64,000 nt of DNA from Planctomycetota bacterium (GTDB lineage: Bacteria > Planctomycetota > Phycisphaerae > UBA1845): NCBI GenBank assembly GCA_030616775.1, contig JAUWWQ010000004.1, positions 1 through 64,000 on the forward strand, given 5' to 3'. Positions 1 to 64,000 of the stretch are shown piece after piece (position 1 is the first letter of the stretch; every line of letters begins with the position of its first letter). Made by a program: the position numbers and the translations under genes. The notes beneath the pieces were generated by a model that had not been told where the DNA came from, did no database searches, and was given only the letters and a program-made list of their open reading frames with translations.

Positions 1-198
1 TGTTGGACGAGTTCGAGAAACGACGATACAAAAGTCATTACGAGCCTCCATGGACTTTCGGTCGTCCACCCGCCTCCATGCGGGTGGTTCTTTCCGCTCA
101 TAGACCGAATCGCCTGGTTGGCTCGTTTTTCTCTACCCGGGACTCACGAAATGCCTCCGAAAAGTGCGAAACTCGAAAAATATGTCTCCTCGGTCTTA

Positions 199-780
199 TC
201 ATCCGGAGAGGAACCTTGGGCCCAACTCTTCCCAAGCACCAACGTACCCGATCACGTTCCCATGGTCATCACACACACAATCGGAGCGCGAATGCCATCT
301 CACTCCTTTAATACACCAAGTCCCCCACTGTCCTCTTCGCTCTTCCATGGCACGAGTAAAACCCTTGAGTCGGTGCCACTTCTCCATGTTGGTGCCAATG
401 GCGTCATAGCCGGTATTAATCTCGGAAAAACCGACAAGCTCTCCCAACGCCTTGATGCTCTCAGCGGCGTGAGTATTGACGTAGAGAATCTTTCCTTGTC
501 GGTCGCACAGGCAGATGTTGAGGTGAATATGGTCGAGCAGCAGCTTTGCGGCCTTCACCAGCTCAAGGTATTCGGATTCGTTCTTGGCAAGTACTCCCTT
601 ATGCAATAGTCGAATGTTCGGCTGGTCTTCAAACCACAATGTGCGCCGAGTACCTTTAAGCCCGCTATACCAGCCCCAAACGTTAGGACTGAGCCAACAT
701 TTCCGATCGGCCCTTGGTCGACCTGCAACCAGTGGCCGACCGAACATCGTACCGAGAACGCGCCTTCCAATTCTGCGCAT
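199..780 (-). CDS. GAF-like sensor domain fragment of a sigma-54-type activator
   Basis: The recognisable part starts near position 609. It resembles the N-terminal sensor region of AcoR-type sigma-54 activators: a helical stretch (SEYLELVKAAKLLLDHIH), a sensor strand (ICLCDRQGKILYVN), the GYDAIGTN motif and a closing strand (DDHGNVIGYVG). No AAA+ ATPase or DNA-binding domain follows; the frame stops at 199. The first 55 or so residues look non-coding. A TTG at 606 is a possible start but has no clear ribosome binding site. This is probably the remnant of a regulator or a stand-alone sensor domain. It lies downstream of the porin gene on the same strand. Confidence 0.4.
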   Translation of the reverse strand: MRRIGRRVLGTMFGRPLVAGRPRADRKCWLSPNVWGWYSGLKGTRRTLWFEDQPNIRLLHKGVLAKNESEYLELVKAAKLLLDHIHLNICLCDRQGKILYVNTHAAESIKALGELVGFSEINTGYDAIGTNMEKWHRLKGFTRAMEERRGQWGTWCIKGVRWHSRSDCVCDDHGNVIGYVGAWEELGPRFLSG

Positions 781-862
781 TTTCCGGGCATTTGGCCATT
801 CTCGGTGGCAACATCAGCCTCCGTAAGGCCTGATTTGGCCGCGCAGCCTAGCGTCAGCGCGC

Positions 863-2356
863 TCAAAAATGAAGCGTCGTCTGAACGTAGAAGAGATCGG
901 CATCGTCGGCCGGGCCGGTGTTCTCGACGAATGGACCCGGGAAAAAGTGCGAGTAACCTACCTCCAGTTCCATACGCGGATCGAGCTTATACCGGACCCG
1001 CAATTCGACTTCCTGGCCCACAAAGTCACCACTGTCGCCGTTCGGATCGCGCCGACCCGGGATAACCCAAGCATCGCTATCACTGGCCAGCCAGTATGCC
1101 CCGTAGGACGTGTCCAGGCGCAACTTCGATGTGGGACGAAGTGTCAATCGGATCTTCGGACTGATAATGTTTTGCCCGGAGAAGAGGTCCGACGTGGAAT
1201 AGGAATGTCCCGTCTGGAACAGCCGGTCAAAGCGTTCGCTGAGTCCGTCGTCAGGATCGCGATCACCACTCGCGTAGGCAACCGAGGCGCTGACCCGCGG
1301 TTTCCAGGCGTGTGGGAACGTGTAACCTGCTTCTCCGTAGACGGCGAACGCACGCTGCCTGCGCCGGCCATCCTCTCCGAACTGAAACGCCGTGTCGAAG
1401 TCGTAATCGAAGCTCGTGTCGCCGATGGGGCCGAAGGCATGCAGGCCCAGCGTGTGGATTTCGCGGTCGCCGCGGTCAGGATCCTTCCGGTCCTCGTCGA
1501 GAACGAAGTAGTAGGGCTCCAGGGTGATGTATTGAGACCAGGGTCGCCACGCGCCTACCAAGCCGTAAAACCACCGCTCCTCGTCGGGGTGGTCGCGAGC
1601 AGTCATGCGGCGCTCCACCGGCTGAACCGCGAAGATGTCGAATTGCCAGTCGGTGCTTGGCCGGCCGAGACGAAGCCGAAATCCGTCAAAAGCGTTGGTC
1701 GTGTTGCGCCAGCGGTTACGCGCCACCAACCGGCGATCAATGTACTCCAGCGACATGCGTCCCGCCCGGAACTGAACGGGGTGACCTTCACCGAGGGCGT
1801 CTTTGAAATACAGTTCGCCAAAGGCCTGAAGAAAGTCGGCTTCGTCCACATCCCGGTTCCGCTCTGGGAAGTCGCTGTAAAACTGCCGGGAGTCCTGGAA
1901 CTCGATGACCAAGCGCAGCGGATCCAGAATGTTACGAATGCCTAAGTAAACCCGCGATCGGAGCAGGAACTGCTCGTCATCCTCCAAATTGGGGCGCCGA
2001 TAGTCGGAGCGGTACTCAAATCGTGTGCGGTGCTCCAGCCCGAACTCCAGCCAGTCCAGATCTTCGAGGCCGGCAATCCCGAACTGATCCAGGGTTTTGA
2101 CATAACCCGGCGGCTCGGTCTCGAGCCGAGCTCCCCAGGCTTTGGACTTATACGGCGCCGACTTCTTTGATTGATCCTCCTGCTTCTCTAACGGCGGTGC
2201 GGCTTGGTCCCCTGGCGGCACCGGCTGGGGTTGGGCAGGCCGGCTTGTTTGCGCCAGCGATCCAGGACCGGTGATGAACAGAACCGCACCGACCAAGACC
2301 ACCGGTTGAAAACCGGTGCCCCGTCGGCGGTAGTGAGTGACCCGTATCTCAGCCAT
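863..2356 (-). CDS. Outer-membrane porin, alginate-export (AlgE-like) family
   Basis: 497 residues. An N-terminal signal-like segment (VVLVGAVLFITGPGSLAQ) is followed by a Pro/Gln-rich linker and a long beta-barrel region of alternating aromatic and charged residues ending in an aromatic residue (LHF), as outer-membrane barrels do. The central part (RSRVYLGIRNILDPLRLVIE, then RAGRMSLEYIDRRLVARNRW) matches the alginate_exp family, whose members include many general porins in Planctomycetes. The gene begins 36 bases after cysA on the same strand, so it may supply the outer-membrane step of oxyanion uptake; that role is inferred. A 358-residue open frame on the opposite strand is a shadow of its high GC codon use. 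Confidence 0.8.
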   Translation of the reverse strand: MAEIRVTHYRRRGTGFQPVVLVGAVLFITGPGSLAQTSRPAQPQPVPPGDQAAPPLEKQEDQSKKSAPYKSKAWGARLETEPPGYVKTLDQFGIAGLEDLDWLEFGLEHRTRFEYRSDYRRPNLEDDEQFLLRSRVYLGIRNILDPLRLVIEFQDSRQFYSDFPERNRDVDEADFLQAFGELYFKDALGEGHPVQFRAGRMSLEYIDRRLVARNRWRNTTNAFDGFRLRLGRPSTDWQFDIFAVQPVERRMTARDHPDEERWFYGLVGAWRPWSQYITLEPYYFVLDEDRKDPDRGDREIHTLGLHAFGPIGDTSFDYDFDTAFQFGEDGRRRQRAFAVYGEAGYTFPHAWKPRVSASVAYASGDRDPDDGLSERFDRLFQTGHSYSTSDLFSGQNIISPKIRLTLRPTSKLRLDTSYGAYWLASDSDAWVIPGRRDPNGDSGDFVGQEVELRVRYKLDPRMELEVGYSHFFPGPFVENTGPADDADLFYVQTTLHF

Positions 2357-2392
2357 TCGACCGCTCCTTATGTTGTCCGGGAAAGTGAGTCA

Positions 2393-3466
2393 CTATCTCC
2401 GCTCGTCATCCACGAACACATTGATCTCGCGCGGATTGACGAACACTGTCTTGCCCACAACTAACCCCAAGGCCTGGAAGCGTTCATGAGGAAGCTCCAC
2501 GTGGACCGGCTCCCCGGAGTCAGTCGTCAGGTCGATCTTGACTTGCGGACCGGCGGCATTGATGTGACGGACTGTAGCTTTGAACCCCGGCTTTCCGTTG
2601 GCCTGCGTTTCAATGTCAATGTCATAGGGCCGTATCAGCCCCCGAGCCGGCTTCGTGGTCGCGTGGCGTTGACCGGAATATTCGACTTCCAGCGGACCAA
2701 GGAACGCCCTGTCGCCCTCCACCCGCCCGTGGAAAACGTTCACATGGCCCACGAAGTTCATGACAAACTCATTGGCCGGATGATGGAAAACCTCCTCCGG
2801 CGTACCGATTTGCTCGATTCGCCCGGCATTTGTGATCACCACCCGGTCGGCAACTTCCAGCGCCTCTTCCTGGTCATGAGTTACCAGAACACTGGTTACG
2901 TGTAGCTCACTATGCAGGCGGCGAAGCCACCTTCGCAGTTCCTGGCGTGTTTTGGCGTCCAGGGCACCGAACGGTTCGTCCAACAATAACACCTTCGGCT
3001 CAATGGCCAGCGCGCGGGCCAATGCAATACGCTGGCGCTGGCCCCCCGAAAGTTGCGCCGGGTAGCGGTCCGCCAACCAGTCCAGTTGCACGAGCTTGAG
3101 CAGCTCGTGCACCTTCTCACGGATCTGATGTCTGGCAGGCCGCAGCTTCCGAGGGCGTACCTGAAGCCCAAAGGCGATGTTCTTGAAGACCGTCATGTGA
3201 CGGAACAGTGCATAGTGCTGGAATACGAAACCTACACGTCGGGTACCCACGTGCCGGCTGGTCACATCCTCGTCATGCAAAAGAATCTGACCACTTCCTT
3301 GGTCGGGCGCCTCAAGTCCACTGATAATCCGAAGAAGCGTGGTCTTTCCCGACCCGGAAGGTCCCAGCAAGGCAACCAGCTCACCGGTCGCAACGTTGAG
3401 GCTGACATCCTTCAAAGCGGCGAAAGTCCCAAAGTGTTTACTGATATGCTGAACTTCAATGCTCAT
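2393..3466 (-). CDS. cysA: Sulfate/thiosulfate ABC transporter, ATP-binding protein CysA
   Basis: 357 residues, the usual CysA length. It shows Walker [11 protein letters not shown]-loop FVFQHYALF, signature [15 protein letters not shown], Walker [13 protein letters not shown] and the switch His in [13 protein letters not shown]-terminal regulatory TOBE-like region follows ([15 protein letters not shown], later [11 protein letters not shown]), typical of the CysA subgroup. It hydrolyses ATP on the cytoplasmic face to drive sulfate or thiosulfate import through CysT and CysW. It starts 20 bases after cysW on the same strand. Identification rests on the sequence and the complete cys neighbourhood. 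Confidence 0.95.
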
Positions 3467-3486
3467 ACAGACAGCCCCTCCCCCTG

Positions 3487-4389
3487 TTAGCTTACGCGCA
3501 ACTCCTGTTTAAACTTCCACTCGGCGAAGCTCTTCAAAACGAGCGTAATCAAGGCGACCACGGTCAGCAACGAAGCCACGGCGAACGCGCCGACGAAGTT
3601 GTATTCGTTGTAAAGAATCTCGACATGCAAGGGCATGGTGTTGGTCAGCCCTCGAATGTGGCCCGAGATCACCGAGACGGCGCCGAACTCACCCATCGCT
3701 CTCGCATTGCACAAGATCACACCGTAGAGCACCCCCCACTTGATGTTGGGCAGGGTCACTCGAAGAAACGTTTGCCACCCACCGGCTCCAAGCGACAGCG
3801 CCGCCTCCTCTTCTTCGGTACCTTGAGCTTGCATGAGTGGTATCAGTTCCCGGGCGACAAACGGGAACGTGACGAACACCGTGGCCAGCACAATGCCGGG
3901 CACGGCAAAGATGATTTCGATGTTGTGGGCGGACAGCCACGGTCCCAAGTATCCGTGAAGGCCGAAGAGTAGAACGTAAATCATTCCGGAAATCACCGGG
4001 GACACGGCGAAGGGAAGATCGATGAGGGTGATCAGGAGGCTTTTGCCGAGGAACTCGAACTTGGCAATTGCCCAGGAGGCGGCAATGCCGAAGACGAGGT
4101 TCAGGGGCACGGCAATCGCAGCAGTCAGCAGCGTCAAGCGTATGGCGGCCAACGTGTCGGAGTCGCGCAAAGACCTCCAATAGACGCCGACACCGTCTCC
4201 GAAAGCCTGCACAAGTACGGCCGCCAACGGGGCAAGCAGAAACAACCCAATAAAGACCATGGCGATCCCGATAAGCAAGAATCGTACGGCAAACGGCTCC
4301 GTGGTTGCCGCAGTCTTCCGGGCAATGGCGCATCTATGGTTCCAAAAACCGCGTATCTGCACGGCGGGAGCCTCAAGGCTGCATGACAC
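3487..4389 (-). CDS. cysW: Sulfate ABC transporter permease CysW
   Basis: 300 residues with six hydrophobic segments starting near residue 38 ([19 protein letters not shown]). The permease EAA-type loop is present ([20 protein letters not shown]), and [19 protein letters not shown] is characteristic of CysW. It forms the membrane channel with CysT. Its start overlaps the end of cysT by 17 bases, which points to translational coupling. The N-terminal 35 residues are longer than in most homologues, so an internal start is possible. Confidence 0.93.
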
Positions 4390-5218
4390 AATGCCGCTGC
4401 CCGCTCCACCACTGCAGCAGGTTGATTGCGAGCAACAGTATAAACGACATCGAGAGCATCACGACCGCGATGGCCGTAGCGCCTGCATAGTCGAACTGCT
4501 CAAGCTTCATGACTATCAGAAGCGGAACGATTTCCGTCCGCATCGGCATGTTTCCGGAAATGAAAACGATGGACCCGTATTCTCCCAGCGCCCGGGCAAA
4601 GGCTAGTGCAAAACCGGTCATCAGTACCGGCCACAATTCCGGCAGAATCACGCGCCGAACGGTCTGTCCACGCCGTGCTCCGAGACTAGCGGCAGCCTCC
4701 TCGACCTCCGGGTCGAGGTCCTCTAACACGGGCTGCAACGTTCGCACTACAAAGGGCAGCCCGATGAACGTGAGCGCAACCACAACACCCAGCGGAGCAA
4801 ACGCCACCTTGATGTTAAGCGGCTCAAGGTAACGGCCGATCCAGCCAGTCTCGGCGTAGATGGCGGTTAGCGAAATGCCGGCCACTGCCGTCGGCAAAGC
4901 AAAGGGCAGGTCGATGAGGGCATCCACGAGTCGCCGTCCCGGAAAGCGGTAACGTACCAGAACCCATGCTACGGTCGCACCAAACAGCAGGTTGATCGTG
5001 GCTGCAATCAGTGAGGCTCCGAGGCTGAGCCGATATGCCGCCAGTACCCGCATGTCGGTCACGGTCGCCCAAAACTGCCCCCAGGTCAGTTCAGCCGTTC
5101 TTAGAAAGAGGCCCAACAGCGGGATCAGGGCGATCAGGCTCAAGTACACAAGTGTAAAGCCCAGCGCCAGGCCGAAACCGGGTAGAATACTGCGCTGTTT
5201 GAAACAGATCTTCATCAA
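4373..5218 (-). CDS. cysT: Sulfate ABC transporter permease CysT (CysU)
   Basis: 281 residues, standard for the family, with a first membrane helix near residues 14-35 (GLALGFTLVYLSLIALIPLL), family motifs LIDLPFALPTAVAGI and FVVRTLQPVLEDLDPEVEEA, the EAA-type loop and ARALGEYGSIVFISGN. It is the second membrane subunit of the sulfate/thiosulfate importer. It lies between the binding-protein gene (45 bases upstream) and cysW (overlapping). Confidence 0.94.
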   Translation of the reverse strand: MMKICFKQRSILPGFGLALGFTLVYLSLIALIPLLGLFLRTAELTWGQFWATVTDMRVLAAYRLSLGASLIAATINLLFGATVAWVLVRYRFPGRRLVDALIDLPFALPTAVAGISLTAIYAETGWIGRYLEPLNIKVAFAPLGVVVALTFIGLPFVVRTLQPVLEDLDPEVEEAAASLGARRGQTVRRVILPELWPVLMTGFALAFARALGEYGSIVFISGNMPMRTEIVPLLIVMKLEQFDYAGATAIAVVMLSMSFILLLAINLLQWWSGQRHCVMQP

Positions 5219-5263
5219 GGGCCGCCCTGTGCTTTCCTCACCGTACCCCCCGGAACCTGAAGC

Positions 5264-6280
5264 TCACTGACCGGGTCGGTAGATCTGGTCGAATGTCCCC
5301 CCATCGGCAAAATGTGTCTTCTGAGCATGGTCCCAACCGCCGAAGACCTCGTCAATCATCAGTAGATCGATCTTAGGAAACTTGCCGGTGTACTTATCAG
5401 CAACCGCCTTCACGCTAGGGCGATAGTGATACTTGGCAGCGAGCTCTTGGCCTTCCTTCGTATAGAGGTATTGAAGGTAAGCCGTAGCCACCTCCCGTGT
5501 TCCGTGCTTATCCACCACCTTGTCCACCACCGTTACAGGGGGCTCACAGAGAATGCTGAGCGAAGGCACCACCATCTCTACCCTGCCCCTGCCGAGCTTC
5601 TCCATTGCGAGAAATGCTTCGTTTTCCCAGGTGATGAGCACGTCTCCGATGCCGCGCTGAACGAAGGTCGTAGTCGAGCCTCGTGCGCCTGAGTCCAGCA
5701 CCGGTACGTTTTTGTAGAGGTGAGCCACAAATTCCCTGGCCTTGGCTTCGTCACCCTGGTTATGCTTGAGGGCATATCCCCAGGCCGCCAGATAAATCCA
5801 CCTTGCTCCACCAGACGTCTTCGGATTGGGGGTGATCACCGACACACCGGGCTTAATCAGATCGTTCCAATCCCTTATGGCCTTCGGGTTGCCCTTGCGG
5901 ACCAGGAAGACCTGGGTGGACGTATATGGACAGCTATTGTTAGGCAAACGTCTTTGCCAGTCCTTGGCGATCAAGCCTGTGCGTCGGCTGATCTCGTTGA
6001 TGTCGTATGCCAAAGCCAGAGTCACAACATCCGCCTTCAGCCCATCAATGACCGCTCGTGCTTGCTTGCCCGCACCGCCGTGCGATTGCCGGATCATGAC
6101 CGTTTTCCCGGTCTTCACCTTCCAGTGTTGAGCGAACGCCGCGTTGAACTCCTGATAAAGTTCTCGCGTCGGGTCATACGATACGTTCAATAGAATAAGC
6201 TTCTCTTCAGCGCTGGCCTGAGAACCGAGGACCAGCCCGGCGGTTGCGAAGGCAAAGAGCACCCTGGCTTTTGTACACAT
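5264..6280 (-). CDS. sbp: Periplasmic sulfate-binding protein (Sbp/CysP family)
   Basis: 338 residues from the ATG at 6280, chosen because CAGGAG lies about ten bases upstream and the protein then opens with a normal signal peptide ([15 protein letters not shown]...SQASA). An in-frame start at 6337 would put 19 extra residues ahead of it. Mature motifs are typical of Sbp: [58 protein letters not shown] and VTWENEA-like [10 protein letters not shown]. It captures sulfate or thiosulfate for CysTWA. It is first of the transporter genes and lies downstream of a ribbon-helix-helix gene. Confidence 0.94.
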
Positions 6281-6364
6281 TGTCCCAACTCCTGTTTCTC
6301 CTGTTGCCGAGGCTACTGCCTTGAGTGCGGGTACCACCCCTACACGACAAACGCGATGATCAAG

Positions 6365-6601
6365 TTAGTCGCGGCAGTTCACCTTGCGAAGCAGCTTGCG
6401 AATCAATTCGATTTCACGGCTCGAATACCCTGTCGTCCCGTTGTCGACCTCAACGCGATCCACTTCGTCGCGGAGCATCTGGATTACGGAATCTGCTACG
6501 TTCGTAGACCCTCTGTTCTCGACGAGGTGCGTCATGTCTTCACACGACGCCGCAGGAATCTCCACAGCAATATTCCTCCCGGCCTCAGATCGTCCGCACA
6601 T
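6365..6601 (-). CDS. Small ribbon-helix-helix (CopG-like) protein upstream of the cys genes
   Basis: 78 residues. A short strand (NIAVEIPA) followed by two predicted helices fits a ribbon-helix-helix DNA-binding fold. GGGAGAGG lies just before the ATG. It aligns without gaps over 69 residues, about 19 identical, with the protein at 7264-7503, including a shared GYS-x-x-E and L-R near the C-terminus. It is 84 bases upstream of the sbp start on the same strand, so it may regulate or be co-transcribed with the sulfate transporter. Function is inferred from fold and position only. Confidence 0.6.
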   Translation of the reverse strand: MCGRSEAGRNIAVEIPAASCEDMTHLVENRGSTNVADSVIQMLRDEVDRVEVDNGTTGYSSREIELIRKLLRKVNCRD

Positions 6602-7263
6602 CTGCCTCTCCCGGGGTATCCCTTAAGAGCCATATAGACCACGGTTGGGGCCTTCTGGTGACTGACGGTCGGCAGTCGTTTTCGTCCGTCGCGCCCTTGT
6701 GGCTTTCCACGTGGGTTGCCCTATTCCCCTCTACGCACCGTGCGAGATGCGCAACGATGGTGACAGCGGCCGTGCCCGCTACATCGCTCTGCGCGATTGC
6801 TGGACATCACCGTCAGTTGACGTTCCGAAAGGGCAGTGTAAGCAGTCAGCATGCCAAGCTGAGTTCGACCGCAGTTTGTTGCGTTAACCTCGTAGAATAG
6901 GGGATTATCTGGACTTGCCAGAGATAGAACCGTGATATTCACTGGGTTAGCCCAGATCATTTGCCTGTCTCCTATCGCATCTGATGGCATCATCTGCACG
7001 CGGAGGTGTTCATGACGCCACAGCCGGGCCGTTGACGGGAGACCTTCCGCGTTACCGAAATGCACGAGCCCACGTTGCCGATTATGCCGAACTGCGAAAA
7101 GGACCAAAGGAGCACCCAAATCTCCGCCCATGTTTGCTCGGCTTGAAGCGCAGCACGGTAGCCTACTCACACCCTCACGCGGCCATCGAATTGGCGTGAA
7201 TTGATCATTGCACACAGACATAAGTCGCACTAGGTTCCATTTGGAGTGTTTTAGGAGGTGAAT
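6602..7263. other. Intergenic region between two divergent ribbon-helix-helix genes
   Basis: About 660 bases with no gene I can defend. It must hold the promoters for the leftward sbp-cys run and the rightward gene at 7264. A leftward open frame (6721-7230) includes a passable stretch from a possible start near 6960, but shows no family motif and no ribosome binding site, so it is not called. No terminator hairpin or riboswitch was recognised. Confidence 0.4.
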
Positions 7264-7503
7264 TTGTCACCCAAAAGGCCACATAACAGAAGGAAGGTCT
7301 CTTTGAAGATACCGGCGGAACTCTACGAGAATTTGTCGGAACTCATCGAGGGTACCGGATTCAGGAGTGTTACAGAGTTCGCGGTCTACGCGCTTCGCGA
7401 CGTCGTGGCCAGCGGAAAGCGTCCGAGGGAGTCGTCAGGTTATTCCGGGAAGGAAATGCAGAGCCTTCACGAGCGGCTTCGGGCCCTAGGCTACCTCGAC
7501 TGA
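7264..7503 (+). CDS. Small ribbon-helix-helix (CopG-like) protein
   Basis: About 79 residues. The start is probably the TTG at 7264, because a perfect AGGAGG (7253-7258) lies five bases before it; the GTG at 7258 overlaps that site. The strand KVSLKIPAELYENLSELIE and helices up to ALRDVVASG fit a CopG/Arc-type fold. The C-terminal GYSGKEMQSLHERLRALGYL is shared in part with the protein at 6365-6601. It precedes the AcfC-DsrE fusion gene by 355 bases, mirroring the ribbon-helix-helix plus binding-protein arrangement of the cys side. Confidence 0.7.
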   Translation: MSPKRPHNRRKVSLKIPAELYENLSELIEGTGFRSVTEFAVYALRDVVASGKRPRESSGYSGKEMQSLHERLRALGYLD

Positions 7504-7858
7504 CACTATTGTCAAGCTCGTCGGGGCGACCAGGGAATCGAATTTAGATCCGATGAGGCAAGCAGCACCGGGCTGACCTACCGGCGGCACAATGTACACG
7601 ACGTAAGTGCGGATTACGATAACCTTGTGTGACCGGGGACTGCAAGCCTGGCGCTTCATGGTATCTGAGCTGTGCGTGGAGGGACATGACGACGTTCCGA
7701 GGCCGGATGACAGGAGCGACTACGGCACGTAGATTGCACGGGATTCTCTCGGAGTACGTGCAGTAACCCGAACGGATCTCGGAAGTGTTTGCCAGACTGA
7801 GGCCTGGTGATAGCCATTGGCGAGACTGAAGGAGTGTGCATACACGGGAGGACCAGTC
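7504..7858. other. Intergenic region, nothing recognised
   Basis: 355 bases between the ribbon-helix-helix gene and the AcfC-DsrE gene. No open frame with family similarity and no convincing hairpin was seen. Its end contains the ribosome binding site GGGAGG that sets the next start. Confidence 0.4.
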
Positions 7859-9067
7859 ATGTATGAACGTCTGACTATTTTACGTATCCGGTTCCTCACC
7901 ATCGTATTAAGTACCGGAGCAATCGGAACTACTAGTATCTCCGCGCAGGAAGTCCTGCACGTGTATGGATCCGAGGGACCGGCCCCTGCGTTTCATCACG
8001 CAGCAACTGTCTTCGGGGGCGAAAACAATGTGCAAGTGGACGTGGTGTCGGGCCCTCCTGATGAGTGGCTTGATAGGGCCGCAGGCAGCGCGGATATTGT
8101 CTTCAGTAGCGCCGCGTTTATGATGGCCGATTTTGCTCGTGCTAAGGAGCTTCAGATCGATGAGGCCTCGATAACCCCACTCTATACGCGCCCATCGGCT
8201 ATCCTCGTGCGCCCGGAGAATCCCAAGGAGATTCGCGACTTTCCGGACCTCTTGCGGGCTGGTGTAAGAGTGATGGTCGTGACCGGCTCCGGACAGACGG
8301 GGCTATGGGAGGACATGGCCGGAAAACAAGGCGATATCCGCACAATCCGGGCGTTCCGGAGAAACATTGTAGTCTTCGCGCCCAATAGCACCAAAGCGAT
8401 GAGGATGTGGAACGAGAGACAGGACATTGATGCGTGGGTCACATGGAACATCTGGCACAAGCCGCTTCGTGATCGCGCGCGCCTGGTGCGGGTGAGTGAA
8501 GACTACGTGATTTATCGCCAGTGCAGCGTTGCCCTGACAGAACGGGGCAAGGCTAAACCGGTGGCAAAGCAATTCATAGACTTCCTGACCTCGCCGGAGG
8601 GCGCGTCGCTCTTTGAGTCTTGGGATTGGATGCGACGCCCGACTACCGCGAGTCCGCTCACGGTGCGTAACAATATCGCTATTGTGTGCCGAATCGACAG
8701 CGACGAGTGGAAGGATAACGTTGGGATGGGGCTGGTGTCTGTCCAAGGACTTGTTGAAGCATACAGGTCCATAGGAACACCCTTCGAGGAGTTACACATT
8801 AGCGCCGTTGTTCACGGCAGCGCCGGGTACTGGATGCTCAAGGATGAAGCGTACGCTGCATTCAAGAAACGAGATGGAACGAATCCCAACAAGGCGATCA
8901 TCCGGGAACTTAGCAAACTGGGAGTTAGCATTGAGCTATGCGGTCAAACCATGAAGGAACACGGATGGAAAAAGGAGGACGTACTGCCTGGAGTAATGAT
9001 CGTACCGAGTGCCTTTCCACGAATAGTTGACCTCGAACTGCAGGGATATGCGTATATAAGATTCTGA
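7859..9067 (+). CDS. Fusion of AcfC-like periplasmic oxyanion-binding domain and DsrE-like domain
   Basis: 402 residues from the ATG at 7859, which has GGGAGG nearby and opens a signal peptide (ILRIRFLTIVLSTGAIG...ISAQ). Residues about 27-275 match AcfC-type binding proteins: LHVYGSEGPAPAFHHAA, TPLYTRPSAILVRPENP, VMVVTGSGQTGLWEDMAG, NIVVFAPNS and DAWVTWNIWHK. From about residue 285 to the end is a DsrE/DsrF-like domain with the family Cys in ELCGQTMKEHGW and the closing VDLELQGYAYIRF. AcfC proteins bind oxyanions such as sulfate; DsrE domains take part in sulfur transfer. The fusion places the DsrE domain in the periplasm, which is unusual. It lies just upstream of the hydrogenase/Hdr genes. 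Confidence 0.85.
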   Translation: MYERLTILRIRFLTIVLSTGAIGTTSISAQEVLHVYGSEGPAPAFHHAATVFGGENNVQVDVVSGPPDEWLDRAAGSADIVFSSAAFMMADFARAKELQIDEASITPLYTRPSAILVRPENPKEIRDFPDLLRAGVRVMVVTGSGQTGLWEDMAGKQGDIRTIRAFRRNIVVFAPNSTKAMRMWNERQDIDAWVTWNIWHKPLRDRARLVRVSEDYVIYRQCSVALTERGKAKPVAKQFIDFLTSPEGASLFESWDWMRRPTTASPLTVRNNIAIVCRIDSDEWKDNVGMGLVSVQGLVEAYRSIGTPFEELHISAVVHGSAGYWMLKDEAYAAFKKRDGTNPNKAIIRELSKLGVSIELCGQTMKEHGWKKEDVLPGVMIVPSAFPRIVDLELQGYAYIRF

Positions 9068-9180
9068 ACCGGGCCGGCGACAGGTGTCCCGTCTCCGCAA
9101 ACGATAGGGACCTTTGGGCATTCATTCAGGGGCGGGTCAGCGGCTCGGCGAAGTACAAGGCACTCGCAACGGAGATCAAT

Positions 9181-9852
9181 ATGGCGGTAGCGGCGGAGTT
9201 CACCTCACGAGGTTCTGATCGGCTTTCCGCCAGTCTCGGAGCGACGATGGATGCACCAGACGCAGTGCACAGACATTGGCAACACGGTCGCGGCGGAACT
9301 GAAATCGTCATTGTTGGGCTGGGGAACGAGATCGCCGGCGACGACGCGGTCGGCATTCTGGCCGCCCGGCGGTTACACGGCCTGCTAGCGGGGCGATCTG
9401 ATGTGGAGGTCGTCGAATTGCCCTGGGCGGGTTTTCATTTATTGAGTGTGCTGCGCGGCCGTCAACGCGCGATCCTGATAGACAGTTTGTATAGTCGGCG
9501 ATATCCACCTGGTACCGTTGTACGCCTGTCTGAAGACGATTTCGCCGGTTCGGTCCGGCTCAACTCCTTTCATGATGTAAACTATCCGACGGCGATGGCC
9601 CTGGGTCGTGCGGTCGGATGGCCGATGCCTGACCAAGTCGAGATTTACGCCGTGGAGGGGGAGTCGTTTCTGGATTTCACGACGCGGCTGACGCCGGCTG
9701 TGTGGGAAGGGCTAGACGAGGTGGTGTGCATGGTGACGGCTTCGCTAGAACATCAAAACGCCGAAACAAGAAAATGTCCGGGCATCGCGCCGCAGGCCCG
9801 TGCGGCATCGCGTACGCAATGTCTTGACACTTTGACTTTTGCAACGAGGTGA
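9181..9852 (+). CDS. Hydrogenase maturation protease (HyaD/HycI family)
   Basis: 223 residues. The family core is clear: IVIVGLGNEIAGDDAVGI (nickel-binding acidic residue in DD), a second acidic position in AILIDSLYS, and the metal-ligand His in NSFHDVNYPTAMA. It removes the C-terminal tail of the hydrogenase large subunit after nickel insertion; here the substrate is most likely the product of 15696-17207. The ATG at 9181 follows GGAG at a good distance. About 40 residues precede the usual first strand and 50 follow the domain, making it longer than most relatives (about 150-190). It begins the hdr-mvh run, ending 3 bases before hdrC. Confidence 0.9.
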   Translation: MAVAAEFTSRGSDRLSASLGATMDAPDAVHRHWQHGRGGTEIVIVGLGNEIAGDDAVGILAARRLHGLLAGRSDVEVVELPWAGFHLLSVLRGRQRAILIDSLYSRRYPPGTVVRLSEDDFAGSVRLNSFHDVNYPTAMALGRAVGWPMPDQVEIYAVEGESFLDFTTRLTPAVWEGLDEVVCMVTASLEHQNAETRKCPGIAPQARAASRTQCLDTLTFATR

Positions 9853-9855
9853 TCC

Positions 9856-10527
9856 ATGCCTTGGCCAACTGGCTTGGAGTCGCTACCGCCGGAACCTGGC
9901 ATCTTCGGCAAGACTGAGCGCGAGATGCAGGAGGCGTTTCTGGCTGAGATCGACCGGATTCCCGGGGGTGAGCGGCTGCGGCGGTGCATTCAGTGCGGCA
10001 CTTGCACCGGATCGTGTCCGGTGAGCTACGCAATGGACCTCACGCCACGGGAGGTGGTGGCCTATTTCCGGGCTGGCGCTATCGATATGATCCTTCGTAG
10101 CCGAACGATCTGGGTGTGCGCTTCGTGCTACCAGTGCACTACGCGGTGTCCAGCCGGCATCAAGATCACGGATCTGCTTTACGCGTTGAAGCGCGTCGGG
10201 TTCGACCAGCGGGCTTTCCCGGAGAAGTTCCCCGTCTACGTGATGTCCGAGACGTTTGTGGGGCAGATCAAGAAGTACGGTCGTAACCACGAGGCGGAAC
10301 TGCTCCGCAAGTATTTCCTCAAAACGGGTGTCATGCGGATGATCAAACAGGTGCCCTTGGCGCTAAGACTCTTTCGCAAGGGCAGAATCAAGCTAACCGC
10401 CTCCAAGATCAGGGGGATCGAGGGTTTGCGGAAGATGATCGCCCGGGCCGAGCAGCTTGATGAACCACGACTCGTCGAGGAGGTCCAGCCGCTCACCCGC
10501 GCCGTGGGTTATCAGGCGATTGGCTGA
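9856..10527 (+). CDS. hdrC: Heterodisulfide reductase subunit C (HdrC-like)
   Basis: 223 residues. Two [4Fe-4S] motifs are intact: CIQCGTCTGSCP near residues 44-55 and CASCYQCTTRCP near residues 90-101. The spacing and the intervening ...TPREVVAYFRAGAIDMIL... are typical of HdrC. It carries electrons between HdrA and the HdrB catalytic subunit in the cytoplasm. It is the second gene of the run and is followed by an 85-base gap before hdrB. Confidence 0.93.
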   Translation: MPWPTGLESLPPEPGIFGKTEREMQEAFLAEIDRIPGGERLRRCIQCGTCTGSCPVSYAMDLTPREVVAYFRAGAIDMILRSRTIWVCASCYQCTTRCPAGIKITDLLYALKRVGFDQRAFPEKFPVYVMSETFVGQIKKYGRNHEAELLRKYFLKTGVMRMIKQVPLALRLFRKGRIKLTASKIRGIEGLRKMIARAEQLDEPRLVEEVQPLTRAVGYQAIG

Positions 10528-10612
10528 CGACGAGGTCGCACGGGGCATGCGAGCCCTTGCCCAGTCGGGTTTGGCTCTGTTGCACGGAACGGGGCAGCCA
10601 TAAAGGTGGAAC

Positions 10613-11581
10613 ATGGAATACTCCTACTATCCCGGATGTAGTCTTCACGCCACAGGAGTGGCATACGACAAGTCAATGCAGGCAACGTTCAAGGCGCTGG
10701 ACGCCGGTCTCATCGAACTCGACGACTGGAACTGTTGCGGCGCTACGGCCTACATGTCGGTGAAGGAGACCGTTGCCTTCACGGTATCGGCGAGAAATCT
10801 GGCACTGGCGGAAAGGGCGGGCCGGGACATCGTGACTCCTTGTAGTGCTTGCTGGTGCGTGTTGAACAAGACGCGCATGTACATGAGAAAGCTCCCGGAG
10901 CTTCGCCAGCATGTTGAAGAATCGCTGAGGGAAGCGGGGATGACCTGCAAGTTCGATCTGCCGGTGCGACATCCCCTTGAGGTGTTGGTCAACGACTTCG
11001 GCATCGACCAGCTCGCGTCGCGATCGGTGAGAAGCCTCAATGGACTTCGCGTGGCCTGCTACTACGGCTGCCAGATCGTCCGGCCTGAGCGGGCTCTGGA
11101 GGAGGACCAGGAAGTCCCGATGGCGTTGGAGAATCTGCTGGCGGGTCTGGGCGCGACGCCCGTGCCGTTTTCGCCGAAGGTCCGCTGTTGCGGGGGGATG
11201 TTGGTGGCAACGTTCGAAAGTGTTGCCCGAGAGTTGACCGGCAGATTGGTTGAATGGGCTCGTGTGGAGGGGGCCGATTGCATCGCCACCACGTGCCCGC
11301 TGTGCCAGGCGAACCTGGAAGTATTGCAAGAGGGCGGCAATGGCGAGGGGACGGCCAAACCGCCTGTCCCGGCGGTGTATTTCACGCAACTTGTGGGCAT
11401 GGCTCTGGGTTGCAGTGAACGAGAGGTGGGATTGCACCACAACATGATTCCGCTGAAGTTTGAATTCCCCCAGATGGAGAAACCGACGACCCAGCACTCC
11501 CCTGTTTCCCCCCTTGGCAAGGGGGGAAACAGGGGAGTGGCGGAGCCGGCGCCTACAACGGAGGCGGCAAGCAATGTCTGA
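10613..11581 (+). CDS. hdrB: Heterodisulfide reductase subunit B (HdrB-like)
   Basis: 322 residues with two complete CCG domains. Cys motifs in order are YPGCSLHATG, NCCGATAY, CSACWCVLN, CYYGCQIVRP, RCCGGMLVA and TTCPLCQANLE, which is the ligand set of the two non-cubane [4Fe-4S] clusters of HdrB. It should reduce a disulfide or related sulfur compound; the substrate here is unknown because the organism is bacterial. The last 28 residues or so are an odd Pro/Gly tail encoded by a perfect palindrome at 11495-11539. The stop overlaps the hdrA start by 8 bases. Confidence 0.93.
   Translation: MEYSYYPGCSLHATGVAYDKSMQATFKALDAGLIELDDWNCCGATAYMSVKETVAFTVSARNLALAERAGRDIVTPCSACWCVLNKTRMYMRKLPELRQHVEESLREAGMTCKFDLPVRHPLEVLVNDFGIDQLASRSVRSLNGLRVACYYGCQIVRPERALEEDQEVPMALENLLAGLGATPVPFSPKVRCCGGMLVATFESVARELTGRLVEWARVEGADCIATTCPLCQANLEVLQEGGNGEGTAKPPVPAVYFTQLVGMALGCSEREVGLHHNMIPLKFEFPQMEKPTTQHSPVSPLGKGGNRGVAEPAPTTEAASNV
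11495..11539. repeat. Perfect 45-base palindrome inside the 3' end of hdrB
   Basis: Arms of 19 bases (cactcccctgtttcccccc and its exact complement) flank TTGGCAA, whose outer TTG/CAA can also pair. It encodes the peptide SPLGKGGNRG near the HdrB C-terminus. Its form resembles dispersed palindromic repeats whose translations include SPxxKGG-type peptides; such elements often sit in gene tails. It could also form an mRNA hairpin just before the hdrA start at 11574. Confidence 0.75.
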
Positions 11582-14084
11582 GTCTGACGAAGCCCGAATA
11601 GGTGTATACATCTGTCACTGCGGCGTGAACATCTCCCAGACGGTCGACGTGGCGTTGTGCCGCGACTTCGCCGAGCAGCGTCCCGGTGTGGCTGTCGCAC
11701 AGGACTACAAGTTCATGTGCTCGAACACCGGCCAGGAGCTGATCCAAGACGATATCAAGGAAAAGGACCTCAACCGCGTCGTCGTCGCCGCCTGCTCACC
11801 CTTGATGCACGAGATTACGTTCCGCACCGCATGCGAGGAGGCCGGGTTAAACAAGTATCTGTTCCAGATGTCCAACATACGCGAGCAGTGCGCCTGGGTC
11901 CACGACGACCGGGCGCTGGCCACCGAGAAGGCCCGCGCACTGATAAATGCCGCCATCCGCCGCGTCGAATACCAGGAGCCCCTCACGCCGATGGTGGCCA
12001 AGATCAATCCGGCCACGTTGGTCATCGGGGCGGGAATCGCCGGAATACAGGCCTCGCTCGAACTCGCCGAGACAGGCCATCCGGTCTATCTCGTGGAGCG
12101 CGAACCGACCATCGGCGGCAAGATGGCGTTGTTCGACAAAACCTTCCCGACGCTCGATTGCGCCGCCTGCATTCTGACGCCGAAGATGGTCTCGATCAGC
12201 CACCGCCGAAACATCAACCTGCTGACTTGGCACGAGATCGAGGAGGTCTCGGGCTATATCGGGAATTACAAGGTCAGGATCCGAAAGAAGCCGCGTTACG
12301 TCGATCCGGGCTTGTGCACTGGCTGTGGCCAATGCACAAGCCACTGTCCGGCAACGCGTCTTCCCTCGCGCCGCCAGATCCTCAACGGCAGCAAGGTCAT
12401 GGCTGAGGTCTTTCCGAGACGTACCGACGGCAACGGCAACGGTCGCCAAATCCCTCGCCGGGCATTTCGCCCCGAGGAGTCCCTCTTGCATCCCGACGCG
12501 GTCACAGGAATCCCGCCAGTCGAACGTGCTAGGAATTTCACAGACGACGTCGAATTCGCTGGCGACATGAAGAAGTTCGAGCGCCCCGGGAAACCCGGCC
12601 CGTCGCCAATGCAACGCTACCTGAGGGTCGTCAAGGCTTTCCAGAAGATGAGCGCAGACAAAAAGGAGAGAACACGAACTGGCCAGTGCAACGGGTGTGG
12701 TCTATGCGTGGAAATCTGTAACGGGCTCGTTGGTGCCAAGGCCATCCGCATGGCGGAAGTCGGTCAAAACGACCAGGGCAAGGAGGTCCGACGCCCCTTC
12801 CTCGCATCCTTGGAAGCGTGCATCGGATGCGGGGCCTGCGCCCATGTTTGCCCCACGGGCTATATGAGCGTACGGGATATCTCCCAAGAAGAGGGTCGTG
12901 TGCCCGAATACTCGTCGAGCAACAGGACGGCCATCTACCTTCCGTTTCCGCAGGCAGTCCCGAAAGTCCCGCTCATCGACCCCAAAGCCTGCATCCACAT
13001 GCAGACCGGGGGATGTGGGGTCTGCGAAAGCGTCTGCGAACCGCAGGCGATCAACTTCGACGACGGGGAGGAGATCAAGGAGATCGAAGTGGGTCAGATC
13101 CTGGTCTCCACCGGATATCAGACCTTTGATGCCCGGGTGATGGCACAATACGGATACGGACGTCTGGACAACGTCGTAACTGCCTTGGACTTTGAACAGA
13201 TGCTGTGCTCGACCGGGCCGACGGCGGGCAAAGTGCTGATGAAAAACGGCGAGGAGCCCCGAGCGATCGGCATCGTGCACTGCGTGGGCTCACGCGACGA
13301 GAACCACCACCGTTACTGTTCCCGGGTCTGCTGCATGTACGCCTTGAAATTCGCCCACTTGGTCAAGGACCGGACTGATGCGCAGGTCTATCAATTCTAT
13401 ATCGACATGCGAGCCTTCGGCAAGGGCTACGAGGAGTTCTACAGCCGCGTGCTTGACGAGGGCGCGAATATCATCCGCGGCAAGGTGGGTGAAGTGGTTC
13501 CGGCGCGATACCGGTACGCCTTTGGCGACGAAGGATGCCTGATTATCCGGTGCGAGGATACCTTGGTGGGTAAGTTCCGCGAGATTCCGGTGGATATGTT
13601 GATCCTCTGCAACGCCATCGAGCCCCAGGAAGATTGCGGCAAGTTGGCCAACACGCTGGGCCTTAGCCGATCACCTGACGGCTTCTTCCTCGAACGGCAT
13701 CCCAAGCTGGACCCCGTCGGAACGTACAGTGACGGTATCTATCTCGCGGGTGCTTGCCAGGGGCCCAAGGATATTCCCGATAGCGTTGCCCAGGCCCAGG
13801 CCGCCGCCGCTCGAATCCTCGCAACGATCAGCAAAGGTGAGGTTCTGATCGATCCGATCCGCGCTGAGATCAATGAGGATAATTGCTCCGGTTGCCGCAT
13901 GTGCAACAGCTTGTGCCCGTATCAGGCGATCACGTTTGATGAGGAAAAGCAGGTCAGCACTGTGAACGAAACGCTGTGCAAGGGTTGCGGCACATGCGTC
14001 GCGGCGTGTCCGGCCGGGGCCATTGCCGGATTGGGCTTCACCGACGACCAGATTCTCGCAGAATTGGAGGCGATCCTCGTGTAG
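11574..14084 (+). CDS. hdrA: Heterodisulfide reductase subunit A (HdrA-like) with an inserted ferredoxin module
   Basis: 836 residues from the ATG at 11574, which gives the normal HdrA opening IGVYICHCGVNI. Then come the FAD-binding VIGAGIAGIQASLELAETG (149-168), EPTIGGKMALFDKTFPTLDC, a CTGCGQCTSHCP cluster (248-259), and the conserved IYLPFPQAVPKVP near 454-466. Between residues about 260 and 440 lies a Pro/Arg-rich linker plus an extra two-cluster ferredoxin (CNGCGLCVEIC at 372, CIGCGACAHVCP at 416). The C-terminus has two more [4Fe-4S] motifs (CSGCRMCNSLCP, CKGCGTCVAACP). It is the flavin-based electron-bifurcating subunit, linking MvhD to HdrBC. The insertion makes it longer than the roughly 650 residues common in methanogens. 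Confidence 0.92.
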   Translation: MSESDEARIGVYICHCGVNISQTVDVALCRDFAEQRPGVAVAQDYKFMCSNTGQELIQDDIKEKDLNRVVVAACSPLMHEITFRTACEEAGLNKYLFQMSNIREQCAWVHDDRALATEKARALINAAIRRVEYQEPLTPMVAKINPATLVIGAGIAGIQASLELAETGHPVYLVEREPTIGGKMALFDKTFPTLDCAACILTPKMVSISHRRNINLLTWHEIEEVSGYIGNYKVRIRKKPRYVDPGLCTGCGQCTSHCPATRLPSRRQILNGSKVMAEVFPRRTDGNGNGRQIPRRAFRPEESLLHPDAVTGIPPVERARNFTDDVEFAGDMKKFERPGKPGPSPMQRYLRVVKAFQKMSADKKERTRTGQCNGCGLCVEICNGLVGAKAIRMAEVGQNDQGKEVRRPFLASLEACIGCGACAHVCPTGYMSVRDISQEEGRVPEYSSSNRTAIYLPFPQAVPKVPLIDPKACIHMQTGGCGVCESVCEPQAINFDDGEEIKEIEVGQILVSTGYQTFDARVMAQYGYGRLDNVVTALDFEQMLCSTGPTAGKVLMKNGEEPRAIGIVHCVGSRDENHHRYCSRVCCMYALKFAHLVKDRTDAQVYQFYIDMRAFGKGYEEFYSRVLDEGANIIRGKVGEVVPARYRYAFGDEGCLIIRCEDTLVGKFREIPVDMLILCNAIEPQEDCGKLANTLGLSRSPDGFFLERHPKLDPVGTYSDGIYLAGACQGPKDIPDSVAQAQAAAARILATISKGEVLIDPIRAEINEDNCSGCRMCNSLCPYQAITFDEEKQVSTVNETLCKGCGTCVAACPAGAIAGLGFTDDQILAELEAILV

Positions 14085-14161
14085 CGGCCGGCCGGTGCCC
14101 GTCACATGCGGCGGGCCCCGGCGATGACACCGAACAGTACCAGTGCCATTGAGGCAAAACC

Positions 14162-14635
14162 ATGACAACAGTGACAACCTCCGCTCCGAAAACCGAGACT
14201 AGCGCAGGGGCGGCCTCCGACAAGGACACGGCTTGGAAGCCAAAGATCGTGGCATTCCTGTGTAACTGGTGCAGCTACACCGGTGCCGACCTCGCAGGCG
14301 TGTCTCGGTTGAAGTGGTCTCCCTACGTCCGTGTCATCCGCGTCATGTGCTCGGGTCGAATGGATCCCACCTTTGTGCTCGAGGCCTTCCGGAAGGGCGC
14401 CGACGGGGTGATCGTCTCCGGGTGCCACCCCGGTGACTGCCATTACGTGGAGGGCAATTACAAGGCCATGCGGCGTGTACATCTCATCAGACGGCTATTG
14501 ATCGACTACGGGGTCGATCCGCGCCGGCTCAAGTTGACCTGGGTCTCCGCCAGCGAAGGTGACATTTGGGCGGAAGTGACCAACGAAATGGCCGAAACGA
14601 TTAAATCGCTTGGTCCCCTAAGGTTGGAAAAATGA
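14162..14635 (+). CDS. mvhD: MvhD-like hydrogenase iron-sulfur subunit
   Basis: 157 residues. It has IVAFLCNWCSYTGADLAG, RVMCSGRMDP and DGVIVSGCHPGDCHYVEGN, the five-Cys pattern of the MvhD [2Fe-2S] subunit. It passes electrons from the hydrogenase subunits to HdrA. It lies 77 bases after hdrA; its stop overlaps the mvhG start in ATGA. Confidence 0.94.
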   Translation: MTTVTTSAPKTETSAGAASDKDTAWKPKIVAFLCNWCSYTGADLAGVSRLKWSPYVRVIRVMCSGRMDPTFVLEAFRKGADGVIVSGCHPGDCHYVEGNYKAMRRVHLIRRLLIDYGVDPRRLKLTWVSASEGDIWAEVTNEMAETIKSLGPLRLEK

Positions 14636-15699
14636 GTGAGTCAGCAGAAAAGCAATCGTCGGACCCGGCGCCGGCCGCTGCCAAACCGAAGCTGGCGCTT
14701 TATTGGGCAGCATCGTGCGGCGGGTGCGAGATCGCCGTCCTCGACATCGAGGAGAAGATCCTCGATGTGGCCGCAAACTTCGACATCGTCTTCTGGCCCG
14801 TCGCCATGGACTTCAAGACCAAGGACGTGGAGGCGATGGAGGATGGTGAGATCACCCTGTGTCTGTTCAACGGGGCGATCCGAAACGACGACAACGAATA
14901 CATGGCCAAGCTCCTTCGCCGTAAGGCCAAGGTGCTGGTGGCCTTCGGCTCGTGTGCCTGCGAGGGGTGCATCCCCGCACTGAGTAATGCCACGAGCAAG
15001 AAGGAAACGTTCGACTGGGTCTATCACAAGTCGCCGTCCACAGATAACGCCGAGGGCGTCGAGCCGCAGATTAAGACCAAGGTCAACGGGTTTGACCTCG
15101 AGCTGCCCAAGTTTTGGGAAACCGTGCGATCGCTCGATCAGATCGTCGACGTGGACTACTACGTGCCCGGTTGTCCGCCCCAGGCGCATCAGATTTGGGC
15201 GGTTCTCGAAACGGTGATCGACATCCTAAAAAATGGCAAACCGCTGCCGCCGAAGGGAACCGTCCTCGGCGCCGGTCAGAAGACGGTCTGCGACGAATGC
15301 CCACGCACCCGCGAAGAAAAGAAGATCAAGAAGTTTTTTCGGCCGCACGAGATCATTCCTGATCCCGACAAGTGCTTACTGGACCAGGGCATCCTGTGTA
15401 TGGGCCCAGCCACCCGCGATGGTTGTGACGCCAGGTGTCCTTCGGTGTGTATGCCGTGCCGCGGTTGCTACGGCCTGCCGCCCAATTCACGGGATCAGGG
15501 TGCTAAGATGATCTCAGCCCTGGCATCGGTCATTGACTCGGAAGACCCGGAGGAGGTCGACAAGATCCTGGACGGCATCGTCGATCCAATCGGGTCGTTC
15601 TACCGGTTCTCGCTGGCCAAGGCCACGCTCGGTCGAAAGCTCACGCAACGCCCCGAAACCCCACAGGCCCAGCCTCAACTTGAGGAGGTTGCAAAATGA
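14632..15699 (+). CDS. mvhG: NiFe hydrogenase small subunit (MvhG-like)
   Basis: 355 residues. The proximal-cluster motifs ASCGGCEIAVLDIEE and AFGSCACEGCIPALSN are present, followed by YVPGCPPQAHQIW. A Cys-rich C-terminal part (DECPRTREE, LCMGPATRDGCDARCPSVCMPCRG in two pieces) supplies the remaining clusters. There is no twin-arginine signal, consistent with a cytoplasmic group 3 enzyme. It starts within the mvhD stop (ATGA) and ends within the mvhA start, so the three are coupled. Confidence 0.95.
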   Translation: MSESAEKQSSDPAPAAAKPKLALYWAASCGGCEIAVLDIEEKILDVAANFDIVFWPVAMDFKTKDVEAMEDGEITLCLFNGAIRNDDNEYMAKLLRRKAKVLVAFGSCACEGCIPALSNATSKKETFDWVYHKSPSTDNAEGVEPQIKTKVNGFDLELPKFWETVRSLDQIVDVDYYVPGCPPQAHQIWAVLETVIDILKNGKPLPPKGTVLGAGQKTVCDECPRTREEKKIKKFFRPHEIIPDPDKCLLDQGILCMGPATRDGCDARCPSVCMPCRGCYGLPPNSRDQGAKMISALASVIDSEDPEEVDKILDGIVDPIGSFYRFSLAKATLGRKLTQRPETPQAQPQLEEVAK

Positions 15700-17207
15700 A
15701 GACCATCAAGATCGATCCTATCACCCGGCTGGAAGGTCACGGCAAGATCGACATCTTTGTGGATGATAACGGGGACGTTGCGGATTGCTTTTTCGTCGTT
15801 CCGGAGCTACGCGGGTTTGAGCAATTCTGTGTGGGACGCCCTGTCGAAGAGATGCCGCGCATCACCTCGCGCATCTGCGGCGTGTGCAGCGAGGCGCACC
15901 ACATCGCCGCAGCCAAGGCCTGCGACGCGACGTATCACGTGGACCCGCCACCGGCGGCCAAGAAGCTCCGCGAGTTGCTCTATTCCGCCTTTATGACGGG
16001 CGATCACGCGACGCACTTTTTCATCCTGGCGGCACCTGACTTCGTGCTGGGACCTGACGCCCACCCCGCCCAGCGAAACATCTTGGGGCTGATTCAGAAA
16101 GTGGGGATTGACGCCGGCAAGACGGTGATTGGCGCCCGCGCCGCCGCACACGAGATTGTCAAGATCATAGGCGGCAAGACGATCCACATGATCAGCGCAA
16201 TTCCCGGCGGCGTGTCGAAAGCCCTGAGCAAAGAGGAGCGAGATCGGATTGTCGAGTTGACCAAGCAGCTTGTTGAATTCGGCAAGTTCACTGTCGACAT
16301 CCTCAATAAGGTCGTGCTGGCCGACAAGCAGTACGTGGATCTCATCCTCTCGGACATGTACACCCACAATACGCATTACATGGGCACGGTGGATGAGAAC
16401 AACCACATCAACTTCTACGAGGGCAAAATCCGCGTCGTCGATCCCAACGGGAAGGAAGTGGCTGAGTACGGCGCCCAGGACTACCTCTCGCACATTGCCG
16501 AGCACGTTGAGAAGTGGTCATACCTGAAATTCCCGTACCTCAAGGCACGGGGCTGGAAGGGCTTCGTGGACGGGGCCGACAGCGGCGTCTATCGCGCGAC
16601 ACCGCTCTCGCGTTTGAACGTCGCCGACGGCATGGCCACGCCACTGGCGCAGGCCGAATACGAGCGATTCTACGAAACGCTCACCAAGGACAAGAGCGGC
16701 AGGACGCTCGTCCACCAGACGCTCGCCACCCACTGGGCGCGCGTCGTGGAGTTGGTCTACGCCGCCGAGCGGACGCTCGAACTGGCGACCGACGAGGAGA
16801 TCCTCGACCCGAATGTCCGCACCGTGCCGACTGAGACGCCGACCGAAGGCGTCGGTAGCGTCGAGGCCCCGCGAGGTACGTTGACCCATCATTACATGAC
16901 CGATGAACGCGGCATCTTGAAGAGGGTAAACCTGATCGTCGGTACCACGAACAATCACGCCGCCATTTGCATGTCGATTAAGAAGGCAGCGCAGGGGCTG
17001 ATCAAGAAGGGCGTCGAGATCACCGAGGGCTTGCTGAATCGTATCGAGATGGCGTTCCGCGCTTACGACCCGTGCTTCGGATGCGCGACTCACTCACTAC
17101 CCGGACAAATGCCGATGACCGTCCGGCTTCGCAACGCCCGCGGTGAGGTCCTGTTGGAGAAGACGCGCGGGAACACACGACTCCCCCTGGGATACACCAA
17201 GAGGTAG
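15696..17207 (+). CDS. mvhA: NiFe hydrogenase large subunit (MvhA-like)
   Basis: 503 residues. It opens with IDPITRLEGHGKIDIFVD and carries both Ni-binding Cys pairs: RICGVCSEAHH near residue 60 and DPCFGCATHS near residue 457. The 37 residues after the last His are probably the tail removed by the protease at 9181-9852. It catalyses H2 oxidation or formation. Context with hdrABC and mvhDG indicates a group 3c, ferredoxin-coupled, bifurcating enzyme. Assignment of the group is by gene order, not by a phylogeny. Confidence 0.96.
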   Translation: MKTIKIDPITRLEGHGKIDIFVDDNGDVADCFFVVPELRGFEQFCVGRPVEEMPRITSRICGVCSEAHHIAAAKACDATYHVDPPPAAKKLRELLYSAFMTGDHATHFFILAAPDFVLGPDAHPAQRNILGLIQKVGIDAGKTVIGARAAAHEIVKIIGGKTIHMISAIPGGVSKALSKEERDRIVELTKQLVEFGKFTVDILNKVVLADKQYVDLILSDMYTHNTHYMGTVDENNHINFYEGKIRVVDPNGKEVAEYGAQDYLSHIAEHVEKWSYLKFPYLKARGWKGFVDGADSGVYRATPLSRLNVADGMATPLAQAEYERFYETLTKDKSGRTLVHQTLATHWARVVELVYAAERTLELATDEEILDPNVRTVPTETPTEGVGSVEAPRGTLTHHYMTDERGILKRVNLIVGTTNNHAAICMSIKKAAQGLIKKGVEITEGLLNRIEMAFRAYDPCFGCATHSLPGQMPMTVRLRNARGEVLLEKTRGNTRLPLGYTKR

Positions 17208-17237
17208 TTAAACGCCAAGAGAAGGAGCGGCGCACTC

Positions 17238-17630
17238 ATGAGCAAGAGGACCTTTACGACACGGATTCTGTTCTTCGAAGGGGTTGGGTTCGTCTTGATA
17301 CTCGTCCTGCTATGGCTGAACGAGTTGCTGGATCTTCCGCATCGGCTGTTAGGAGCGCCCTCCACACCAGTGAACTGGCGTGAAAGCATCTTGGAGTCGG
17401 TCCTGGTCCTTGCCCTTGCGGCTGTCATCCTGTTGTGGACATACTGGGCACTGGCGAGGATTCGCCACCTGGAAGGATTCGTGCCCATTTGCCTGAACTG
17501 TAAGAGGGTTGACGCAAGCGGCAAATGGATCCCCATCGAGGTGTACATTACTGAACATTCAGAAGCAGTGTTGTCTCACAGCGTATGCCCGGAATGCAAG
17601 GAGAAGCATTACGCGAAGGTCTTGAAATAG
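17238..17630 (+). CDS. Small two-helix membrane protein with a C-terminal zinc-ribbon-like domain
   Basis: 130 residues. Two membrane helices (about 10-28 and 50-70) precede a domain with CLNCKRVDASGKWIPIE, a YITEHSEAVLSHSVCPECK segment and four Cys. This domain is familiar from the ends of many bacterial histidine kinases and cyclic-di-GMP proteins, but here no enzymatic domain is attached. AAGGAG precedes the ATG. It follows mvhA by 30 bases on the same strand, so it may be co-transcribed. No function can be assigned beyond a possible metal- or redox-responsive membrane protein. Confidence 0.65.
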   Translation: MSKRTFTTRILFFEGVGFVLILVLLWLNELLDLPHRLLGAPSTPVNWRESILESVLVLALAAVILLWTYWALARIRHLEGFVPICLNCKRVDASGKWIPIEVYITEHSEAVLSHSVCPECKEKHYAKVLK

Positions 17631-17653
17631 AAGTGATTTCGGAGGTTCGGCTA

Positions 17654-17706
17654 TGTGTAATGACAGACGCTCGCGGAGGCGGGGCCCCGGTGCGCTGGTA
17701 CACATT
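17654..17706 (+). repeat. 53-base direct repeat, copy 1
   Basis: It matches 22836-22888 at 47 of 53 positions, in the same orientation, and all six differences are transitions. The ends read TGTGTAATGACAG and ACACATT. It lies in non-coding DNA just beyond the 3' end of hypB. Confidence 0.8.
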
Positions 17707-17769
17707 CGCCCGACGAATACCGCTGCATAGATGGGCTGGGCGCTCTTGCCCAGGCAGGATCATTCTCTG

Positions 17770-18429
17770 CTACCGGGCGACCGGCTTGCGACATCCTTTG
17801 CGGATCCACTCGGCCAATCGATCGAAACCGGACCGGGTCTTGACGTCGGTGGAAATCACGTCGGCGTTGGGGTTGATCCGGCGCAGTTCCTGCTGGGCAG
17901 CAGCGACGTCAAAGTCGGTGTGCGGCAGCAGGTCGCATTTCGTTAGCAGGACCAGGGCGGCCTCCTTGAAAAGCAAGGGATACTTTGCCGGTTTGTCGTG
18001 GCCTTCCGCCACGCTCAGAATGCTGATCCTCAGATGCTCGCCGAGATCGAAGTTGGCCGGGCAGATGGGGTTGCCTACATTCTCCACGATCAACAAGTTG
18101 AGGTCTGCAAGCGGGATCCTGTCGAATGCGTGTTGGACAATGGTGGCATTAAGATGGCACCCGCCGTCGGTGAGGAGCTGGACCACGGGTACGTTCAGGG
18201 CAGCGATCCGCTCGGCATCCGCGGTGGTGACCAGGTCGCCTTCCAGCACGGCCACGGAGAGAGAATCGGTCAGCATAGGCAGCACCGCTTCCAACACCGA
18301 CGTTTTGCCACTGCCGGCACCGCCGAGCAGGTTGATGCAGGTTACGCCGAGAGTATCGAGGCGCTCTCGGTTTTCAGCAGCGGCGCGGTCATTGTGTTCA
18401 AACACATTCCGCAGGACATCGATCTTCAT
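17770..18429 (-). CDS. hypB: Hydrogenase nickel incorporation GTPase HypB
   Basis: 219 residues. It has the P-loop LLGGAGSGKTS, VAVLEGDLVTTADAERI, LLTDGGCHLNATIV, the metal site VENVGNPICPANFDLGE and the guanine motif LLTKCDLLP. HypB hydrolyses GTP to deliver nickel with HypA to the large subunit. The N-terminal His-rich store and CxxCGC motif of some homologues are absent. It overlaps hypA by 32 bases. Confidence 0.96.
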   Translation of the reverse strand: MKIDVLRNVFEHNDRAAAENRERLDTLGVTCINLLGGAGSGKTSVLEAVLPMLTDSLSVAVLEGDLVTTADAERIAALNVPVVQLLTDGGCHLNATIVQHAFDRIPLADLNLLIVENVGNPICPANFDLGEHLRISILSVAEGHDKPAKYPLLFKEAALVLLTKCDLLPHTDFDVAAAQQELRRINPNADVISTDVKTRSGFDRLAEWIRKGCRKPVAR

Positions 18430-18775
18430 CGGGCATCTCCGCTTCGATGGTGATCAACTCAAGTTCGTCTCCCCCGATGGGGTCCAGACCTTCGGTACCG
18501 CATGCCGGGCAGTCCCACTCCCAGTTTCGGACCGGAAACCGGGCGTCACATCGGGGACACAAAGCCTGCACGTAGGTTTTCTCGATGGAAAGGCAGCCCT
18601 CCTGACACATGGTTCCCTGGCGCGCAATCCGGAAAGCCTCCTGAAGCAGAACATCGTCCACCTGGCGCAGCGCCCCTATCCGACAAACCAGTCTAGTTGC
18701 CCGCACCGCACCGACGCGCTGGGCCTCACGGGTGACGACTTCGATCAATGACTGGGCAATGGACAACTCGTGCAC
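18398..18775 (-). CDS. hypA: Hydrogenase maturation nickel metallochaperone HypA
   Basis: 125 residues if translation begins at the GTG at 18775, which gives the required MHELSIAQSL with the nickel-binding His2; the ATG at 18781 would add two residues ahead of it. A zinc site of two CxxC pairs is present (CPRCDARFP and CPACGTEG). It passes nickel to HypB and the large subunit. It overlaps hypB downstream and lies 121 bases after hypE. Confidence 0.93.
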   Translation of the reverse strand: MHELSIAQSLIEVVTREAQRVGAVRATRLVCRIGALRQVDDVLLQEAFRIARQGTMCQEGCLSIEKTYVQALCPRCDARFPVRNWEWDCPACGTEGLDPIGGDELELITIEAEMPDEDRCPAECV

Positions 18776-18902
18776 GATCATACTCTAGCAGTTATAGCGA
18801 GTGCAGACAAAGGGCCGCTCCACGCCGTCGGGCAATCTGATCAGTCGGCCCAACTCGCGATGCTCTACGGCTAAAGCCTCCGGGCGTTGGGGAGTTACCC
18901 CT

Positions 18903-19937
18903 TCAGCAGATACGCGGTAGTTCCTCCCCATACGGGCGTTGCACGATCCGCCGCCCGCCGGCGCGGGTGTTCAACTCAACCAGGGGCGGCTGGGTGTCGG
19001 TGACGCGTCCGATTACCGCGGCCTTGCGGCCCAGTGGATGCCTACGCATAGCTTCCAGGGCACTGGTGGCATGGTCCTGGGCGACGACGCACACGATCTT
19101 TCCTTCGTTGGCCACGGTAAGCGGATCCAGCCCGAGCATTTCGGCGGCGTGTCGGGCCGTGGGCGAGACCGGGATCTGGGCTTCAATTATCTCGATGCTG
19201 AGCTGACGGTGTTCGCTGATGTCCGCCAAGACGCCAGCCAGTCCGCCACGCGTAGCGTCGCGAATAAACTTCACCCGTACGCCGCCGGTCAACAGTTGTT
19301 CGATCAGACCGTTCAGGGGTGCGGCATCGCTGCGAAGATCCGAATCGAACTCGATGCCATGGCGGACGGACATGATGGTCAGTCCGTGATCGGCGATGCA
19401 GCCGTTGACCAGGACGACGTCACACGGCTCGACGTGCTCCAGGCCAACATGAACCGTTGGAGGCAGACATCCGACCCCAGCGGTGTTGACGAACAACCCG
19501 TCGCCGCTGCGGCGTTCGATCACCTTGGTGTCGCCGGTGACGATTTCAACATTGGCCTCTCGAGCCGTTGCGGCGATCGAGGCGACGATGCGGTCCAGGA
19601 CATCGACCGGCAACCCCTCCTCGATAATTAGTCCCAAGCTAAGTGCCACCGGGGTGGCCCCCATCACGGAGAGGTCGTTGACGGTCCCTGCGACGGCGAT
19701 CCGCCCGATATCACCGCCGGGAAACTCCAATGGAGTGACCACATAGGAGTCGGTGGTGAAGACCAGTTCACCGGCCCTCCAGGGGAGCACGGCCCCATCG
19801 GTCAGAGGGGCAAGCCTCTCATTGTTCAGTTGTGAAAGCAGGTGTTGCTGAATCAGTTGGCCGGTCAATTCACCCCCGCCGCCGTGGGCGAGCATTATTC
19901 GATCGACCGTATCCAAGGGAGCCTTCACTGGGTTCAT
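18903..19937 (-). CDS. hypE: Hydrogenase maturation protein HypE (carbamoyl dehydratase)
   Basis: 344 residues. It shows IMLAHGGGGELTGQLI, FTTDSYVVTPLEFPGGDIG, VNDLSVMGATP, EIVTGDTKV, RDATRGGLAGVL and ends in PRIC, the C-terminal Cys that carries the carbamoyl/cyano group. It dehydrates the thiocarboxamide to thiocyanate for the iron ligands. It overlaps hypD by 4 bases. Confidence 0.97.
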   Translation of the reverse strand: MNPVKAPLDTVDRIMLAHGGGGELTGQLIQQHLLSQLNNERLAPLTDGAVLPWRAGELVFTTDSYVVTPLEFPGGDIGRIAVAGTVNDLSVMGATPVALSLGLIIEEGLPVDVLDRIVASIAATAREANVEIVTGDTKVIERRSGDGLFVNTAGVGCLPPTVHVGLEHVEPCDVVLVNGCIADHGLTIMSVRHGIEFDSDLRSDAAPLNGLIEQLLTGGVRVKFIRDATRGGLAGVLADISEHRQLSIEIIEAQIPVSPTARHAAEMLGLDPLTVANEGKIVCVVAQDHATSALEAMRRHPLGRKAAVIGRVTDTQPPLVELNTRAGGRRIVQRPYGEELPRIC

Positions 19938-21049
19938 CCCGACACCTCCTGTGATTGGGGCAGATCACGGAGCGCCTTCGCGCTGCGGTTGTACTTGTAC
20001 CAAGCGGCGCAGGTGCCTTCGCTGCTGACCATGCAGGGCCCGATGGGTGACAGCGGCGTGCAACCGTGGTCGAAGAGCGGACACTCCGCCGGCTCCGCCT
20101 TGCCCTGGATGACCTGGCCGCAGAGACACGCCGGGTGATCCTCGTCCTCGCCGAGCGTCAGGCTGAATCGCCGCACGGCGTCAAACCGGTGGTACCCCGG
20201 AGCGAGTTCGAGCCCGCTTTGGGGAATGACGCCGATGGCACGCCACGGCGTGTCTGCCGTGACGAATACGCGCTGCATCAGATCAAGAGCGGCGCGATTC
20301 CCCATGTCACCGACGACTGCGCGATAAACGTTCTCCAAACGTGCCCGTCCCGATTGGACACATTGCAGCAGATGGACCAGTCCCAAGAGTATCTGCTGCG
20401 GCTCAAATCCGGCAATTACGCAGGGTTTGGCGTGCCGCTGCACAACCGGGCGATAGGCCTCGGCGCCGGTGATTACGCTGACATGGCCGGGGCACAAGAA
20501 GCCATCCAAGGGGACATCTCCGGCTTCAAGCAGAGCCAGCATCGCCGGGACGACGAGTTTGTGGCACATCAGGACGCTGAAGTTTTCAATACCGTCGCGC
20601 TCGGCCTCAAGGACGGTTGCCGCGGTGGCCGGAGCAGTGGTTTCGAAACCGATACCGAGAAAGGCAACAGATGCGGCCGGTTCGTCCCGGGCAATCTGTA
20701 GGGCACTGCGGGCAGAGCTGACCACGTGAACGCGCGCTCCTCGTGCCCGTAGTTTCTCCAGGCTGCCGAGTCGACCCGGGACACGCATCATGTCGCCATA
20801 GGTGGCGATCATGACATCGTTCTCTGCCGCCAACTCGATTGCCGCGTCTATGTGACGCTGGGGAGTGACACAGACCGGACAGCCCGGACCACTGACCAGA
20901 CGTAGATTCTCCGGCAACATGGCGTGCAGGCCGTTACGATAGGCCGAGGTGGTGTGGGTGCCGCACACTTCCATGATCTGCACCTGTCGACTGATCTTGT
21001 TGCAGAGCCGGGCAAGTTGATCGCGAAGCTCCCGGAATCCAGGCGTCAT
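19934..21049 (-). CDS. hypD: Hydrogenase maturation scaffold HypD
   Basis: 371 residues. Motifs IMEVCGTHTTSAYRNGL, SGPGCPVCVTP, IATYGDMMRVPG, FLGIGFETTAPATA, CPGHVSVITG and the C-terminal [4Fe-4S] Cys set (CLCGQVIQGKAEP, CPLFDHGCTP) are complete. With HypC it assembles the Fe(CN)2CO unit. It overlaps hypC and hypE by 4 bases each. Confidence 0.97.
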   Translation of the reverse strand: MTPGFRELRDQLARLCNKISRQVQIMEVCGTHTTSAYRNGLHAMLPENLRLVSGPGCPVCVTPQRHIDAAIELAAENDVMIATYGDMMRVPGRLGSLEKLRARGARVHVVSSARSALQIARDEPAASVAFLGIGFETTAPATAATVLEAERDGIENFSVLMCHKLVVPAMLALLEAGDVPLDGFLCPGHVSVITGAEAYRPVVQRHAKPCVIAGFEPQQILLGLVHLLQCVQSGRARLENVYRAVVGDMGNRAALDLMQRVFVTADTPWRAIGVIPQSGLELAPGYHRFDAVRRFSLTLGEDEDHPACLCGQVIQGKAEPAECPLFDHGCTPLSPIGPCMVSSEGTCAAWYKYNRSAKALRDLPQSQEVSG

Positions 21050-21324
21050 GGCGTACCTCCGAGCTTGGGAACAGACCGGCCCGCCAGGTCACTCACGGGC
21101 TCGTCAGTCTCGGAAGCGGAGGCCTGCTGCAGGTAGCCCCATGTTTCCAGGGCGTCATGCTTGTCGATCGTGCATATTGAAAACCCGGCGTGCACCAACA
21201 CCCAATCGCCGGGTGCGGCGTCCGGGGTCATGATCTTACTGATCTCCAGGCGGTTGCCATGAAAATCCACGAGGGCTTCATCGCCCCGGCATTCAATGAT
21301 TCTTCCAGGGATTGCTAAACACAT
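21046..21324 (-). CDS. hypC: Hydrogenase maturation chaperone HypC
   Basis: 92 residues. It opens MCLAIPGRI with the essential Cys2, followed by ALVDFHGNRLEI and PGDWVLVHAGFSICTID. It carries iron with HypD and binds the large-subunit precursor. It overlaps hypF by 10 bases and hypD by 4. Confidence 0.97.
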   Translation of the reverse strand: MCLAIPGRIIECRGDEALVDFHGNRLEISKIMTPDAAPGDWVLVHAGFSICTIDKHDALETWGYLQQASASETDEPVSDLAGRSVPKLGGTP

Positions 21325-22517
21325 GACTCCGCCCCCTGATGGATAGCCGCGGCGGCGACGGCCTGCCCGAGTGCCAGGCAGGCGTCACTATACGGGACAC
21401 GGCGCGGGCACAGGATCGTCAGGTGGCGTCGATCAAGAAGTTCGGTCAGGCGCGCTAGAAGACGCCGGTTGTTGAAACAACCTCCGGACAAGGCAACCAC
21501 ATGGAGGCCGCACATCTCGCAGACCTTGACTGCGGTGGCGGCCAGCATTTGGGCGATGGTCTCATGGAATCGTGCCGAAACGTAGCCACTGTCTTTTTGC
21601 TCTCGTTGATCCTTCACGATCGCCCGGATGGTCGGAGCCAGGGACATGTTGACAGAACCCTCCACGGCCACGGCCTCGTACGGATACGCTTCGGTGGTTT
21701 CAGTCGCGGCGGCCGCCTCTAGGGCAATCGCCGCCTGGGCCTCCCGATCGTTCCGATCACACAGACCGAGCAGGAAGCTTACGCCGTCAAACACACGTCC
21801 CAGGCTGGAAGTCATCGGCGCATTCAAGCCGCCCTCGATCATGCGAGCCAATCTGTCCAGGTCTTTGGGACCCACGCGTAGGAACGCGTCGGTAAGGTGG
21901 TGCGTCCAACGGCTGCCAAAGGCCTGTCGCAGCAACGCGGCCGCAGGCCGCCAGTTCTCGATCGCCGCGGCGTCCGCCCCAGGGAGTGGGAAATACTCCA
22001 GGTGTCCCAATCGCTCGAACGAGGCCCTGGAACAGCGCATCACCTCGCAGCCCCAGGCCGCACCGTCCGACCCGTACCCCACGCCGTCGCAACAAATGCC
22101 GATCAGTGGTTCCGTCGCGTCCCAGTCTGCCATTACGCTGACCAAGTGGGCATGATGATGCTGAATCGCCACTGTGGGAACACCCATGGTCAAGGCGCTA
22201 CGCGTGGAGAGATACAGTGGATGAAGGTCGTGGGCGACCAGCACGGGACTGAAGTGGAACTGTTGCCGTAACTGCTCAATCGTGCGCACAAACAGCCGGT
22301 AGGACTGCGGATCGGTCAGGTTACCCAGGGGTTCACTGAGCTTCGCCTCACGGTTGGAATATAGGCAGACGGAAGACTTGAGCTCTCCCCCGACCGCCAG
22401 GATGTTGAGCACGGTCCGTGTGCCCAACCGGTAGGTCGTGTACAGTTGATCTACCGAAGGCCTGCCGGCCACGGCCTTCGCCGAAGCGGGAGGCGTCGGC
22501 TTGCAGGATCCGTGCAT
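21315..22517 (-). CDS. hypF: HypF carbamoyltransferase domain only (N-terminal half missing)
   Basis: 400 residues from the ATG at 22517 (AAGAGG just upstream). It matches the second half of HypF: ILAVGGELKSSVCLYSN, VLVAHDLHPLYLSTRSAL, the metal-binding VAIQHHHAHLVSVMAD, ICCDGVGYGSDGAAWG, PLPGADAAAIENWRPAA and VALSGGCFNNRRLLARL, which is the Kae1-like fold. Full HypF is about 750 residues; the acylphosphatase, zinc-finger and YrdC-like domains are absent, and no frame out to 22900 contains them. Either those parts are encoded elsewhere or the carbamoyl phosphate route is altered. It heads hypFCDE. Confidence 0.88.
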   Translation of the reverse strand: MHGSCKPTPPASAKAVAGRPSVDQLYTTYRLGTRTVLNILAVGGELKSSVCLYSNREAKLSEPLGNLTDPQSYRLFVRTIEQLRQQFHFSPVLVAHDLHPLYLSTRSALTMGVPTVAIQHHHAHLVSVMADWDATEPLIGICCDGVGYGSDGAAWGCEVMRCSRASFERLGHLEYFPLPGADAAAIENWRPAAALLRQAFGSRWTHHLTDAFLRVGPKDLDRLARMIEGGLNAPMTSSLGRVFDGVSFLLGLCDRNDREAQAAIALEAAAATETTEAYPYEAVAVEGSVNMSLAPTIRAIVKDQREQKDSGYVSARFHETIAQMLAATAVKVCEMCGLHVVALSGGCFNNRRLLARLTELLDRRHLTILCPRRVPYSDACLALGQAVAAAAIHQGAESCV

Positions 22518-22835
22518 CGGGGCCTCTTGTCTCGTTTCCACGCTGATCTCCCCATGAATGAATCCTTGCAAACTCAGTGCCAACGGCGGCAAACGTACCC
22601 CGAGGCGGTACACCAGCACTACTGGGCAAGCCTTCGCCTAACGTCTTGCCCGTGCGTAGCTTACGTTCACTTTGCTCCAGGTTCAAGTGGCCTTCGCGGG
22701 CCCCGTTTTTTGCTGGAGGCCCCTTGCGGCAAAATCCGATCATCAGCGCCCCGATCGGCAATCGGCTGGTCTGCAAAGGCGCTCTCCGGGTTCTTCGTAA
22801 GTCGCGTCGAACCTCCACAAACTGATCAGAAAATC

Positions 22836-22888
22836 TGTGTAATGACAGACACTCGCGGAAGCGGGGTCCCGGCGCGTTGGCACACATT
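22836..22888 (+). repeat. 53-base direct repeat, copy 2
   Basis: Second copy of 17654-17706, same orientation, 47 of 53 identical. It lies in non-coding DNA between the hypF start and the end of the Nudix-linked gene. Together the two copies bracket the complete hyp block. Confidence 0.8.
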
Positions 22889-22901
22889 GCTTCGGCAAGC
22901 C

Positions 22902-23516
22902 TCAAGCCGGCGCGTCCCTGCGGAACTCGCGCGCGGCGTGGTACATGGCCCTGTCGAAAAAAGCGGCCATGCGGCGGTCAAGCTCGAGCACCCGGTACGT
23001 GTCGATCGGTTCCTTCCACATTCCTTGGGAACGGGCGAAGGTCCAAACGTGCTTCTTTAAGAGCGTGAGCGAACTCAAGAGCTCGTGCATCTCGAAACCC
23101 TGCGCCTTTCGCTCATGGGCGAGGATCCAGTAGAAGGCTTTCACTTCGTCGGGCGCCGCATCGCCCCTGAGCCAGCGGCCGAACTGTGATATGGCCAGAA
23201 CGGCTCTTTCCAGGAGTCGGTCAGGATCGATCGTCCGGTATGACCGGGTCGTGAGATTGGTGCGCACATCGGTCAGCCAGAGCCGGGCGATTTCGTAAGC
23301 CCGCTCCTGAATCAACGCCACCAAGGCGTCGGAGAGCATGCCCTTGTCTTCGTCCGATTGGAGAGCAATGAACGAATCCTGGATCGCCCAACTCTCCTCG
23401 TGCGCCGCTGCACAGGCACGCAAGGCTTTCTCGTTCGAGCTGAATGCGAGCGCAGGGGGGGGATACAATCGGAAAGTAACGCACCTCTTCGGCGTCGTCG
23501 CCCGCCCGTTCGCCAC
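22902..23516 (-). CDS. C-terminal half of a frameshifted Nudix fusion; RsbRD_N-like helical domain
   Basis: The coding similarity starts near 23460 (ALAFSSNEKALRA, the normal end of a Nudix fold), then a helical domain of about 150 residues: LIQERAYEIARLWLTDVRTN, FGRWLRGD, AHERKAQGFEMHELLSSLTL and WTFARSQGM. This arrangement resembles the RsbRD N-terminal domain found in signalling proteins. The first 17 or so residues of this frame are out of register. Removing one G from the run of 8 at 23455-23462 joins it to the Nudix frame upstream, so the two entries are most likely one gene or one broken gene. Confidence 0.7.
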   Translation of the reverse strand: MANGRATTPKRCVTFRLYPPPALAFSSNEKALRACAAAHEESWAIQDSFIALQSDEDKGMLSDALVALIQERAYEIARLWLTDVRTNLTTRSYRTIDPDRLLERAVLAISQFGRWLRGDAAPDEVKAFYWILAHERKAQGFEMHELLSSLTLLKKHVWTFARSQGMWKEPIDTYRVLELDRRMAAFFDRAMYHAAREFRRDAPA

Positions 23517-23898
23517 CGCCGACCTTTTGCATTTCGAACGTGATGATCAGCAGGTCGCCGTAGTGGCTGCTTTCACACGAGTCGGCATCGAGCAGCCGCA
23601 AGATGCGCGCGTCGACGTCCGCTTCTTCCTTGAGTTCGCGCAGAGCGGCCGCGGCGATCGTCTCGCCTGTCTCAGCGAACCCCATAGGGAGACACCACTT
23701 GCCCTTGTGGGGCTCGCGCTTACGTTTGACAAGCAACACCTCGCGGTGCTCGTTGAGCACAACGGAGGCCGCGACGGGCAAGGGGTTCTCGTAGAAAACG
23801 GTTTCGCACGCGGGGCAAACGACGCGCGGACGGCTATCCACAACGCGCGTCTCTACCTGCTGGCCACACCGCGCACAGTAGTCTGGTTTCTCAGGCAT
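23221..23898 (-). CDS. Nudix hydrolase, N-terminal half of a frameshifted fusion
   Basis: Real coding runs from 23898 to about 23463. It has a zinc ribbon (YCARCGQQ and VCPACETVFYENPLP) followed by a complete Nudix box beginning GFAETGETIAAAALRELKEEA. This layout matches zinc-ribbon Nudix hydrolases of the NADH pyrophosphatase-like group, which cleave nucleoside diphosphates linked to another moiety. After ...EEVRYFPI the frame breaks at a G8 run and the remaining 75 residues listed by this frame are nonsense; the true continuation is in 22902-23516. Substrate unknown. Confidence 0.8.
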   Translation of the reverse strand: MPEKPDYCARCGQQVETRVVDSRPRVVCPACETVFYENPLPVAASVVLNEHREVLLVKRKREPHKGKWCLPMGFAETGETIAAAALRELKEEADVDARILRLLDADSCESSHYGDLLIITFEMQKVGGGERAGDDAEEVRYFPIVSPPCARIQLERESLACLCSGARGELGDPGFVHCSPIGRRQGHALRRLGGVDSGAGLRNRPALADRCAHQSHDPVIPDDRS

Positions 23899-24308
23899 CG
23901 GAGCCTCCTACAACGGAGGGTATCGTCGTTTCTGTCCAAGACCACCCGGCCTTGACACACCACGGCCGCCGTAGCGACCCGCCCGAGCGGCCCGCCCAAT
24001 TCGCCGTCGGGCTCGGAAACGTGCGATAGGAGCGGCAGTCTGAGGCGGAGTCGCGCAAGGAAGCCATCGCGCTGGGCCGCTTCGACCGCCAGTGAGTGAC
24101 GGTACGCGAGACGCGTGCTCGCCGCAACGAACTCTCAGAAGGTGGTCGGGACGCTCCATCCATTCATTATGCACTTGCGCCGGGACGGTTTGAAGGCGTG
24201 GTGCGCCCGGTGCCAGGCACGCTTCCACCGCGGTCCGACCCCCGAGAACGAATCCAGGCCGTGTGTTCGGATTGGCACGCTTCCCGGATCCAAGAACGGG
24301 ATTAGATC
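23899..24308. other. Intergenic region upstream of an IS remnant
   Basis: About 410 bases with no recognisable gene. Short open frames on both strands lack motifs. It probably contains eroded mobile-element DNA, because both neighbours to the right are transposase fragments. Confidence 0.35.
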
Positions 24309-24575
24309 ATGGCGAAGAGACGGCGCGGGGTCGAGCAGATCACCTCGAAGTTACGTCAAGCGGACGTGCCGTTAACCAAAGGTCAGCCGGTCGCAAAGGT
24401 CGTCCGCAGGCCTGGGATCACCAAGCAGACCTACTGCCGGTGGCGGGAGGAGTGCAGCGACCTACGAACGGACCGGGCCGTGCGACTCAGGGAACTGGAG
24501 AAGGAGAACGCCCGCCTCAAAAGGTTGGCGGCGGGATTCTCGCTGGACAATGCGATCCTGGAAGCAGTAACGTAG
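24309..24575 (+). pseudogene. IS3-family OrfA transposase remnant
   Basis: 88 residues. The helix-turn-helix region (VEQITSKLRQADV, GITKQTYCRWREE) and the leucine-zipper-like RLRELEKENARLKRL followed by SLDNAILEAV are typical of OrfA from IS3-type elements. OrfB, the catalytic integrase that normally follows in the overlapping frame, is absent, so the element cannot move on its own. No terminal inverted repeats could be recognised. Confidence 0.75.
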
Positions 24576-24689
24576 GAGCTCAGTCGCGTGCAGTGGGTGA
24601 GGGGCAAATGTCAAAACAGGCAACCTGCGCCCTGGGGCTTGCGCTGACGTGTCTGCCAGCACGCACGCAGGGAAGGCGAAAGCGATCAC

Positions 24690-24789
24690 CCACCACTGAC
24701 TTCACCTCCTCGATCACCGCCTTCATCATCTGGGTCAGCCTCTCGTTGGCGGGAGCATGAACGACCAAGAGTGGCTGCCCGGTGCACAC
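24690..24789 (-). pseudogene. Fragment of a DDE-type transposase
   Basis: About 33 codons read GQPLLVVHAPANERLTQMM then KAVIEEVKSVVGD. This resembles the segment just before the VVFDRGG motif in a widespread DDE transposase group (PLFVVHAPAN, RLT, VLxEVRxLVG). Nothing before or after it is intact. It abuts the sulfatase tail, marking an old insertion or deletion junction near 24790. Confidence 0.5.
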
Positions 24790-25404
24790 TCTCTTGCGGC
24801 GGTCGTTGCTTTCGCCCGCAGACTTGATCCTGAAGCCCTCCGTCGACTCGAGTCGTTAGGCTACGTTGGCTCCATCCCGGACGCCGACGTAAATGACCAA
24901 GAGCTACTCGATCCGAAGGACATGATGCCGGTCATGCACGCCATCGATCGGGCCAACGGCCTGGCGACTGCGGGTCGATACGACGAGGCCCTCGCGATCA
25001 TCAAGGACGTCGTGCCTTTGTCTCCGCAGGATCCGAAGGTATTGCTTACCTTGGCCAAAGTCTATCTCTACCTGGATCGTCTGGAGGAAGCCGAGCATAC
25101 CTTTCGCACCGCCAACGCGCTTCGCCCCACGGCAAGGATCTGCATCTTCTTGGCACAGATCATGCTCGCGGACGGCCGGTTGACCGAAGCGGCCCAGCTC
25201 CTGGACCAAGCCGAAACGCTCGAACCTCTGCATGGCGGCATCTACCTCGCCAGGGGTGACCTGTTCGCCCTTCAGGGGCGACCTGAGGAAGCCATCGCCA
25301 CGTATGAGCATGCCGAGGAGGTCGACCCTTACCGAGCCTCGAGAGAGGCGCGATCGCGCATCGCTCGTCTTAGGGAGATTCTGAGCATCGTGCAGCCGCC
25401 GTAG
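24757..25404 (+). pseudogene. C-terminal fragment of a sulfatase-TPR protein
   Basis: From about 24805 the frame reads LDPEALRRLESLGYVGS, the usual end of a sulfatase domain, followed by three or four TPR repeats (ATAGRYDEALAIIKDVVPLS, LYLDRLEEAEHTFRTA, QGRPEEAIATYEHAEEVDPY). The catalytic N-terminal part, which would hold the formylglycine Cys motif and about 450 residues, is missing; the first 15 residues come from transposase DNA. It is the tail of a disrupted sulfate-ester hydrolase, though translation as a short TPR protein cannot be excluded. Confidence 0.7.
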
Positions 25405-25726
25405 GACCTCGGGAGCGCGGACCGCATTGAACCCCATTGTCTTGATTTCGAGCGCACTCGGACCGACGTGACGCACGACAGGAAATCGTTCAGTTTGAAC
25501 GTATGAAATTCCTCAAAAAAAAGTATGTTTATGTTTGCGACTTATTGCCGGTTCTGGTAAGCTGATGGTCAACTGGTACGGGTCCCGGGCGTTGTGTCTG
25601 AGCACAGTGGGAATACCGACAGGGTTCGGCGAGACCCGTGCAGGACTTCGCACGACGTGTGGAGATTGGAGGCGGGACGTGTGGGCTAGCTGGTGTTGTA
25701 GCACTGCTGCCTCGCGAGTAGATTGA
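25405..25726. other. Intergenic region before the exosortase locus
   Basis: About 320 bases with no gene. It contains an AT-rich patch around 25513-25540, including a run of 8 A, in otherwise GC-rich DNA, which could be part of a promoter; no convincing -35/-10 pair was seen. Confidence 0.35.
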
Positions 25727-26524
25727 TTGGCGGACGGGGAAGTGTCTTTCTTTGAAACCATATCCAGGTTGCGGCGAGCAGGAGCAGTCGTGCGGCCGTT
25801 AAGTTCCGGCGCGGCTGGCCGTGAGTGTCGCGGTGCGGAAGGAACTGACGCGCGCCGTGCGGGTCTGCCCTTGCGGATTGTAAAGGCCGGGTTGGTTTGT
25901 CTGTTGCTGGTCGGTAGTGCCGCCCTGCTGTCGATGGAGATCGCTTCCCGGAGCCATCCGTTGCTCGGATGGTTCACTCTCCTTCCTTTGCTGGCGGCGA
26001 TTCGAGTCTTCCCGCCGCGCCGCGCGTTGGCGTGCGGAGCGCTGTGGGGAGGCAGCCTCTTTTTGTTCCTGGCGGCGAGGGTGGACCCGCTTGTCCCGGC
26101 AACGATCCAGTCGTTCGCCCTTCTGAGCGTGGTTCCCGGTCTGTTCGCGCTTCTGGCGGTATGGGTTACCCGCCGGTTCGGATTTAACCCGCTGATTCTG
26201 GGATTCGGGTGGGGCGCTGTCGAGCTTGCCCTCCTGCCTCTTGGCCTGAAGGGTGGCCTTCTTGGGGGAACCTACGGGCATGAGCCCGGGAGTCTCCTGC
26301 ACCTCTTGCAGGGCCTGTTCGGCTATGTGTGCATGGCCGCGTTTATCGTCGCGGTGAACGGGATCGCCCTTGCCCTGCTGAGCCGCGCCTACGTGGGCGG
26401 TTGCGCGGCGCGGCGCTATGTTCACGGATCCGCAAAAACAGAACAACGGTTCTTCCCGCTGGAAGTTCCGATCAACTTGCTCTTCTACAGCAACCCTGCC
26501 CAACCCCGCGCACCTCCGGTTTAG
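25727..26524 (+). CDS. Integral membrane protein resembling the membrane half of apolipoprotein N-acyltransferase
   Basis: 265 residues with about five hydrophobic segments from residue 50 on. HPLLGWFTLLPLLAAIRVF, RALACGALWGGSLFLFLA and the AVELALLPLG/GGLLGGTYGHEPGSLLHL region recall the N-terminal membrane part of Lnt. The nitrilase catalytic domain of Lnt is absent; the frame stops at 26524. The start is uncertain (TTG at 25727). It is the first gene before the sorted protein and exosortase and on the same strand, so a role in that surface-sorting system is possible but inferred. Confidence 0.55.
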   Translation: MADGEVSFFETISRLRRAGAVVRPLSSGAAGRECRGAEGTDARRAGLPLRIVKAGLVCLLLVGSAALLSMEIASRSHPLLGWFTLLPLLAAIRVFPPRRALACGALWGGSLFLFLAARVDPLVPATIQSFALLSVVPGLFALLAVWVTRRFGFNPLILGFGWGAVELALLPLGLKGGLLGGTYGHEPGSLLHLLQGLFGYVCMAAFIVAVNGIALALLSRAYVGGCAARRYVHGSAKTEQRFFPLEVPINLLFYSNPAQPRAPPV

Positions 26525-26695
26525 CCTCTGGGACGCATGTCGCGGGGTCCTTGCGGCCTCTGGACATGCGGAGGTATCGTAAGTAACACGTAAGTTGAAA
26601 AGAGAGGATTGGAAGTTCACTAACAACGTGTCGCTTCGCGCGGAACGAGATCATGGCGCGGAGGAGACGTTTGCAACGAGGAAAGAAGGTTTGAG

Positions 26696-27715
26696 ATGAA
26701 AGTTTGGAAGCTTGTAATTGTTTTACTGGCCGTGGGGATGTTCTCGGTGTCGGCCGTCGCACAGGGATTGACCTGCCCTACGGCCACGGCGGTGGCCGTT
26801 CCCAGCAACACCGCTGGTGATACACTCGCCGGCGGCGGTGGTGGTGGTCCTTTCCGGGACTGCCTTCATGAGTACGGTGGCCCCGGGGGGTGGGCAGTTG
26901 GTGCCCAATGGTACAGCTTTGTCGGAACGGGGAACACGGTCACGGTGAGTCTGTGCGTTACAGAGCTGGTGGACACCGACGCCGCTATGGTGGTCGTCTG
27001 CCAGTCCTGTGCCTGCCCGATGTGCGTCGGCGCGAGTGAAGACTTTTGCGGCGCTTCTGGGTACAATCCCGAGGTAACGTTCTGCACCGCAGCCGGCGAG
27101 ACGTACTGGGTCGGGGTCGGCGACAACTACACCCCGCAGGGCACGTTCACGCTTGACGTGTCGGACGACGCGACAGCCTGCGGCGCTCCGCCGACCTGTT
27201 TTGAAACCTGTGGCAACAACGTCTGGGAAGGATGCGAGGAGTGCGACGGGACCGACAACGGCGCCTGCGAAGTGTCGTGCGAAGGTGATTGCACATGCAC
27301 GCCGGTTGTCTGCGGTAACAACATTGCGTTTGGCGATGAGGAGTGCGACGGGACCGACAACGGCGCCTGCGAAGTGTCGTGCGAAGGTGATTGCACATGC
27401 ACGCCGGTTGTGTGCGGTAACAACATTGTGTTTGGCGATGAGGAGTGCGACGGGACTGATATTGGTGTGTGTGTACCCGGTACTATTTGTGATGGGGATT
27501 GCACCTGCCCGGATCCCATCTGTGACAACAACATCAAAGAAGAGGGCGAGGATTGCGACGGGACGGACGACGACGCGTGTCCGAGCCTGTGCGAAATGCC
27601 GGGTTGCACGTGCCCCGCGGCTCCTGCGCTTCCCATTTGGGGCATAGTCGGGCTGGGTGTGCTCCTGGCGGGTGGCGGTGCGACCGCGGTTGCTCGTCGG
27701 CGCAAAAAAGCCTAG
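26696..27715 (+). CDS. Secreted Cys-rich protein with a C-terminal exosortase-type sorting signal
   Basis: 339 residues. A signal peptide (MKVWKLVIVLLAVGMFSVSA) is followed by a globular region of about 150 residues, then four Cys-rich repeats of about 34 residues (CGNN...ECDGTDNGACEVSCEGDCTC). The C-terminus is a tripartite sorting signal near residues 309-339: ALPIWG, a hydrophobic helix (IVGLGVLLAGGGATAV) and a basic end (ARRRKKA), resembling IPTLxxWG-CTERM tails. It should be exported, held in the membrane and processed by the exosortase encoded 15 bases downstream. GAGGAAAGAAGG precedes the ATG. Confidence 0.85.
   Translation: MKVWKLVIVLLAVGMFSVSAVAQGLTCPTATAVAVPSNTAGDTLAGGGGGGPFRDCLHEYGGPGGWAVGAQWYSFVGTGNTVTVSLCVTELVDTDAAMVVVCQSCACPMCVGASEDFCGASGYNPEVTFCTAAGETYWVGVGDNYTPQGTFTLDVSDDATACGAPPTCFETCGNNVWEGCEECDGTDNGACEVSCEGDCTCTPVVCGNNIAFGDEECDGTDNGACEVSCEGDCTCTPVVCGNNIVFGDEECDGTDIGVCVPGTICDGDCTCPDPICDNNIKEEGEDCDGTDDDACPSLCEMPGCTCPAAPALPIWGIVGLGVLLAGGGATAVARRRKKA
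27236..27439 (+). repeat. Tandem repeat of a 102-base unit inside the sorted-protein gene
   Basis: Two consecutive units of 102 bases (34 codons), beginning near 27236 and 27338. The first roughly 74 bases of each are nearly identical at the DNA level, including synonymous positions. A third, diverged unit begins near 27440. This indicates a recent in-frame duplication. Confidence 0.75.
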
Positions 27716-27730
27716 CGCAGTTGAGGAACT

Positions 27731-28402
27731 GTGGGTCGATCGAAGAATGGTCGTCGTACAAGACAACCTGGTCAGACGGGGCTGCCAAGGTCCCGCTCCC
27801 GGCGTAAGAGCCGGGGGAAAGCACGGTCCGGGGCGGCAGTACGTCTGACCGACAACACTACTGACGACAACACACGGGTCCCCTGGCTTAAGGCCGGGGG
27901 GCCCGTTGTGCGTTTTATCCTTCTGTTCGTCGTTCTGATTGGCGTTTTTTACGCGATTTACATACCCTGGTCCCAAACGGGCGTCTATCATCTATACCTC
28001 AGATCGATTGCCAAAGCCGTCTACGCGGTGCTCCACGTTCTGGGCTTCGACGCAGAGGTCAATGGCGTGTCCGTCATCCTCCCCGACTTTCGCCTAAAGG
28101 TCATCCCCGGGTGCGATGCGATGGAGGCAATCGGGCTGTTCGGATCGGCCGTCCTCGCATTCCCGGCGGCCCGGTGGGCCCGGCTCATATTTGCATGTAT
28201 CGGGACTGCCGGGATCCTTGTCATCAATGTGTTGCGTCTGGGTACCCTGGTGCTGGTGGGCGCCTATTTCCCAGACGCGTTCAAGACCATACACTGGGAT
28301 CTCTGGCCCGCCCTTTTGATCCTCTACGTGCTGGCGTTTTGGGTAGTCTGGATCCGGTGGACATCGCGGCATCGAGGCCTGGCAAGTGATGTTACGCAAT
28401 AA
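27731..28402 (+). CDS. Exosortase family transpeptidase (XrtH-like)
   Basis: 223 residues from the GTG at 27731 (GAGG five bases upstream). The N-terminus is very basic (residues 1-38), then several membrane helices. The exosortase catalytic set is present: Cys128 in VIPGCDAMEAIGLF, Arg169 in INVLRLGTL and His188 in KTIHWD. Exosortases cut and probably transfer proteins bearing CTERM signals. The substrate tail encoded next door (LPIWG) suggests the class acting on IPTLxxWG-type signals, but subclass is an inference. The stop overlaps the next start. Confidence 0.88.
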   Translation: MGRSKNGRRTRQPGQTGLPRSRSRRKSRGKARSGAAVRLTDNTTDDNTRVPWLKAGGPVVRFILLFVVLIGVFYAIYIPWSQTGVYHLYLRSIAKAVYAVLHVLGFDAEVNGVSVILPDFRLKVIPGCDAMEAIGLFGSAVLAFPAARWARLIFACIGTAGILVINVLRLGTLVLVGAYFPDAFKTIHWDLWPALLILYVLAFWVVWIRWTSRHRGLASDVTQ

Positions 28403-28985
28403 GGCGATTGCGGGCTTTGTCCTATGGTTCCTTCTGGTCTACGGTCTGCTCATGGCCCCGTGGCCGGGGCTTCAAAACGCCTACCGCGCGGCGTACCTCG
28501 ACGCCGGGCAATTCGTGTTTCAGACGCTCACGTCGCCCGACACGATCCGCTTCAAGGCGCCGGACGTCGTTGAAGGAGAGGTGGACACGGTTGTTCTTGT
28601 ACGGTATCGGGAAGCCGGGGTTTGGATTACCCTGGGCATCAACAGCAGGCAGGGTGCATATCTTCCTACGGTCGTCCTGGCTTCGTTGATCCTCGCCACC
28701 CCCGTGCCCTGGTCCCGCCGGGGCGTCAGCTTGCTGTTGGGGCTTGTGCTGGTCCACTTGTTTATCGTGGTCAGGCTCACAATCGTGGTGCTCAGTGCGT
28801 ACTTTTTTATGTGGGGACTGAACACCGGGGCCGATGCCTCCCTCTGGACAAAGGTCTTTGTAGCGGGAGTCAAGTTCGCAGCCACCGGGCAGGGTCTCGG
28901 CTATATCGTGCCGATCATAATCTGGGTGCTTGTGGCTATCCCTCGCGAGCAGTTGAACCGCATCCTTTCCGAACGTCGGCGGTGA
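28386..28985 (+). CDS. Exosortase-associated membrane protein
   Basis: 199 residues; translation starts at the GTG at 28386 or ATG at 28389, both inside the end of the exosortase gene. A first helix (AIAGFVLWFLLVYGLLMAPW) precedes an external region of about 60 residues, then three more helices (YLPTVVLASLILAT, GVSLLLGLVLVHLFIVVRLT, IVPIIIWVLVA). The topology and position match the membrane protein often encoded beside XrtH-type exosortases. Overlap with the exosortase gene suggests the two proteins form a complex. Confidence 0.7.
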   Translation: MMLRNKAIAGFVLWFLLVYGLLMAPWPGLQNAYRAAYLDAGQFVFQTLTSPDTIRFKAPDVVEGEVDTVVLVRYREAGVWITLGINSRQGAYLPTVVLASLILATPVPWSRRGVSLLLGLVLVHLFIVVRLTIVVLSAYFFMWGLNTGADASLWTKVFVAGVKFAATGQGLGYIVPIIIWVLVAIPREQLNRILSERRR

Positions 28986-29043
28986 GTCGGGCCTGATTGT
29001 TGGCTGTCGGCGTTGAATCTGATAAGGTATTACCTGGATTTGA

Positions 29044-29116
29044 GGGGCCGTAGCTCAGATGGGAGAGCGTCCGGTTTGCAACCAGAAGGTTGGCAGTTCG
29101 AGCCCGCTCGACGACT
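29044..29116 (+). tRNA. Degenerate tRNA-Ala(TGC), probably a pseudogene
   Basis: GGGGCCGTAGCTCAGATGGG starts a clear tRNA: the D arm GCTC/GAGC pairs, and the anticodon loop TTTGCAA gives anticodon TGC. But the acceptor stem has three mismatches of seven (29045/29114, 29046/29113, 29048/29111), the anticodon stem one and the T stem one. No CCA is encoded. The 5' three quarters look like a normal tRNA-Ala and the last part has been replaced or eroded. It lies 30 bases before a restriction-modification gene, so it may be an old integration site. Confidence 0.55.
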
Positions 29117-29145
29117 TTGGATGGTTGTTCGTACGGACATGCTCC

Positions 29146-32100
29146 ATGACCACGGAACACGAACTCACCTTCTGTAGCGACGCAGCCGGCTGGATGAACC
29201 AGGAGCTTGAGGTCCGCCCGGATCTAGCCTTCAGCCGCGTCAAGATTGAGCAGTCCGCCAGGGGATCGCGCAAGCGACGCGATCTAACGATTTACGATCG
29301 CTCCGACCAGATCGCCGTTACGGGTGAGGTCAAGTTGCCGTATATGGCTGATGGAGGATCGCCCTACAACGAGTCCGTCGTTGAAGATGCATTCAACAAA
29401 GCCGGGAAAGTCGGCGCCCGCTTTTTCGTCACTTGGAATGTAAATCGGCTGGTTTTGTGGCAAACGGACGATGCCGGAAAGCCACTCCACGAGCGGCACA
29501 TCTACGATGACGCGTTTACCCAAGTTCGCGATGAGGACGACCTTGTCAATCCCGCCGTGCAGCAAACGATTCGTCGTGGCCTCATTCGTTTTCTTGAACG
29601 TGCAAGCCAAGCTTACACCGGTGCGTTGCCGCTGGCGAAGCGGCCGCTCGACGAGTTCTTTATCACCGTCCTGGAAGCGGCGCTTGAGCGCCCGATTGCC
29701 GCAGTTCTGCGCGCAATCACGAAGAAATACGCGCGCGGTGCGACATTCAAAACGCGTTTGAACTCGTGGATGCGCGATGCGCAAGGGTGGCAACTTTCGG
29801 ACGACGAGCTGATCCAACGGGATAATCTGGAGCGGTCCGCCAAGTTCGCATGCTATGTCTTGGTTAACAAGGTCGTGTTCTACAAGGCCCTTCGGAAACG
29901 CTTTACGCGATTGCCTAACATTCGTATACCGGCAAAGATCACGAGCGCGGCAGACGCGGAGGATATGGTCAACGGTTTTTTCCAGAAGGCAATCAAGGCC
30001 ACGCGCGATTACGAAACCGTATTCACAGACGACTTCGGAGACACCCTGCCGTTCCTGCCCGACGACGCCGTTCCGGCGTGGCGCGACCTGCTTCAATCGA
30101 TCGACCGATTCGACTTTACACAGATCAACTACGACGTCATCGGACCCATTTTCGAGCGATTGATAAGCCCTGAGGAACGTCACCGATACGGGCAACATTA
30201 CACCAAGGCGGAAATCGTTGATCTCATCGAGGCATTCTGTATCCGTGACGCCGAAACTACGGTGCTCGACCCGGCCTGCGGCGGCGGAACGTTCCTGGTT
30301 CGGGCGTATAACCGCAAGAGGTTCCTGGCTAAGACTGCCGGCACGGAACTCCCCCACGAAAGGTTGCTCGACCAACTATACGGAATTGATGTTTCCGCGT
30401 ACGCAGCACACTTGACGACGATGAACCTCGCGACCCGCGACTTGATTGATGAACAAAACTATCCACTCGTCGCTCAGGATGACTTTTTCGACGCCGAGCC
30501 GGGCCGGGCGCTTTTTCAGGTTCCGATCGCTCGCGGCGCAGAGTCCAAGCAACTGCGCCCCGTGCTCATCGACCGCGTAGATGCGGTCGTGGGCAATCCG
30601 CCTTACGTTCGACAGGAAGAGATCAGCAAGCCGCCCACCATGTCCGCCAAAGGGCGGGTTAAAATTAAACCCCGCTCGCTGGATCAGATCAAAGCCGAGG
30701 CCCGCAAGTACAAGGACCACCTTTCGTCTTTGGAACAGCGCGCCTGCCCGGACATCAGGTTCTCAGGGCGCAGCGATCTTCACGTCTATTTCTGGGCGCA
30801 TGGTCTGCGATTCCTGAAAGACGGCGGATACTTCGGGTTTCTGACTAGCAGCGGTTGGCTCGATGTTGAGTACGGCTTTCGCCTTCAGGAATTCCTACTG
30901 AAGCACTACGCGATCATCGCCGTCTTTGAGTCGGAGGTGGAGCCCTGGTTTACCGGGGCTCGCATCACAACTTGTGCCACCATCCTGCGACGCGAGTCGG
31001 ATTCGGTAAGACGCGAAAGGAATCTCGTTCGCTTTGTTCGGCTCCAATCGCCGCTTGCCGAGATCTTTCCGGCCGATGCAACCGAGGAGCAACGTCAGCG
31101 GGCGGCGGAAGCGCTGCGCGACCGGATCGAGGCCATCACCAACAATGTGTCGGAGCGTCACTGGCGCGTCCGGGTCATCAGACAGGGCGAACTGTACCGA
31201 TTGGGCTGTCGAGTCAACGGCCGTTCGGCAGATGCTCAGCATGATGATTCAGGAGTCGTCGATTCCGAGCTGTCAGAGATGGGCACTGAGTCGCGGCCAT
31301 ATTTCGGCAGCAAGTGGGGCGTGTACTTGCGAGCTCCGGACTTTTTCTTCGAGCTCCAAGACCGGTTCGGCGCCCGCATGGTCCCGCTTGGGGAAATCGC
31401 AGACGTCCGGTTTGGCGTCAAGACAGGTGCCGATCGCTTATTTTTCGTCCGCGACATCACCGACCGGTGTCTCGCGGAGGTACCGGAAGCGCGTAAGTTT
31501 CGAGCCAAATACGGCATCCAGCGCGTGCAAGCCGACAAGATTCGTATAGTTCGTGCCGGCGACAAAAGTATCCATTTGATCGAAGCCGAGTATCTCGAAC
31601 CCGAGGTCCACAACCTGATGGAAACGAGCGGAGTTTTTGGAATCCGTATCAATCCTGAAGACCTGACGCGACAGATACTTCTGTGCAGCAAACCCAAGTC
31701 CAAACTGAGGCGAACGCGTGTTCTAAAATACATCGAGTGGGGCGAACGAGAAGGATTTCACACCGGGTCCACTTGTGCCGTGCGAGCAAAGTCTCGTCCT
31801 TGGTACGACCTCAATGTAGGGTCACGGGGTGATGTTTTCTGGCCTATGGCCCAACAGTACCGGCATCTGGCACCTCTGAATGAGGGGTCGCTTATCTGCA
31901 ACCACAACCTGTTTGACGTCTTTGCGACTCCTGACACGAAACCCAAGGTCTTATGCGGCATTCTAAACTCGACTGTTGTGGCGATGCACAAGCATTTCTT
32001 CGGTCGGCTGGCGGGAACCGAAGGCAATCTGAAAACGGAAGTTGTTGACGTGACGATGATGCCGGTGCCGGACCCGCGTCATGCGAGCAAGCTAGTCCAA

Positions 32101-32778
32101 CGGCGCATCAGCGACGCCGTGGAAGCGGTGTGTGAACGACAAACGCGAAATCTCCCTGATGAATTCGACCTGGCGGATCGCCAAGCCCTGGACGACGTCG
32201 TGTTGGAGTTGCTTGGCGTGACGGACCAGCAGGTCCGCCGGAATCTGCGCGATCGCCTGTACGCCGAAATGACCAATCTGTATCGCACCATCCGGGAGAA
32301 GGAGCTTCGGGCCATCGAGAACAAAAAGCAGACTAAGCGTGGCAGCAAGCTCTCGCCCGAACAAATGGCTACCGAGCTTTGGAACGATCTCGATCCCGGA
32401 CTCGTGCGGCGCTTGCCGGAAGACTTTTTCGGCAACCCCGAGCCAGTGGAAGAAATCGATCTACCGGAGGGTAAGTGCAAGCTGCTCTCGAGCCCGCTTA
32501 CTGGACAGGCAGGTCTCGACATAGATGGTACGCACATCGAACTTGGCGACGAGCGCCGTGCGGAACTGGCTAAGGCCATTTTCGACAGCGGACGCAGAGG
32601 AACCGTACCGATTCCTATGGACCCCGATTTGTGCGCACAAATATTGACGCGGTATCGAGCCTACCTCGATCAGGTGACAGCGGAATTCAATTATCTCGTG
32701 TCTCAGAAAACCGCCAACGAGAAGATGCAGGCCAAGGTGGTCGGAATACTGAAACACAGACTGGGCCAACGCCCTTGA
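29146..32778 (+). CDS. Type IIG (Eco57I-like) restriction-modification enzyme
   Basis: 1,210 residues from the ATG at 29146; longer in-frame starts lie inside the tRNA-like sequence. The N-terminal nuclease domain shows a PD-(D/E)xK-like core (ITVTGEVKLP-like IAVTGEVKLP, then FFVTWNVNRLVLWQTDD). The N6-adenine methyltransferase has VLDPACGGGTFLVRAY and the catalytic VVGNPPYVRQEEI. A TaqI/Eco57I-type target-recognition region follows, including HLAPLNEGSLICNHNLF and LCGILNSTVVAMHKHF. One chain would both modify and cut DNA. No separate specificity or restriction gene adjoins it. It stands alone between a tRNA remnant and secreted-protein genes. Confidence 0.88.
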   Translation: MTTEHELTFCSDAAGWMNQELEVRPDLAFSRVKIEQSARGSRKRRDLTIYDRSDQIAVTGEVKLPYMADGGSPYNESVVEDAFNKAGKVGARFFVTWNVNRLVLWQTDDAGKPLHERHIYDDAFTQVRDEDDLVNPAVQQTIRRGLIRFLERASQAYTGALPLAKRPLDEFFITVLEAALERPIAAVLRAITKKYARGATFKTRLNSWMRDAQGWQLSDDELIQRDNLERSAKFACYVLVNKVVFYKALRKRFTRLPNIRIPAKITSAADAEDMVNGFFQKAIKATRDYETVFTDDFGDTLPFLPDDAVPAWRDLLQSIDRFDFTQINYDVIGPIFERLISPEERHRYGQHYTKAEIVDLIEAFCIRDAETTVLDPACGGGTFLVRAYNRKRFLAKTAGTELPHERLLDQLYGIDVSAYAAHLTTMNLATRDLIDEQNYPLVAQDDFFDAEPGRALFQVPIARGAESKQLRPVLIDRVDAVVGNPPYVRQEEISKPPTMSAKGRVKIKPRSLDQIKAEARKYKDHLSSLEQRACPDIRFSGRSDLHVYFWAHGLRFLKDGGYFGFLTSSGWLDVEYGFRLQEFLLKHYAIIAVFESEVEPWFTGARITTCATILRRESDSVRRERNLVRFVRLQSPLAEIFPADATEEQRQRAAEALRDRIEAITNNVSERHWRVRVIRQGELYRLGCRVNGRSADAQHDDSGVVDSELSEMGTESRPYFGSKWGVYLRAPDFFFELQDRFGARMVPLGEIADVRFGVKTGADRLFFVRDITDRCLAEVPEARKFRAKYGIQRVQADKIRIVRAGDKSIHLIEAEYLEPEVHNLMETSGVFGIRINPEDLTRQILLCSKPKSKLRRTRVLKYIEWGEREGFHTGSTCAVRAKSRPWYDLNVGSRGDVFWPMAQQYRHLAPLNEGSLICNHNLFDVFATPDTKPKVLCGILNSTVVAMHKHFFGRLAGTEGNLKTEVVDVTMMPVPDPRHASKLVQRRISDAVEAVCERQTRNLPDEFDLADRQALDDVVLELLGVTDQQVRRNLRDRLYAEMTNLYRTIREKELRAIENKKQTKRGSKLSPEQMATELWNDLDPGLVRRLPEDFFGNPEPVEEIDLPEGKCKLLSSPLTGQAGLDIDGTHIELGDERRAELAKAIFDSGRRGTVPIPMDPDLCAQILTRYRAYLDQVTAEFNYLVSQKTANEKMQAKVVGILKHRLGQRP

Positions 32779-33203
32779 GGAGGCTGGACGTGCGCCCTAC
32801 GGCACCAGGGATCACGAGTTCTTTGAGGCTTCACACGTGATCGACATCAATCGATTGCCGGAAGACCTGCGCGACGTACCGGTTCACATCAGTGCCTGTC
32901 CCATCAACAACCTCGATCAGCATCTGCCTGGCCGTTGGAGAGTCTCTACGATTGTCGGCCCCGACCCCCACAACGAGGCATTCCGATAACCTGACTCCCG
33001 ATGGAATCGTCTCTTGAAGGGGCGGCGACCACCTGTTCAAATTCAGGTCCTTTTCCAGTAAGATAGATGCAGCAGTATGGGCCGAGTCTCGGTCATTGAG
33101 TCGGGCTACGTGGGGACGAGAAGCCGCCTGGAGGAGGGGGCGGACGTTCATCTTCCCCTTGTTTTGTGTTTCAGCAGGCACGGCCTCAAACAGGAGGAAC
33201 ATC
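32779..33203. other. Intergenic region after the restriction-modification gene
   Basis: About 425 bases. A leftward open frame crosses it (to 33310) but has no recognisable motif and no supported start. No copy of the tRNA 3' end was found here that would mark the far border of an integrated element. Confidence 0.35.
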
Positions 33204-33272
33204 ATGAAAGGCTTGTGGATCGTAGCGTACGCGGCTGTTCCGGCCATCGGGCTCCCCGCGAATCGCGCCTGA
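33204..33272 (+). CDS. 22-codon open frame with a strong ribosome binding site
   Basis: AGGAGGAAC lies just before this ATG. The peptide (MKGLWIVAYAAVPAIGLPAN, then RA) resembles the start of a signal peptide but stops at 33270. It may be the decayed start of a secreted protein or a leader peptide for the gene at 33351, whose start is 78 bases downstream and also has a strong AGGAGG. Confidence 0.35.
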   Translation: MKGLWIVAYAAVPAIGLPANRA

Positions 33273-33350
33273 CCCCGAGCGCCTGGCGAGCGCTGAGAGT
33301 CAGGGGGCATTCAAAACGGAGGCGCCTGGTTAGTAGAGAGGAGGTACGCG

Positions 33351-33764
33351 ATGAAAGCTACACTACGTTTCTTCGTCACAGGATCGATTGTCACTGCCGC
33401 AACAGCGTTGGCAGCGCTCGGCGGTGCCGACTTCGATCTGTCGTGGCGGACGGTCGACGGCGGCGGCGTGATGGAGAGCACGGGGGGTGACTTCGGACTC
33501 TCTGGGACGATTGGTCAACCCGACGCCGGTGCGATGAGTGGTGGCGACTTCACGCTGACAGGCGGGTTCTGGTTCGCCATAGCGCCTGACGACTGCAACA
33601 GCGACGGCGGGGTCAACCTGATCGACTACGACGACTTCGAGGGTTGTCTGTCAGGTCCCGACATCGCTGTGACACCCGTCTGTACGTGTTTTGACGTTGA
33701 CCAAGACGATGACGTTGACTTGCTCGACGTCGCCCAATTTCAAAAGGCGTTCAATGGCGGGTAG
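33351..33764 (+). CDS. Small secreted protein with a dockerin-like tail
   Basis: 137 residues. Signal peptide (residues 1-25), then FDLSWRTVDGGGVMESTGGD-type sequence and the motif SGGDFTLTGGFWF, common in planctomycete secreted proteins. The C-terminal half has two calcium-binding dockerin-like segments (DCNSDGGVNLIDYDDFEGCL and DVDQDDDVDLLDVAQFQKAF). The second part probably binds calcium and may mediate protein-protein attachment. No enzymatic domain is present. Confidence 0.8.
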   Translation: MKATLRFFVTGSIVTAATALAALGGADFDLSWRTVDGGGVMESTGGDFGLSGTIGQPDAGAMSGGDFTLTGGFWFAIAPDDCNSDGGVNLIDYDDFEGCLSGPDIAVTPVCTCFDVDQDDDVDLLDVAQFQKAFNGG

Positions 33765-33793
33765 AGAGACTAGGGGCAGAGACAATCATCAGG

Positions 33794-33805
33794 CCACATT
33801 TGTGG
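33794..33805 (+). promoter_or_regulatory. Short CCACA-TT-TGTGG hairpin before a secreted-protein gene
   Basis: Five-base arms with a two-base loop, 19 bases before the ATG at 33825. The same core, with longer arms, occurs at 35313-35330 before the next gene. Confidence 0.35.
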
Positions 33806-33824
33806 ATTGTAAGGAGAAAGAAAA

Positions 33825-35285
33825 ATGCGGGTAACAAGAACTGTCATATTCGTGGCTGTATGTGCCATCGGTTGGGCACATGCGGCAGTGCTGGCGAATC
33901 CCGTCGGCAACGCAATCACTTACCAGGGGCAGCTCAAGCAAGGAGGCGTGCCGTTCAACGGCACCGTTGATCTCGAGTTCAAGCTGTGGGACGCGGCGGT
34001 CGAAGGGGAGCCAGTCGGCGAGACAGTGGCGATTAGGGAACTTGAAGTCGTCAACGGCCTGTTCACCGTTCCACTCGACTTCGGTCCCGGGGCGTTTACC
34101 GGCAACGCGCGTTGGCTGGAAGTGGGCGTGCGGTCTGACAGCAGCAGCGACGATTACACCGTGCTGTCGCCGCGCCAGGCGCTTCGCGGCACGCCCTATG
34201 CGCATTATGCCCTGAGCAGCCCGGATTCCGCGTGGGCACCGGCGGAGGGCGGCATCAGCTATTTTGGCGGCGACTTGGGCATCGGAACCGACGTGCCGCT
34301 ACTCGACCTCCAGGTTCATGAGGACCTGCGAGGGGGACGGGCTTCAGGCAGCTCAAGTCTCGGAGCTTCAGTCCTCAACACGATTGGCTTGTCCAGATTC
34401 TTTTACATGCAGTCCGATGACACTGCTGCTTGGTTGATCTGGGACATGGCCTCGGATCTGCGTCTCGTACAGATGGACGGAATGTTCAACCCAGCACCAT
34501 GGGAGCGCATGCGCATCACGGCTGGTCCCTTCAGCAAGGTGGGAATTGGAACGACTGACCCCCAGGCCAAGCTTCACGTCGATTCGACACGTACTGACGC
34601 CCCAGTGCTGCAGCTAGAAGGCGGCAGCGACGCTTCGCCTACCGGGGCCGGTGTACTCGTAGTGGGATCGACCGCAGGCCGCAACATCGTGATGGACGGC
34701 AACGAGATCATGGCGCGCGACAACGGGGTAGCTTCCAAACTCTATCTCAACGCCGACGGAGGTGACGTCGCAATCTCGGCGAGCGGCACGGGCAACGTCG
34801 GTATCGGGACGAGCACCCCCGCCGCGATGCTGGACGTTGCGGGAACCGCTCGCATCCAAGTCCTCGAGATTCTCGGAGCGGACCTGGCTGAAAAGTTCCC
34901 CATCAGCGATAACGTTAAACCCGGAATGGTGGTGGCGATCGACCCGAAGCATCCAGGCAATCTTTGCCTGGCCCGCGGGGCCTACAACCAGCGCGTGGCC
35001 GGCGTGGTCAGCGGTGCCAACGATCTGCCCGCAGGTACCATTTTGGGCAACCTCCCAGGATATGAGGATGCGACGCCGATCGCGCTGACCGGCAGGGTAT
35101 ACGTCTGGGCCGACGCGTCCAACGGTTCCATCGAGCCTGGAGACTTACTGACCACCTCGAACACTCCCGGTCACGCCATGAAGGCAACGGACCGCTCGCG
35201 TTCCTACGGTGCGACCATCGGCAAGGCGATGACCGGCCTGGAAGAGGGCCGCGGCCTCGTGCTCGTTCTGGTTAACTTGCAGTAG
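33825..35285 (+). CDS. Secreted fiber-like repeat protein
   Basis: 486 residues. Signal peptide, then ITYQGQLKQGGVPFNGTVDL and LEFKLWD, an N-terminal domain seen in many planctomycete and bacteroidete secreted proteins. The middle contains repeats like VGIGTTDPQAKLHVDST, LGIGTDVPLLDLQVHED and VGIGTSTPAAMLDVAGT, typical of phage-tail-fiber-like and adhesin proteins. The C-terminal 120 residues (GADLAEKFPISDNVKPGMVV onward) form a domain also common in such proteins. It is probably a structural surface or extracellular protein. AGGAGAAAG precedes the ATG. Confidence 0.75.
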   Translation: MRVTRTVIFVAVCAIGWAHAAVLANPVGNAITYQGQLKQGGVPFNGTVDLEFKLWDAAVEGEPVGETVAIRELEVVNGLFTVPLDFGPGAFTGNARWLEVGVRSDSSSDDYTVLSPRQALRGTPYAHYALSSPDSAWAPAEGGISYFGGDLGIGTDVPLLDLQVHEDLRGGRASGSSSLGASVLNTIGLSRFFYMQSDDTAAWLIWDMASDLRLVQMDGMFNPAPWERMRITAGPFSKVGIGTTDPQAKLHVDSTRTDAPVLQLEGGSDASPTGAGVLVVGSTAGRNIVMDGNEIMARDNGVASKLYLNADGGDVAISASGTGNVGIGTSTPAAMLDVAGTARIQVLEILGADLAEKFPISDNVKPGMVVAIDPKHPGNLCLARGAYNQRVAGVVSGANDLPAGTILGNLPGYEDATPIALTGRVYVWADASNGSIEPGDLLTTSNTPGHAMKATDRSRSYGATIGKAMTGLEEGRGLVLVLVNLQ

Positions 35286-35287
35286 GG

Positions 35288-35307
35288 CTCATCGCCATCG
35301 CGATGAG
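35288..35307 (+). terminator. Possible stem-loop just after the fiber-like gene
   Basis: Arms CTCATCGC and GCGATGAG (8 bases, perfect) with a four-base loop, starting 2 bases after the stop. There is no T-run, so termination is uncertain; it may be an mRNA-stability hairpin. Confidence 0.4.
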
Positions 35308-35312
35308 AGGCA

Positions 35313-35330
35313 AACCCACATTTGTGGGTT
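35313..35330 (+). promoter_or_regulatory. AACCCACA-TT-TGTGGGTT hairpin before the beta-lactamase-like gene
   Basis: Perfect eight-base arms with a two-base loop, 17 bases before the ATG at 35348. It shares the core CCACATTTGTGG with 33794-33805. It could be an operator or a translation-control hairpin. Confidence 0.4.
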
Positions 35331-35347
35331 CAACGGAGTAATCAGCA

Positions 35348-36820
35348 ATGACTCTGAGCAGACCAAGAACGCAACCCTACATTATCGTTCTCATCGTCGC
35401 CCTTGCGGGATTACCGGGAGGCGCCGCACGGGCAGGCGTGTTGCCTGTCACGGGCGTGCCGGTGCCGGAACTGGCGGACTTTGACCAGGAAATGCTCGAC
35501 TTAATGGAGCTGCACGATCTTGAAGGGGGAGTCCTGGCGGTTTCGGTAAACGGCTGCGTCGTCTACCAGCGCGGCTTCGGCTGGCGCGAACGCTCGCCAA
35601 CGTCGATTCCGCTCCCGGAAAACACACCTATGCGCCTGGCGAGCGTTGAAAAACCGCTCACCGCCGCCACGATTCGACACCTCGCCAACCTGGGCTACTT
35701 CAGTCTGGGCGACTACGTATTCGACCTCGAGCAGCCTTTCGGCGGGATCCTGCAGTTCCCACTCTGGCAGGATCTCGGGGACGACCGGCTCAACAACATC
35801 ACCGTGAATCACCTGCTGCATCACGAAGGCGGCTGGGATGCTGAGTTCATCAGCTTTGACCCGCAATTCAAAGCGATCGTAATCGCCAACGCAATGGAGG
35901 GGGTCTCCAGCCCGCCGGGCCGCGAAAACACCGTACGGTACATGCTGAGCCAGCCACTCCAGTTCCCCCCGGGCATCCCACATCCGTCCTGTGACAGGGA
36001 TGCCGGCGGCGCGTGCTTGAAAGAACCGACCCCTTGCGTCTGCAACACGTATTCAAACTTCGGCTATATGGTGCTCGGGCTGATCGTTGAGCACTTCGTC
36101 GGCCCGCCGCACGTGGACGCCATTCGCCACCTCACCCTCACGCCCCAGATGTGGGTGCCAGCCACTGAATTCTTCCCGGGCCGCACTTTCTCGGCGGATC
36201 AAAGCCCGCGCGAGCCCCGCTACCGCTGCCCCGGATGCCGAGACTGCGTAAACGTGTTCAATCCAGGGGGCTCTGGCGTCTCGTGCCCTTATGGCGGCTG
36301 GGATCACGAATCCATGACGGGCCACGGGAACCTCGTCGCCAGCGCAGCGCCACTGCTTACCTTCCTGGATATTTATGTCGTTGGTGGACCCGATATCGGT
36401 ATGCTACAGAGCGGCACCTCAGGGAACTGGGCACACACCGGCGCGCTCACCGGAACGAGCACGATCGCCAGCCAGCGACATGACGGCGTCAACGTGGTCG
36501 TTCTCTTCAACCAACGCATGCCGGGCGACGATCCGGATCTGGCCGCGACGATGGCCACGAACATCTACAACGTTATTGGCGATCCTCCTACAGTCACCTG
36601 GCCGACGCTCTGTGTAGACGGTAGTTGGGTGGATTTCGATGCGTCGGAGTCTGGTTACGGCGGCTTTAACGACCCGTTCCACACCATGACCATAGCCCTG
36701 GCTTCGACAGCCCCCGGCGTCAAGCTGCGTCTAATGCCGGGGACTTCGAACTGGACGGGAACGCTTTCGACGCGTATGCGGATCGACGCACCGTTCGGCC
36801 TGGCAACCATCGGTCAGTAG
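35348..36820 (+). CDS. Secreted serine hydrolase, class C beta-lactamase-like
   Basis: 490 residues with a signal peptide (YIIVLIVALAGLPGGAARA). The active-site Ser-x-x-Lys is SVEK in MRLASVEKPLTAA, the Tyr motif is YSNFGYMVLGLIVE, and HTGALTGTST near residue 360 is in the position of the KTG motif. Family members include beta-lactamases, D-amino-acid peptidases and esterases; substrate cannot be set. It lacks a dockerin or sorting signal. Several Cys pairs (CDRDAGGAC, CVCN, CPGCRDC) suggest disulfides outside the cell. Confidence 0.8.
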   Translation: MTLSRPRTQPYIIVLIVALAGLPGGAARAGVLPVTGVPVPELADFDQEMLDLMELHDLEGGVLAVSVNGCVVYQRGFGWRERSPTSIPLPENTPMRLASVEKPLTAATIRHLANLGYFSLGDYVFDLEQPFGGILQFPLWQDLGDDRLNNITVNHLLHHEGGWDAEFISFDPQFKAIVIANAMEGVSSPPGRENTVRYMLSQPLQFPPGIPHPSCDRDAGGACLKEPTPCVCNTYSNFGYMVLGLIVEHFVGPPHVDAIRHLTLTPQMWVPATEFFPGRTFSADQSPREPRYRCPGCRDCVNVFNPGGSGVSCPYGGWDHESMTGHGNLVASAAPLLTFLDIYVVGGPDIGMLQSGTSGNWAHTGALTGTSTIASQRHDGVNVVVLFNQRMPGDDPDLAATMATNIYNVIGDPPTVTWPTLCVDGSWVDFDASESGYGGFNDPFHTMTIALASTAPGVKLRLMPGTSNWTGTLSTRMRIDAPFGLATIGQ

Positions 36821-36908
36821 GGGCACCCTCCTGGCGCGCCGGGATGCTTATACAGAGACATGGAGGTCGTTGCGCCAGCGACGTCAAGCGCAACGGGACC
36901 ATCGAGCT

Positions 36909-38471
36909 CTATGGTGTGCCGGGAAACACTCTCATAAATCCGGCGAAATCGGCGAGGTCAATATCTGCGTCATTCTCGTAGTCAAATGGGGCGATACAAC
37001 TTGGAGAGAGCCCGGTTGTGTCTGGACCTCCCCGCATGAGGCAGTTCATGAAATACCAGTAGTCAGACAGGTCGACCTCACAGTTGCCATCCATGTCGCT
37101 CATGGGGCCGCCAACCGCGTTGATCGGCGTTCCGGGTGGCGTGAAATCGCAGGCGTCCTCGGCGTTGAGCATGCCGTCGTCGTCGATATCGTCATCGCAG
37201 ACGTTAACCAGACCGTCGCCATCGAAGTCCGGCTGAACCTCGCAGTCATCCGGGGTATAGTTCTCGTTGCAGTCCTCCGAGGTTCCAATCGTGATGTCAT
37301 CGCTGTCCGAGATGCCGTTGGTGTTGCAGTCACTTACCCATTCGGACAGAAGCATCATGGTCGGGGCTATCTCCTCGCACGTGGGCATGATTTCGGAAAC
37401 CGGCATGTAATGGCTGTCGCCGAGTTCGAAAGTCATAGCCCACAGGCCGCGCTCGCCATAGGTGTAGTCGATCGAACCACCTAGCACCGGGTAGATGGTG
37501 GTGTTGATCGGGCCAAGCTCCTCGTAACTTGTTCCGCGCACCTGAAAGATGCGCTCGGCCATCCCGACCGCTATCTCCTGGAAGGTCCAGTGATCGTCGC
37601 AGAACTCCGGGGTATGCCCCCAGGGCCACATTATCATGTACCCGTGAGTGTGAAAGTCGATGTGGGCGCGGACATTCGGATGGGTCAGGAAGAAGTTGCG
37701 CATGGCGGCGGTTTCCGGTTGGGAGAAGGGACTGGGATTGGAGCCAGGCCCGCCCCAGTTCCGATTCAGGTCCGCCCCATTGGCGTTGCTTCTGATTCCG
37801 GCTTCGTATCCATCCGGGTTCATGATCGGCAGCAGAAACCATTCCACGTCGTCCACCAATGTGCGCACGTCGGGATCGCTGTCATAACGGGTGAGAAGAA
37901 ACTCGGCCATGTAGGCGACTACGCAGGTGCCCATGACCTCATTGCCATGTTGACCGCCGTGGTACATGACGCCCGGTTTGTCATCGCCCGGGCCGGTGAT
38001 GCGAATGGCCCATAGCGGCTGGCCGAAGATCGACAACCCGACGTTGAACATCTCTGCAAGGTCGGGATATGTGGCGACCAGATCATTCATAAATGCCACA
38101 TGCTCGTCATAGGTGCGATATACATCGAAGAAGCCCTGGCCCGCCGTGGCGGTGAAGAGTTCGTCGATGCGGCGTTGGAGATCCTCGATCTCGACTTGGT
38201 AGGTAAGGCCGCTGGCGTCGAGCACGTGCTTCTGCTCGGGTGAGACACGTACTTCAATGACCCCAAGGCCGATTCCGTCCGACCAGATTTCGAAATCGAT
38301 GCTTGCGCCATCCAGAGCGACGAGCGTATCTAGTTGTGACTCGTCTTCGATCTGGACCCTGACCATCTGGTGTCCGTCAAGCCGTCGCTCCGGCTGAGCA
38401 TCGGAAGTGCCGCCGGAAACAAGGACCGTCAGGCAGCATGTGCTGAGAATCAGTCTCGTCTGCAGTGGCAT
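36909..38471 (-). CDS. Secreted M14 zinc carboxypeptidase with dockerin-like tail
   Basis: 520 residues. Signal peptide, a propeptide-like region of about 90 residues, then the peptidase: zinc ligands HGGQHGNE and, later, HIDFHTHG; catalytic Glu in MTFELGDSHY; ANGADLNRNWGG is the substrate-binding segment. From about residue 380 come calcium-binding repeats (DCNTNGISDSDD, DCNENYTPDDC, DFDGDGLVNVC) and two dockerin-like segments. It would remove C-terminal residues from peptides outside the cell. The ATG follows GAGGTGAGG. Confidence 0.88.
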   Translation of the reverse strand: MPLQTRLILSTCCLTVLVSGGTSDAQPERRLDGHQMVRVQIEDESQLDTLVALDGASIDFEIWSDGIGLGVIEVRVSPEQKHVLDASGLTYQVEIEDLQRRIDELFTATAGQGFFDVYRTYDEHVAFMNDLVATYPDLAEMFNVGLSIFGQPLWAIRITGPGDDKPGVMYHGGQHGNEVMGTCVVAYMAEFLLTRYDSDPDVRTLVDDVEWFLLPIMNPDGYEAGIRSNANGADLNRNWGGPGSNPSPFSQPETAAMRNFFLTHPNVRAHIDFHTHGYMIMWPWGHTPEFCDDHWTFQEIAVGMAERIFQVRGTSYEELGPINTTIYPVLGGSIDYTYGERGLWAMTFELGDSHYMPVSEIMPTCEEIAPTMMLLSEWVSDCNTNGISDSDDITIGTSEDCNENYTPDDCEVQPDFDGDGLVNVCDDDIDDDGMLNAEDACDFTPPGTPINAVGGPMSDMDGNCEVDLSDYWYFMNCLMRGGPDTTGLSPSCIAPFDYENDADIDLADFAGFMRVFPGTP

Positions 38472-38618
38472 GTCAAACCCTCACCTCATAAGTATACGCG
38501 TTGCTCCGTCGTCTGGCAAGTTCGCCAGGTCCAGCCGCCCGCTCAGACTGTCGGATGTTCAACGTAGATCGCTTGATTCCTCGGGCCGCCATCTGTTGTT
38601 GCGAGGCAACATGCAGCC

Positions 38619-38800
38619 CCGCCTGCACGTGCTACCACGCGCTGTTCCTGTTCAACCAGTACGGCGACTTGGAGCGGCCCATGTTGCGGCGTGGCAACCA
38701 CAACAGCGCCAAGTTCTGGCGTCGCGTTCTCCTCCCGGTCATCGAGCGATACCGGAATCGCGACATCCCGAAGTACTGCCGCGGTCACGCGGCGCCGAAG
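38619..38800 (+). pseudogene. IS1380-family transposase fragment
   Basis: Within an open frame spanning 38501-38839, the segment CYHALFLFNQYGDLERPMLR, then GNHNSAKFWRRVLLPVIERY and RNRDIPKYCRGHAAP, matches the central DDE region of IS1380 transposases. The acidic residue expected where GHAAP occurs is not intact, and both ends of the protein are missing. Nearby sequence is GGGGGACTC-type low-complexity DNA. Confidence 0.7.
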
Positions 38801-38956
38801 GCAGCGGGTCTTCCGCTGAGGACGGCGGATCACTCGTAGAAGTCTACGGGGGACTCGCGGGACTCCACGGAGCGGCCGGGTACCTCCCCGGATCGTCCGG
38901 GGGACTCTACGGATCGGCTGGGGAACTCTCGGGATCAAAAAGGGGACCGGCTCCGA

Positions 38957-39312
38957 GCTCATGGCTCGTCACCCCACCGAGAAACGCCCCCCGCGAGGTG
39001 CCCGTCCCCTTTTTCTGTCCCCTTTTTCAACCACCTACGTCCGCCACGGGTGGCGTAGCAAAAGGCTGGGTGTACCACGCGCCGAATACGGCGAAACAGC
39101 GGCCCAACGCGCGGCCCAACTCCTCGCGCGTAACGCCCCGAAGTGCAAAATTAGCGATAGGATCGGGCATAGGCGAATGTCGGGTCGATGACCCGACCTA
39201 CTCGGCTCATGGCTCGTCACCCCACCGAGAAACGCCCCCCGCGAGGTGCCCGTCCCCTTTTTCAACCTCGGGCATAGGCGAATGTCGGGTCGATGACCCG
39301 ACCTACTCGGCT
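38957..39312. repeat. Two pairs of duplicated short sequences
   Basis: A 59-base sequence at 38957-39015 recurs exactly at 39205-39263, and a 45-base sequence at 39163-39207 recurs at 39268-39312. The 45-base unit contains the palindrome GTCGGGTC-GAT-GACCCGAC. The units overlap at 39205-39207, so the region looks built by stepwise duplication. No gene is supported in 38840-39312. Confidence 0.75.
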
Positions 39313-39570
39313 TCACGCCCGCCGATTGGTCAGCAAGGCACGCGCGTAGATGGTCAGCCGGAGCAAGTCAATCGCGTACTGTTTGTACAATCGGGAGTAG
39401 AAATCGTGTTTCTGTTCGGGCTCGGCCAGCTTCTTGAGAAGATCGCTCTTGCGCTGGGCGGATTTATTCCACGGCTTGCGCTTCCGTCGCCGTATTTCGC
39501 GTAGCGCCGGCTGTGTCTTGAGGATCAGACTCCGAGCGAAGGCCACGCTGAAATCCTTGTAGCCCTTCAT
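39313..39570 (-). CDS. Hypothetical basic protein
   Basis: 85 residues, strongly basic in the middle (REIRRRKRKPWNK, RKSDLLKKL), ending in a hydrophobic helix (QYAIDLLRLTIYARALLTN). I do not recognise it. Codon use resembles its neighbours. It ends exactly where the 45-base repeat ends, so its C-terminus may have been altered by that repeat. Confidence 0.4.
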   Translation of the reverse strand: MKGYKDFSVAFARSLILKTQPALREIRRRKRKPWNKSAQRKSDLLKKLAEPEQKHDFYSRLYKQYAIDLLRLTIYARALLTNRRA

Positions 39571-39653
39571 CGCCGTCAGGATCTCGCTCTACGGGGCCGA
39601 CTACGTGGATCAGCTCCAAGGTAAAGGTGCGTGCAACGGTCCCGCCTCTCGAA

Positions 39654-40478
39654 TCAGCTACTTGCAGAGTACGAATTTACGCTTCCGAGGAAGCACGCGC
39701 CCCTAAGGCAACCTAACGGCGAAGCCGTGAGTAGGAGCAGATTCACTCCGCCCACATTGATGCCAGTCGGAACGATTTGAAAGCTGTCTCCGTCCGGCCA
39801 CCCATCGATCCAATCGTTCCAGAAGCTCCCCATCGGAAAGTGAGCTGGCTTGACGGGCCCGCGAAAGCTCGCCGAATCGGATAGCAGATGAATCACCGTG
39901 ACATAGCAGTCACCTCGCAACGGTGGTGTGTTTATTTGCCTTCGCGTCATCTCCGCCGCGTAGCGTTCATACTCGCGTACCCGACGTTCCGGGTTCTTCT
40001 TCTCGGGAATCTTGACGTTTTGCTCCAGTGCGCCAACCTGTTTCTCCAAGAACGCTACGTGGAATGCGCCGATCATCCACAGTTTGAGTCCATCTTCGAA
40101 GCTGCCCAACTTCCACACGCGATCGTCGTGGATGCGTTGGCCATTCGCATCAAAACGAGTGAAGTGCGTCGCGCCGTTCGGAAGCTCGAGGGTTACGTGA
40201 TGAACCGGGAAACTATGTCCGTCCGCGAACTCGCCGACCTGGAGAGCATCCGAGGGCGGCCACAGTATCAGGCGATTACCGCGTGTCTTCGCAACGGCAG
40301 CGAATGGCAGGTGCCTGCCATTACCGACGTCGTAGAAGAGCACCGTCACGGGATCAATCGGATTGCCGTCTTCGAACAGGTGCCGGAGCGGCTTCCAAAA
40401 GACCGACACATTGGGTGAGACATCCGGGAGTCCGGCTCGCGCTTCCTCGAATGATTCCGTCTGATCCATGTCAGGCAT
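39654..40478 (-). CDS. Hypothetical protein, last gene of an uncharacterised operon
   Basis: 274 residues from the ATG at 40478 (MPDMDQTESFEEARAG); an in-frame start at 40577 is possible but would overlap the preceding small gene. Features include KPLRHLFEDGNPIDPVTVLF, DALQVGEFADGHSFPVHHV, a mixed alpha/beta composition and no signal peptide or membrane helix. I do not recognise the family. It starts 7 bases after the stop of the 63-residue gene, which supports joint expression. Confidence 0.6.
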   Translation of the reverse strand: MPDMDQTESFEEARAGLPDVSPNVSVFWKPLRHLFEDGNPIDPVTVLFYDVGNGRHLPFAAVAKTRGNRLILWPPSDALQVGEFADGHSFPVHHVTLELPNGATHFTRFDANGQRIHDDRVWKLGSFEDGLKLWMIGAFHVAFLEKQVGALEQNVKIPEKKNPERRVREYERYAAEMTRRQINTPPLRGDCYVTVIHLLSDSASFRGPVKPAHFPMGSFWNDWIDGWPDGDSFQIVPTGINVGGVNLLLLTASPLGCLRGACFLGSVNSYSASS

Positions 40479-40485
40479 GGGATAC

Positions 40486-40677
40486 TCACGGCGCCAGCCA
40501 GCGCGTGAACTTCTCCTCTGGGATGGGCCTATCCATCCAGGATTGATCCGGCATCGGGTCACGCATGCAGTCCTCAACGGTGCGCAGGCGAGGCACAGGG
40601 ACGGTCGAGCGCTTGCCGCGCTGCGAGGACAAAGTCGACCGGCGAGCCTCGCGCGCTGTGCGCTGCTGTCGTTTCAC
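40486..40677 (-). CDS. Small hypothetical protein in an overlapping operon
   Basis: 63 residues, basic at the N-terminus (KRQQRTAREARRS) and acidic/aromatic at the end (DQSWMDRPIPEEKFTRWLAP). Its GTG start overlaps the stop of the DUF3467 gene as GTGA and its stop lies 7 bases before the next ATG. That packing is the main evidence that it is a real gene. Function unknown. Confidence 0.5.
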   Translation of the reverse strand: MKRQQRTAREARRSTLSSQRGKRSTVPVPRLRTVEDCMRDPMPDQSWMDRPIPEEKFTRWLAP

Positions 40678-40982
40678 GCCTTGCGCCTCGCTCGCGCCTT
40701 TGTGCCGGCTTTATGCAGCGCTGAACGCGGGAACGCTTTCTTGTGCTGCGCGATCTGTCGCTTCAGCAAGTCCATAAGTCGTTGCGCATGGGGCGGGGAT
40801 ATATACACTCGTGCAACATGAACGGCCTTGTCGCCCGCCCGTGCGAGAAAATCCAACACAAAGTCCTCCTGCTGCACAGCAACCTGAATATGGTTCGCAT
40901 AGCGCCCCGCGGACACGTCCAATTGGGAAGCCACCTCAACCTGCGTCGCCTTTTCCTTAGCAGTTTCGGCTTTTTTCGGCAT
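40674..40982 (-). CDS. DUF3467 family protein
   Basis: 102 residues. The core YANHIQVAVQQEDFVLDFLAR followed by VARVYISPPHAQRLMDLLKRQI matches DUF3467 proteins, small predicted beta-rich cytoplasmic proteins of unknown role. N- and C-termini are Lys/Ala-rich. It is the second gene of a leftward four-gene run: 10 bases after the gene at 40993-41691 and overlapping the next. Confidence 0.75.
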   Translation of the reverse strand: MPKKAETAKEKATQVEVASQLDVSAGRYANHIQVAVQQEDFVLDFLARAGDKAVHVARVYISPPHAQRLMDLLKRQIAQHKKAFPRSALHKAGTKARARRKA

Positions 40983-40992
40983 AGCGATTCCT

Positions 40993-41691
40993 TCAGACTA
41001 GGCGCAAAGCGTCGGCAACATCCTCACGCACTGTGTTCCTTATTGTCTCAGATTCCCGTTCAAGATCGCGCACCTTGGTAAATCTGGGCTTCATGTCATT
41101 TGGATCGTCGCATAGTACGGTTTTTACGCGCGGGTCTTCCCCAGATGTCGTGTCGGCGTACGGTAAGGACCTGGTAGTCGTCGTCACGGTCTCCTCGACA
41201 CAAACGGCTCGGCGGTGAAGACAGCATTGACGGTAAGTACGAAGTCGCTTGAAGTACTGTCGGTTTGCGATCTTGTGCAACCGTGCGGTTAGCCCACGCG
41301 GCAGCGATCCTGACGTTTTTGCTTTCGCTGGAACGAAGTTGTAGCCGTTAACCGCGCCCAAAAAGGACACCTTGCTTTCGTCGCTGACAATCGGGTGAAC
41401 CACATTGACGACATGAGCCAGGATGTCGAAGAGTGAGTAGGCAAACGCCCATAAACAGCTTGAATAGAAATCGCGTTTCTCCTGCCGGCTCAAGCCTTCA
41501 CCGGTAGACTCAGTTGTAGCTCTCAGACACGAGTTCAGTTCCTCAAGGGCGTAGTCAAGCTCCTTGAGCCGCTGCGTCAGGCTACCCAAGTATATCCGAA
41601 GATTCCTGTTGCTGCGAATGCCGAGGGAGTTAGCGGCGCGCTGTAGCAATTCCGCGCATTCGTCGTCAACGGTTCTACGGCGCTTTGGCAT
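40993..41691 (-). CDS. Hypothetical protein, first gene of the uncharacterised operon
   Basis: 232 residues, helical, with no signal peptide. A conserved-looking segment FYSSCLWAFAYSLFDILAHV and NVVHPIVSDESKVSFLGAVN resembles cytoplasmic proteins of unknown function that act on or bind nucleic acids, but I cannot name a family. Basic ends (MPKRRRTVDDE) add to that impression. It begins the tightly packed run down to 39654. Confidence 0.6.
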   Translation of the reverse strand: MPKRRRTVDDECAELLQRAANSLGIRSNRNLRIYLGSLTQRLKELDYALEELNSCLRATTESTGEGLSRQEKRDFYSSCLWAFAYSLFDILAHVVNVVHPIVSDESKVSFLGAVNGYNFVPAKAKTSGSLPRGLTARLHKIANRQYFKRLRTYRQCCLHRRAVCVEETVTTTTRSLPYADTTSGEDPRVKTVLCDDPNDMKPRFTKVRDLERESETIRNTVREDVADALRLV

Positions 41692-41700
41692 GGGCCACCC

Positions 41701-41913
41701 TCAGTACGTCCCGCCATTCGCGATTCGCCATTCTTCCTGCGCCCCGATCGTCGCACTGGCCGTTTCGCTCCACCGTCCCTTTTCGCCGGTCGTGGCGACC
41801 CAGCGGAGCATGTAGTGGGCGGTCTTGCCACCGTCTTCACCAGGGTAGTTTACCACGTACGGCGCGCGGGTCAATTCGATTGTGGGCGCAGGTACGGCGG
41901 TGTCAAGCGGCAC
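41701..41913 (-). pseudogene. C-terminal fragment of a planctomycete protein of unknown function
   Basis: 70 residues from a GTG. The stretch GKTAHYMLRWVATTGEKGRW then SETASATIGA resembles the last part of a fibronectin-like C-terminal domain found in a recurrent planctomycete protein of about 200-250 residues. The upstream part is not intact in any one frame, although the frame ahead of the GTG stays open for a few codons. It ends 9 bases before 41691. Confidence 0.4.
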
Positions 41914-42055
41914 TGACTTGCGAGGCGCCCTGGCTGGGCTTCGCCGCCAAAGGAGACAATCAGCCGTTCTTGTCGAATCGCACCAACCGCACGTTGACTT
42001 CGCGGATTCTGGAATTTGGAGGCTTGAGCCTGCCCACGAAGCGTGCGATGGTCAA

Positions 42056-45000
42056 TTAGGGCTGTTTGGTGTGCATAGCTTCCTGTCCCCGCCACATCTG
42101 GAGCTGCTTTGCCACCAGGAAGATCACTGGGTAGATGAGCAACTCCATGGTGAAGCTAGTGAGCAGTCCGCCGAACATAGGTGCGGCCATGCGCTTCATG
42201 ACGTCGGAACCTGTCCCCGTGCCGATCATGATCGGCACGAGGGCCATCATGGTGGTCATGACGGTCATGGTCTTCGGGCGGATGCGGAGTACGGCGCCCT
42301 CGTGGATCGCGGCTTTGAGATCACTAAGCGAATTCATCCGCCCTTCCGCTTTGAACCGGTCGTAGCTGTTGTGCAGATACAGCAACATGACCATGCCGGT
42401 CTCGGCGTCCAAACCGGCAAGCGCGATGAGGCCGACCCAGACCGCTAGCGACATGTTGTAATCAGCCAGGTACATGAACCAGATTGCACCGATCAGGCTG
42501 AACGGAACGGCCAACAGCACTACGCACACGTCGAACCAGCTCTTGTGCGAAATATAGAGGAGCATGACGATGATGACGAACACGGCCGGCACGGCGATGG
42601 CCAGCCGCTTGTTGGCCGCTTCGATGTACTCGTACTGCCCGGACCAGATGATGTTGTAGCTGGCCGGGAGCGTAATGTTTTCCGTAACCACCTGCTTGGC
42701 GCGACGGACCCAGCCGCCGACGTCGGAGATGTTCAGATCGACGTAGATCCAGGCGGTCTTGCGAGCGTTTTCCGTCTTGACCAGCGGGGGGCCCTTGTGA
42801 ATCCGGATGTCGGCGAGCTGGGCTAGCGGAACCTGGACGCCCGAGGGCGTTGCCACCAGGGTTCGCCGCAGCGCCGGGATGTTGTCGCGTAACTCCCGCT
42901 TGTACCGCAGGTTAACCGGATAGCGTTCGAGCCCTTCGACGGTCCAGGTGATGTTCATGCCGCCCATGGCGGAGAGGATCACATCTTGCACGTCGTCGAT
43001 GCGCAGACCGTATCGGGCGATCTCGTCACGGTTGATGTTGAAGTCCAGGTAGTTCCCGCCGATGGTCTTTTCGTAGAACGCACTGGTGGTGCCGGGCAGC
43101 GGGTTGACAAGCGTGGAAATCCTCTCCGCGAGATCTCCGAGCACTTCCAGATCGTCACCCATGAGCTTGATGCCGACGGGTGTCTTGATGCCCGTCGAGA
43201 GCATGTCGATGCGCGTCTTAATCGGCATGGTCCAAGCGTTAGTAAGACCGGGGAAGTTCACGACTTCGTTCAGACCGGGCACATGTTCGCCACGATCCTC
43301 GTAGCCATAGGAAAGTTCCTCGATCGTGATGGGGCGCTCTTCCGGCCAGAAGTAGTGCATTCCCGAGTAGTGCTTGAGCCATTCCGGCAAGAACGCAAAC
43401 CACCGGTCGAAGTGTCGCTTGCGCCATTTGCCGCGGTCGGGCTCCAGCATGATGGTCGTCTCGATCATGCTGAGCGGGGCCGGGTCGGTGGCTGTTTCTC
43501 CCCGTCCGATCTTCCCGAACACGTGGTGCACTTCGGGGAATCTGGCGATCAGAGCGTCGGTCTGTTGGAGCAGTTCGCGCGCCTTGGTCACGCTGATTCC
43601 GGGATCAGTCGTGGGCATGTACAACAGATCGCCCTCGTCAAGGGGAGGCATGAACTCGCTGCCGATCTGCCGTGAAAGTTGTAGTGCCGGGACGGCGTCA
43701 CCGATGACCTGCCGGCCGAACAAGTACTCCTGCAATGGCAGTAGCGCACTCGCGACGAGCACGGCGGCGATGAGCAGTGTGAGGTACTTACCCTTCATCG
43801 CCGCCCAAAAGAACGGCTCGTAGGTCCGCTGGAGAATCCGGCTGATGGGATTCGTCTGCTCGTTGGGGATACGGCCGCGGATGAAGTAGATCATCAGAAT
43901 CGGCACGATGGTGATGGCTAGGAACGCCGAGGCCCCCATGCAGAACGTCTTGGTGTAGGCCAAAGGCTTGAAGAGACGACCGCTCTGTTCTCCGAGCACG
44001 AAAATGGGGATGAAGCTGACGGTGATGATCAGCAGCGCAAAGAACAACGTGGGTCCGACCTCTTTGGCCGCGCCGATGATGATCTCCGCCTGGGGCTTCT
44101 TGTCCTTGTAGCGTTCGTAGTGTTTGTGGGCGTTCTCGACCATGACGATGGAGCTGTCGACCATGGCCCCGATGGCGATGGCGATGCCGCCGAGACTCAT
44201 GATGTTCGCGTTGAGGCCCATGATCTGCATGATGACCAGGCTGGCGAGAACCGCCGTCGGGATGACGCAGATGGCCACCAGGCTGCTGCGCAGGTGGAGG
44301 AGGAAGATGGCACAGACGATCGCCACGACGATCATTTCCTCGATGAGTTTCGTCTTGAGTGTATCCACGGCCCGCAGGATCAGGGCAGAACGATCGTATT
44401 CGGTGACCACGTCCACGCCGGGGGGCAGGCCCTGTTTGAGCTCGTTGAGTTTCGCCTTGGTGTCTTGGATCACCTTCAGGGCGTTCTCCCCGAAGCGCAT
44501 CACGACAATGCCGCCGACGACCTCTCCTTCTCCCTCCGCCTCCGCGATGCCGCGACGCAGTTCGGGGCCGAGGTGGACGTCGGCGATATCCTTCAGGTAG
44601 ACGGGCGTTCCGGTCGCGGTGGCGCGGATGACGATCTTCTCGAGGTCCTCAATCCCCTGTCGGGCCCGGACGCGACCCAGAGGGACTCCGGCACGCTGAG
44701 CTTTACTGATTTGTTCCGGTGTCAGCGCGGCGAGATACCCTCGTCCACGGACCATGTACTCGGTCTCGGCCATCTCGAGCACACGGCCGCCAACGTCGTT
44801 GTTGGAGGCCTTGATTGCCATCTTGACGTGGCTGAGTGGGATGCCGTAGGCGAGCAAGCGGTCCGGATCGACGACCACTTGATACTGACGCACGAATCCC
44901 CCGATGGCGGCAACCTCTGCCACGCCCTCGACTGCAGTCATCTCGTAGCGCAAGTACCAGTCTTGAATGCTGCGCAGCTCCGAGAGATCGTATTCGCCAA

Positions 45001-45610
45001 GGACCAACTCGGTCTCGGCGTCCCACGGACACTTCCCACCGTGCTCGAAGATTCGCACCCGCTCGAGTTCGTTGCGGATGTTCTCGGGCGCCTCCGCCGG
45101 AACGGCATACCACTGATCTGGATCACTGGGATGGCGGTACATCCCGTTAGGATGTTTCGGACAGTAGTACCCGTTGCGCAGGGAGTATTCGTAGACCCAT
45201 CCGACTCCGGTCGCATCGGGTCCAATCTGTGGTGTCACTCCCTTGGGCAGGCGCCCGGCCACGTAGTTGAGGTATTCGAGCACGCGTGAGCGAGCCCAGT
45301 ACAGGTTGGTTCCATCCTCGAAGATGAGGTAGACGAAGGAGAGTCCGAAGAAGGAGTACCCGCGCACCACCTTGGCATAAGGCACAGCCAGCATGGCCGT
45401 AGTTAGAGGGTACGTTACTTGATCTTCAACGACCTGCGGAGCCTGGCCGGGGTATTCGGTAAGAATGATGACCTGGACATCGGAAAGGTCGGGGATCGCA
45501 TCTAACCGGATGTTGTAGATCGTCCAGATACCCGCCAGCACAATGAAACCGGTGAGTAGCAGGACGAGCATGCGGTTGCGGCAGCAGTATTCAATAACCT
45601 TCGCGATCAT
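42056..45610 (-). CDS. cusA: Heavy-metal efflux RND pump, inner-membrane subunit CusA/CzcA
   Basis: 1,184 residues. It opens IAKVIEYCCRNRMLVLLLTG and has the family motifs LDAIPDLSDVQVIILTEYPG, DLNISDVGGWVRRAKQVVT-like segments, GAMVDSSIVMVENAHK in the proton-relay region, and QIGSEFMPPLDEGDL. It exports copper, silver or related cations using the proton gradient. It is about 140 residues longer than usual. One extra part, near residues 145-215, contains YYCPKHPNG and GGKCPWD, which looks like a metal-binding insertion. It is last in the efflux run, separated from cusB by an S23-type gene. Confidence 0.95.
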   Translation of the reverse strand: MIAKVIEYCCRNRMLVLLLTGFIVLAGIWTIYNIRLDAIPDLSDVQVIILTEYPGQAPQVVEDQVTYPLTTAMLAVPYAKVVRGYSFFGLSFVYLIFEDGTNLYWARSRVLEYLNYVAGRLPKGVTPQIGPDATGVGWVYEYSLRNGYYCPKHPNGMYRHPSDPDQWYAVPAEAPENIRNELERVRIFEHGGKCPWDAETELVLGEYDLSELRSIQDWYLRYEMTAVEGVAEVAAIGGFVRQYQVVVDPDRLLAYGIPLSHVKMAIKASNNDVGGRVLEMAETEYMVRGRGYLAALTPEQISKAQRAGVPLGRVRARQGIEDLEKIVIRATATGTPVYLKDIADVHLGPELRRGIAEAEGEGEVVGGIVVMRFGENALKVIQDTKAKLNELKQGLPPGVDVVTEYDRSALILRAVDTLKTKLIEEMIVVAIVCAIFLLHLRSSLVAICVIPTAVLASLVIMQIMGLNANIMSLGGIAIAIGAMVDSSIVMVENAHKHYERYKDKKPQAEIIIGAAKEVGPTLFFALLIITVSFIPIFVLGEQSGRLFKPLAYTKTFCMGASAFLAITIVPILMIYFIRGRIPNEQTNPISRILQRTYEPFFWAAMKGKYLTLLIAAVLVASALLPLQEYLFGRQVIGDAVPALQLSRQIGSEFMPPLDEGDLLYMPTTDPGISVTKARELLQQTDALIARFPEVHHVFGKIGRGETATDPAPLSMIETTIMLEPDRGKWRKRHFDRWFAFLPEWLKHYSGMHYFWPEERPITIEELSYGYEDRGEHVPGLNEVVNFPGLTNAWTMPIKTRIDMLSTGIKTPVGIKLMGDDLEVLGDLAERISTLVNPLPGTTSAFYEKTIGGNYLDFNINRDEIARYGLRIDDVQDVILSAMGGMNITWTVEGLERYPVNLRYKRELRDNIPALRRTLVATPSGVQVPLAQLADIRIHKGPPLVKTENARKTAWIYVDLNISDVGGWVRRAKQVVTENITLPASYNIIWSGQYEYIEAANKRLAIAVPAVFVIIVMLLYISHKSWFDVCVVLLAVPFSLIGAIWFMYLADYNMSLAVWVGLIALAGLDAETGMVMLLYLHNSYDRFKAEGRMNSLSDLKAAIHEGAVLRIRPKTMTVMTTMMALVPIMIGTGTGSDVMKRMAAPMFGGLLTSFTMELLIYPVIFLVAKQLQMWRGQEAMHTKQP

Positions 45611-45635
45611 TGGTTGGCTCTATATCCCGTCTAGT

Positions 45636-45690
45636 GGTCGAAGGTCCAAGGTCGAAAGTCGAAGGTCTCAAGGTCCAAGGTCTTAAGGTC
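45636..45690. repeat. AAGGTC-type short repeats, downstream of the S23-type gene
   Basis: Six to seven imperfect copies of a 7-8-base unit built on GGTCGAA/AAGGTCC. Its complement forms a matching array at 46107-46145 on the other side of the gene, so the gene is framed by inverted arrays. The last codons of the gene are inside it. Confidence 0.8.
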
Positions 45691-46105
45691 GAGTTTCAGA
45701 CTTTCTCAGCAACTGACCGCCGTTTTTTCTCTCTCCCCGATCACTCGACTTAAGATACCTGATGAAACCCGATATACGCCGCGAAACCGCTTGCACAAGG
45801 TCGATGATTTCGCCGGCCCTCTGCTGTTCCAAGTAACCAAGATCGATGGCGACATATAGCTGCGAGCGAACCTCGCCCGCCGAAGCCTTTGCCATGTAAA
45901 GAAACCGAATGAAGTCCTTATCGCTTCCGCGCTCAAAGCCTTCGGCGATATTGGACATGGTAGAAATCGCCGCTCGGCGGATCTGGTCCCGCAAGCCAAA
46001 ATCTCGTGCAAAGGCTCCTGCGGCTGTGACTTCATAGACACCTTTGACCAGAACTCTCGCATCCTGCCATGCCTCGATGTCTTCAAACCGTTCAATCTTC
46101 GCCAT
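45683..46105 (-). CDS. Four-helix-bundle protein of the S23 (23S rRNA intervening-sequence) family
   Basis: 140 residues. IERFEDIEAWQDARVLVKGV, LRDQIRRAAISTMSNIAEGF and EVRSQLYVAIDLGYL are the family signature. Members were first found inside 23S rRNA intervening sequences and are widely dispersed in genomes; their role is unknown. Here the gene lies between cusB and cusA and is framed by AAGGTC-type arrays, suggesting arrival as a small mobile unit. Confidence 0.9.
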   Translation of the reverse strand: MAKIERFEDIEAWQDARVLVKGVYEVTAAGAFARDFGLRDQIRRAAISTMSNIAEGFERGSDKDFIRFLYMAKASAGEVRSQLYVAIDLGYLEQQRAGEIIDLVQAVSRRISGFIRYLKSSDRGERKNGGQLLRKSETRP

Positions 46106-46106
46106 T

Positions 46107-46145
46107 GTCGACCTTCTGACCTTCGACCTTCTGACCTTCCGACTT
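46107..46145. repeat. AAGGTC-type short repeats, upstream of the S23-type gene
   Basis: Repeated GACCTTCTGACCTTCGACCTT-like units (about five), the complement of the array at 45636-45690. They lie between the end of cusB and the start of the S23-type gene and overlap the cusB stop region at 46144. Confidence 0.8.
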
Positions 46146-48999
46146 ACTTGATCCCCTTCAACTCACCACTTTTGAGCATCTTGAATCCGTAATAGGGATT
46201 GGCCTTGTCATCGGTTGCTTGAAGCCAGTCGCCCTTGCTCATTGGGCAGTGATAGACATAGATTTTCGGCCAGCGTGCGCGATCCGGCCGCGCGTGGCTC
46301 ACGAGGATGCGCACCGATGCGCTGATATCCACGAAGACGGCACGGTCCTCGGTCAGGCTGGTCCCCGTCATGCGGAGGGCGGCCGTGTGCAGTTTCTCCG
46401 CAGCCTCCGCGACGTCGGGTGGCAGTTTGACGTCCGGGCTTTTCACATGCATAGCCAGTTTTTCGGAGGCGCCCGCCAGCCCCAGGGCGTTGCGCGCCAC
46501 ATCGGTGGTCCGATCGGAGGCCAGCAATCGCTGAATCTCCAGGTAATGCTCCATGATATAGTTCATTTGGGCGGAGATTTGTTCGGGCGCGGCCTGCGGC
46601 AGTTGGAACGATTTTGCGTTCACAAGCTGCATGCCGCAGATCGGGCACTTGCCCGGCTGTGACCTGCGAACCTGCTCTGGATGCATGGGGCAAAGGTACT
46701 CTTCGGCAGCGGCCTTCGAACCACTATCGAGTAGTTCTGTAGCCCATGGCACCTCCGCAATCGGCTTTAGCTGCATGCCACAGTGCGGACACTCCCCCGG
46801 CTCGGTCGAGAAGAACCAACACACTCTCATGGGGCAGGTGTACCTGGCGTCCGCGGGAACCGGCCTGCTCTGCTCCTCCTCGTGGGCTGCCGTGGTTGAT
46901 TGGAGGGGGCGGCCGCAGATCGTACAAGCACCGGGCTTGTCGCTATGCACAAGCGGATGGAGTGGGCAGTGGTAGGCTGCCTCCGCAGCGAGACCACGAA
47001 ACTCGGGAACGTTCCTGTCGGCCATGGATTCGCCGAGCCATACCCCGCGAAAAGCGGCGAAGCCTCGACCGCAGCGGGCACAGTTGCCCGGCGAAGTGCG
47101 AATCACGTCCGCGTGTTCCGGATTGGGACAAGTATAAATGACTTTGAACGGTTCCAGCATCTTTCCGCAACGTGGACAGTTGCCCGGCGTGCTGGAGAAC
47201 ACGTGGGGATGGTCCGGACAGGTATACCCGACCTCGCCGTCTTGCGCTGCCAGTCGAAGGTGAATCCATTCCAGTTCGTCGAGCAGTTTCAGCTTCATTC
47301 CGCACAGCGGACACTCGCCCGGGTGCGCGGAGAAGTAAGGCCCGCGATTCGCCGGATCGTTCTCGTCGGGATGCTCTTCCATGGGGCAGGCGTAGGCGGC
47401 GCCCTTGGGCATGATCTTGCGTTCGCCACTGCCAGTCGCCGCCGCATGATCGTGCGAGGCGTGTGATACGTCGGAATCCGGGCCGCGCCGCGTCGTTTTT
47501 GCGCGCTCGGCCTCCATCATCTTGGCCACGGCCTCCTTGAGCTTGCTCTCCGCATCGAGCAAGAACTGCCCACTGGTGACCACAACCTCGCCTTCGTCAA
47601 TCCCATAGAGGACCTCCACCATGCCGTCCTCGGCCTCGACGCCTACCTGGATGTCGCGCGGACTGAACCGCCCGTTCCCGAGGTCCACGAAGGCGACCTT
47701 CCGCATTCCGGAGTCGATGTAGGCTTCACGGGGGATGAGCAAGGCATCTCCGGCAAGTTGTGACTCCAACCTGACGTTCGCGTACATTCCCGGCTTGAGT
47801 TCCAGTGCCGGATTCTCGAACTCGAGGCGAACCTTGATGACACGGGTTTGCTGTTCGAGATACGGATAGACATAGACCACATTGCCGACGAACTCCCGAC
47901 CCGGCACGTATGGCAGGGTCATGATGGCCTCCTGGCCGACACGGATCCAGGGGAGCTGATACTCGTAGACGTCGACATAGACCCATATGCGGCTAAGGTC
48001 TGCGATCGTGTACAGCCGCATGCCAGGCTTGACGTACATGCCGTCCAACGCCATCTTCTCGGTAACGATCCCCCGTGCAGGCGAATGGATGGTCAAGGTC
48101 TTTCCGGTCTTCATAGATTCACGGAGGCGATCGATCTGCTCGGTTGATATATCCATGTACTTAAGCTTGGTCTCCGCCGCTTCGACAAGCTTGGCTGCCT
48201 CCTCGCGAGCGCCGGCAAAGGTGCTTTCTGCGAGCCGAGGCAGGTTCGCGATCGCGGCCAGGTATTCCTGCTGCGCGGCGTACAGCTCAGGGGAGTACAC
48301 GTCGAACAACGGCTGACCGTTCTCGACTTGCTGACCCGTTTCATCAACGTGTAGTTGCTCGATCCACCCGCTGAACTTAGTGTCGACGAATGTCACGCGT
48401 TGCTCGTCGTAATCAACGCGCCCAACCGTGCGAATCGTCTTGACCATAGGACCGCGCTCGATCACCGCCGTGCGGATGCCCATGTTCTGGACCGTGACCG
48501 GATCGATGCGTATCGAGTGCGCGGAGGACGATTCCTCTGCATCAGCGTACACCGGCACCAGGTCCATCCCCATCGGGCTCTTGCCCGGCTTGTCGGAGAT
48601 GTAGTTGGGATCCATCGGCGCACGCCAGTAGAGGACCTTCCGCTCCTGCGGGCCCTCTGCGGCGGCCTCAGCGCCTCCATCATCTCCCTTCTTCAGAGGG
48701 GTGAGCTTCATGTGGCAGATGGGGCACTCACCTGGTCCCTTTTGCAGTACGTTGGGGTGCATGCCGCAGGTGTACCACTGCTCATCGTCGCCCACTGCAG
48801 CCATGTCGGCATCCGCGCCGGGGGTGGTCGGGGACAGCCAGTGGGAGAGGCCAAAGCCTCCGACTGTCCCGGCAACGAGGGCAACGATCGCGATGACGAC
48901 GGTCACACTCACGCGGGCCAGCCGCCGGCCGCGGGATGCCGATGCAAGGCGATGTACGTCATCCGCACCTCGTTGCACGCTGTTACTCTGTGCGCTCAT
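46144..48999 (-). CDS. cusB: RND efflux periplasmic adaptor CusB with multiple metal-binding modules
   Basis: 951 residues, about twice the usual size. An N-terminal membrane anchor (SVTVVIAIVALVAGTVGGF) is followed by a YHS/HMBD-type module (YTCGMHPNVLQKGPGECPIC, 76-95), the CusB metal-site region (WRAPMDPNYISDKPGKSPMG) and the adaptor body with its alpha-helical hairpin. Residues about 535-792 hold six further modules of the form (Y)xCPxHP...PGxCPxCGxxL, for example GYTCPDHPHVFSSTPGNCPR and EYLCPMHPEQVRRSQPGKCP. A DUF3347-like domain follows, ending with VYHCPMSKGDW. It links CusA to CusC and probably collects metal in the periplasm. Its start overlaps cusC by 4 bases. Confidence 0.92.
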   Translation of the reverse strand: MSAQSNSVQRGADDVHRLASASRGRRLARVSVTVVIAIVALVAGTVGGFGLSHWLSPTTPGADADMAAVGDDEQWYTCGMHPNVLQKGPGECPICHMKLTPLKKGDDGGAEAAAEGPQERKVLYWRAPMDPNYISDKPGKSPMGMDLVPVYADAEESSSAHSIRIDPVTVQNMGIRTAVIERGPMVKTIRTVGRVDYDEQRVTFVDTKFSGWIEQLHVDETGQQVENGQPLFDVYSPELYAAQQEYLAAIANLPRLAESTFAGAREEAAKLVEAAETKLKYMDISTEQIDRLRESMKTGKTLTIHSPARGIVTEKMALDGMYVKPGMRLYTIADLSRIWVYVDVYEYQLPWIRVGQEAIMTLPYVPGREFVGNVVYVYPYLEQQTRVIKVRLEFENPALELKPGMYANVRLESQLAGDALLIPREAYIDSGMRKVAFVDLGNGRFSPRDIQVGVEAEDGMVEVLYGIDEGEVVVTSGQFLLDAESKLKEAVAKMMEAERAKTTRRGPDSDVSHASHDHAAATGSGERKIMPKGAAYACPMEEHPDENDPANRGPYFSAHPGECPLCGMKLKLLDELEWIHLRLAAQDGEVGYTCPDHPHVFSSTPGNCPRCGKMLEPFKVIYTCPNPEHADVIRTSPGNCARCGRGFAAFRGVWLGESMADRNVPEFRGLAAEAAYHCPLHPLVHSDKPGACTICGRPLQSTTAAHEEEQSRPVPADARYTCPMRVCWFFSTEPGECPHCGMQLKPIAEVPWATELLDSGSKAAAEEYLCPMHPEQVRRSQPGKCPICGMQLVNAKSFQLPQAAPEQISAQMNYIMEHYLEIQRLLASDRTTDVARNALGLAGASEKLAMHVKSPDVKLPPDVAEAAEKLHTAALRMTGTSLTEDRAVFVDISASVRILVSHARPDRARWPKIYVYHCPMSKGDWLQATDDKANPYYGFKMLKSGELKGIK

Positions 49000-50486
49000 T
49001 TCGATGCTCCCATCTCGGCCAGACTCAGCCCGATGGCCTGCTCCAGGTCAGCTACGCTACGCTCCAACTCGCCGAGAGAACGGTAGTAGTGAATGTTGAA
49101 TACGAGCCATTTGCGCCAGTTGTCGATGACATACAGGAAATCGTTCGTGCCGGCCGTGTAGGATGCCCGCGAGACGCGATAGGTCTGCTCAGCCTGTGGG
49201 ATGATGGTGCTCTCGAACAGCGCTGCAAGTTCTTGTTGGGCGCGAACTCGCTCGTACGCATCCTCGATCTGGCGGTGTACCCGGTTTCGGGCCGCGGTGT
49301 ATTGCTGGTTGGTTGCCGCAAGGTTGTGCTTGGCCTCGCGGATGCCGCCTTTGATCTTGTCAAACCAGATCGGCAGGTTGAATCCGAACGTGACGGCCCA
49401 GTTGTCGCTGCCGTCCTCGCTCATCTTAGAAACCGTCGGGCGCCTGCCCGTTGACGGGTTTATTGGAGGCTGGAACGCGTCGCGCGGCTCCATCAGCATC
49501 CACTCGAACCCGATTGTAAAATCCGGCCAGTAAGCCAGCTTGGCCAGCTCGACAGCCCGCTGATCACGCTCAATCTGTCGTCTGAGCCGCGCAAGTGTCG
49601 GATTCACATCGTTCGCCCGATCGAACAATTCATCGATTGCCCGTCCTGCCTGACGGGTGTCGAAGTCCGCGGGCGTGGGAATCTCCGTAGTTGTCGGGCG
49701 ATTTAGTACTTCGTTGAGCGTGGCTCTTGCTGTTGCCCGCCGCTGCCGCAGAGAGATCAGCTCCGCTTCCAGGTTGGAGAGCTCGACCTGCGCGCGAAGG
49801 ACGTCATCCTGCGACCGCCGACCGGCCGCGACCTGGGCGCGAGCCACGTCGATGAGTCCACGGAGCAGTTCCTGGTTTTCCTTTGTCACCTCGAGGCTCT
49901 TGTCGAGGACGTACAACTGGAAGTAGGCCCTTTTCACATCCGCGATGACGCGAAGGCGGGTTTCTTGGAGCCGGTCCAGGGCCATCCGGGTCTCTTCGAG
50001 TGCGATTCGCCCGGCACGGTCGAGCTTCCCGGGAACCGGGAACTTCTGGCTGATGCCTAGAATGAAATAGTTGTCGCCCTCCGCGGTACGGACCGGCTCA
50101 GGTAATGTCTTGGTGTTGACCATCGGATCGGGCAGGGCCGTAACCTGCGGGATTCTGGTCGCCTTGGCGCGCGCGATTTCCGCAGCACCTACTACCTCGG
50201 GGTTATCCCGCAACGCGAGGACGATGAAGTCGCTAAGCGTCTCTGGCGCGAAGGGTTCCCTCTGGGCATCGGCGTCGGTCTCCACTGCTGGTGCACGAGG
50301 AGCAGCGGTCTGAGCGTACGTCTCGGCCACGACGGGGTTGGCCTGCGCATGCCGCTCAAGGGCAGCCGAGACCTCCTGCGCTCCCGTTCGATTCAGTGCG
50401 CAGCCACTTCCAACCAGGCTGGCAGCCGCCAGAGTCATCAGGAGAATCCCCTGCACCAAAGTCGGATGGAATGTCGCCTTGGCCAT
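48996..50486 (-). CDS. cusC: Outer-membrane efflux protein CusC/TolC family
   Basis: 496 residues with a lipoprotein-type signal (LMTLAAASLVGSGCALN). It has the two-repeat TolC helical pattern, e.g. RVIADVKRAYFQLYVLDKSL, LRGLIDVARAQVAAGRRSQD, VLRAQVELSNLEAELISLRQ and NLPIWFDKIKGGIREAKHNL. It forms the outer channel of the pump. It overlaps the cusB start in ATGA, and CusC is first of the three pump genes in transcription order. Confidence 0.92.
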   Translation of the reverse strand: MAKATFHPTLVQGILLMTLAAASLVGSGCALNRTGAQEVSAALERHAQANPVVAETYAQTAAPRAPAVETDADAQREPFAPETLSDFIVLALRDNPEVVGAAEIARAKATRIPQVTALPDPMVNTKTLPEPVRTAEGDNYFILGISQKFPVPGKLDRAGRIALEETRMALDRLQETRLRVIADVKRAYFQLYVLDKSLEVTKENQELLRGLIDVARAQVAAGRRSQDDVLRAQVELSNLEAELISLRQRRATARATLNEVLNRPTTTEIPTPADFDTRQAGRAIDELFDRANDVNPTLARLRRQIERDQRAVELAKLAYWPDFTIGFEWMLMEPRDAFQPPINPSTGRRPTVSKMSEDGSDNWAVTFGFNLPIWFDKIKGGIREAKHNLAATNQQYTAARNRVHRQIEDAYERVRAQQELAALFESTIIPQAEQTYRVSRASYTAGTNDFLYVIDNWRKWLVFNIHYYRSLGELERSVADLEQAIGLSLAEMGASK

Positions 50487-50633
50487 GAAATACTCCCTTG
50501 GCTTATAAACGTCCTGAGTTCCGCATCTCTACTACCTCCACTCCCGACCATGTAGATGCGAACTGCAGCGGGCATCAATCACCGAGCCACTGACAGCCTG
50601 GTGTCCTTCCAAGTCCGACAGCGCTAGCTTGTG

Positions 50634-51443
50634 TCAGAACCGCAAATGATCCGGTCCGAAAACCAAGCTACCGCCGAGGAATCCGGTGATGCTAAGAAGC
50701 ACGCATCCTACCAGCAAGCCGACACCGTACACCCAGCGCCACGGGCCGACGAGACGATTCCATCGCCAGAGTCTTATGACGGAGAGTCCGACAGCCAGCA
50801 CCATGACAGAGGTCGCGACAAACTGGTGCTGCTCAACGATGCGATGAAGCTCATCGCTGAACAGAAGGGCATCATGGGCGATGTTTCCGGTGATGACCGC
50901 AGCGATTGCAGCGAGTGACGCGACAACCAGCGGGAGCACGTCCGCTTTGGCAAACGCCTCGCGCCCGGTGACCACCCACGCAAGAAACCCCAGAAAGGCG
51001 AGTGGAATGCCCGCCAGCGGAAAGTGGACAATCACCGGGTGAAGCCGACCAAGCCAGGGCTCGCGCTCATGCGCATGTTGCCTGGGTCCCGTCGATGCCT
51101 CTGTCCCGGCGTCCTCCCCGCTCGAATCGTGTGCGTGTTCTTCAGAACTCGAGTGCTCATGAGCGCCGGAGACTTCCTCGGGTTGCGAGTCAGCAAACTG
51201 CGGCAGCCTTCCGACATACTTCTCCGGGTCAACCTGAAACTTGGCCAGGCAACGGTCACAACAGAAGGCTATCGTCTTACCCTTGTACTCAGTCGTGATC
51301 CCCGGATCGGCCTTCTCCTCCGTCATGACCGGACACCATTCATTGATGACCGGCTGCGACGCGCCTGCGGGTATGGCTGCCACTGCGATTGCACCCAGCA
51401 GGAAACCCAGGCTTGGCATCTTTCTCTGCAGGCAGCGACTCAT
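50634..51443 (-). CDS. YHS-domain and DUF2231 membrane protein
   Basis: 269 residues. After a signal-like segment comes a YHS module (EWCPVMTEEKADPGITTEYK with FCCDRCLAKFQVDPEKYVG), a His/Glu/Ser-rich linker (HEHSSSEEHAHDSS) and a DUF2231-type membrane part beginning RLHPVIVHFPLAGIPLAFLG with four helices. YHS modules bind metal ions, usually copper. It lies between the three-YHS protein and cusC and is likely part of the same metal-handling group. Confidence 0.82.
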   Translation of the reverse strand: MSRCLQRKMPSLGFLLGAIAVAAIPAGASQPVINEWCPVMTEEKADPGITTEYKGKTIAFCCDRCLAKFQVDPEKYVGRLPQFADSQPEEVSGAHEHSSSEEHAHDSSGEDAGTEASTGPRQHAHEREPWLGRLHPVIVHFPLAGIPLAFLGFLAWVVTGREAFAKADVLPLVVASLAAIAAVITGNIAHDALLFSDELHRIVEQHQFVATSVMVLAVGLSVIRLWRWNRLVGPWRWVYGVGLLVGCVLLSITGFLGGSLVFGPDHLRF

Positions 51444-51478
51444 CGCGTTTCGCCTCCCTTCAAGATACTGGTGACGTA

Positions 51479-52156
51479 TTATGGATGGTTGCCGTGGTCA
51501 TGACCATGCTCGTGAGCATCGTGGTGCATGTCGGCTTCCTCTTCCTTGGCCGGCTTGATCTGTTCCGGTGTGATCATGAAGCCTTGCTCCGCGAGTTTCG
51601 GTGCATACTTGGCCGGGTGGTCGAAGAGCTTCTTTTCGCAAGCGGGACAGCAGAAGTAGATCCTTTGACCGCCTGCTAGGGTCGTGAAGGACTGGGGATT
51701 GATGTCTCCCCCCATGACCGGGCACTTGGTCTGATAGGTGTAGCTGTTCGCCAGCGCCGTCTTATACTTGCCGGGGTCCTCCTTGAACTTGGCGACGCAC
51801 TTGGGACAGAAGAAATAGACCTTCTCGCCGTTGTGCTCGATACTGGTCTTCCCATCGACCGGTTTTCCAGTAACGGGACAGGTAACTTGAACCTTCGGCA
51901 ACTCGGCCAGCGCCTCCCGCTGCGCGGCGACCTTCACAGCGTACTTGTCAGGGTTGGCCTTGTACTTGTCAATGCATCCCTTGCAGCAGAAGTAGACGGG
52001 CCCATCCTCTGTCTCTGCGCTAACGAAGAAGTTGACCGGCTCGTCCATGACCGGGCACTTCGGTAACACACTTGTAACGTCCTCCGCCTTGGCGTTCCCG
52101 GCAACCAGCCCAACGGCTGATGCAAATGCTGCTGTGATCGTCCAGCGCTTCATCAT
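51479..52156 (-). CDS. Periplasmic protein with three YHS metal-binding domains
   Basis: 225 residues from the ATG at 52156, which has GGAGAACG just ahead and gives a clean signal peptide (WTITAAFASAVGLVAGNAKA). Three YHS modules follow: CPVMDEPVNF...YFCCKGC, CPVTGKPVDG...YFFCPKC and CPVMGGDINP...YFCCPAC. The C-terminus is His-rich (DMHHDAHEHGHDHGNH). It probably buffers metal in the periplasm. It is first of the leftward metal run. Confidence 0.88.
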   Translation of the reverse strand: MMKRWTITAAFASAVGLVAGNAKAEDVTSVLPKCPVMDEPVNFFVSAETEDGPVYFCCKGCIDKYKANPDKYAVKVAAQREALAELPKVQVTCPVTGKPVDGKTSIEHNGEKVYFFCPKCVAKFKEDPGKYKTALANSYTYQTKCPVMGGDINPQSFTTLAGGQRIYFCCPACEKKLFDHPAKYAPKLAEQGFMITPEQIKPAKEEEADMHHDAHEHGHDHGNHP

Positions 52157-52583
52157 CGTTCTCCATTGCTGAGTTCCTGACACGCTGCGGCCCGATGAAT
52201 AACGAGTCGCAAACATCTCCTCCTCGCTTGTTCCTTCCTTGGATGCATGTGGCTCGTGTTTCCTTCCCGGTGGAGAGAGATTCTGCCGTCGGTTTCATCC
52301 GTAGACTCCTGCTAGCCGGAACGTCCGACCATGGTTGGGAGAAGTACTCCTGTCCCCCAACCGCTGCCCAGGCTGACGGCCCTCCGATCCGGCGGCTGGA
52401 TCACAGGCGTCCCATCCTGAGCCGGCAGAGGTCGAAGGTTGTCGGCATGGTTCAGGGCATCTTGAGCACGAACGTCAAATGTGCATTGCGCGATGAAACC
52501 CGGCTTTCGGCTCGTCGCTGGAGCCGGTATCCTGACCGTTCGCAACTGATGGGCCAGGAATCGTCGACCGCAAAGTCGAGAGC
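52157..52583. other. Divergent promoter region between metal-efflux genes and the sigma/anti-sigma pair
   Basis: 427 bases with no supported gene. It must hold promoters for both the leftward YHS-cus genes and the rightward sigma gene. No clear -35/-10 pair, operator palindrome or terminator was recognised. Confidence 0.4.
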
Positions 52584-53222
52584 ATGATCTTGACCGAATC
52601 CGAACTGGTCGCGCGTTGTCGGCAAGGGGACCGCGAGGCCCAGCGGGAGCTCTACAGTCAGACCTCCGAGCGAATCTACCGTCTCCTGCTGCGGATGACC
52701 GGTAACCAGGATACGGCCTTCGATCTCGCCCAGGATACCTATCTTCGCGCGTTTGCCCGTATCGACCAGTTCGATGGTCGTTCGGCCTTTGGAACTTGGC
52801 TGTACCGCATCGCAGTCACCGAGGCTCTCCAGTTCCTCAGACAAGAGAAGCGATTCCGTAGATCGCTGCAGGAAGATGCACGCGAAACGGCCGTTGACTC
52901 GTCCTCGGAACAGACGGCCGCCAGAATGGATGTGAACGAGGCACTGGCCGCGCTGGAGCCGGGGGATCGAGCAATCCTACTACTTCGGTATCAGGAAGGC
53001 CAAAGTTACCGGGCGATCGCGGAAACGCTGGAGTGCGAAGAAGGCACGGTGGCTTCCCGCTTGAATCGCGCCCGGAACCGGTTTCGGGGAATCCTCGGGA
53101 AAGGCTACGCTCCGTGGGAAGAAGGCGAAGCCGCCGAGCATCCAAAGAAAGGAGATACCGGCCGCGCCGGCGCTCCGGCAGCCGCCGGAAAGCCAGCCTC
53201 ACGTGGGCGAGGCCGAGAGTGA
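52584..53222 (+). CDS. ECF-type RNA polymerase sigma factor
   Basis: 212 residues. Region 2 shows ELVARCRQGDREAQRELYSQ, AFDLAQDTYLRAFARIDQF and GTWLYRIAVTEALQFLR; region 4 shows ALEPGDRAILLLRYQEGQSY and ETLECEEGTVASRLNRARNR. It has a Gly/Ala/Arg-rich tail of about 35 residues. It directs RNA polymerase to specific promoters; its likely target is the divergent metal-efflux region. It is followed after 6 bases by its anti-sigma partner. Confidence 0.93.
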   Translation: MILTESELVARCRQGDREAQRELYSQTSERIYRLLLRMTGNQDTAFDLAQDTYLRAFARIDQFDGRSAFGTWLYRIAVTEALQFLRQEKRFRRSLQEDARETAVDSSSEQTAARMDVNEALAALEPGDRAILLLRYQEGQSYRAIAETLECEEGTVASRLNRARNRFRGILGKGYAPWEEGEAAEHPKKGDTGRAGAPAAAGKPASRGRGRE

Positions 53223-53228
53223 CGAGTT

Positions 53229-54107
53229 ATGGACTGCCAACGCATCCGCGAACAGCTGGGAGCCTACCTGGACGATGAGGTGCCGCAAGACGCTCGTCGC
53301 GAGGTGGAAACGCACCTGAACGCCTGTCCCGAGTGTACCGGCGAACTGGACGTACTGGGGCGGATCGCTGAAGGGCTTGCTCCACAGGAACCGATTGCGG
53401 TGCCGGATGCACTGTGGAGCGCGATCGAGCAACGCCTCGACGGCGACACTCAGCAGGAAACGCAACGCGCCCCGCTCACAGCCAAGTTCCACATATTTCG
53501 GAAGCCGATGACCGCGGCGGCAAGCGTGCTATTTGCCGTGGGCATTGGACTCGTCGCGATTGCCCTGCTACATGAGACTACCCCTACGGCCAGCGCCTCG
53601 ACCGTGGATTTCAGCGTTCTGCTGGACGCCCTGCCACTCGATGCGCAGAAGGCGCTTCGGAAGTTCCTGACGCTCTACGATGCCAAGGAGATTCAGCCCT
53701 ACACCGCACACAGCCATGCCCCAGACCTTGACTTCGAGATTCCTGAGACCTTGCCGGGAGGCTTCCGCAGAGAAGCAGTCTACGCGCTGCGCTTCGGAGG
53801 CGGCCCCGGCATCACAGCAGAGTACTATCGGGACGACGGCGAATTTTTGGCAGCCCTCTTCCATCCGCCAGTGCAGCAGGAGGATTTTGGCACGCACAAG
53901 GATCGCCCCTGCGTAATCGGTCAGCACCGCGGTCATACCGTCGAAGTAGGCCCGTGGCGACTCGTCCATTTAACCGACCCCACAACCTGCCACTGTGTGC
54001 TTAGCAGGCTCGATTTGGAGCATGAAGTGCCTTCCGTTATGGCTGCTGTTGCGCCTCGGACCACGCCGTTGGATGATCACGGACACGGTGGGGCAGATCA
54101 CGGTTAG
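53229..54107 (+). CDS. Zinc-finger anti-sigma factor with periplasmic His/Cys-rich sensor part
   Basis: 292 residues. The N-terminal zf-HC2 domain (MDCQRIREQLGAYLDDEV with HLNACPECTGEL) binds the sigma factor; one membrane helix follows (MTAAASVLFAVGIGLVAIAL). The outer part of about 180 residues has Cys/His groups (GTHKDRPCVIGQHRGH, TTCHCV) and ends DDHGHGGADHG. This suggests direct sensing of metal in the periplasm, an inference from composition and location. The tail is translated into the gap 32 bases before the next start. Confidence 0.85.
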   Translation: MDCQRIREQLGAYLDDEVPQDARREVETHLNACPECTGELDVLGRIAEGLAPQEPIAVPDALWSAIEQRLDGDTQQETQRAPLTAKFHIFRKPMTAAASVLFAVGIGLVAIALLHETTPTASASTVDFSVLLDALPLDAQKALRKFLTLYDAKEIQPYTAHSHAPDLDFEIPETLPGGFRREAVYALRFGGGPGITAEYYRDDGEFLAALFHPPVQQEDFGTHKDRPCVIGQHRGHTVEVGPWRLVHLTDPTTCHCVLSRLDLEHEVPSVMAAVAPRTTPLDDHGHGGADHG

Positions 54108-54139
54108 GCGTTGAGGTCGAGGCGGGCGAGGAGGTGACT

Positions 54140-54481
54140 GTGGATCTGCCATGCTCCGAGATCGTTGGTGTCGGCCCACTCGGAATGCCCGGCGAGACGG
54201 GTTGTCATCTGGTGAGTGGAGAGACAATACCCAACACGATGGCCGTGCCCGGTTTCCTCGGCCAGGATTTTGCCTGTGAGGGAACCTACGAGATCTTCCT
54301 GACGCCGGACGTGGATGATCTGGACGACGATGGTGACACCGAGGAGTTGATTCTCCTCAGCGACGGAATGCTGTTTCACATGATGGACGGTGGACCCTTC
54401 GGGCACATGCACGGTCACGGTCCGGGCATGATGGGGCCACATATGGGCGGCTTCTTCCGCGGCCCTACGGTTGGAGAGTAA
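54140..54481 (+). CDS. His/Met-rich small protein after the anti-sigma gene
   Basis: 113 residues from the GTG at 54140, five bases after AGGAGG; the GTG at 54134 overlaps that site. The N-terminal 75 residues contain two Cys and an acidic run (TPDVDDLDDDGDTEEL); the rest is rich in His, Met and Gly (FHMMDGGPFGHMHGHGPGMM then GPHMGG). No signal peptide is visible. His/Met tails commonly bind copper; the family is not one I recognise. Confidence 0.6.
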   Translation: MDLPCSEIVGVGPLGMPGETGCHLVSGETIPNTMAVPGFLGQDFACEGTYEIFLTPDVDDLDDDGDTEELILLSDGMLFHMMDGGPFGHMHGHGPGMMGPHMGGFFRGPTVGE

Positions 54482-55294
54482 CGTCGTGTGAGGGGCAACA
54501 CGTTCTCTTGTCGAACGGACTTACCTGCGCCAGCAGCCGCACGCTCTGGAGGATTTCGGCCAGCCAAGAGTACCCGATGAGTACCTGATAAAACCGGTCT
54601 GCGATGGGGTCGAACAGTCTCGACGGGCCAGTGATTAATTGCGGAAGCGTGGCGGCCTGCGTTTCAGCGGCTGGCGCGTCGTCATAGTCCAACGGATTTC
54701 CGCGCCCCCTGAAACTAACCCTCGCGTTCACCCGCTCGTTCGATTGGAGGCTCCAGAGGTTGTCGCGCATGCGGAGTCTGGCGAGATCTAATATGGCCTT
54801 TCAGTTCAATAATACGGATCAGGAGACTCTTGTCGCGGGATCGGAGCCCGTAGGACGGGTGGTCCGGCACGCGGCGGCGAAAGGTGCAGGTTTGCCCGAG
54901 AAGGAAGGTCTAATAAGCGTGGACGAAGGGCGTCCTGACTACGCGGCGATCGACGGAAGCTCGTCCAAGTGGCGTTATGCCCCAGTAATAAGCCCTGAGA
55001 GCGTGGACGTAGGAATCTCATAGGCAGGCGTTGTCAACCTCGTAGCGTGATTACCGTCCGCATCGTGTCCTGCAATGGACTATCGGACCCATTGAGGCCA
55101 GGACCCGTGCCGGCGGGCCGCCGCGCGAAGCAGTGAGAGGAGCTTGGCGTCGTTCGTCGTGCCGAGCCAACGCGTCAAGAAAACTATGGAAAACCGGGTA
55201 CTCAGCCCTTTACTCTTTTACCCTTTTGGTAATAATGCGGGTAAGTTCGGGTCTCAATTGTGTTGGTTGGGGAACTTACCTTAGGAGATTACTG
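54482..55294. other. Long intergenic region before a secreted Cys-rich protein
   Basis: About 810 bases. Two open frames (54465-54770 leftward; 54760-55023 rightward) lack recognisable motifs and good start signals, so neither is called. The last 100 bases are AT-richer and include the hairpin at 55240-55280 and the ribosome binding site for 55295. Confidence 0.35.
55240..55280 (+). promoter_or_regulatory. Leader hairpin before the secreted Cys-rich gene
   Basis: GGTAAGTT at 55240-55247 is complementary to AACTTACC at 55273-55280, enclosing a 25-base loop. The structure ends two bases before the TAGGAGA ribosome binding site, so it could affect translation. Confidence 0.3.
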
Positions 55295-56710
55295 ATGAAG
55301 AAGAACAATGTGGCTACAGGGGTATTGGTGGCCGGCGTTGCTGTGCTCTCGGCGGCGATGGCGGAGCAGGCATACGGCCAGGCTTTGCACGGGATCACGA
55401 TTGCAAAGGGCTGTGTCAGCCCGCTTTGTGTGGGAGAGACAACCAGTTGTGACATTCAGCTTGGGTACAACGACGACTTCGGGGATACGATCGAGATTCT
55501 TGCGGCGTGGGACGTTCAGGATGTGGGCGGAGACAACGTGCGCGTTCCGGACACGGGCGACCTTCCGATTGTGGCCGTCGGCGGTAACACGACGTGCACC
55601 GTAGGCGGTTCTCTGCCTTGTATGATCGGGCCTGGCGGCAGCACGTTGAGCGGCCTGCCAGGTGATCCACAGCCGGGATTCGTTCGGTTCAGGCAGAACA
55701 CGTACGTCGTGCAGCCGGATGACCCTGACGTGTTGAAGGACCAGGCGACGGTAGAGTGGGAGGACCTGTGCGACGACCCGAATACGTCGGGCTGCGGCGA
55801 AGGCGTGGTCAATCCAGCCCCGGCTCCTGCGTCGACGGTTATCACGCGCTGCGACGACGACGACGCATGCACTACTGATGTCTGTGAGCTGGGCGAGTGC
55901 ACGTTCACCCCCATCGGGTGCGACGACGAGGACCCGTGTACGACGGACGAGTGTGTGTTAGGGATCTGCGTGTTCACGACAGTGGATTGCGACGACGACG
56001 ATGCCTGCACTGAGGATGCCTGTGATCCGGAGACCGGCGAGTGCATCAACACGCCGATCTTCACGTGCGATGACAACGACCTGTGCACGGAGGATACGTG
56101 TGATCCCGTGACCGGCGAGTGCGTCTTCACGCCGATCGTCACATGCGACGATGACGATGCTTGTACCGACGATGCGTGCAATCCCATGACCGGGGAGTGC
56201 GAGTATACGCCGAACTACGTCTGTGACGACGGCGATGAGTGCACGGAGGACACCTGCGACCCCGCAACGGGCGAGTGTGTGTTCACGCCGATCGACCCAC
56301 CGCCGCCCGGCTGTGGGGAGGAGGGAGCCGGCTGCACGCCGGGCTTCTGGAAGCAGCCTCATCACCTGATGTACTGGATGAACTACAGCCCGGACGATCT
56401 TTACAACGACGTATTCGGCGTCGACGGAACGGGCGACAAGACGCTTCTTGGGGCGCTGTGGAGTCGCGGTGGCCATGAGATGGCACTGATGCGTCATGCG
56501 GTGGCCGCTCTGCTGAACGCCGCCAGTGACGAGGTCAACTACCTGTACACCGAGGCTGAGGTGATTGCCATGGTGCAGGAGGCGTACGCCACGGGCGAGT
56601 TCAACGACATCAAGGACATGCTCGAAATGGAGAACGAGCGCGGCTGCACCGTGGACAAGAGCGGCAAGAAGCCCAAGACGTCGCGGGCGGGGCTTTTCGG
56701 ACCGCGGTAA
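55295..56710 (+). CDS. Secreted Cys/Asp-rich repeat protein
   Basis: 471 residues from the ATG at 55295 (AGGAGA ahead; clean signal peptide VATGVLVAGVAVLSAAMA). After a globular part of about 180 residues come six repeats of the type CDDDDACTTDVCELGECTFT, Asp- and Cys-rich and likely calcium-binding. The C-terminal 130 residues start GCTPGFWKQPHHLMYWMNYS, a module found at the ends of other extracellular proteins, and include ALWSRGGHEMALMRHAVAAL. Probably extracellular and structural; no enzymatic domain. Confidence 0.8.
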   Translation: MKKNNVATGVLVAGVAVLSAAMAEQAYGQALHGITIAKGCVSPLCVGETTSCDIQLGYNDDFGDTIEILAAWDVQDVGGDNVRVPDTGDLPIVAVGGNTTCTVGGSLPCMIGPGGSTLSGLPGDPQPGFVRFRQNTYVVQPDDPDVLKDQATVEWEDLCDDPNTSGCGEGVVNPAPAPASTVITRCDDDDACTTDVCELGECTFTPIGCDDEDPCTTDECVLGICVFTTVDCDDDDACTEDACDPETGECINTPIFTCDDNDLCTEDTCDPVTGECVFTPIVTCDDDDACTDDACNPMTGECEYTPNYVCDDGDECTEDTCDPATGECVFTPIDPPPPGCGEEGAGCTPGFWKQPHHLMYWMNYSPDDLYNDVFGVDGTGDKTLLGALWSRGGHEMALMRHAVAALLNAASDEVNYLYTEAEVIAMVQEAYATGEFNDIKDMLEMENERGCTVDKSGKKPKTSRAGLFGPR

Positions 56711-56813
56711 GGGAGCGCCGCGATCTGCAGGGGCGTGGATGGTCTGACGACGGACACGGCGTCAGGATGACCGAGTCAAAACCGTTTCCTTGCGTAGCAG
56801 GAATTATAGCTTA

Positions 56814-56853
56814 GCAAAAGACAAGGGGCGGCCAACCGCCCCTTGTCTTTTGC
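56814..56853. terminator. Bidirectional terminator between convergent genes
   Basis: A perfect 18-base stem (GCAAAAGACAAGGGGCGG and its complement) with the four-base loop CCAA. A AAAA run and a TTTT run lie within the stem, so it can work on both strands. It sits between the rightward gene ending at 56710 and the leftward giant gene ending at 57170. Confidence 0.85.
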
Positions 56854-57096
56854 CCTGAATCGGCCCTGACACCGCCGCCGGGGCCGTTTTTGCCTCGTAA
56901 CTCCGGAACTTAGGCTAATACCGGTTTCAAGATAGCTGCGCTTCAGCAGCGGGTGCTTCGGACGCCTTGCCCACCCGGGCTGCTTAAGGAAACGCACTGG
57001 CAGCACCGCTGCCGGTGGCACATGTGGGCGTAATAATTCTTTGGGATGCGTATTATACGCACGAACTAACCCAAAAGCATATGATACCCAAGGAGC

Positions 57097-57135
57097 AGCG
57101 GCCGGGCGCAGAGTGCATTGCTGCGCCCGGTCGCT
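57097..57135. terminator. GC-rich hairpin after the giant secreted-protein gene
   Basis: A 15-base stem with one G-T pair (AGCGGCCGGGCGCAG against CTGCGCCCGGTCGCT) and a nine-base loop, about 35 bases beyond the stop of the leftward gene at 57170. It has no T-run immediately after it, so terminator function is uncertain. Confidence 0.45.
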
Positions 57136-57169
57136 CTGTTGTACAACCATGTCATATATACTGCTGCTA

Positions 57170-60100
57170 TCAGTCTGAGGCTCCATCATCGCACAGGGGC
57201 AGGTCAGGGGCGGGGAATGGATAGTCAAAGCCACGGAAGGCGTCGAGGACGAAGGTCACGTCCGACATATCGATCCGCTGGTTCGGAGTCTCCCAGTCAA
57301 GGTCAGCCCTGGCCTTGGTCGGAGCGCCGTCCAGGTTCCTAAACTTATCGAGCACAGCGGTCACGTCGGAGGCCATGTTGACCTCTTCGTCAGGTGGCCA
57401 GCACGGATCCGTGATGCAGTTCCTAACCAAGTCGCCCCACGTGCTGGTAGTCGTCTCGAGGGGATCCATGTTCATCGGGCCGGAGTAGCTCAGCTCGTTA
57501 CCCAGGTCCAGGCATCTCTCGTCGATCACATCGATCCGATAGATGCTGCTCGGGATGATGAGCTCGTGGTACACGTGGATGGTGCTGGCACAGTCGTGGT
57601 CATTTGAGCAGGTCTGGCCGTCGTTGAAGCCACCAATGCACCACCCACACCGGCAGACGCCGTGCCAATCCGTGAAATCCGGATCACACGTCAGCTTCGC
57701 GGCCATAAACGTACGACTGGGCAGCCCGGGAGCGGGCCCACAGCCGTCGTCGGGCGGCTTGCTTTGCCCGGAGTTCTCGCAGTACGTTTTCGGCTCACCG
57801 ACCCACATGACCTCCCCATTAAACACGTGAAACGGTGCCAGCAGGTCTTCGAACGTCACTCGAATCGCCTGCCGTTGTCCGGTGCCGCTCGCGGTGAACG
57901 AGATGTAGCGGATCTTTTGGCTGATGGGACCTCCGATGAGCGGGAGCCTCTCCGGCTCAGGTGCCTCGGACGTAACCGAGCAGGCTGTCTCGCACTCGTC
58001 TGGTATGTTAGCCGGCGGTTCAATGTCGTTGTCGTTGGCACTGAATCCCCGAGCTATGTCGCACAGGTCGTCGATCCCATTGTGGTTGCAGTCGTCGAAT
58101 GTCTTGGCCGCCCCCACATCGATCCCATCGATGTCGTCTGGGTCGTCTGTGCCGCCGTTCAATCCCAAAGCCGCCGGTCCCAGGAACACGTTGATCGGAC
58201 CGCTGTCCCCGAACGTCACTTTGAAGATGTGAGCGCCGGACCAGCCATTGTACTCCAGGGTCTGCGACTCGGAGTCCAGTGAGAACAGCACCTCGTCGCC
58301 GTCATCCCATTGGCCGTTGGGCCCTTGCCGACTGCCGCCTACATCGGATACGGCTATGGCGTCGACCGTGTCACCTGACTTAAGAATCCCAAGCCCTCCA
58401 TCTTCAGTCGGACCGAGGTTCACGAAGGGGTCAAGCGCACCGCGCCGAAATGACCCATTGGCCGGATTGTAGACATAGATCGTTGTTTTGGTCTTGTCCA
58501 ACGGATCATCGACGCCCTTAAAAGTGAAGTAAGCCCAGTCCCCGGGGAACGTAGAGGTTTCCAGTGCGATAATGTTGTCATTGAGACCACGGTTTTCCTG
58601 GCCGACGAGATCTTTACCTTTCACGAGCGGTCCGAGCCCCAGGGCGGTTTGATCCGCAACCAGACAGTTACCGTGCTCCGTAGTGCACGGAGGTACCAAT
58701 GGGCTGTCGTAGGAACCGAAGGCCTTCCCCGCAGCCATGTACACGTCCGCCGCAACGCGCTGCCTGTCGTCCTGGTGCGCCAGGACCTGGCGGCTGACGT
58801 CGGTGCACTCTCTGCCCGTGGAATCGACATCCACCGAGAAATAAAGGATCGGCGAGGCGACATCGCCCGTACCGTCGCGGCCGAAGGACATACTGTTGAT
58901 CGCATCACCAAGGCGGAACGGATCGTCCACCGCTTCCATATCACCCGTGAGCGCGGGGACCATGGCGTTGGAGTTTTCCCAGGTGCCCGTAAAGTCGGCC
59001 GGTGGCGGTGGATCGCCCATTGCGTTGTAGACGGTAACCCTTTGGCGGGGCGACACGGCGTCCTTGTCCTCCTTCACGTGATTCGTCACACAATTTGGGA
59101 TCAGCACACCTTGGGTCTGACCATCCACGGCAAACGACACACGCCCGTCGACGCCCCGGTATACACGGCAACTCTCACCAGTGCCCTCAGTGAATTGGCC
59201 TTGCCCCAATCGGGTCGTGGCCAGGTATGCCCGCTGCACGCCGTTGTCCTCGAACAGGGGTATCGCCGGTCCGGTATGGTCATTCGCAAAAACCGACCTG
59301 GGATTCGAGAAAGTCCACCCGAAATCGGGCAACTCACCCCGCAGGACGATCGGCGTTTCGTTGTGGAGTTCCCGCGTACCCATCGTGGCCTGAATGTACC
59401 AGGTGAAGAAGGTGTCCGCAGGGAAATCGAGACACGCGCCTTGCGTCTCCCCAATGCTCTCCTCTGCGGCCCGATGCCTAACGCAGGGGCCACCCGGACA
59501 ACTGCCGACTTGCAGCGACGTGATCTCCAGATGCACCTCTCGGCTTCGGGCGAAGTCAGTGGGATGAGGCTCAGGAAAACCGGGCGGGACCAGGCAAGGC
59601 TGATCATCGCCGGTGTCCGCGGGATCGTCGTCGTGGAAGTGGGGCGTGCCGCGCTCAATCGTGGCCGAACCCGACAAACTGCTGAATTCCTCGAGGTTGC
59701 CGTTTAACCACTCGATCCTAAACGCCGCGTCGATCGTCGTCGTAGGCGCGGCCGGACCGTCGAAGGCGTTATCGCATGCGCCCGTGGGGCTGGCGCCCGG
59801 GCACTCGCATTCGTCGGGCATACCGTTTGCGTTCGCGTCGCAGCTCTCGCAGTCGGCGGGATCATCTTCGTCGCATAGACCGCCCTGATTCACATGAATG
59901 CCGCATGCGTCGGGCACACCATTAAAGTTGCAGTCTTCACAAGCTACGTCGCCGTCACAGTCCCTGATGTTACAACCGTCAGGTATGAGGTCGTTGTCGC
60001 AGTCCTTGCAGCAGAGGTTGCCCATGCAATCGTCGGTGCACTCGGGATTGTCCGCGCAGGTAATGTCACACTCGTCGGGTATTTGGTTTGGCTGGCAGTC

Positions 60101-63100
60101 AGAACTGATCCAACCGTCGCCGTCGGGATCGGATGGATTTATGTCGCATTCATCGGGAACCTTGTGTCCCGGCTTGCCTTCAAGCTGGCAGTCCGATGAG
60201 CAGTCCTCCCCCACACAGTTCCCACCGTCGTCCTCGCTGATCTCGTCGACGTTGCATATTCCATCACTATCGCAGTCCTCCTCGGCAACGGGCTGCCCGC
60301 ACGACTGACCCGGACGCTCTATCTCCGTCAGGTACTCGCAGTCGTCGGGGCAGCCATCATTACTGCAGTCCGCCTCACACTCGTCGGGAATCTGATTAGG
60401 CTGGCAGTCCCAAGAACAGTCTACTCCGCCCTCTCCCTCGCACAATCCACTGTCGCCGTCGAGACCGCCCAGAATGTCGCATTTGTCCGGGACACAATTC
60501 TCGTTACAATCAGAGAGATTGGGGTTGCCCGCGGCGCTGGTAATGTCGCACGCGTCGGGGACGCCATTGTCGTTGCAGTCCGGATCGCAGGAAAGGATCG
60601 CGTCGCTGCACTGAGGGTCACAGCCCGCTTTAGGATCACAGGCCGTAAGACATCCTTCCGGATTTTCGCAGTCACATCCGTCCGGACATTCTTCACCAGT
60701 ATTGACGCACGTGCACGGCGCCGGAGTAACGATCACCGGGCATCCAACGCAAAGCTCCTTGCAGAAAAACTGCTCAAATGGTGGCGGCGGTGAGGCTGGG
60801 CTCTCTACCGAGATCTCACATTCATCGGGAATGCTGTTACCGTTGCAGTCGGCGCTCCCGCCGCATTCACCCGTCCACCCGGTGTCAAGGCACGCCTGGG
60901 AGCCACAGTCAATATCGCAAGTGTCCGGGATCTGATTCTCATTGCAGTCAAACACGACCAGGAGCTTAACGCAGGGATCCTCGACAATGATGGACATAGC
61001 CGTTGTGTTGCCGTCGGCGTCCCTAGGCAACAACTCTGAGAAGTCCGCCGAGATTGTATATTGCTCGCGCACGAAGTAGATCTCGTACACGTTGCCGCCC
61101 GCCTCTTGCGGGACCGCGAATGTGTACTCCGAAAGGTATGCTGGTGGTTCAATAGGTACACTCCCGGAACCAGGCACCTGGCCTGCAGTTACAAACAGGT
61201 AGGGGCAGTTAAAGTTGGCGTCGACACTGAACAATCCGTCGAAGAGCCAATCGCGCGGATCGCCATGAGTCGGATCGATGGTCACGTCAGGGTCGATCTG
61301 ACCCTCGTCGCACTCTGGTCCGAGAGAGAGACGCCCCGAGGATCGTTTCGTATCCGGTCTGCATGAGTATGGCTGATCGGGCTCGATCTCCCTGGGCTCT
61401 CGCTTGAAATCCACGCAGGTCTGGTACATGGTCACACCTTCGGGTGCGTCCTTGACAAACACCTCCAGGGTAGCGCTGTTGGAGGGCGCGATCATGTACA
61501 CCCCGGTCGTTGCAAGGTTCAACGGTTCTCCGGCTTCGTCGACGATTATGCAGGTTATCGTAGCCTCGGCCTGCTCAGTTTCTCCGGGGGCCTGCTGCAC
61601 GGACTGTCGAGCGCACGGAGATGAACCGGGATAGGGGTAGCCCAAGCGGGCACGCCTAAGAGCCAGAAACTCACGCCCCGTTATGTTCATGTCCGGCACC
61701 TCAGGCATTAGATCAGTCCACGTCGGCGGCGCTGCCTCCGGCCACTCCATGAATCCGTCGATCATTGCCCAGATGTCCTCGATATCGAGTATACCATCCG
61801 GCGGCGGGTAGAACCCGGGCGGCTGCAGCTCGCCGACCATGTCCACCCAGTAGCACCCATCAGGATCTTCGCAGTCCACCGGTTTCGGCACTGTGGGCAA
61901 TGTCAACGGAGCGGAGAAGTTGGCCGGGAATTGCCGGTCACAGGGCTGCTCGATGGCTCGGATTGCATACTCGGCCACCGGGACGATCTGTACATCGCCC
62001 ACGTGAATCACTCCCTCCGTCCAGTTGCGGTATACGGGGGAGTCGGTCAGTCTCGATATCCAATAGATCTGCCCGGCATGCTCGACTTCCACAGGAGCGT
62101 CCACCCACCAGGTTGTACCCACACAGTCCGTGTCGACGCACGTCTGGCCCGATGGCGGATCCGGACAATCGGTACCCGTCTCGCAGGTATAACCGTCACC
62201 ACTGATGCTGCAGCGCTTGTGGGCGGTCAGCTCCACCTGTACGGCCACACATCTGCTACCGTTGTTGGGATCGAACGAGATGTAACGGTTTTTGGGTACG
62301 TAGCACACGCTGTTGCGACAAACCGACAGGCCGGGGCAGTCGCCGTCAACGGAGCACGTACCGTAACCACCGTCTTCCGCCAGCGGTGTACTGGCCGCTG
62401 CGCAGGGTTCACAAGCGTCGTCTATGCCGTTAATGGGATCGACATCGCCCAGACACGCGCAGACAATCGTACCGCCTTGGGCATCGCATTCGGCGAGTGA
62501 CAACTCCATGCAACTGCCATCGCTGAGGCAGCACTCAGCGCTCTCGCAAGCGTCGTCAATGCCGTTGCCGTCGTTGTCGCCAGCGCACTCCGTGACAATC
62601 GCTCCGCCGGCGCTTAGGCAGTCCTCCACGCTCATGGCCGGGTCGCAGCTCCCGTCGGGCAGGCAGCAGGCAGTAGGCACCGTGATCACCGCAGGCTCGA
62701 TCCCTCCCAGCGGGATCAGGTAGTTGTCCCCATCGATCAAGCAGGTGTCGCCGGCCCCACGCCTGAAGTCGATTACGAAGGTCCCGGCCGCGTCGACAGG
62801 CACATCCACGGCCAATGTGCCGGCGTACAGCTCCGCTATGCCAGGGCTGGGGAAAGCCGACGTTGTGGAACCGTACCGGAAGTCGAGGGTGCTCACGTCC
62901 ACCGCGGCGCTCTCGGCCTGGCCGTACAAGATGTAGTCGGTTCGTTCGTTATCGATCCAGGCGGGAATGCACTCACCGGCCGGCCATCCAGTGACCCCGC
63001 AACCACCTCCAGCACCCCAGGGGTAGCCCAGCGGGCCCATCAGAGCCTCGCAGTCGTCATCGTCAACACACGCGGGCGCGTACGGGGTCAGCGTACCCTG

Positions 63101-64000
63101 CAAGCCGCTGGTGTAGCCCGTTGAGTCGATAACCGCCTGCCAAGATTTTAGTTGCACGCGGCTTGCACCCGGGTCCCAGTCGGACACCCGGATATTCAGA
63201 AAGACCTGGTGGCCGCCGCTGGAAAGCTCAATCTTGTTCTCCTCCTCCACGATCGTTGCGCCCGTATCGCTCGATGAAACCGGAACCAGGGAGATCACCG
63301 AGTCGCCGACAAAGGGCTCAATCTGGCAGTTCTCATCACATCCGTCGCCGGGGGTCGTGCTGCCGTCATCGCACTGTTCGCCGCTGTCGACAACGTCGTC
63401 GCCACAGCGGGGCAGGGTGCAATCGGTACGGCAGGCGTCCGGCTCGGTATCGGAGTTGTCCGGGCCGTCATCGCATTCCTCACCACCGTCGATGGCTCCA
63501 TTTCCGCACAATTCGGACATGCAGTTCTCATCGCAACCGTCGCCGGGGATTCGGTTGCCGTCGTCACACTGTTCGCCGGGTTCGAGGACATCATTACCAC
63601 ACACAAACGTGGGGCCGTCGCACGGCGGCGGACCAGGCGTGAACGAAGGCGGCGGATAACCGACACCGCGGAACGCATCCAGGCAGCAGGTGGCATCCGA
63701 AATATCGATCAACTGGTTCGGGGTCTCCCAGTCGTGGTCGGCCCTCGTCTTGCTCACCGGTGGACAAGCGACACCCGGCGGCCCAAGGTTCCTGAACTTG
63801 TCGAGCACTGCGGTTACATCGGTGGACACGTTGACGACTCCGTCAGGTGGGGTGCATGGACACGTGGCGCAATTCCTCACCAGGTCGCCCCACCTGCTCG
63901 TGGTGATCAACAAGGGGTCGGAATAGTCAGACTCCTGCCCCGGGTCACAGGTGGAGTCAACAACTTGCACGACATACGTAGTGCCCGGGACGATCCCCTC
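57170..64000 (-). CDS. Giant secreted Cys-rich repeat protein (5' end beyond the window)
   Basis: At least 2,276 residues; the frame stays open to the right edge, so the N-terminus is missing. Its organisation, from N to C: a WGDLVRNC-type domain with dockerin-like segments (VNVSTDVTAVLDKFRNLG, IDISDATCCLDAFRGVGYP); three Cys-rich CGNDVLEPGEQCDDGN repeats; an adhesion-like domain; CCLPDGSC repeats; about 12 calcium-binding repeats such as DCNENQIPDTCDIDC and DCNGNSIPDECEIS (61000-59800); a further globular region; and a second WGDLVRNC domain ending IDMSDVTFVLDAFRGFDYP. The end-to-end duplication and the calcium-binding repeats indicate an extracellular structural protein. Exact function unknown. 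Confidence 0.85.
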   Translation of the reverse strand, partial: EGIVPGTTYVVQVVDSTCDPGQESDYSDPLLITTSRWGDLVRNCATCPCTPPDGVVNVSTDVTAVLDKFRNLGPPGVACPPVSKTRADHDWETPNQLIDISDATCCLDAFRGVGYPPPSFTPGPPPCDGPTFVCGNDVLEPGEQCDDGNRIPGDGCDENCMSELCGNGAIDGGEECDDGPDNSDTEPDACRTDCTLPRCGDDVVDSGEQCDDGSTTPGDGCDENCQIEPFVGDSVISLVPVSSSDTGATIVEEENKIELSSGGHQVFLNIRVSDWDPGASRVQLKSWQAVIDSTGYTSGLQGTLTPYAPACVDDDDCEALMGPLGYPWGAGGGCGVTGWPAGECIPAWIDNERTDYILYGQAESAAVDVSTLDFRYGSTTSAFPSPGIAELYAGTLAVDVPVDAAGTFVIDFRRGAGDTCLIDGDNYLIPLGGIEPAVITVPTACCLPDGSCDPAMSVEDCLSAGGAIVTECAGDNDGNGIDDACESAECCLSDGSCMELSLAECDAQGGTIVCACLGDVDPINGIDDACEPCAAASTPLAEDGGYGTCSVDGDCPGLSVCRNSVCYVPKNRYISFDPNNGSRCVAVQVELTAHKRCSISGDGYTCETGTDCPDPPSGQTCVDTDCVGTTWWVDAPVEVEHAGQIYWISRLTDSPVYRNWTEGVIHVGDVQIVPVAEYAIRAIEQPCDRQFPANFSAPLTLPTVPKPVDCEDPDGCYWVDMVGELQPPGFYPPPDGILDIEDIWAMIDGFMEWPEAAPPTWTDLMPEVPDMNITGREFLALRRARLGYPYPGSSPCARQSVQQAPGETEQAEATITCIIVDEAGEPLNLATTGVYMIAPSNSATLEVFVKDAPEGVTMYQTCVDFKREPREIEPDQPYSCRPDTKRSSGRLSLGPECDEGQIDPDVTIDPTHGDPRDWLFDGLFSVDANFNCPYLFVTAGQVPGSGSVPIEPPAYLSEYTFAVPQEAGGNVYEIYFVREQYTISADFSELLPRDADGNTTAMSIIVEDPCVKLLVVFDCNENQIPDTCDIDCGSQACLDTGWTGECGGSADCNGNSIPDECEISVESPASPPPPFEQFFCKELCVGCPVIVTPAPCTCVNTGEECPDGCDCENPEGCLTACDPKAGCDPQCSDAILSCDPDCNDNGVPDACDITSAAGNPNLSDCNENCVPDKCDILGGLDGDSGLCEGEGGVDCSWDCQPNQIPDECEADCSNDGCPDDCEYLTEIERPGQSCGQPVAEEDCDSDGICNVDEISEDDGGNCVGEDCSSDCQLEGKPGHKVPDECDINPSDPDGDGWISSDCQPNQIPDECDITCADNPECTDDCMGNLCCKDCDNDLIPDGCNIRDCDGDVACEDCNFNGVPDACGIHVNQGGLCDEDDPADCESCDANANGMPDECECPGASPTGACDNAFDGPAAPTTTIDAAFRIEWLNGNLEEFSSLSGSATIERGTPHFHDDDPADTGDDQPCLVPPGFPEPHPTDFARSREVHLEITSLQVGSCPGGPCVRHRAAEESIGETQGACLDFPADTFFTWYIQATMGTRELHNETPIVLRGELPDFGWTFSNPRSVFANDHTGPAIPLFEDNGVQRAYLATTRLGQGQFTEGTGESCRVYRGVDGRVSFAVDGQTQGVLIPNCVTNHVKEDKDAVSPRQRVTVYNAMGDPPPPADFTGTWENSNAMVPALTGDMEAVDDPFRLGDAINSMSFGRDGTGDVASPILYFSVDVDSTGRECTDVSRQVLAHQDDRQRVAADVYMAAGKAFGSYDSPLVPPCTTEHGNCLVADQTALGLGPLVKGKDLVGQENRGLNDNIIALETSTFPGDWAYFTFKGVDDPLDKTKTTIYVYNPANGSFRRGALDPFVNLGPTEDGGLGILKSGDTVDAIAVSDVGGSRQGPNGQWDDGDEVLFSLDSESQTLEYNGWSGAHIFKVTFGDSGPINVFLGPAALGLNGGTDDPDDIDGIDVGAAKTFDDCNHNGIDDLCDIARGFSANDNDIEPPANIPDECETACSVTSEAPEPERLPLIGGPISQKIRYISFTASGTGQRQAIRVTFEDLLAPFHVFNGEVMWVGEPKTYCENSGQSKPPDDGCGPAPGLPSRTFMAAKLTCDPDFTDWHGVCRCGWCIGGFNDGQTCSNDHDCASTIHVYHELIIPSSIYRIDVIDERCLDLGNELSYSGPMNMDPLETTTSTWGDLVRNCITDPCWPPDEEVNMASDVTAVLDKFRNLDGAPTKARADLDWETPNQRIDMSDVTFVLDAFRGFDYPFPAPDLPLCDDGASD

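Follow-up and report, generated by a model that had tools for sequence, protein, structure and literature searches.

Does the exosortase locus described here constitute a self-contained system in which a single enzyme sorts a single substrate with the help of an acyltransferase-like membrane protein, as was proposed in the initial annotation? Exosortases are widespread, but little is known about how they work and about their partners and acceptors. The window, that is, the whole stretch of 64 kb analysed, belongs to a MAG of a Phycisphaerae-type Planctomycetota (4.45 Mb, 97.8% complete), and MAG data are the basis of the analysis. The loci found in named genomes assign the group to the class Phycisphaerae of the Planctomycetota. 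An LNT_N-like membrane protein, a secreted substrate, an XrtH-like exosortase and a membrane partner are encoded in this order (Table 1). The gene order, the gap of 15 bases between the substrate and exosortase genes, the overlap of the exosortase and partner genes (17 bases) and the LPIWG-helix-RRRKK tail of the substrate were all found as claimed. No exopolysaccharide genes were recognised next to the locus.

Table 1. Features of the exosortase locus, with positions given in the window.
Feature	Position	Strand	Remarks
LNT_N-like membrane protein (265 aa from TTG)	25727..26524	+	LNT_N in 37/52 relatives; ends ...QPRAPPV
R-A-P-P codons, residues 261-264 of the LNT_N-like protein	26507..26518	+	Invariant C-terminal motif in relatives
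Secreted substrate (339 aa)	26696..27715	+	Signal peptide, N-terminal domain, Cys-rich CGNN..ECDGTD repeats, sorting tail
102-bp tandem repeat	27236..27456	+	2.2 copies, 98% matches; encodes the Cys-rich spacer of the substrate
C-terminal sorting tail (CTCPAAPALPIWGIVGLGVLLAGGGATAVARRRKKA)	27605..27712	+	Class P-x-L-P-x-x-G
XrtH-like exosortase (223 aa)	27731..28402	+	Cys128 28112-28114, Arg169 28235-28237, His188 28292-28294
Cys-less exosortase homologue (partner, 199 aa)	28386..28985	+	Gln89 at the place of exosortase Cys128

The window enzyme scored 32.8 bits against PF09721 (cut-off 25.7) and 41.5 against TIGR04178 (cut-off 23), which places it in the exosortase/archaeosortase superfamily. 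A comparison with the named subfamilies, which the initial annotation had advised, has revealed XrtH (TIGR04177) as the best model, with 72 bits and below the cut-off of 86; on these scores the enzyme is classified as XrtH-like and not as XrtH. The same model gave 90.6 bits with a paralogue of the same genome (C31) and was matched by all 85 enzymes of a set of exosortase loci from this genome and its relatives, chosen by exosortase likeness alone and with lower-scoring exosortase matches left out. The Cys, Arg and His residues corresponding to C128, R169 and H188 of the window enzyme are invariant in these 85 sequences.

Five XrtH-like exosortases were found in the genome (C75, which is the window enzyme, C31, C53, C20 and C35), each followed directly by a homologous partner gene and with a gene for a tail-bearing protein upstream in the same orientation, and relatives of the same family often carry two to five such enzymes. 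The four paralogous loci, together with IPTL-type tails on at least 21 other proteins of the genome, contradict the idea of a lone, self-contained system. In a tree of the 85 exosortases the five paralogues fall into five different clades, each with relatives from other genomes, so that they represent old lineages and not recent copies. The window enzyme is sister to that of locus L084 (support 100/99), and both carry W-P after the catalytic His, where W-Q is found in 81 of the 85 sequences. The sole further W-P enzyme (L092) belongs to a different clade and has no adjacent tail.

The partner gene adjoins the exosortase gene in all 85 loci and also at every one of the 80 loci taken from named genomes, of which some two dozen come from outside the Planctomycetota (among them Bacteroidales, Saprospiraceae, Ignavibacteria and Cloacimonetes MAGs); the two sets overlap, with many Planctomycetota loci in both, and the counts are not additive. 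The alignment of the partner and exosortase profiles carried out with hhalign gave a probability of 97.2% and an E-value of 3.5e-11, and single partner sequences also match the XrtH or XrtX models. The partner Gln89 is aligned opposite the catalytic Cys128, no Cys was present at this column in any of 79 partners, and the Arg opposite Arg169 (R130 in the partner) is kept in only 60 of these 79. AlphaFold2 monomers of the partner and the exosortase (mean pLDDT 93.5 and 84.9, respectively) display the same order of elements, with two helices, three strands, a helix, a long helix and C-terminal helices. No solved exosortase structure was found by sequence search, and a PDB fold search with both predicted models gave nothing significant.

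The low pairwise likeness between both proteins, the lack of a Pfam match for the partner and the absence of a jointly conserved set of catalytic residues could also indicate a separate membrane chaperone or transporter, resembling exosortases through general membrane-protein similarity. This reading is quite improbable, because the E-value of 3.5e-11 contrasts with control values in the range 0.01-0.7 (0.012 for reversed columns, 0.1 or worse for twenty column shuffles and 0.47 for the profile of the LNT_N protein, an unrelated membrane protein), and because the predicted topology is the same, including the three-strand insert. Judged by profile comparison, the partner is an exosortase homologue that has lost the catalytic Cys. 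It corresponds to the protein that was listed in the initial annotation as a membrane partner, where its kinship with the exosortase had passed unseen. An XrtH-associated membrane protein family is already known to NCBI (NF041730, 'exosortase H-associated membrane protein'). It was matched weakly by 10 of the 79 partners (best 1.6e-6), and not by the window partner; among 60 relatives none of the four matches reached the cut-off of 35 bits (best 30.1 bits). By these matches the partner is distantly related to the NF041730 family. A kinship between NF041730 and exosortases was not found stated in the open-licence papers searched, which also yielded nothing useful on XrtH/IPTL-CTERM, inactive exosortase paralogues or Lnt in connection with exosortases.

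The substrate ends in ...APALPIWGIVGLGVLLAGGGATAVARRRKKA, and the sorting tail reads APALPIWG, followed by the helix and RRRKK. This tail scored 20.6 against the NCBIfam model IPTL_CTERM (TIGR04174, cut-off 20.5), or 24.1 in the genome search, and did not match PF18203 (cut-off 20.8 bits). A profile search of the 64 kb found no further IPTL-type tail besides that of the substrate, in agreement with what had been claimed for the window. In the whole genome, where tails were counted by profile search and total about 30, 22 were over the IPTL_CTERM cut-off, including that of the window. The other tails listed are of the form [IVL]P[TA][LVM]-S/T-x-W-G or near it (SEWG-type). A genome search for further tails, which the initial annotation had named as a check, did recover many IPTL-type tails, but all of them of another class.

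The class P-x-L-P-x-x-G, unique in this genome, comprises two loci (n=2), the window with APALPIWG and L084 with VPTLPQAG, each beside an exosortase of the same clade. When a profile made from these two tails was run over 51 genomes, only these two gave E-values below 1e-14, the next matches being SEWG-type with 6e-8 or worse; as both top matches are members of the profile itself, the point of this search is that no third LP tail was found. A second divergent case is the exosortase clade L091/L123, whose tail, IPV[ML]S[NG]RG, has no counterpart in either genome. The distance between exosortases correlates with that between their adjacent tails (Mantel r 0.42, P 0.0005, n=36), a value to which the shared inheritance of neighbouring genes contributes, as this was not removed, and r was still 0.42 without the four divergent tails. 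Since an adjacent tail gene is present at only about 36 of the 85 exosortase loci, a neighbouring substrate is not the rule. The closest relatives of the window LNT_N-like protein and the relatives of the substrate ectodomain are found at loci L318-L320 and L151, all with SEWG-type tails; the exosortases of L318-L320 are remote from that of the window, which ranks 82nd of 85, and that of L151 belongs to another clade. This decoupling speaks for specificity, and the tail therefore goes with the exosortase and not with the body of the protein.

The five exosortases might nevertheless process all IPTL-type tails as a common pool, LPIWG included, the adjacency being left over from the transfer of cassettes and the LP motif having arisen by neutral drift. 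The window tail does score just over the IPTL_CTERM cut-off, it keeps P, W, G and the helix, and more than 20 orphan tails need some exosortase. We consider such a common pool unlikely, because LP tails occur only beside the C75/L084 clade and nowhere else in the 51 genomes, and because relatives of the substrate ectodomain retain tails of the SEWG type next to other exosortases. Not literally one enzyme and one substrate, then, but one enzyme clade and one tail class is what has survived of the original proposal, since the other tails are SEWG-type and the LPIWG-type is found at one locus of this genome and at one of a single relative. In the window cassette both the tail and the exosortase are divergent, and its enzyme therefore most likely acts on the adjacent substrate alone.

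The protein encoded upstream of the substrate had been described as Lnt-like. This likeness held for its family, 37 of 52 members matching LNT_N (PF20154) at 0.01 or better (best 1.5e-11), and was weak for the window protein alone, with 16.2 bits against a cut-off of 27.1. Its TTG start codon at 25727 is uncertain, and the conserved part begins at about residue 52. The C-terminal R-[A/G]-P-P is invariant among the 52 members, and as third codon positions vary freely in relatives the motif is conserved as protein and not as DNA. An RNA element in the gap between the LNT_N-like and substrate genes, to which the conservation of the gene's 3' end and an inverted repeat noticed on visual inspection had pointed, was rejected on the same free variation and because there was no Rfam match there. 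The possibility that the LNT_N-like protein is a further exosortase homologue was also rejected (hhalign 0.47).

The co-occurrence of this gene, proposed earlier as a check, proved to be untied from the exosortase, beside which it lies at only 19 of the 85 loci, and tied to tail-bearing genes: 49 of 53 evaluable copies, both near and far from exosortases, directly precede such a gene, compared to 10 of 439 other long ORFs at the same loci. Two of the four exceptions run off the contig and the other two precede proteins with the variant tails VPALTGPG and VPAMSTEG. The LNT_N-like protein thus tracks substrate genes and not exosortases. Both grounds of refutation named in the initial annotation, many further tails of this kind and an Lnt-like gene unrelated in relatives, apply in part. 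The ectodomains of these substrates are diverse, and between several of them no likeness could be detected, so that what they share is the tail.

In Lnt, the CN_hydrolase (nitrilase) domain carries the catalytic Glu-Lys-Cys. This domain is absent from all 52 members of the family, and on domain content the window protein is no acyltransferase, corresponding to the Lnt membrane domain alone. The earlier suggestion that it acylates the substrate during sorting could draw on the weak LNT_N/lnt profile matches and on the tight linkage to substrates, but it is highly improbable for a family made up of the membrane domain only, 0 of 52 members having CN_hydrolase, and for substrates whose signal peptides, inspected by eye, mostly show AxA-like sites and no lipobox.

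The membrane domains of Lnt hold phospholipid. A tentative addition to the best explanation, by analogy, is that the LNT_N-like protein may supply or position a phospholipid that becomes the C-terminal anchor of the substrate, consistent with its linkage to substrates in 49 of 53 cases. There is an archaeal precedent in the lipid anchoring by archaeosortase ArtA: in haloarchaea the archaeosortase substrates become lipid-anchored, and homologues of phosphatidylserine synthase and decarboxylase are required (PMC7157517). Against this role, which we hold to be possible rather than probable, most IPTL-type proteins lack an adjacent LNT_N gene, this genome having about 30 tails and 2 full copies of the gene.

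The locus is best explained, with a probability of about two in three, as an XrtH-type sorting system with a catalytic and a pseudo-exosortase subunit, a tail of its own and an LNT_N protein coupled to the substrate, one of five parallel cassettes. The substrate would be exported by Sec until its C-terminal helix stalls it in the inner membrane, where a two-subunit exosortase would act on it. The catalytic subunit (Cys128/Arg169/His188) would recognise the tail and cleave at or near P-A-L-P-I-W-G, the cleaved protein being passed to an acceptor, and the Cys-less partner, encoded by the overlapping gene, may complete or position the tail or acceptor site. The LNT_N protein would most likely be an accessory that escorts its substrate or handles the surrounding lipid, and the other four exosortases would share the SEWG-type pool. 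A more general proposal is that XrtH-type exosortases are obligate two-subunit enzymes formed by an active and a dead homologue, with several pairs per cell using separate tail codes, and that an LNT_N-only R-[AG]-P-P family loads or positions phospholipid for chosen substrates during sorting; as a whole this remains doubtful.

The presence of a pseudo-exosortase at every XrtH-type locus examined, in several phyla, suggests that the whole subfamily works as a heteromer. The two exosortase clades with apparently private tail codes, next to clades with a shared pool, offer a natural test of the reading of tags, and the substrate-linked LNT_N family provides a handle on the acceptor or modification step of sorting.

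Compared to known systems, the locus is closest to exosortase H/IPTL-CTERM (TIGR04177/TIGR04174, PF18203), with which it shares the matches to the XrtH model, the P-x-[LV]...W-G tail with helix and basic end, and the C/R/H residues. It differs in an enzyme that lies below the XrtH cut-off, with W-P rather than W-Q following the catalytic His, in a tail with L-P-I-W-G and no S-E, and in the five parallel paralogues of this one genome. NF041730 (XrtH_assoc) is likewise a membrane protein tied by name to XrtH and matched by 10 of the 79 partners, but the window partner is unmatched and none of the four matches among 60 relatives is over the cut-off. With Lnt (TIGR00546, PF20154) the LNT_N-like membrane domain is held in common, whereas the family described here has no nitrilase domain, has the invariant C-terminal R-[AG]-P-P and is tied by its gene to tail-bearing substrates. 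The PEP-CTERM/exosortase A (EpsH) system also combines an exosortase with Sec-exported substrates bearing motif-helix-basic tails, one enzyme serving many substrates (PMC3237569, PMC12188702), and cyanoexosortase B is thought to cut substrate tails and possibly join them to polysaccharide (PMC12188702); unlike PEP-CTERM/exosortase A, the window system has another tail motif, a small exosortase and a separate Cys-less partner. Dedicated rhombosortase/GlyGly-CTERM and dedicated sortase pairs, with a single substrate and an adjacent enzyme gene (PMC3237569), have the arrangement seen here, although their enzymes are unrelated, and the putative dedicated pair of the present genome stands beside a shared-pool system of its own enzyme family.

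The substrate gene contains a 102-bp repeat, by which the Cys-rich spacer of the encoded protein has recently been expanded. On the upstream side of the LNT_N-like gene, at a distance of about 1.1 kb, a short transposase ORF is found that is apparently a remnant and possibly a trace of cassette mobility. The tRNA-like stretch downstream of the partner gene was not called as a tRNA by ARAGORN despite its match in Rfam, and it is perhaps a degenerate tRNA. The HypF ORF is lined up with HypC- and HypD-like ORFs, and the N-terminal half of HypF seems to be absent from it.

Features in and around the exosortase locus of the window.
Feature	Position	Strand	Remarks
HypF, 434 aa	21315-22619	-	C-terminal Kae1-like domains only
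Short HTH_Tnp_1 transposase ORF	24309-24575	+	IS3-type OrfA by its look
102-bp repeat in substrate gene	27236-27456	+	98% matches
tRNA match (Rfam)	29044-29116	+	36 bits; immediately 3' of partner gene
Eco57I/N6-methylase type restriction-modification protein, 1239 aa	29059-32778	+	Adjoins exosortase locus

Among the exosortase loci of relatives, L100 (G040:C129, 3243-5558) carries two exosortase-partner pairs in tandem. At two others, L091 and L123, the adjacent substrates are giant, with open frames of about 3500 codons, and their tail is of the private class IPV[ML]S[NG]RG, which lacks Trp.
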